Source of the DNA: Alphaproteobacteria bacterium
GTDB taxonomy: Bacteria > Pseudomonadota > Alphaproteobacteria > JABAAW01
NCBI GenBank assembly: GCA_014239005.1
Contig: JABAAA010000002.1
Location: forward strand, 1-19,754
Reading direction: 5' to 3'
Length of the DNA: 19,754 nucleotides
Program-made: the position numbers and the translations under genes
The notes under the pieces: model-generated
Databases searched by the model: none
What the model was told of the DNA's origin: nothing
What the model saw: the letters and a program-made list of their open reading frames with translations, nothing else
In this document: piece after piece, positions 1-19,754 of the stretch
Position numbering within the stretch: the first letter of the stretch is position 1
Layout of the letters: each line of letters opens with the position of its first letter

Positions 1-148
1 GATCGCGCAAGTCGACGAACAGAAGGTTGCCATGGTCGCGCTTGCGCGCGATCCAGCCTGCCAGTCGAACCTTCGTGCCTACCTGGCTGTGCCGCAAGGC
101 GTCGCAACGTTGCGTGCGGTAGGGGTTATCAGGAGAAGAAGTAGACAT
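1..148 (-). CDS. aspS: Aspartyl-tRNA synthetase, N-terminal fragment (runs off the left edge)
   Basis: Only the first 49 codons are in the window. The gene starts with ATG at 148 on the minus strand and continues beyond position 1. The visible part reads [15 protein letters not shown], then [21 protein letters not shown]. This is the start of the OB-fold anticodon-binding domain of AspRS: a Y/H-RT-x-x-C-x-x-LR pattern, followed by GW-x-x-RKRDHG-x-L-F-x-DLRD. AspRS charges tRNA-Asp in the cytoplasm. Many alphaproteobacterial AspRS enzymes also charge tRNA-Asn, but the fragment cannot show whether this one does. The start codon lies inside the 3' end of the upstream permease gene (20-bp overlap, same strand), so the two are probably co-transcribed and translationally coupled. 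No strong Shine-Dalgarno sequence is visible before the ATG. Too short for the overlap track, but the family motif is distinctive. Confidence 0.88.
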
Positions 149-2003
149 AGCACAAGAGGGTGAAACAGCCCCAGCATACGAGGATGAGGGGCAAGCCTGC
201 ACGAAGAAAATCGCTGAAACGGTACTGCCCTGCGTTCATGACGAGCAGGTTCGTCTGATAGCCGATGGGCGTTGCGAAGGCGCAGTTGGCTGCGAACAGA
301 ACGGCGATGGCAAACGGGATGTGCGAGACGCCGAGGCGATCGGCGATGGCGACCGCGATCGGTGTGAACAGCACCGCCGCCGCCTTGGTGGAGATGACAT
401 TCGACAGCAGAGCGACGAAGAGGAAGAAGCACGAGAGGACGAACGGAGGATGGGCTGCGTTTTGCGTTGCAAAAAGGAATCCCTTGGCGAGCAGGCTGTC
501 GCCACCCGTGACCTGCAACGCGGCTGCGAGCGCGATTGCAGAGGCGATGACGAGAACGATCTTGCGATCGAGCGCGCGCACGGCATCTTCCAGCGAGATC
601 ACATCGAGCGCGATCACCAGGGTTGCGCCGAAGATGGCACAGAAGGAGATGGGTGCCATGCCCGTTGCCGCAGCAAGGATGCACAAGGTGAAGATGCCTG
701 CGGCCACGCTGGCGCGCTCGGCGTCGGGCAGCTTATGGATCGAATCCTCGACCGCCACCAGATCGCGAACCTGTCCCAAGGCGCGCACATCGCTGGTGCG
801 TCCTTGCACCAGCGCGATGTCGCCGGCGCGTAGTTTGGTCGAGGTGAGGTTACGCAGCATACGCCGTGCACCGCGCTCCAGTCCCAAGACGACGCAATGG
901 TAGCGAAAACGAAAGCGCAAATCTTGCAAGCTGCGTCCGACGAACGAAGAGTGCGGCGGCACGAAGAACTCTGCCAGCACCGTTTCTTCTTCCACTCCGC
1001 TCAACTGCGGTGCCAGCAAGCCGTGCTCTTCCGATTCCACCAGCTCGTCGATGCGACGGCGCGAGGCTGAGATCAGCAACACATCGCCCGCGCGCAACAG
1101 AAACGACAACTTCGGCGGCGAGAACGAAACCTCGCCGCGCTGTACCAAGACGACCATCGCCCGCTCGATGACCGAGAACAGACGCACGCTCGCAGCCTTG
1201 CCGACGAAAGGCGAGTCGCCGGTGATGGTAAACTGCGCAACAAACCTCTTGCCCTTGCGCGCACTCTGCAGCTTGCGCTGCCGCCAGCCCTCGCGACGAT
1301 TCGAAAGTAGCAGCGGCAAGGCGAAAAGAATGTAGACAAGTCCCACCCCTGCAATGCACAGCCCAGGCAGCGTCACGGCGAAGAAACCCAGACTTTCTCG
1401 CCCCATCGCGACCAACGCGCCTGCAACCAACAGGTTCGTCGAAGAGCCTATCAGGGTCGTCATGCCGCCCAGCACCGACGCGAAGCTCATGCCCATCATC
1501 GACCAACGCGCTTCTTGAGATTTCCGCTCCATCAGCGTGCGCAACACAGGAATGAACAACACGACGACGGGAATGTTGTTCAAAAAGGCGCTCAACAACA
1601 ACGTTGCCAACAACAACAGCAGCATCGCCAGCCCATAGGAAGGCAAGCGCGAGAGCCCCCGCGAAACAAACGACAGAGCGCCCGTGCTGGCTAAAGCTTC
1701 GCCGATCACCAACAATCCCAGCACCGTCAGCAAGGCGGGCGAGGCGAAGCCCGAAAGCAAGGTTGCCGAGCTCAGCTTGTGCGCCGTCGAAAGAAACGGC
1801 GGCAACACCACGAACAGCACCAGCAGGCTGCAAAGCAACAGCAACGCCGTCACTTCCATCGACAGGCGTTCGCTCGCGTAAAAGTACAGTCCAACAACGA
1901 TCAACGCGAAGACCGAAAATATCTGCAACTGCGGTACCAGCGTGGGAACCAACTCGGGAAGAAGAGCCAAACGATCAAACACAAAAAACAATCCACCTTG
2001 CAT
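129..2003 (-). CDS. SLC13/DASS-type permease with two central TrkA-C (RCK_C) domains
   Basis: Predicted inner-membrane anion or carboxylate transporter of the SLC13 (CitT/ArsB-like) superfamily; the substrate cannot be read from sequence. From the ATG at 2003 it has 624 residues. Hydrophobic helices occupy about residues 25-240. Two cytosolic TrkA-C-like beta-alpha modules follow (about 252-325 and 338-420), each containing L-RAGD-x-x-L-x turns, and then more helices (about 430-624). Two SLC13 signatures are visible: GSSTNLL at 186-192, and ATPIGYQTN at 577-585 followed by [17 protein letters not shown] modules in this family are thought to sense ligands. An in-frame TTG at 2048 would add 15 residues; ATG 2003 is preferred, but neither start has a good Shine-Dalgarno sequence. 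The stop overlaps the start of aspS by 20 bp, suggesting one transcript. Confidence 0.88.
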
Positions 2004-2176
2004 CACCAGTATTCCCGACAATCTACAGATTGTGCGCAAGTCAAGCAAGGCTTTGACAGCAGGGGGCTTTTTCTCGCACTATGCGAAGACGCTCTACGCG
2101 CTTGTCGGGACAGATTGTCGGGCAAGCGAGCATAAGGGACTTGTAAGACAGCATAAAATACTAGGGGTGGAAAACG
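2004..2176. promoter_or_regulatory. Divergent intergenic region between the SLC13 permease and the zinc-ribbon gene
   Basis: About 170 bp separate two divergently transcribed genes, so promoters for both should lie here. The part next to the plus-strand gene is AT-richer: a TAAAAT hexamer at 2154-2159 could be a -10 element, but no convincing -35 lies 16-18 bp upstream. A strong ribosome-binding stretch (AGGGGTGG) sits just before ATG 2177. No operator-like palindrome was recognised. Promoter placement is inference. Confidence 0.3.
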
Positions 2177-3169
2177 ATGTATTTGATGTGTCCGCGTTGC
2201 CGTTCGTGCTTTGGGATGGATGCCAGCGCCTTGGACAAGCGAGGACGCAAGGTGCGCTGTTCCGTCTGCGCCAAGACGTGGCGTGCGCGACAGCAAGACT
2301 TGCTCGACCAGCTGCCGCAGAAAGAAGGGGCGCAAAAGGTAACAGAAGGAGTAACGCAAGAGGCAACAGAAGCTTTTACCAAAGCGACCCAAGCTGCCGT
2401 TCCCTTACCATCGTCCGCAGGCTCGCGCGCGAACGCTCCGCCGCCGTCTGCTTCTTCGCCTCTAGCTTCACCTCTATCCTCGCCCTATGCCCCCGACATC
2501 CCGTCGCCGCAGTCGGCGGAAACGGAGGGGGCTGCGGCAAGGTTGGAAGCCTTGACGCAGCATCACCACGCCTTCGCCCCCTTGCATTTCGCCGAGCGCA
2601 GCATCGAACAGCCCCTCAACAACCTGCTGCGCTTCGCCTTCGCCTGGATGGTTTGGGGGGCGTTCTTGCTAGGTTTATTTTACGCGGTGCGCACCTATCC
2701 GCTCGACATTTTGAACCGCTTTCCCAACGCCATCCATATCTACGAGCGTTTGAACATGAGCCATCCCGATTTTGCCAAGCTCTTGCTGAACGGCAAGGAC
2801 TACAGCTTGACGCAGGTGGAGGTGGTGAGCGAGTATCGTCTTTCGCGCGACCTGCTAGTCGTGCGTGCACTGGTCGGCAACCGCACGAATGAAGAGAGAC
2901 CAGTACCAATCTTGCGCGGCACGTTCTTTGACGCACGCGGAGAAGAGACGGGATACTTCCATTTCGAACCCCAAGAGGAAACCTTGCCCGCTCAAGGGGC
3001 GCTGGAGTACAACGCGCAGGTCGATCTACCGCTACCGACCAGCACAACCTTGACCTTGACCTTGTTGAGTTTCTTTGAGGGACGGCTAGACCTTGGGGGT
3101 TCGCGCTTGAAGGTGCATAACACGAAAAAACGCGATAAAGAAAAGACCTCCGACAAAGAAAAGCCGTAA
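2177..3169 (+). CDS. MJ0042-type zinc-ribbon membrane protein with DUF3426-like C-terminus
   Basis: A 330-residue single-pass membrane protein of unknown function, typical of alphaproteobacteria. Residues 1-40 form a zinc ribbon with two CxxC pairs (C5/C8 and C28/C31), followed by a conserved Trp in the CAKTW motif; this matches the MJ0042 finger family. Residues 45-145 are a low-complexity linker rich in Pro, Ser and Ala, probably disordered. One membrane helix spans about 151-171. The segment 200-312 resembles the DUF3426 beta-rich domain (LLVVRALVGNRTNEERPVPI, then a GALEYNAQVDLP-like stretch). The last 15 residues are Lys-rich. AGGGGTGG lies 6-7 bases before the ATG and fixes the start. 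With one helix, the ribbon would be cytosolic and the C-terminal domain periplasmic. The gene is monocistronic and convergent with the dusA-fliN pair. Confidence 0.85.
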   Translation: MYLMCPRCRSCFGMDASALDKRGRKVRCSVCAKTWRARQQDLLDQLPQKEGAQKVTEGVTQEATEAFTKATQAAVPLPSSAGSRANAPPPSASSPLASPLSSPYAPDIPSPQSAETEGAAARLEALTQHHHAFAPLHFAERSIEQPLNNLLRFAFAWMVWGAFLLGLFYAVRTYPLDILNRFPNAIHIYERLNMSHPDFAKLLLNGKDYSLTQVEVVSEYRLSRDLLVVRALVGNRTNEERPVPILRGTFFDARGEETGYFHFEPQEETLPAQGALEYNAQVDLPLPTSTTLTLTLLSFFEGRLDLGGSRLKVHNTKKRDKEKTSDKEKP

Positions 3170-3189
3170 CATCACAAAAGCATCACAAG

Positions 3190-3222
3190 AGCGCTTTGTT
3201 GCGCTTCCCTGCTTTTTGCTTT
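3190..3222. terminator. Weak hairpin with T-rich flank between convergent genes
   Basis: AGCGC at 3190-3194 and GCGCT at 3201-3205 can form a 5-bp stem with loop TTTGTT. T-rich sequence (TTTTTGCTTTTTCC) follows downstream on the plus strand. It lies between the stop of the zinc-ribbon gene (3169) and the stop of the convergent FliN-like gene (3229). The stem is short and the T run begins several bases after it, so this is only a possible Rho-independent terminator for the plus-strand gene. Confidence 0.35.
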
Positions 3223-3228
3223 TTCCGT

Positions 3229-3483
3229 CTACTCGTGAATGTCCTTGGAAGTCTTGGTCACGCGCACCGAAAAATGCTCGCGATCCGCCATCAAGTTGCC
3301 CCGCGCCACAAGGTGCTTGCCAATCTTCAAGTCCACCTCGCCCTCCAGGCTCTTGTCGAGCGAAATGATAGCGCCTCGACCAATCTGCAAAAGGTTGCCG
3401 ACGCGCAGATCGGTCGCGCCGATCTCCGCCCAAATTTCCAGCGGCACGCGCGTCAATGCCAACTCTTCTCGTCCAAAAGCCAT
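3229..3483 (-). CDS. fliN: FliN/SpoA (SPOA) domain protein, flagellar motor switch FliN-like
   Basis: An 84-residue protein that is almost entirely one SPOA domain. It shows the FliN pattern LTRVPLEIWAEIGATDLRVG, then LLQIGRGAIISLD, EGEVDLKIGKHLVARG and a final FSVRVT strand. These correspond to FliN's V-L-x-x-ELG, LL-LG-G-V-LD, DI-N-G-LIA-G and GVRIT segments. In the flagellar C-ring FliN binds FliM and phosphorylated CheY; related SPOA proteins (HrcQb, SpaO) serve type III secretion. The start is supported by GAGG about six bases before the ATG. It lies 41 bp downstream of dusA on the same strand and may be co-transcribed. It lacks the usual N-terminal extension of FliN, and no other flagellar or secretion gene is in the window, so the symbol is provisional. 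Confidence 0.75.
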   Translation of the reverse strand: MAFGREELALTRVPLEIWAEIGATDLRVGNLLQIGRGAIISLDKSLEGEVDLKIGKHLVARGNLMADREHFSVRVTKTSKDIHE

Positions 3484-3524
3484 CTCTGCCTCACGACAAA
3501 AAAATCGAAGTACTGCCCCTGAGT

Positions 3525-4679
3525 CTACCCTTGCAACAACAAAAAATCAAGTCGCGCCTTCTCCGCAACCCTCAAACGTTCGAACGCTCGCTGCCACCCG
3601 CGCCGCCAGTCGCCCGCGTCAGGCTCGCCGTGATACAGACTCATGGCGCGCCGCGAAAGACACGCAGCACCGCGCCAAGCAGAACGACGCGACAAACGCT
3701 GAGACAACAGACGCGACGAGTAAAAAGATGACCCAGAAGTTGATCGAGAAATCGGTCGAGAAGCCGGCCGAGAAGCCAACAAAGCCTGTTCGATCGCCCA
3801 AAAAAGCTTTTCGGCAATCTGCTTGCGCCACCGCGGACGCGCCGCCTCGTGCTTGCAAGCAAACGAACAGGGCGAGCGCCACAACGCGCGCCCGACCATC
3901 ACCCCGGCGAACGGGGCGAGCAACGCCTCGGCTTCCGAAAGGCTTTGCACTCCGCCGTTGTAGACGACGGGCAGCGAAGGACGCGCTGCTTGCAGACGGC
4001 GCGCGACATCGGGTCTCAACGGAGGAAGCGTGCGGTTCTCTTTCGTGCTCACCCCTTTCAGCCACGCCTTGCGCGCGTGCAAGTAGAGTCGGTCGCAGCC
4101 CGCAGCGCACAAGGTGTCGACAAGGGCGTGCAACCGCTCCTCGTCGTCGTGATCGTCGACGCCGATGCGCGTCTTGACGCTGACAAGAACCCCCTCCCCC
4201 TCCAGCTCCTCCTTCATCGCAGCGACAAGGCGCGCCGCCACATCGGGCGACTTCATCAGGCACGCTCCGAACCCCCCCTTCGTCACGCGAGGCGAAGGAC
4301 AGCCCAAGTTCAAATTGACCTCGCAAAAAGGATAGGCGCGTGCAAGCGCGCTCGCCTTGCCAAGCTCGACAGGATCTGAGCCGCCCAATTGCAACACAAG
4401 ACCGCCGTTTCTTACTTCGCGGGAAGGCAAGACTTCCTGCCAGTCGAAGTATTCTTGCAAGCGTGCCTGCGCAAGCACGCCGCCATAGACGAGTGCTGCT
4501 GCGGGGATCATCTCTGTACACAACAGCGCCTGCGGCAAGATCTGTCGCAAGTAGGCGCAACCCGCAGCATCGGTGCGCCCCATCATGGGGGCGACCACCA
4601 AACGATCGCCCAAAGTATCAGGAGCGTCAGGGGTGTCAGGAGCGTCAGGAGCGTCAGAGGTGTCAAGAGCGTCAGACAT
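3525..4679 (-). CDS. dusA: tRNA-dihydrouridine synthase A
   Basis: An FMN-dependent enzyme that reduces uridine to dihydrouridine in the tRNA D-loop (DusA acts on U20/U20a). From ATG 4679 it has 384 residues. Visible motifs: FMN-barrel start VVAPMMGRTD (29-38), VNLNLGCPSPRV (121-132) with the catalytic Cys at 127, FGACLMKSP (137-145), VSVKTRIGVDD (167-177), the DusA-specific HARKAWLKGVSTKENRTLPP (201-220), and VYNGGVQS and GVMVGRALW near 239-267. Two oddities: the usual MMD-x-TD reads MMGRTD, and a Ser/Arg-rich insertion (about 300-345) precedes the C-terminal helical domain. The first 24 residues (DAPDTPDAP) come from a 9-bp tandem repeat. Upstream in-frame starts exist but would cross into the divergent antiporter gene. 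No strong Shine-Dalgarno sequence is visible. Confidence 0.92.
   Translation of the reverse strand: MSDALDTSDAPDAPDTPDAPDTLGDRLVVAPMMGRTDAAGCAYLRQILPQALLCTEMIPAAALVYGGVLAQARLQEYFDWQEVLPSREVRNGGLVLQLGGSDPVELGKASALARAYPFCEVNLNLGCPSPRVTKGGFGACLMKSPDVAARLVAAMKEELEGEGVLVSVKTRIGVDDHDDEERLHALVDTLCAAGCDRLYLHARKAWLKGVSTKENRTLPPLRPDVARRLQAARPSLPVVYNGGVQSLSEAEALLAPFAGVMVGRALWRSPCSFACKHEAARPRWRKQIAEKLFWAIEQALLASRPASRPISRSTSGSSFYSSRLLSQRLSRRSAWRGAACLSRRAMSLYHGEPDAGDWRRGWQRAFERLRVAEKARLDFLLLQG
4618..4671. repeat. 9-bp tandem repeat, about six units, at the dusA start
   Basis: Units of the form TCAGGAGCG / TCAGGGGTG run head to tail six times, with a partial seventh reaching the ATG. On the minus strand they encode a DAP/DTP/DTS-rich N-terminal leader of DusA. 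The period is a multiple of three, so unit gain or loss would keep the frame. Confidence 0.85.
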
Positions 4680-4773
4680 ACTTGTTTTCACGATGGGATT
4701 CTCGAAAAATTTTTCTCTGCCGCCATGCTGTCCTTCTAGCCTGTTTTCCGCAGATTTGCTAGAATGACGCATC
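4680..4773. promoter_or_regulatory. Divergent promoter region dusA / KefB-type antiporter
   Basis: This 94-bp gap must hold the promoters of both genes. A perfect 12-bp palindrome, GAAAAATTTTTC, lies at 4704-4715. A GANTC site (GATTC) at 4697-4701 is a potential CcrM methylation target. TAGAAT at 4760-4765 resembles a -10 element for the plus strand but would sit only 8 bases before ATG 4774, and no good -35 accompanies it. The region is AT-rich relative to its neighbours. Assignment of exact promoters is not possible by eye. Confidence 0.35.
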
Positions 4774-6117
4774 ATGCATGGACTTTCGGAACTTTTGGGT
4801 ATCGCGGTTGTTGCCGTGACCGCCACCTTGTGCGGCATGGCGATGGTGCAATTTCGCCAGCCGCCGATCATCGGCTACATCTTCGCCGGCATCCTGCTGG
4901 GACCGAGCGCCTTGGGGCTTGTTCAGAATCGCGAGAGCATCGAGACGCTCGCCGAGATCGGCGTCATCATGTTGCTCTATTTCATCGGCATCGAGCTTTC
5001 GTTGCAGAGCTTCCGACAGATTTGGAAGATTGCCGTCGGCGCAACGGCGTTGCAAATCGTCGTGAGTCTTCTGTTGGTCTCGTGGCTGGGTCCTCGATTC
5101 GGTCTTTCGCCCGGACAGATTCTTCTGTTTGCCTTCTGCCTTGCCGTTTCTTCGACCGCCGTTTCGGTGACGGTAGTGCAAAGCATCGGCGAGAGCAACA
5201 CGCGCACCGGACAACTGGTGATCGGCATTCTGATCGCGCAGGATTTGGCGATCGCACCGATGCTGTTGATCATCGCGGGCTTTGGCAACGGCGGCATGCC
5301 CGATATGGGCAGCATGACGAAGATCGCCTTGGAGGTGTCCTTTTCCATCGTCGTGCTAGTTGCGGTCATCGTGCTGCTGACGAGGAAGAAATCTTTCAAC
5401 ATGCCGTTTGCCGACTTGATCATGACGAAGCGCGACCTGACACCCTTGGCAGTGCTGGCATGGTGTTTCGCCTTTGCACTGGTGAGCGGCGTGTTGGGTC
5501 TTTCGCCCGCCTTCGGCGCTTTTCTCGCAGGCTTGACGATCGGCAACAGCGCACAGAGCCACGTTGCGCACAAGAACGCCGAGCCCATCAAGGTTGTCTT
5601 GCTGATGGTCTTCTTCCTTTCGATCGGGCTGCTGATCGACTTGGAGTTTTTGTTCGCCAACTTCTTAGCCGTCACGACGATTCTTGTCGGCGCGACCTTG
5701 TTCAAAACACTACTCAACATTCTTGCGCTGCGTCTGTTGGGTAGGAAGTGGGATCAGGCTTTCTTGGCGAGCCTGCTGCTGGGACAGATGGGCGAGTTTT
5801 CTTTCGTCATGGGGGCGGTTGCCGTTAGTGTCGCCTTGATCGACCAAATTTTGCTGAACTACCTGATCAGCATCACTGTTCTTTCGTTGATCACCTCTCC
5901 GTTTTATGTCGCCGTCTCGCGCCGTCTGCACACGCAGATGCTGGAGAAAGGCGGAGAGATCGGGTTGCTAACCTTGATCGGCACTGTCCTTGTTTCTCTG
6001 TCACCTTTTTCGCGAAGGAGGCTTTCCAAGCGCGAAGTTCAGCGTTTGCATCATGAGTGGAAAAAATCGCAACAGGGAAAGCAACCCAAAGGAAAGCGCT
6101 GGAAGGTCGGCGGTTGA
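4774..6117 (+). CDS. Cation:proton antiporter, KefB/CPA2 family, without TrkA-N domain
   Basis: An inner-membrane protein of 447 residues, predicted to exchange K+ or Na+ for protons (monovalent cation:proton antiporter-2 family). It begins with the family signature RQPPIIGYIFAGILLGPSALG (about 28-48), followed by about a dozen hydrophobic helices to about residue 395. The ion-binding Asp of the family is visible at about 157 in GILIAQDLAIAP, after LAVSSTAVSVTV. Another conserved patch is LSPAFGAFLAGLTIGNS. After the last helix only a short, very basic cytosolic tail remains (RRRLSKREVQ to the end). The nucleotide-binding TrkA-N module of KefB/KefC is therefore missing, as in shorter family members. 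The start is ATG 4774; the ribosome-binding site is weak. rnhB follows 53 bp downstream on the same strand. Confidence 0.88.
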   Translation: MHGLSELLGIAVVAVTATLCGMAMVQFRQPPIIGYIFAGILLGPSALGLVQNRESIETLAEIGVIMLLYFIGIELSLQSFRQIWKIAVGATALQIVVSLLLVSWLGPRFGLSPGQILLFAFCLAVSSTAVSVTVVQSIGESNTRTGQLVIGILIAQDLAIAPMLLIIAGFGNGGMPDMGSMTKIALEVSFSIVVLVAVIVLLTRKKSFNMPFADLIMTKRDLTPLAVLAWCFAFALVSGVLGLSPAFGAFLAGLTIGNSAQSHVAHKNAEPIKVVLLMVFFLSIGLLIDLEFLFANFLAVTTILVGATLFKTLLNILALRLLGRKWDQAFLASLLLGQMGEFSFVMGAVAVSVALIDQILLNYLISITVLSLITSPFYVAVSRRLHTQMLEKGGEIGLLTLIGTVLVSLSPFSRRRLSKREVQRLHHEWKKSQQGKQPKGKRWKVGG

Positions 6118-6160
6118 GGGTCCTTGTGGATTTGTACTGGGAACGACGGCAAGCCTCGCA

Positions 6161-6167
6161 GGAGGGG
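6161..6167 (+). promoter_or_regulatory. Shine-Dalgarno sequence that sets the rnhB start
   Basis: GGAGGGG followed by AAA and ATG at 6171. It is the strongest ribosome-binding match near rnhB and rules in favour of ATG 6171 over the upstream GTG at 6057, which would overlap the antiporter gene and add 38 non-conserved residues. Confidence 0.75.
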
Positions 6168-6170
6168 AAA

Positions 6171-6845
6171 ATGCAAGAGGGGCAGCAGCATGAGGGGCAG
6201 GATGGGAAAAGGCGAGAAGATCGTTGGCTCGCAGGAATTGACGAGGTTGGGCGTGGTCCGATAGCAGGACCTGTGGTGGCGGCGGCGGTGGTTTTTCCTC
6301 CTTCGCTGTTCGATGCACCGCCGTGCTTTTTGAAACAAGTCAGAGACAGCAAACAGCTATCGAGTTCGGTGCGCGAACGTTTGGCGGGTTCAATTACCAC
6401 CAGTGCTTTTGTCGGCTTGGGCGCAGCTTCGGTGGCGGAGATTGAGCGGATAAACATTTTGCAAGCGAGTTTGCGAGCGATGGAGCGTGCTTTTGCGCGT
6501 TTGTGTGGAACATTGGAGCGGGCGCAAGGACGGGGCGTGGATGTTTGTCTTGTGGATGGGCGGGATGTTCCTTTGCTCGTTCCTGTCCCTGAGGAGGTGA
6601 TTGCCGTTGTTCGAGGGGATACGAAATCGGTGACGATTGCTTGTGCGTCGATTGTGGCGAAGGTGGTACGGGATCGGCTGATGGAAAGGTTGGGGGTGCG
6701 CTATCCGTACTATGGGTGGGGGAAGAACCGAGGGTATGGGGTGGCAAAGCATTTGGAGGCGGTGGGAGCGGAGGGTTTGTCGCCGCACCATCGCAGGACA
6801 TTCGCGCCGTGTCGGGCGTTGTTGTTGAAGCAAACGGCGTCTTGA
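6171..6845 (+). CDS. rnhB: Ribonuclease HII
   Basis: RNase HII cuts the RNA strand of RNA-DNA hybrids and starts removal of single ribonucleotides from DNA. The product has 224 residues, the usual length. The DEDD catalytic set is visible: D24 and E25 in AGIDEVGRGPIAGP, D129 in CLVDGRD, and a later Asp at about 168 in KVVRDRLM. The GRGP motif (27-30) that recognises the RNA-DNA junction, DSKQLS (59-64), the CASIVAKV segment and the C-terminal HHRRTFAPC are also present. The first 20 residues are a Gln/Gly/Glu-rich lead-in without conservation. An rnhB-ccrM pair is a familiar alphaproteobacterial arrangement. Base usage is noticeably G- and T-rich compared with ccrM just downstream on the same strand. 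Confidence 0.93.
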   Translation: MQEGQQHEGQDGKRREDRWLAGIDEVGRGPIAGPVVAAAVVFPPSLFDAPPCFLKQVRDSKQLSSSVRERLAGSITTSAFVGLGAASVAEIERINILQASLRAMERAFARLCGTLERAQGRGVDVCLVDGRDVPLLVPVPEEVIAVVRGDTKSVTIACASIVAKVVRDRLMERLGVRYPYYGWGKNRGYGVAKHLEAVGAEGLSPHHRRTFAPCRALLLKQTAS

Positions 6846-6848
6846 TTC
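6844..6848. promoter_or_regulatory. GANTC methylation site upstream of ccrM
   Basis: GATTC overlaps the rnhB stop codon, about 25 bp upstream of the putative ccrM -35. GANTC is the target of CcrM. In Caulobacter the ccrM promoter region carries such sites and is repressed by full methylation, so a similar feedback is possible here; this is inference. Confidence 0.45.
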
Positions 6849-6868
6849 TTATCCTAAGGAAAAAAGCC

Positions 6869-6898
6869 TTGACGCTGCATACTATTGTCTGCTATGCT
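6869..6898 (+). promoter_or_regulatory. Putative sigma-70-type promoter of ccrM
   Basis: TTGACG at 6869-6874 and TATGCT at 6893-6898 are separated by 18 bp. Transcription from it would begin near 6905, leaving a leader of only about 20 nt before the GTG start at 6925. No CtrA-type TTAA-N7-TTAA box was seen nearby. Confidence 0.5.
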
Positions 6899-6924
6899 GA
6901 AAAGAAAAACTCCCCCCACCTCCC

Positions 6925-8118
6925 GTGTCTCCCCTCGCCAAAAGCCTCGACCGAAGCCTCGACCGAATTCTGCACGGCGATTGCATCACCACCATGCAAC
7001 GCCTCCCTGCCCAAAGCGTCGATGCCGTCTTCGCCGACCCCCCCTATTTTTTGCAACTCGACAAACCGCTCCATCGCCCCGACGAGACAAAAGTCGACGG
7101 CGTATCCGAAGCATGGGACAAATTCGCCGACTTCCAAGAATACGACAACTTCAACCGCGCGTGGCTCACCCAAGCTCGCCGCATCCTCAAAGACAACGGA
7201 ACACTCTGGGTCATCGGCTCCTACCACAATATCTATCGCATCGGAGCGCTTTTGCAAGACCTGAACTTTTGGATCCTCAACGACATCCTGTGGGTCAAAA
7301 CGAACCCCATGCCAAACTTCCACGGCAGACGCTTCACCAACGCCCACGAAACGCTGCTGTGGTGCTCCAAAACCCGCAACGCACGCTATCGCTTCAACTA
7401 TCGCGCGCTCAAACAACTGAACGGCGAAAAACAAATGCGCAGCGACTGGCACCTCCCCCTCTGCAACGGCAAAGAACGTCTGCGCGACAAGGACGGCACA
7501 AAGATCCACCCGACACAAAAACCCCTCTCGCTGCTCTATCGCGTCCTTCTCGCCAGCACGCACGTCGGAGATATCGTGCTAGACCCCTTCTGCGGCAGCG
7601 GTACCACCCCCGCCGCCTGCCGCCGCCTGGATCGCCGCTACATCGGTATCGAACGCGAGGCACACTATGTACGCGCCGCTCGCCAACGTCTGAAACGCAT
7701 CCCCCCTGCTACCTCGCAAGAATGCCTTCAGCTGCCCGAGCCACGTCAACAAGCACGCGACATCCCCTTCGCCGCCCTGCTGGAAAACGGACTCCTCCTG
7801 CCGGGCGACAAGCTCGAAAGCGCGTGCCGTCAGTATCAAGCGCTCGTCACCTCCGAAGGATTGCTGTCACGCAACCAACGCCGCGCCTCCATCCATCAAT
7901 GGGCAGCCGAACTCGCCGGACGAACAAGCTGCAACGGATGGACATACTGGTTCCACCCGCAAAAACAACAACACGCCACACGCGTGCCGCTACAAGAACT
8001 CAGAGAACATTTGCGAACAATCTCGCGCGCCACACAAAAACCCGTCAAAGAACCTTACTCGCCCGCAGAAGCCAAGGAAGAAACGGCAAGCGAAGAGGTG
8101 GAAGAAGAGAGGGGATAG
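6925..8118 (+). CDS. ccrM: CcrM-type GANTC-specific DNA adenine methyltransferase
   Basis: The cell-cycle-regulated methyltransferase of alphaproteobacteria, which methylates adenine in GANTC; 397 residues. It is a beta-class N6-adenine enzyme with DPPY (38-41) before the SAM motif DPFCGSGTT (220-228). Family blocks are nearly intact: LHGDCITTMQRLP (16-28), WVIGSYHNIYRIG, FWILNDILWVKTNPMPNF, NAHETLLW, MRSDWHLPLC and HPTQKP. The C-terminal RAMA domain (about 276-345), used for DNA recognition, ends in CNGWTYWF. A charged tail (about 370-397) follows. The start is GTG 6925: the family begins near the LHGDC block, and there is no good Shine-Dalgarno sequence, fitting a near-leaderless transcript. 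Codons 7-14 are a 12-bp duplication encoding SLDR twice. The last 64 bp overlap the convergent folP. Confidence 0.95.
   Translation: MSPLAKSLDRSLDRILHGDCITTMQRLPAQSVDAVFADPPYFLQLDKPLHRPDETKVDGVSEAWDKFADFQEYDNFNRAWLTQARRILKDNGTLWVIGSYHNIYRIGALLQDLNFWILNDILWVKTNPMPNFHGRRFTNAHETLLWCSKTRNARYRFNYRALKQLNGEKQMRSDWHLPLCNGKERLRDKDGTKIHPTQKPLSLLYRVLLASTHVGDIVLDPFCGSGTTPAACRRLDRRYIGIEREAHYVRAARQRLKRIPPATSQECLQLPEPRQQARDIPFAALLENGLLLPGDKLESACRQYQALVTSEGLLSRNQRRASIHQWAAELAGRTSCNGWTYWFHPQKQQHATRVPLQELREHLRTISRATQKPVKEPYSPAEAKEETASEEVEEERG
6943..6966. repeat. 12-bp tandem duplication in the ccrM N-terminus
   Basis: AGCCTCGACCGA occurs twice in a row and encodes SLDRSLDR at residues 7-14, just before the conserved LHGDC block. 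It is one of several in-frame short duplications at gene ends in this window. Confidence 0.85.
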
Positions 8119-9155
8119 AAGGCGCGTACGAAGCGTACGGTCTCCGCAACATCGTGTACGCGCAAGATGCGTACGCCTCCCGCCATGGCAGCAGCCACCG
8201 ATGCCAAACTGCCCTCCAAACGTTCGGCAGGATTGGAAGAACTCGAAGAACTCGAATATCCCCCCTCGTCCCCTCGCGCCAGCAAAGCCCCCAAGAAAGA
8301 CTTGCGCGACGCCCCCAGCATCGTCGGAAACGCCAGCGCGTCCAGCGCCGCCCACGAGCGCAAGATCGTCAGGTTTTGCGCCAAAGTCTTGCCGAAGCCC
8401 AAGCCCGGGTCGAGGACGATCTTCTCGCGCCGCACACCAGCACGCACGCACGCCTCCGCCAGTGCCTCCAAGCGCGCAAGCACGGAAAGGAAGGCGGATT
8501 CCGATTCCTCTTTGGGTTGCCACGAACCCCCACCCTCATGTTTCAAACCACGATGCAGACGGCTGGCGGCGTGATGCATCAACACCACCCATCCCCGCTC
8601 CTCGTCGCCTGTCTTGCCAAGCTCACGCCACAAGGCAGGACGTTCGACGCCTGACACATCGTTGAGCATGTGCGCACCCAAGCGCAAGGATTCCAACGCC
8701 AACTCCGCCTTGTCGGTGTCGACCGAAAGCAAAGCTTCGGGAAAAGCACGCAACAGCGCCTCCAGCGAAGGCAATAGGCGCGCTCGTTCTTGCTCTACCG
8801 AAAGAGCTGTCGCGCCGGGACGCGTGCTTTGCGCTCCCACATCCAGCCAATCTGCCCCTGCAAGCAAGGCGCGCTCGGCGGCACGCAACAGGCGCGTCGC
8901 ATCGTCGTGTCTTTCTTTTGGTCTCCCTTTTAGACTTCCTTTTGTCTTATGGACGGAAGAAAGCAAGCCGTCGCCCGAAAAGGAATCGGGCGTGACATTG
9001 ATAATCGCCATGACCGCAGGCGGCAGGTCGCGCCGTAGCAGCTTTGCACAACCCGCGCGTAGCGACGGCGAAGAACACGAGGCTGCCCGCCTCTGCTGGT
9101 CTTGATTCTTCGCGTCCTGATTCTTGTCGTCTTGACTCTGCAAGGTAGAGCCCAT
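8055..9155 (-). CDS. folP: Dihydropteroate synthase
   Basis: Condenses 6-hydroxymethyl-dihydropterin pyrophosphate with p-aminobenzoate to give dihydropteroate, in the folate pathway; the sulfonamide target. It has 366 residues from ATG 9155. Visible TIM-barrel motifs: AIINVTPDSFSGDG (50-63), GADWLDVGAQSTRPGA (100-115), SVDT (144-147), NDVSG (165-169), VVLMH (190-194), LDPGLGFGKT (248-257), SRKSFLG (283-289) and RVHDVAET (332-339). About 45 N-terminal residues are non-conserved, and poly-Ser tracts occur at about 301-307 and near the C-terminus. It is therefore longer than the usual 270-290 residues. GGAGGA six bases before ATG 9155 decides the start over an ATG 15 bp upstream. It overlaps ccrM tail-to-tail by 64 bp and diverges from folB. 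Confidence 0.93.
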   Translation of the reverse strand: MGSTLQSQDDKNQDAKNQDQQRRAASCSSPSLRAGCAKLLRRDLPPAVMAIINVTPDSFSGDGLLSSVHKTKGSLKGRPKERHDDATRLLRAAERALLAGADWLDVGAQSTRPGATALSVEQERARLLPSLEALLRAFPEALLSVDTDKAELALESLRLGAHMLNDVSGVERPALWRELGKTGDEERGWVVLMHHAASRLHRGLKHEGGGSWQPKEESESAFLSVLARLEALAEACVRAGVRREKIVLDPGLGFGKTLAQNLTILRSWAALDALAFPTMLGASRKSFLGALLARGDEGGYSSSSSSSNPAERLEGSLASVAAAMAGGVRILRVHDVAETVRFVRAFYPLSSSTSSLAVSSLASAGE

Positions 9156-9161
9156 AGCATG

Positions 9162-9167
9162 TCCTCC
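9162..9167 (-). promoter_or_regulatory. Shine-Dalgarno sequence that sets the folP start
   Basis: Read on the minus strand this is GGAGGA, six bases before ATG 9155. It lies inside the codons of an alternative in-frame ATG at 9170, so the downstream ATG is preferred. Only 38 bp separate this start from that of the divergent folB, so the two promoters must overlap each other or the opposite gene. Confidence 0.7.
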
Positions 9168-9193
9168 CATGATCGAGGCGAGCCAAAGGAATC

Positions 9194-9568
9194 ATGGTCT
9201 TCCATACCACAAGCTACCGTATCCTTGTCGAGAACCTGACCTTGCAAGCGCGCATCGGCATCCTGCCCGAAGAACGCACCACCCCGCAACGTTTGTGCGT
9301 TTCCTTGCGCATTGCGTCGTCCGTCTCGCGCTCGGTTGAACGAAGATCTTTTTTGTGCTACAAGGAGCTGGTAGAAGAAATCACAGACTTGATTTCACAA
9401 GGACACATCGACCTGTTGGAAGACTTGGCAGAGAGGCTTGCAACCTTGTGCTTCGCTCGTCCGCAAGCCCTCTCCGTGTGGATGCGCTTGAGCAAACCCG
9501 ATGCTCTTGCTGATGCCGAGGCGGTCGGGATCGAGACAACCTTCGAACGAAAAGGAGGAACGCCATAG
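9194..9568 (+). CDS. folB: Dihydroneopterin aldolase
   Basis: Converts 7,8-dihydroneopterin to 6-hydroxymethyl-dihydropterin and glycolaldehyde, the step before the FolK/FolP reactions. It has 124 residues, the usual length. The family pattern is seen as YRILVENLTLQARIGILPEE (8-27, with the pterin-site region ILPEERTTPQ), LCYKELVEEI (about 55-64) with the conserved Tyr, DLLEDLAERLA, and a C-terminal SKPDALADAEAVGIE strand carrying the conserved Lys of the KP-x-A motif. AAAGGA just before the ATG supports the start; a GANTC site (GAATC, 9189-9193) touches the start codon. The neighbouring divergent gene is folP, so two folate steps are encoded together. Confidence 0.88.
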   Translation: MVFHTTSYRILVENLTLQARIGILPEERTTPQRLCVSLRIASSVSRSVERRSFLCYKELVEEITDLISQGHIDLLEDLAERLATLCFARPQALSVWMRLSKPDALADAEAVGIETTFERKGGTP

Positions 9569-9571
9569 ATT

Positions 9572-9619
9572 ATGATTATGACCATGATTATGACCAAGAC
9601 CAAGACCAAGACCATGACC
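9572..9619. repeat. 12-bp x2 and 6-bp x3-4 tandem repeats at the start of mlaC-like gene 1
   Basis: ATGATTATGACC occurs twice (9572-9595), then AAGACC three times (9596-9613) and ATGACC once. The block encodes MIMTMIMTKTKTKTMT. It supplies at least five in-frame ATG codons ahead of the signal peptide. Confidence 0.85.
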
Positions 9620-10315
9620 TACAGCACGACCAACACCCTGACCGATGTCACGACGCACACGACGAGAAAAGCGTTTTCTCTTTTTGCGATGATGTTTGCA
9701 AGTCTCACCTTGTTGTTTTTGTTCGGCGCGCGTAGCGAGGCTATTGCTGCGCTCACCGAGGATCAGAAGAGCGAGATTGCCCTGCAATTCATCAAGCAAA
9801 ACGGCACGGTGATGGCTTCGATCATGGGAAACGAAAGCATGACGCGACAAAAAAGACGCCTCAAGCTGAAAGCGATCATGGAAAATAATTTCGATCTTGC
9901 CACCATGATGCGTGCCATCATCGGTCCTTACTGGCGCAAGATGGACGAGCAGCAGCGCGAACGCTATAAAAATGCTTCGACGCAATGGATCGTTCTATAT
10001 TCGGCGAACTTTCTAAGCACGATCAAACCTGTCAAGTTCGAGGTGCTTTCGGCAAGTCCGCTTGGCAAGGATGTGCTGGTGGAAACCAAGACGCAAGCCA
10101 AGGGCAAACCCGAACCCGTCACGATGCATTGGCGAGTGCGCTTCACCCCCGACGACCGAGCCACCTTGATCGACATGCACTTTCGCGGACTCAGTATGGT
10201 GGCAGCGCAACGCGGCGAGGTCTCTGCGATGCTGGCTGAGCGGGGTATCCCTACCTTCCTCGACAAGATCGAGAAAAGGCTTGTGAAGATCCGACAGGAA
10301 TTCAACAAAAACTGA
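9572..10315 (+). CDS. MlaC/Ttg2D-like periplasmic phospholipid-binding protein, copy 1
   Basis: A secreted protein of the MlaC (toluene-tolerance Ttg2D) family. MlaC carries phospholipids across the periplasm between the outer-membrane MlaA complex and the inner-membrane MlaFEDB transporter. It has 247 residues. A hydrophobic signal segment (about 34-52, FSLFAMMFASLTLLFLFGA) is followed by a possible AIAA cleavage region. The mature part shows the MlaC-like run NNFDLATMMRAIIGPYWRKM, Q-RERYKN-x-x-x-x-WI, a Y-x-x-x-F-L segment and a late W-RVRF strand. The 33 residues before the signal are Thr/Met/Lys-rich and arise from 12-bp and 6-bp repeats, so the true start could be any of several ATGs (9572, 9578, 9584, 9590, 9614). 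GGAGGA lies 12 bases before 9572. folB ends 3 bp upstream, implying co-transcription. Confidence 0.75.
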   Translation: MIMTMIMTKTKTKTMTYSTTNTLTDVTTHTTRKAFSLFAMMFASLTLLFLFGARSEAIAALTEDQKSEIALQFIKQNGTVMASIMGNESMTRQKRRLKLKAIMENNFDLATMMRAIIGPYWRKMDEQQRERYKNASTQWIVLYSANFLSTIKPVKFEVLSASPLGKDVLVETKTQAKGKPEPVTMHWRVRFTPDDRATLIDMHFRGLSMVAAQRGEVSAMLAERGIPTFLDKIEKRLVKIRQEFNKN

Positions 10316-10320
10316 CGACG

Positions 10321-10348
10321 ATGTTTGCTCGCTGATGTTTGCTCGCTT
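10321..10348. repeat. 14-bp tandem duplication creating a four-codon upstream ORF
   Basis: ATGTTTGCTCGCTG (10321-10334) is followed directly by ATGTTTGCTCGCTT (10335-10348), 13 of 14 bases identical. The first copy reads M-F-A-R-stop, and its TGA (10333-10335) overlaps the ATG of the following gene as TGATG. The second copy is the true start of the second MlaC-like gene, which also begins MFAR. The duplication may couple translation of the two. Confidence 0.8.
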
Positions 10349-11030
10349 TGTCATCGGCGGGGGCGCGGTCGTCGCGCTCTGCTTTGCGCTATCGGCAGGA
10401 GAGGTAGCCCAAAGTCAAGAGCTGGGAAAAGGGCTCAAGCGCAGCGACGCTTGCACCCTCCGGCAAGTGCGCGCTTTTGCCGACAGCAAGGCGCGTGCTT
10501 TGCTGAAAGAGATTCAGCAACAACAAAAGGCGACCGCAGAGAAGGCTTCGAAAAGAAAGCAGTTGCAAGCTTACAAGGACATCTTGCGTCAGATCTTCGC
10601 CTACGAGACGGTGGCGCGCAGCTTGGTGGGTCCTTACTGGCGCAAGATGTCGTCTTCCGAGCGCGAAGAGTACACGACGATTCTCACCGCGATGTTGGAG
10701 AGTTTGGTGAGCAACGCGATCTACAATCTTCCTGTCAAGGGCTACGAGGTGTCGAAGGTGTCGCGGCTGGGAAAAGATTTCGCGGTTAACCTGTCGGTGA
10801 GTGTCGAGGACGACGCGGATGATCTGCTGATCGTTTGGCGGGTGCGTTGTTTCGAAAGGGGGAGAGGGGAAGGTGCGCGCATGGGGATCATCGATGTGAT
10901 CGTTCGCAGTGTGAGTGTGATCGCAGGCAAGCGGCGTGAGATGACGGATATTCTAAGCAAGCAGGGGATAGGACAGTTTTTGCGCATGCTGGCGTACGAG
11001 CGCGACAGGCTCAAAAAGCAAGAGCGATAG
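10335..11030 (+). CDS. MlaC-like periplasmic phospholipid-binding protein, copy 2
   Basis: A second, divergent MlaC-family protein of 231 residues. An N-terminal signal peptide (about 4-25, FVIGGGAVVALCFALSAGEVA, cut near SAGEVA or QSQ) leads into a helical segment. It then shows the family core IFAYETVARSLVGPYWRKM, S-x-REEYTTILTAMLESLVSNAIY and a WRVRCF strand. The heptapeptide GPYWRKM is identical in both copies, supporting tandem duplication followed by divergence. No Shine-Dalgarno sequence is seen before ATG 10335; the stop of a four-codon upstream ORF overlaps the start (TGATG). The first copy ends 19 bp upstream, so they probably form one transcript with folB. No mlaA, mlaD, mlaE or mlaF is in the window. 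Confidence 0.7.
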   Translation: MFARFVIGGGAVVALCFALSAGEVAQSQELGKGLKRSDACTLRQVRAFADSKARALLKEIQQQQKATAEKASKRKQLQAYKDILRQIFAYETVARSLVGPYWRKMSSSEREEYTTILTAMLESLVSNAIYNLPVKGYEVSKVSRLGKDFAVNLSVSVEDDADDLLIVWRVRCFERGRGEGARMGIIDVIVRSVSVIAGKRREMTDILSKQGIGQFLRMLAYERDRLKKQER

Positions 11031-11060
11031 AGATCGGCGACAACGTCTTTTCGTTTCTAC

Positions 11061-11099
11061 AAAACCCATCGCTAAAACTCATCGCTAAAACCCGTCGCT
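11061..11099. repeat. 13-bp tandem repeat, three units, downstream of the MlaC-like pair
   Basis: AAAACCCATCGCT, AAAACTCATCGCT and AAAACCCGTCGCT run head to tail in the intergenic region between the second MlaC-like gene and recA. The period is not a multiple of three, consistent with a non-coding location. Confidence 0.8.
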
Positions 11100-11134
11100 C
11101 ACTCGTAAGCGAGCCTCCATCAACACTTTTTCCT

Positions 11135-11179
11135 TAAGCGAAGCGAACACGCAACCGCGCGAAAAAAACAATTCGCTTA
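11135..11179. other. Inverted repeat directly after the recA stop codon
   Basis: TAAGCGAA at 11135-11142 and TTCGCTTA at 11172-11179 are perfect 8-bp inverted repeats around a 29-bp centre that contains a run of seven A on the plus strand. The right arm touches the recA stop. There is no T run after the stem on the recA strand, so it is not a classical terminator; it may stabilise the recA mRNA 3' end. Confidence 0.5.
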
Positions 11180-12442
11180 CTACGACACCGAACGCATCGG
11201 TGGAACAGGCGGCGGCGCAGCAGGAGCCGCAACGCGTGCTGAAGGAGCAGGAGGAGCAGGAGGAGCAGAAGCATGCGGAGGAGGAGCAGGAGGAGCAGAA
11301 GTATGAGGAGGAGGAGCAGGAGCGCCCCCCGCAGCAGGAGGTGGTGGTGGTGGTGGAGCGCCATCCGCAGGAGCAGGAGCGCCTTCTGCAGCAGGTGGCG
11401 GCGAAGGCGAAGGCGCCTCCAACATCACATCCGACAACAACCCCTCTTTTTCGCGAACCTTGTTTTCAATCACACGCGCACTTTTCTCATTCGCGCGCAA
11501 CCACGTTCGTGCATTCTCACGCCCCTGCGCAATCCGTTGCTTGTCGTATGCATACCACGCCCCCGATTTCTCGATAATTCCCGCGCTCACTCCCAAGTCC
11601 AAGATCTCGCCACTCTTGGAAATTCCTTCGTCGTACATAATATCGAACTCGACGACTCGAAACGGCGGAGCCACCTTGTTCTTGACAACCTTGACCCGCG
11701 TCTGATTTCCGACCACGACATCCTTGTCCTTGACCGCCCCAATGCGCCGAATGTCGAGACGCACGCTGGCATAAAACTTCAACGCGTTGCCTCCCGTGGT
11801 CGTCTCCGGATTGCCGAACATGACGCCGATCTTCATGCGGATCTGGTTGATAAAAATAACCATCGTGCGCGACCGCGCGACCGATCCCGTCAGCTTCCGC
11901 AAGGCTTGGCTCATGAGCCTTGCATGCAAGCCGACATGGGTATCGCCCATGTCGCCCTCAAGCTCGGCGCGCGGCACGAGGGCCGCGACCGAATCGATGA
12001 CCAGCACATCGAGCGCGCTGGAGCGCACGAGCGTATCGGCGATCTCCAACGCCTGTTCTCCCGCGTCGGGCTGCGAGATGAGCAAGGCGTCCAAGTTGAT
12101 GCCAAGCTTCTTGGCATAGGAAGGATCGAGCGCATGCTCTGCGTCCAAGAACGCGCACTGCCCGCCCCGACGCTGCGCCTCGGCGATCACATGCAGCGCC
12201 AAGGTCGTCTTGCCCGAAGATTCCGGTCCGTAGATCTCGATGATGCGCCCGCGCGGCAAGCCCCCCACGCCTAACGCGATGTCCAAGCCCAGCGAGCCCG
12301 TCGAGATGGATTCGATCCCCTCCACCTCCTGATGTCCTAAGCGCATGATCGAACCCTTGCCGAAGCTGCGCTCGATCTCGTCCAACGCAGAGGCAAGCGC
12401 CTTCTGTTTGTCGCTTTGTTGCTTGCTGTTCGACTTCTCCAT
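11180..12442 (-). CDS. recA: Recombinase RecA with an unusual Pro/Ala-rich C-terminal tail
   Basis: The ATP-dependent DNA strand-exchange protein for recombination and SOS induction, cytoplasmic. It has 420 residues from ATG 12442. Walker A is GPESSGKT (72-79), the catalytic Glu region is DAEHALDP (100-107), and Walker B is LDVLVIDS (144-151). The L1 loop lies around [21 protein letters not shown], and L2 is in [16 protein letters not shown] (211-226). The core ends near 342, after [19 protein letters not shown]. The last about 78 residues are almost only Pro, Ala, Gly and Ser ([18 protein letters not shown] and similar) in place of the usual short acidic tail. GAGGAGG seven bases before the ATG sets the start. 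A promoter and a 14-bp repeat array lie upstream. No alphaproteobacterial LexA box (GAAC-N7-GAAC or GTTC-N7-GTTC) was seen. Confidence 0.97.
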
Positions 12443-12449
12443 CAGAGCG

Positions 12450-12456
12450 CCTCCTC
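12450..12456 (-). promoter_or_regulatory. Shine-Dalgarno sequence that sets the recA start
   Basis: GAGGAGG on the minus strand, seven bases before ATG 12442. It rules out the 14-codon longer reading from 12484, which has no conserved residues. Confidence 0.8.
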
Positions 12457-12486
12457 GACATCGGCTACACAAACCCGCCCGCAACG

Positions 12487-12515
12487 AGCGTACGACGCAG
12501 GCAAGAAAAAAGCAA
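12487..12515 (-). promoter_or_regulatory. Putative recA promoter
   Basis: On the minus strand, TTGCTT (12515-12510) and TACGCT (12492-12487) are spaced by 17 bp. The predicted transcript would start near 12480 and have a leader of about 40 nt. The 14-bp repeat array begins at the -35 element and extends upstream of it. Confidence 0.45.
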
Positions 12516-12568
12516 GTCTCTTACTACAAGTCTCTTACTACAAGTCTCTTGCTACAAGTCTCTTGCCA
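12513..12568. repeat. 14-bp tandem repeat, four units, immediately upstream of the recA promoter
   Basis: CAAGTCTCTTACTA occurs twice exactly, then CAAGTCTCTTGCTA and CAAGTCTCTTGCCA. The four units are contiguous, without spacers, so this is not a CRISPR array. They lie between the divergent recA promoter and the helicase promoter at 12590. Confidence 0.9.
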
Positions 12569-12589
12569 CAAGAAATCCACGGGTCGCGC

Positions 12590-12618
12590 TTGACTAAAAA
12601 GGCAAAAACACATAGAAT
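12590..12618 (+). promoter_or_regulatory. Sigma-70-type promoter of the DEAD-box helicase
   Basis: TTGACT at 12590-12595 and TAGAAT at 12613-12618 are spaced by exactly 17 bp, the best promoter match in the window. It points toward the helicase start at 12771, giving a leader of about 145 nt. Long 5' leaders are common for cold-shock RNA helicases, but no regulatory structure was identified here. Confidence 0.65.
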
Positions 12619-12628
12619 GCCGCGCTAA

Positions 12629-12664
12629 GGTCTGTGCGAGAGTCTGTGCGATGGTCTGCGCGAG
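12629..12664. repeat. 12-bp tandem repeat, three units, in the helicase leader
   Basis: GGTCTGTGCGAG, AGTCTGTGCGAT and GGTCTGCGCGAG are contiguous just downstream of the promoter, inside the predicted 5' untranslated leader. The rest of the leader (12665-12755) is purine-rich and shows no gene. Confidence 0.75.
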
Positions 12665-12755
12665 CAAAAACCACCCGCAACAACGGGCGAAAGCGAACAG
12701 GACCACCCGTAAGGCAGAAGAAAAAAAACAGAGAACGCGAAGACGACCATAAGGA

Positions 12756-12875
12756 ACGCAGGACAACGTAATGCAAGACAACGCAACGCAGGACAGCACA
12801 ATGCAAGACAGCGCAACGCAAGACAAGGCAATGCAAGACAGCGCAACGCAAGACAGCGCAACGCAAGACAAGTCC
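12756..12875. repeat. 15-bp tandem repeat, eight units, spanning the helicase start codon
   Basis: Eight contiguous units of the type A(T/C)GCAAGACAGCGCA run from 15 bp before the annotated ATG into codon 35. Units 2, 4 and 6 begin with ATG (12771, 12801, 12831) and the others with ACG, all in one frame. They encode MQDNATQDSTMQDSATQDKA and similar. Each ATG is therefore a possible start. Confidence 0.9.
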
Positions 12876-14249
12876 GTGAGTGATTTTTCCACGCTCGGCT
12901 TGAGCGAGAAGTTATTGCAACAGGTGGCACAGGCAGGATTTTCATGCCCGACCCCAATTCAAGCGCAGGCGATTCCCAACGTCTTGATGAACCGCGACCT
13001 CGTCGGGATTGCACAAACTGGCACCGGCAAGACCGCCGCCTTCGTCTTGCCGCTGCTCGATATACTGGCGCACGGCAGACAACGCGCGGCGCTTCCGCGT
13101 GCGCTGGTGCTGAACCCGACGCGCGAGCTTGCGATGCAAACCGCGCAAGTGACCGAAACCTTTGCGCGAAACTTGGGGATTAGCCACACGCTGCTGATCG
13201 GCGGCATGACGATAGGCGAGCAAACACGTGCCCTCACGCGTGCCCCCGATGTCGTGATTGCAACGCCGGGCAGATTGTTGGACTTGCACGGACGCGGCAA
13301 GCTTATGTTCAACGCGATCACGGTGCTGGTGATCGACGAAGCCGATCGCATGCTGGACATGGGGTTCATTCCCGATGTCGAACGCATCTGCGCGCTGCTG
13401 CCCGCACGACGCCAAACGATTCTGATGAGCGCCACGTTGGACGATGCGGTCGCGCGCCTGATCAAACGTTTCACGACCGCCGCAAAACATATCGATCTCT
13501 CTCCGCAACGGCGCAGCGCAGACACGGTCGAAGAAGTCTTTCTGTCCGTAGCCTCTGAGCGAACCAAGCTGGCATGGCTGACCCAAGAGCTCGCGAAGCA
13601 CAACTCTGTGTTGGTGTTTTGCAACCGCCGCCAGCGCGTGCGCGAGGTTACAAAACAGCTTTTGCAAAATCGCATAGCCCATGTCGGACAGCTGCACGGC
13701 GACATGCCGCAGCCCTTGCGCATTGCAGAACTCGAACGTTTCCGCAACGGCACGCTCAAAACTCTCGTCTGCTCCGATGTGGCAGCGCGCGGCTTGGATA
13801 TCGAAGCCGTCGATTGCGTCGTCAACTTCGACGTGCCTCTGACGCGCGACAACTATGTCCACCGAATCGGACGCACAGGGCGCGCAGGACTGCGCGGCAT
13901 CGCCGTCACCTATGTGAGCCGCGAAGACAGAGTGCTGCTGGAACGCATCGGGATGCTCGATCGTCTCAACGACCTCAAGGACTTCGACAACGAAAACCCC
14001 GCCGACAACTCCCCCGCCGACAACTCCCCCAGACAGGAAACAAGACAGGAAACAAGACAACGCGAAACAACAAAAGAACGCACGCAAGGCAGAGGAAGAA
14101 GAAACAGAAACCACCACTCGGACAACCCCGAAGAATGGCAACAAGAACGGCAACAAGAACGGCAACACGAGCGGCAACACGAGCGGCCAAAAGAGCGGCA
14201 ACAAGAGCGGCAAGAATCTTTGCCCGCCTTCCTGCGCAACCCCGTCTGA
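12771..14249 (+). CDS. DEAD-box ATP-dependent RNA helicase (RhlE/DeaD group)
   Basis: An RNA-dependent ATPase that unwinds or remodels RNA; in bacteria such helicases act in ribosome assembly and mRNA decay, often in the cold. It has 492 residues. All core motifs are present: Q motif F-x-x-PTPIQ (57-64), I AQTGTGKT (81-88), Ia PTRELA (116-121), Ib TPGR (165-168), II DEAD (189-192), III SAT (220-222), V ARGLD (339-343) and VI HRIGRTGR (364-371). The first about 35 residues are a 5-residue repeat (QDSAT), and the last about 85 are Gln/Glu/Arg-rich, including a QQER/QHER repeat. Such basic disordered tails are typical RNA-binding extensions. The start is uncertain because three in-frame ATGs lie in the repeat; AAGGA and AGGAC precede the first. 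Which named subfamily it belongs to is not settled by eye. Confidence 0.94.
   Translation: MQDNATQDSTMQDSATQDKAMQDSATQDSATQDKSVSDFSTLGLSEKLLQQVAQAGFSCPTPIQAQAIPNVLMNRDLVGIAQTGTGKTAAFVLPLLDILAHGRQRAALPRALVLNPTRELAMQTAQVTETFARNLGISHTLLIGGMTIGEQTRALTRAPDVVIATPGRLLDLHGRGKLMFNAITVLVIDEADRMLDMGFIPDVERICALLPARRQTILMSATLDDAVARLIKRFTTAAKHIDLSPQRRSADTVEEVFLSVASERTKLAWLTQELAKHNSVLVFCNRRQRVREVTKQLLQNRIAHVGQLHGDMPQPLRIAELERFRNGTLKTLVCSDVAARGLDIEAVDCVVNFDVPLTRDNYVHRIGRTGRAGLRGIAVTYVSREDRVLLERIGMLDRLNDLKDFDNENPADNSPADNSPRQETRQETRQRETTKERTQGRGRRNRNHHSDNPEEWQQERQQERQHERQHERPKERQQERQESLPAFLRNPV
14139..14210. repeat. 12-bp tandem repeat, six units, at the helicase C-terminus
   Basis: Units CAACAAGAACGG (two), CAACACGAGCGG (two), CCAAAAGAGCGG and CAACAAGAGCGG are contiguous. 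They encode QQER, QHER and PKER tetrapeptides in the basic tail of the helicase. Confidence 0.85.
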
Positions 14250-14303
14250 CGCGAGGCGACCTTCCTCCCTAATCTTGCACCCCTTACGCGGAGAACCCGT
14301 TTT

Positions 14304-16328
14304 ATGGCAGAAAGCCCCTCCCCTTTAACCGTCGCTCGTCCTTCGGCGGATCCCGTCGCAGACCATCGCTATCATGTGCAACACTCGCACCCCCTGCCGT
14401 CGCTGGATACAGTGCACGCGCGCGCCTATCAAGCGCAAAGCGCCGGCGGCAACGAAGGCTTCTTGGCTTATGTCTGCGACCGCCGCTTCTTTCCTCGCCT
14501 AAGTGCCTGCGACGCGTTCGTGCGCTTGCGCCACAGCGCGCTGATACAATTTCAAGAATGGCAACTGCAACGCGACGAGGAAGGCGTGGAGCGCGTCGTT
14601 CTGATCTACAAGCATCCGAACAAAGGGCTGTACTTGGATTCGCTGGAAAAAACGACGACAGCAATGCCCCTGAAAGAATGCGTGAAACGATTTTTGAAAC
14701 CCGTGCTTGCTCCCTTGCAAGCGATTCACGCCGTCGGTCTAACCTATCGCGCCTTTTCGCCGACCAACCTTTTTGTTCAAGGTTCGGAGATGAACTCGTT
14801 CGTGTTGGGACAATGTCTGAGCGAGCCCGCGGGCTCGTTGCAACCGCGTCTTTTTGAAACGCTAACCTGCGCCATGACAGAACCGCAAGGGCGCGGCAGC
14901 GAGATCGCTGCCAACGACTATTACGCGTTGGGCGTGATGGTCTTCACGTTGCTGCGAGGACACGTGCCTTTGCGCATGGTCTCGGAAGAAGCGGTGATCT
15001 TGCAAAAGGCACGCTTGGGCTCGTACCGCGCGCTGCTGGAGCATGCACAGATGGAGGCGGAAAGCGCCGAGTTGTTGCGCGGATTGTTGGACGACAACCC
15101 CGGCACACGCTGGGGCTACGAAGAAGTGGTGGCGTGGCTGGGAGGCTATCGACGCTCGGTCGACAACCACTTCACGCCGCCGCGCGCGAAAGTGCCGTAC
15201 TACCTGCGCGAGCAAGCGATCACCACGCGCCAAGAGATGTGCTACATGTTGCATCGCAACTGGAAGGACGCGATCGATATAAGCAGGCACTCCGATCTTG
15301 GACATTGGATCCGACGATCCTTTGCCGACGACGCCGACGCAAGAGCCATCCTGCAACTGCGAGACGAGAAAGCCAGCCCCGATGTCCACAAGTCCGACCT
15401 GACCGACAGCTTGACGCGTACGCTCATCTTGCTGAACCCGTTAGCGCCCATCTTGTCGCGCGATTCGGGCTTCACAGTCACAGGCGTCGGCAACATGCTC
15501 GCCAAGTACCACCAGCAGCCCGGCAAGATCGCAACTTTGCTTCACATCCTCAAACAGGGAACCCACGATTTTTGGATGCGACACCACATCTACAGCGCGC
15601 CCGCCTACCTCGCCGCCGTCAAGACGATCTCTATCCTGGTCCAGCGCGTGCTGCACAGCGACAATGATTTCGCCACCTTGCGCTTCTTCTACACGCTCAA
15701 CCTCGACGCGCCTTGCATGTCGGCGTTGTTTGCAAGAGACTATGTCTACGGCTTGTCGTCGCTGCTGGAACGCTTGGAAAAAAGACTGGAGGCACAAGAG
15801 GAAGAATCACGTCTACAACTCGATTCGCACCTGCTCGCCTACATCTCCGCCTACCACGACACCGACGGTGCCGACGCGCTGACCGCAGCCCTGCAACAAG
15901 GGGATCCGATCAAAAGCGGGTTGGCGCAAGTGCGCCTGCTCAACATTGTCCAACGACGCCACAACCGCGTACCTGCCTACCGTCTCTGTCGTGCATTGCT
16001 GCCCCTGCTCGAGCCCGCACTGGAACGCTTTCACAACATCGAAAAACGAGAAGAGCTGAAAAAACATTTGCAAACATGTGTCAAGGACGGGTGGATCGAG
16101 CCCATGCTGTCGCTCGTCGACAACCCCTCGCTGCTTGCCAAAGATGCCAAGTCTTACTTCGAAGCGCAAAAACGCTACAAAAACAACCACCAAGAGCTGA
16201 TGCGCATCGCGCACGCCCACCATGACATGCCGGCCCAAATCCATCGCACTGCAAACAACGCCGCCATGACCACCAGCTCCGGGCTCATGGTCGTGGGTTT
16301 CATCACCATGCTACTGAGGCTCATCTAG
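14304..16328 (+). CDS. Tail-anchored pseudokinase-like protein of unknown function
   Basis: A 674-residue protein I do not recognise by name. Residues 20-285 look like a degenerate protein kinase fold. IHAVGLTYRAFSPTNLF (141-157) aligns with the HRD-x-x-P-x-N catalytic loop, but His-Arg-Asp is Tyr-Arg-Ala, and Ser replaces the Lys. No DFG is found after it (VLGQ near 167-170). DYYALGVMVFTLLRG (205-219) matches the helix after the activation segment, and DNPGTRWGYEEVVAWL (264-279) matches the end of the kinase C-lobe. No ATP-binding Lys in a VAIK context is seen. Residues 290-650 are predicted mostly helical. A hydrophobic stretch ends the protein (657-673), suggesting a tail anchor with the rest cytosolic. 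CGGAGA precedes the ATG. The partner membrane protein starts one base after the stop. Confidence 0.7.
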   Translation: MAESPSPLTVARPSADPVADHRYHVQHSHPLPSLDTVHARAYQAQSAGGNEGFLAYVCDRRFFPRLSACDAFVRLRHSALIQFQEWQLQRDEEGVERVVLIYKHPNKGLYLDSLEKTTTAMPLKECVKRFLKPVLAPLQAIHAVGLTYRAFSPTNLFVQGSEMNSFVLGQCLSEPAGSLQPRLFETLTCAMTEPQGRGSEIAANDYYALGVMVFTLLRGHVPLRMVSEEAVILQKARLGSYRALLEHAQMEAESAELLRGLLDDNPGTRWGYEEVVAWLGGYRRSVDNHFTPPRAKVPYYLREQAITTRQEMCYMLHRNWKDAIDISRHSDLGHWIRRSFADDADARAILQLRDEKASPDVHKSDLTDSLTRTLILLNPLAPILSRDSGFTVTGVGNMLAKYHQQPGKIATLLHILKQGTHDFWMRHHIYSAPAYLAAVKTISILVQRVLHSDNDFATLRFFYTLNLDAPCMSALFARDYVYGLSSLLERLEKRLEAQEEESRLQLDSHLLAYISAYHDTDGADALTAALQQGDPIKSGLAQVRLLNIVQRRHNRVPAYRLCRALLPLLEPALERFHNIEKREELKKHLQTCVKDGWIEPMLSLVDNPSLLAKDAKSYFEAQKRYKNNHQELMRIAHAHHDMPAQIHRTANNAAMTTSSGLMVVGFITMLLRLI

Positions 16329-16329
16329 C

Positions 16330-16839
16330 ATGACGACGCCGAACGAACCGCCGATGCAGGGGTCGCGCGCCAAGCTCGTCCTTCCGATCCTGACGGCATG
16401 CCTTGTCATCTTGGCAGGGATCTATTCGCCGTGGATCCTGTTCGCCTCCTTCGCCCTGCTACCAACCCTGCTCGTGCGCATGCTCGACAAGGGTGAGAAG
16501 CGCGTCTTGAGCTTCTCGGTGACAGGGCTGAACATCACAGGACTGATGCTCGCCTTGCAGCACAGCTACAGCACTTACGGTGCGTCGCCGAAATCCGGCG
16601 AGCTGTTTCAAGACTGGTTCAACTGGACCCTGCCTTTCGGACTGGCGTGGATCGGCATCTTGTTCTTCATGGCATTTCCCATCGTGTTCGCCAGCGTCAT
16701 GGAAATCGTCCTGCAACACAAGGAGCGACGCTTGAAAGATCAGCAACAGACGCTACTCAAGGCTTGGGGAACGCAGCTGCAACAGAAGGCGACGAGCGCG
16801 ACGGACAAGGACGACAAAAAAAGAAGTACCGAAGTCTAG
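16330..16839 (+). CDS. Small polytopic membrane protein paired with the pseudokinase
   Basis: A 169-residue protein of unknown function that I do not recognise. Hydrophobic stretches at about 14-32, 34-52, 58-78 and 96-126 suggest three or four membrane helices. The last is long and runs into a cytosolic, Lys/Gln-rich, probably coiled tail (about 128-169, HKERRLKDQQQTLLKAWG). There are no cysteines and no known catalytic motif. The ATG is one base after the stop of the pseudokinase gene, and TGAGG lies inside the end of that gene, so the pair is almost certainly translated from one mRNA and probably interacts. The stop TAG (16837-16839) overlaps the stop of rpoH on the other strand. Confidence 0.75.
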   Translation: MTTPNEPPMQGSRAKLVLPILTACLVILAGIYSPWILFASFALLPTLLVRMLDKGEKRVLSFSVTGLNITGLMLALQHSYSTYGASPKSGELFQDWFNWTLPFGLAWIGILFFMAFPIVFASVMEIVLQHKERRLKDQQQTLLKAWGTQLQQKATSATDKDDKKRSTEV

Positions 16840-17777
16840 TCCTCGGCAGGAGCCGCAGGAGCCGCAGGAGCCTTAGAGGGGGTCGACAACAACGCCTGTT
16901 CTTTCTGCGCCACAGCCCGTCGCAGCTTTTCGAAAGCTGCCGACTCGATTTGGCGAACGCGCTCGCGGCTGACGCGATAGCGCTTGCTCAACTCTTCTAA
17001 CGTGGTGGCGGGGTCTTGCAAACGTCGAGCACTCAAGATGTTGCGCTCGCGGGGCTTGAGCGTTTGCATTGCTTCTTCCAAGATCGAGCGTCGGTAACGT
17101 TGTTCGTCTGCCTCCAAGAATCTGCTCTCGTGGTCGGCGCTTTCGTCTTCGATCCATTCTTGCCACGCGTCGCCGTCGTCGCCGACCGGCGTTTGCAACG
17201 AGAGATCGCGCGACGAAAGCCGAGCGTGCATCATTTCGACTTCGTGCGCCTCGACATCGAGCGCGGCGGCGATTTGTGCAACCTCTTCGGCGCTGATCTT
17301 CTGACTGTCGATGGCACGCATTTGCTGGCGCAGCTTGCGCAAGTTGAAAAAGAGCTTTTTCTGCGCCGCAGTCGTGCCGATTTTGACCAGCGACCACGAG
17401 CGCAGCACATAGTCTTGCACCGCCGCGCGAATCCACCACATCGCGTAGGTTGCCAGTCGAAAGCCGCGCTCGGGATCGAAGCGCCGCACCGCTTGCATCA
17501 ACCCGATATTGCCTTCCGAGACGAGCTCGGCGTAAGGCAAGCCGTAGCCGCGATAGCCCGCGGCGATCTTGGCGACGAGACGCAGGTGGCTCAACACCAA
17601 ACGATGCGCCGCTTCGACATCTTTGTGATCGATCCACCGACGGGCGAGCATGTACTCTTCCTCACGTTCGAGCAGAGGCACTTTGCGCACCTCGGCAAGG
17701 TAGCGCTCCAACCCCTCCTCGCTGACGCTCAGCGAAGAGGCGCTACGCGCAACGACGGAAGTTCCTGCTTTGGTCAT
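16836..17777 (-). CDS. rpoH: RNA polymerase heat-shock sigma factor RpoH (sigma-32)
   Basis: The sigma factor that directs RNA polymerase to heat-shock promoters. It has 313 residues. Region 1.2/2 is visible as EEGLERYLAEVRKVPLLERE, and region 2.1-2.4 as LRLVAKIAAGYRGYGLPYAEL, then SEGNIGLMQAVRRFDPERGF, RLATYAMWWIRAAVQDYVLR (84-126). The diagnostic RpoH box is QKKLFFNLRKL (139-149). Region 4.2 is TLEELSKRYRVSRERVRQIE (259-278). A short APAAPAAP tail comes from a 9-bp repeat. AAGGA about ten bases before ATG 17777 supports the start. RpoH activity is usually controlled by chaperones, FtsH and, in some bacteria, mRNA structure; a stable hairpin sits in the leader here, but it does not cover the ribosome-binding site. 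It diverges from purH and converges with the pseudokinase operon, sharing a CTAG at the stops. Confidence 0.96.
   Translation of the reverse strand: MTKAGTSVVARSASSLSVSEEGLERYLAEVRKVPLLEREEEYMLARRWIDHKDVEAAHRLVLSHLRLVAKIAAGYRGYGLPYAELVSEGNIGLMQAVRRFDPERGFRLATYAMWWIRAAVQDYVLRSWSLVKIGTTAAQKKLFFNLRKLRQQMRAIDSQKISAEEVAQIAAALDVEAHEVEMMHARLSSRDLSLQTPVGDDGDAWQEWIEDESADHESRFLEADEQRYRRSILEEAMQTLKPRERNILSARRLQDPATTLEELSKRYRVSRERVRQIESAAFEKLRRAVAQKEQALLSTPSKAPAAPAAPAED
16846..16872. repeat. 9-bp tandem repeat, three units, at the 3' end of rpoH
   Basis: GCAGGAGCC occurs three times without interruption. On the minus strand it encodes the APAAPAAP tail just before the rpoH stop. Confidence 0.85.
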
Positions 17778-17800
17778 TCGGCACGATCCTTACAAACTTG

Positions 17801-17820
17801 AGCCTTGCTTGCGCAAGGCT
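17801..17820 (-). other. Perfect hairpin with GNRA-type loop in the rpoH leader
   Basis: On the minus strand, AGCCTTGC - GCAA - GCAAGGCT forms an 8-bp perfect stem closed by a GCAA tetraloop, an unusually stable RNA motif. It lies about 24 nt upstream of the rpoH start and about 76 bp upstream of the divergent purH start. As DNA it is also a 20-bp palindromic site that could bind a dimeric regulator. No T run follows, so it is not a terminator on either strand. Confidence 0.6.
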
Positions 17821-17844
17821 TTACAACAAACCTCACCCTATGCC

Positions 17845-17850
17845 ATTATA
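17845..17850 (-). promoter_or_regulatory. Perfect -10 hexamer upstream of rpoH
   Basis: Reading the minus strand gives TATAAT, about 70 bp before the rpoH start. No -35 lies at the standard distance; TTGAAC is 22 bp upstream, which is too far for an ordinary sigma-70 promoter. The same six bases also overlap any plus-strand promoter for purH (TTTACA at 17820-17825, then CATTAT 18 bp later). Confidence 0.4.
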
Positions 17851-17896
17851 GCGGGGGAGGAGGAGAATTCTTGTTCAAAAGAACGGAGAGAGAAGC

Positions 17897-19636
17897 ATGC
17901 AGGAAGGGGCGTCGGCGCTGAAGGACGGGCTGGAGGCAACGCAACAGCCCAAAAAACAGCCCAAAAAACAGCACGAGAAACAGCACGAGAAACAGCATAG
18001 GAAACAGCACGAGATGTTCGCGTTGTTGTCCTTGCAAGATGCGACATCGGCACTGACGTTGGCGTGCGCCTTGCAAAAAAAGGGGGTCGGGCTGTTGGCG
18101 ACCAAAGGCACGCACGAAAAGATGGCGCAGCATGGCATCGAGACGATTCCGGTCTCGGAGTATACGGGGATCGGAGAAATCGCGCAAGGAAGGGTTAAGA
18201 CGCTGCACCCACGCATTCTCGGCGGCATACTGGGCGAGCGCGGCGCAGAGCCCGAACTCTTGCCCGACGGACGACCGATCTTTCCCATCGACTATGTGGT
18301 TGTGCAACCCTACCCGTTCCACGAAATGGCGCAGAATCTTTCTGACCAAAAGGTTTCGGCGGTCGATATCGACGAGTTGCAAGAGCATATCGACATCGGC
18401 GGGATCACACTTTTGCGCGCGGCAGCGAAGAACTATCGGCATGTGTGTGCACTCTTCGAGCCGCAAGACTGCGAGACGGTGGCTGCCATCATTGCTGCCG
18501 ACGCACGCGGCGGATGCAAGGTGCAACGTTGCTTGGACGAAGAGCTGCTACGCACGTTGGCGAGCAAGGTCTTTCAAAAGACGGCGCTCAACGACATGAT
18601 GATCGGAGACTGGCTCGGCATGGAGGTCTCCGAAAATCCTCTCCCTGCCCATCGCAACAGCTTTGCCGATCAGGCGTTGCTGCTGCGCTACGGAGAGAAC
18701 CCGCATCAGGCGGCAGCCCTGTTTGTTCTGAAGAAGAACTACGCACCGCCTTCCGACTTCCAGCCCTCGTCGCCGACGCTCAGCGGACGCAGTCCCAGCT
18801 ACAACAACCTGCTCGACGCTTACAAGGCGACGCGCGCCGTCGTGCGCCAAGACCTTCCCACCTGCGCGATCGTCAAACACGGCAATCTCTGTGGACTTGC
18901 GCAAGCCCACGACATCTTGCAAGCCTTCGAGCTCGCCTACAAAAGTGACAGCCTCTCTGCTTACGGCGGGATCGTCGCCGTCAACCGTCCTTGCTGCGAA
19001 GAGATGCTGGAAATGCTGAAAAAGCGGTTTCTCACCCTCGTCGCAGCCCCCTCGTTCGCGGAGGGAGCGCTGGAGACGATGGCGGACAAAGCCAATCCCC
19101 CCTTGCTACTACCCTATCCTCGCCTTGCCTACGAAATTGGCGGAAGATTCGAGACGCGCTCGCTCGGGGAGCATTTGCGCCTCTTGCAAACGCCGAACGA
19201 TATCAGGCTCACGCTCGACGACATCGCGGACAAGAACACGAAGGAGCCTAACGAGACGCAGAAAGAAACCCTGCTGTTTGCCTTCGAGGCTGCCTCGCTC
19301 ATGACCTCCAACGCGGTTGCCATCGTCCGCCGCGACACCACCTCTGCAAAGGTTCATGCCACCGTGGGCTTGGGATGCGGACAGACCAGTCGCATCGATG
19401 CTGTCGAGGTCGCCCTTTACAAGGCGCGCAGGGAAGGACACGATTTGCAAGGATGCGTCGCGGCTTCGGACGGATTCTTTCCTTTCAACGATTCGCTCGA
19501 TGCCTTAGCGAAGGCGGGCATCACTGCTGTCGTCCATCCGGGTGGGGGAAAGAACGAGAAGGGCATCATCGAGCATGCAAGCAGCTTGGGAATCAGTCTA
19601 TGCTCGACGGGGGGCGTGCGCGCGTTCAGTCACTAG
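17897..19636 (+). CDS. purH: Bifunctional AICAR transformylase / IMP cyclohydrolase
   Basis: Catalyses the last two steps of IMP synthesis: formylation of AICAR with 10-formyl-tetrahydrofolate, then ring closure. It has 579 residues. The N-terminal MGS-like cyclohydrolase domain (about 40-180) shows VSEYTGIGEIAQGRVKTLHP (86-105) and DIDIGG-type DIGGITLLRAAAKN (166-179). The transformylase part shows LRYGENPHQAAALF (263-276), SYNNLLDAYKA, KHGNLCGL (327-334), SAYGGIVAVN, GCGQTSRIDAV and SDGFFPFNDS (524-533). The catalytic Lys-His pair is kept, but the family's NPCG reads NLCG. The first 39 residues are a Gln/Lys/His/Glu repeat; the family would start near MFALLSL (18014). GGAG eight bases before ATG 17897 favours the long form. 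The protein is more divergent than its neighbours. Confidence 0.93.
   Translation: MQEGASALKDGLEATQQPKKQPKKQHEKQHEKQHRKQHEMFALLSLQDATSALTLACALQKKGVGLLATKGTHEKMAQHGIETIPVSEYTGIGEIAQGRVKTLHPRILGGILGERGAEPELLPDGRPIFPIDYVVVQPYPFHEMAQNLSDQKVSAVDIDELQEHIDIGGITLLRAAAKNYRHVCALFEPQDCETVAAIIAADARGGCKVQRCLDEELLRTLASKVFQKTALNDMMIGDWLGMEVSENPLPAHRNSFADQALLLRYGENPHQAAALFVLKKNYAPPSDFQPSSPTLSGRSPSYNNLLDAYKATRAVVRQDLPTCAIVKHGNLCGLAQAHDILQAFELAYKSDSLSAYGGIVAVNRPCCEEMLEMLKKRFLTLVAAPSFAEGALETMADKANPPLLLPYPRLAYEIGGRFETRSLGEHLRLLQTPNDIRLTLDDIADKNTKEPNETQKETLLFAFEAASLMTSNAVAIVRRDTTSAKVHATVGLGCGQTSRIDAVEVALYKARREGHDLQGCVAASDGFFPFNDSLDALAKAGITAVVHPGGGKNEKGIIEHASSLGISLCSTGGVRAFSH
17945..18013. repeat. 12-bp tandem repeat, nearly six units, in the purH N-terminal extension
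   Basis: CAGCCCAAAAAA (two), CAGCACGAGAAA (two), CAGCATAGGAAA and CAGCACGAG are contiguous and end exactly at the ATG where conserved PurH sequence begins (18014). They encode QPKK and QHEK tetrapeptides. Confidence 0.88.
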
Positions 19637-19670
19637 CGTCCGCCGTCGCTGTCGCTATCGCTATCGTCTT

Positions 19671-19686
19671 GGGCACAAAAGTGCTC
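19671..19686. other. Small hairpin downstream of purH
   Basis: GGGCAC - AAAA - GTGCTC forms a 6-bp stem (one G-T pair) 34 bp after the purH stop. It is followed by CAAAAAATC rather than a T run, so it is a poor match to a Rho-independent terminator for purH. A short 6-bp repeat (GTCGCT/ATCGCT, about 19645-19662) precedes it. Confidence 0.3.
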
Positions 19687-19712
19687 TCAAAAAATCTTGT
19701 AGGATGTTCTTG

Positions 19713-19742
19713 TTGCACGACAGCCGACAAGCATGCTACAAT
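19713..19742 (+). promoter_or_regulatory. Putative sigma-70-type promoter facing out of the window
   Basis: TTGCAC at 19713-19718 and TACAAT at 19737-19742 are spaced by 18 bp. Transcription would start around 19749 and read past the right edge, so the gene it serves is not visible. Confidence 0.5.
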
Positions 19743-19754
19743 GCACGGCTTGCG

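Follow-up and report, generated by a model that had tools for sequence, protein, structure and literature searches.

What do two genes separated by a single base do in an alphaproteobacterial genome, when the first encodes a protein with the outline of a kinase and without a kinase's catalytic Lys and Asp? The question is raised by the window, i.e., the whole 19,754-nucleotide stretch of DNA that was analysed. The first gene (14304..16328, + strand) encodes a kinase-like protein of 674 residues. The second (16330..16839, + strand) encodes its partner, a small membrane protein of 169 residues. The TAG stop codon of the kinase-like gene occupies 16326-16328 and the ATG of the partner gene begins at 16330, leaving a spacer of one base. 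Both open reading frames (ORFs) lie where the first-pass annotation of this DNA had placed them.

Does the first protein have a kinase fold? The Pfam Pkinase profile (PF00069) matches residues 74-276 with 32.2 bits, a score just above the gathering cut-off of 31.7, and it was found at E up to 0.01 in six of eight relatives checked. The protein is the sole Pkinase match at E<=0.001 in its own assembly (1.48 Mb, 70% complete). The only other Pfam match at E up to 0.1, to Oleavirus_coat, is at chance level. The predicted model consists of a bilobal kinase fold at residues ~18-282 (14355..15149, + strand), a mostly helical region at ~299-640 (15198..16223, + strand), which is partly well conserved, and a tail helix at 642-673. 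A fold search with this model returned kinases. Hydropathy places a C-terminal hydrophobic anchor within the tail helix, at residues ~653-673 (16260..16322, + strand). Thus, the kinase outline that had been claimed for this protein, followed by about 350 helical residues and a single hydrophobic tail, was confirmed, and the sequence features named in support of it (YRAFSPTNL, DYYALG, and the tail) are all present.

The protein appears to be a pseudokinase. The residue correspondence was set by HMM alignment with MAPKAP kinase 2, in which V57 stands for the beta-3 Lys, A150 for the HRD Asp, and Q170 for the DFG Asp. In the degenerate catalytic loop (YRAFSPTNL, residues 148-156; 14745..14771, + strand), Ala150 replaces Asp and Ser152 replaces Lys, and Asn155 is retained. 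The DFG site reads LGQC, and neither the window protein nor the family consensus has a glycine-rich loop. The loss of the catalytic Asp, the loop Lys, the DFG motif, and the ATP-binding Lys had all been proposed from the window alone, and each stands in the alignment. Columns were then counted in 157 non-redundant sequences collapsed from 185. V, I, or L fills the beta-3 position in 146 of them; two have Lys there, two Arg, and two a gap. At the HRD Asp position, two sequences have Asp and one has a gap; His at the first HRD position is found in 143 sequences and Arg at the second in 116. The family loop is mostly HRAIRPxN (YRAFSPTN in the window) and its beta-3 motif is mostly A-[LY]-[VI]-C. 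No sequence among the 157 combines the beta-3 Lys with the HRD Asp, because the two Asp carriers lack the Lys. In other words, no better-aligned orthologue restores an intact kinase, and these column counts make the pseudokinase state a trait of the entire family. By sequence, an active Ser/Thr protein kinase would not be expected: the window protein has V57 and A150 at the two catalytic positions, and no family member has Lys and Asp together. An active kinase with a displaced Lys was also considered. WNK kinases, one of which gives the top VIA match, have their catalytic Lys in strand 2. This candidate fails because the HRD Asp is gone and window residues 23-46, which cover the first two strands, contain no Lys.

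Could the degraded site serve another chemistry? The kinase-like protein may be an enzyme with a re-purposed kinase-fold site, or a nucleotide or metal sensor, with the partner as its membrane substrate or receptor. The loop Asn is present in 151 of 157 sequences, Asp or Glu fills the DFG Asp position in 136 (D 70, E 66, Q 10, P 10, A 1), and R65 is present in 145. A metal-binding-like pair (Asn with D or E) thus appears, from the alignment, to survive in the majority of the family, the window protein being an exception, and such conservation exceeds the need of a pure scaffold. SelO and SidJ offer precedents, as degraded kinase folds with other activities (PMC12599244, section 4). However, both retain Lys in the VAIK column in Table 1 of that source, whereas beta 3 of this family is nearly always V, I, or L, the glycine-rich loop is missing, and the window has Gln at the DFG position. 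A re-purposed site is therefore considered unlikely, and it is the alternative that survives best.

A second conserved patch lies in the helical domain, at residues 451-513 (15654-15842, + strand), and was not mentioned in the first-pass annotation. Across the 157 sequences, Y463 is conserved in 100%, C471 in 99%, S473 in 97%, D507 in 98%, and H509 in 94%. Residues 451-520 (mean conservation 0.51) and the kinase C-lobe (0.50) are the best-conserved regions of the protein and stand level with each other. The window protein lacks G455, G457, and E459, which are usual in the family, and retains the patch residues. One explanation is that these five residues form a catalytic or metal site and that the pseudokinase only regulates it. 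Their conservation fits such a site; however, no Pfam family was matched in the helical domain of any of 46 members at E up to 0.01, matches to the PDB are weak, and the patch residues may equally belong to a structural core or a binding site. An active site in the helical domain is thus a doubtful proposition.

The partner was claimed to be a membrane protein of several helices with a basic tail, and its model (pLDDT 91.2) agrees in having several helices (12-32, 34-42, 44-52, 59-83, and 89-94) and one long C-terminal helix (96-168). From this model and the pattern of charge and hydrophobicity, it probably has four membrane helices with both ends inside. P45, N68, P117, W146, and G147 are invariant among 63 members, and the Trp146-Gly147 pair lies within the C-terminal helix. 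No Pfam label occurs among the relatives listed (120 of 515 matches), and the named ones are mostly 'hypothetical protein'. Neither the partner nor the kinase-like protein has a match in PHROGs.

How strictly do the two proteins occur together? A single-sequence search for the kinase-like protein gave matches in 38 of 96 relatives, and in two of the 38 the match was weak. Profile searches for both proteins covered 289 genomes from the class (the window's own, and otherwise those with a completeness of 90% or more) and gave matches at E<=0.001 in 114 genomes for the kinase-like protein and in 100 for the partner. Thresholds of E<1e-30 and E<1e-7, respectively, were then set, which removed 14 genomes with weak kinase-like matches and one weak partner match (G009). 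The kinase-like protein remained in 100 of the 289 genomes, and the partner in 99 of these and in none of the other 189. In the one exception, G303, a divergent partner lies immediately after the kinase-like gene (locus L124, E 4e-9); on this closer look, no genome of the 100 with the kinase-like protein was found without a partner. These are not 289 independent trials because the genomes are related. In a search across the phylum, 10 of 299 genomes had the partner, and all 10 belong to the same class as the window; with an unstated share of the 299 coming from other classes, this falls short of proving a restriction to the class. That this class is the Alphaproteobacteria is deduced from contigs that match named ones (for example G055:C5 and L032, Azospirillum cavernae). 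Among the named relatives, of which 80 of 145 were retained, are Azospirillum, Skermanella, Niveispirillum, Telmatospirillum, Terasakiella, Nisaea, Thalassobaculum, Novispirillum, Roseospira, and SAR116. The pair is also present in genomes of about 1.4 Mb (G052, G227).

Adjacency is common, not universal. The partner directly follows the kinase-like gene in 78 of the 80 named loci; L111 ends at a contig edge, and L055 has no partner at the locus and one elsewhere in the genome. Inspection of a further 30 loci found an adjoining partner in 29, and the L022 genome has a partner match at another place, where the aligned stretch contains two in-frame stops. In gene maps, whose loci count some genomes twice (for example, L104 and L138 are apparently one contig), the kinase-like gene is directly followed by the partner in 139 of 154 cases. 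In eight of the 15 unpaired cases (L032, L037, L101, L154, L158, L170, L178, L188) an adjoining partner had been missed by ORF choice. This leaves seven mapped kinase-like genes without an adjoining partner (L055, L112, L113, L114, L116, L118, L125), among them the split pairs of G279 and G208 (L116 and L118). Conversely, G019 and G148 each carry three extra partner copies without a kinase-like gene. The pairing claimed at the outset therefore holds at the level of genomes, with nearly strict co-occurrence and frequent adjacency, although some single copies of either gene have no counterpart beside them.

Several unusual arrangements were seen among these loci. Kinase-like paralogues without an adjoining partner (L112, L113, L114) have a similar ORF just upstream, and their genomes also have a paired copy. 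Four of the six lone partner copies in G019 and G148 were inspected (L120, L121, L122, L123); the one in L120 adjoins a long ORF and an ORF that resembles a response regulator by eye. The entire two-gene unit is duplicated in tandem in L127 and L129.

Further evidence of a partnership comes from correlated evolutionary distances. Close relatives were removed for these tests, which reduced 82 loci to 71 and 62 loci to 49. In the 71 loci that also have purA and hisZ, the correlation between kinase-like and partner distances was 0.78. It was 0.69 after removing the purA and hisZ signals, a value reached in none of 1000 permutations. After the same correction, the kinase-like protein correlated at 0.26 with hisZ (reached in 0 of 1000 permutations) and at 0.11 with purA, and the partner at 0.00 with either. 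With purA and rpoH as controls (49 loci), the kinase-like/partner correlation was 0.62 and that of the kinase-like protein with purA was 0.41. Part of this correlation may come from rate shifts common to the two proteins, which both evolve faster than the controls. Do the proteins make contact at all? Many genomes share the gene order at this site, which could merely have been inherited by two proteins that never touch. However, the partner persists where the genes are apart (G279, G208, L055, L022), and at the thresholds used it is absent from all 189 genomes without the kinase-like protein. It is thus very unlikely that the two make no contact.

Several neighbouring genes recur. Neighbour clusters were named by eye, and one representative of each was then checked with NCBIfam. 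The representatives of purA, rpoH, serA, serC, and an RluA-family synthase scored over the cut-off, and that of hisZ was under it (247.0 of 271.65 bits). The purA gene is immediately upstream of the pair in 95 of 155 cases, and opposite-strand rpoH is the gene after next in 75 of 155. Neither is within three genes in 38 of 155, some of which result from contig ends or ORF choice. hisZ, serA, and serC were found in 89, 37, and 35 of 159 loci, respectively. The recurrence of purA, often together with hisZ and serA, gives the site the look of inherited gene order, and the order around the pair is best read in this way. The window retains the rpoH side: rpoH (sigma-32; 16836..17777, - strand; over the NCBIfam rpoH_proteo cut-off) converges on the partner gene, and the 3' ends overlap by 4 bases. 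A role in a heat-shock circuit, with the pair regulating rpoH or regulated with it, would account for this convergence and for the 75 cases, but it is scarcely credible against purA upstream in so many cases, frequently accompanied by hisZ and serA, and 38 cases with neither purA nor rpoH nearby. rpoH is held to be a frequent neighbour, outside the two-gene module.

On the other side, the gene upstream of the pair in the window encodes a DEAD-box helicase. Its C-terminal tail (14100-14249) is of low complexity and rich in Asn, Gly, Lys, and Ser, with short near-repeats in the DNA visible by eye. The window also contains two adjoining MlaC-like genes (9572-10315 and 10335-11030) and a 333-aa ORF (11273-12274) with no Pfam or NCBIfam match at E up to 0.1.

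Does the family belong to a known group of pseudokinases? Pfam includes an EssB/YukC family, which the kinase-like protein did not match at E up to 0.1. The active bacterial kinases PknA and PknB have the kinase fold in common with this family, which never combines the catalytic Lys and Asp in 157 sequences. One of the closest known systems is EssB/YukC of type VIIb secretion, a membrane pseudokinase used as a scaffold; PMC12599244 (section 4) describes degraded kinase motifs, a cytoplasmic pseudokinase domain, a membrane anchor, and non-catalytic scaffolding. Here, in contrast, a helical domain of ~340 residues, probably cytoplasmic, follows the kinase fold, the anchor is at the extreme C-terminus, and the recurrent neighbours are housekeeping genes (purA, hisZ, serA, serC, rpoH, RluA-family synthase), rare neighbours being only partly annotated. 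Other groups in PMC12599244 differ as well. GLW pseudokinases are proteobacterial with a membrane helix C-terminal to the pseudokinase domain, but they have GLW in place of HRD (YRA in the window), a poly-Leu motif, and Leu or Trp at beta 3. The MviN pseudokinase domain (ActPs3) is membrane-linked and binds neither ATP nor magnesium, but its motifs (VALT and Lsidhpsr) are unlike those of this family and it is mainly actinobacterial. DLHK is proteobacterial with a loop (Hrdlrpas) close to HRAIRPxN, but it retains the HRD Asp and lacks a membrane region, unlike the window protein with A150 and a C-terminal hydrophobic helix. CP1, which has a linked COG3899 domain, is also proteobacterial, but it has no membrane region, whereas the window protein has a hydrophobic tail helix. 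The motifs of the present family thus agree with no pseudokinase family in the consulted parts of PMC12599244.

Candidates from other databases were rejected. Fourteen PADLOC families match residues 74-351 (best E 3e-10), nearly all in the kinase domain and kinase-type where named; these matches are read as fold-level rather than as membership in a defence system. Class IV lanthionine synthetase (49.5 of 650 bits) and MADS6 (34.9 of 460 bits) are far under their cut-offs. No description of the family or the pair was found among the open-access papers searched, which agrees with the initial proposal of an undescribed module. Judged by these papers and the consulted parts of PMC12599244, the kinase-like proteins are taken for a new pseudokinase family whose architecture is also new, and the partner falls in no known family.

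How might the pair work? The two genes probably encode one inner-membrane complex, a pseudokinase platform with a membrane subunit, acting by binding and not by phosphotransfer. The predicted fold, the family-wide catalytic loss, the genome co-occurrence, the frequent adjacency, and the correlated distances were computed; the physical complex, its docking site and topology, any client, and the cellular role are what we infer. The kinase-like protein would be a tail-anchored platform whose kinase fold is incapable of the usual phosphorylation, with this fold and the helical domain in the cytoplasm and one C-terminal helix in the membrane. The long cytoplasmic helix of the partner, with its invariant Trp-Gly, would most likely dock on the kinase-like protein, and the kinase fold and helical domain may recruit or gate some third component at the membrane. 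A membrane-docked scaffold or allosteric regulator would thus be the likeliest role. The kinase-like genes without an adjoining partner, the lone partner copies, and the correlation with purA under the other controls argue against a complex. A bolder and rather improbable version is that the pseudokinase, by sensing or clamping the Trp-Gly tail, controls another active or binding site formed by the helical-domain patch, which would make the pair an unrecognised alphaproteobacterial membrane machine.

Bacterial pseudokinases are a recognised kind that has hardly been studied, according to PMC12599244. Close relatives of the present protein, among those listed, bear only the Pkinase label in annotation. 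Roughly one in three of the genomes sampled from the class has the pair, which shows a nearly strict partnership at the genome level and is a clean, testable case of how a kinase fold is used without catalysis.
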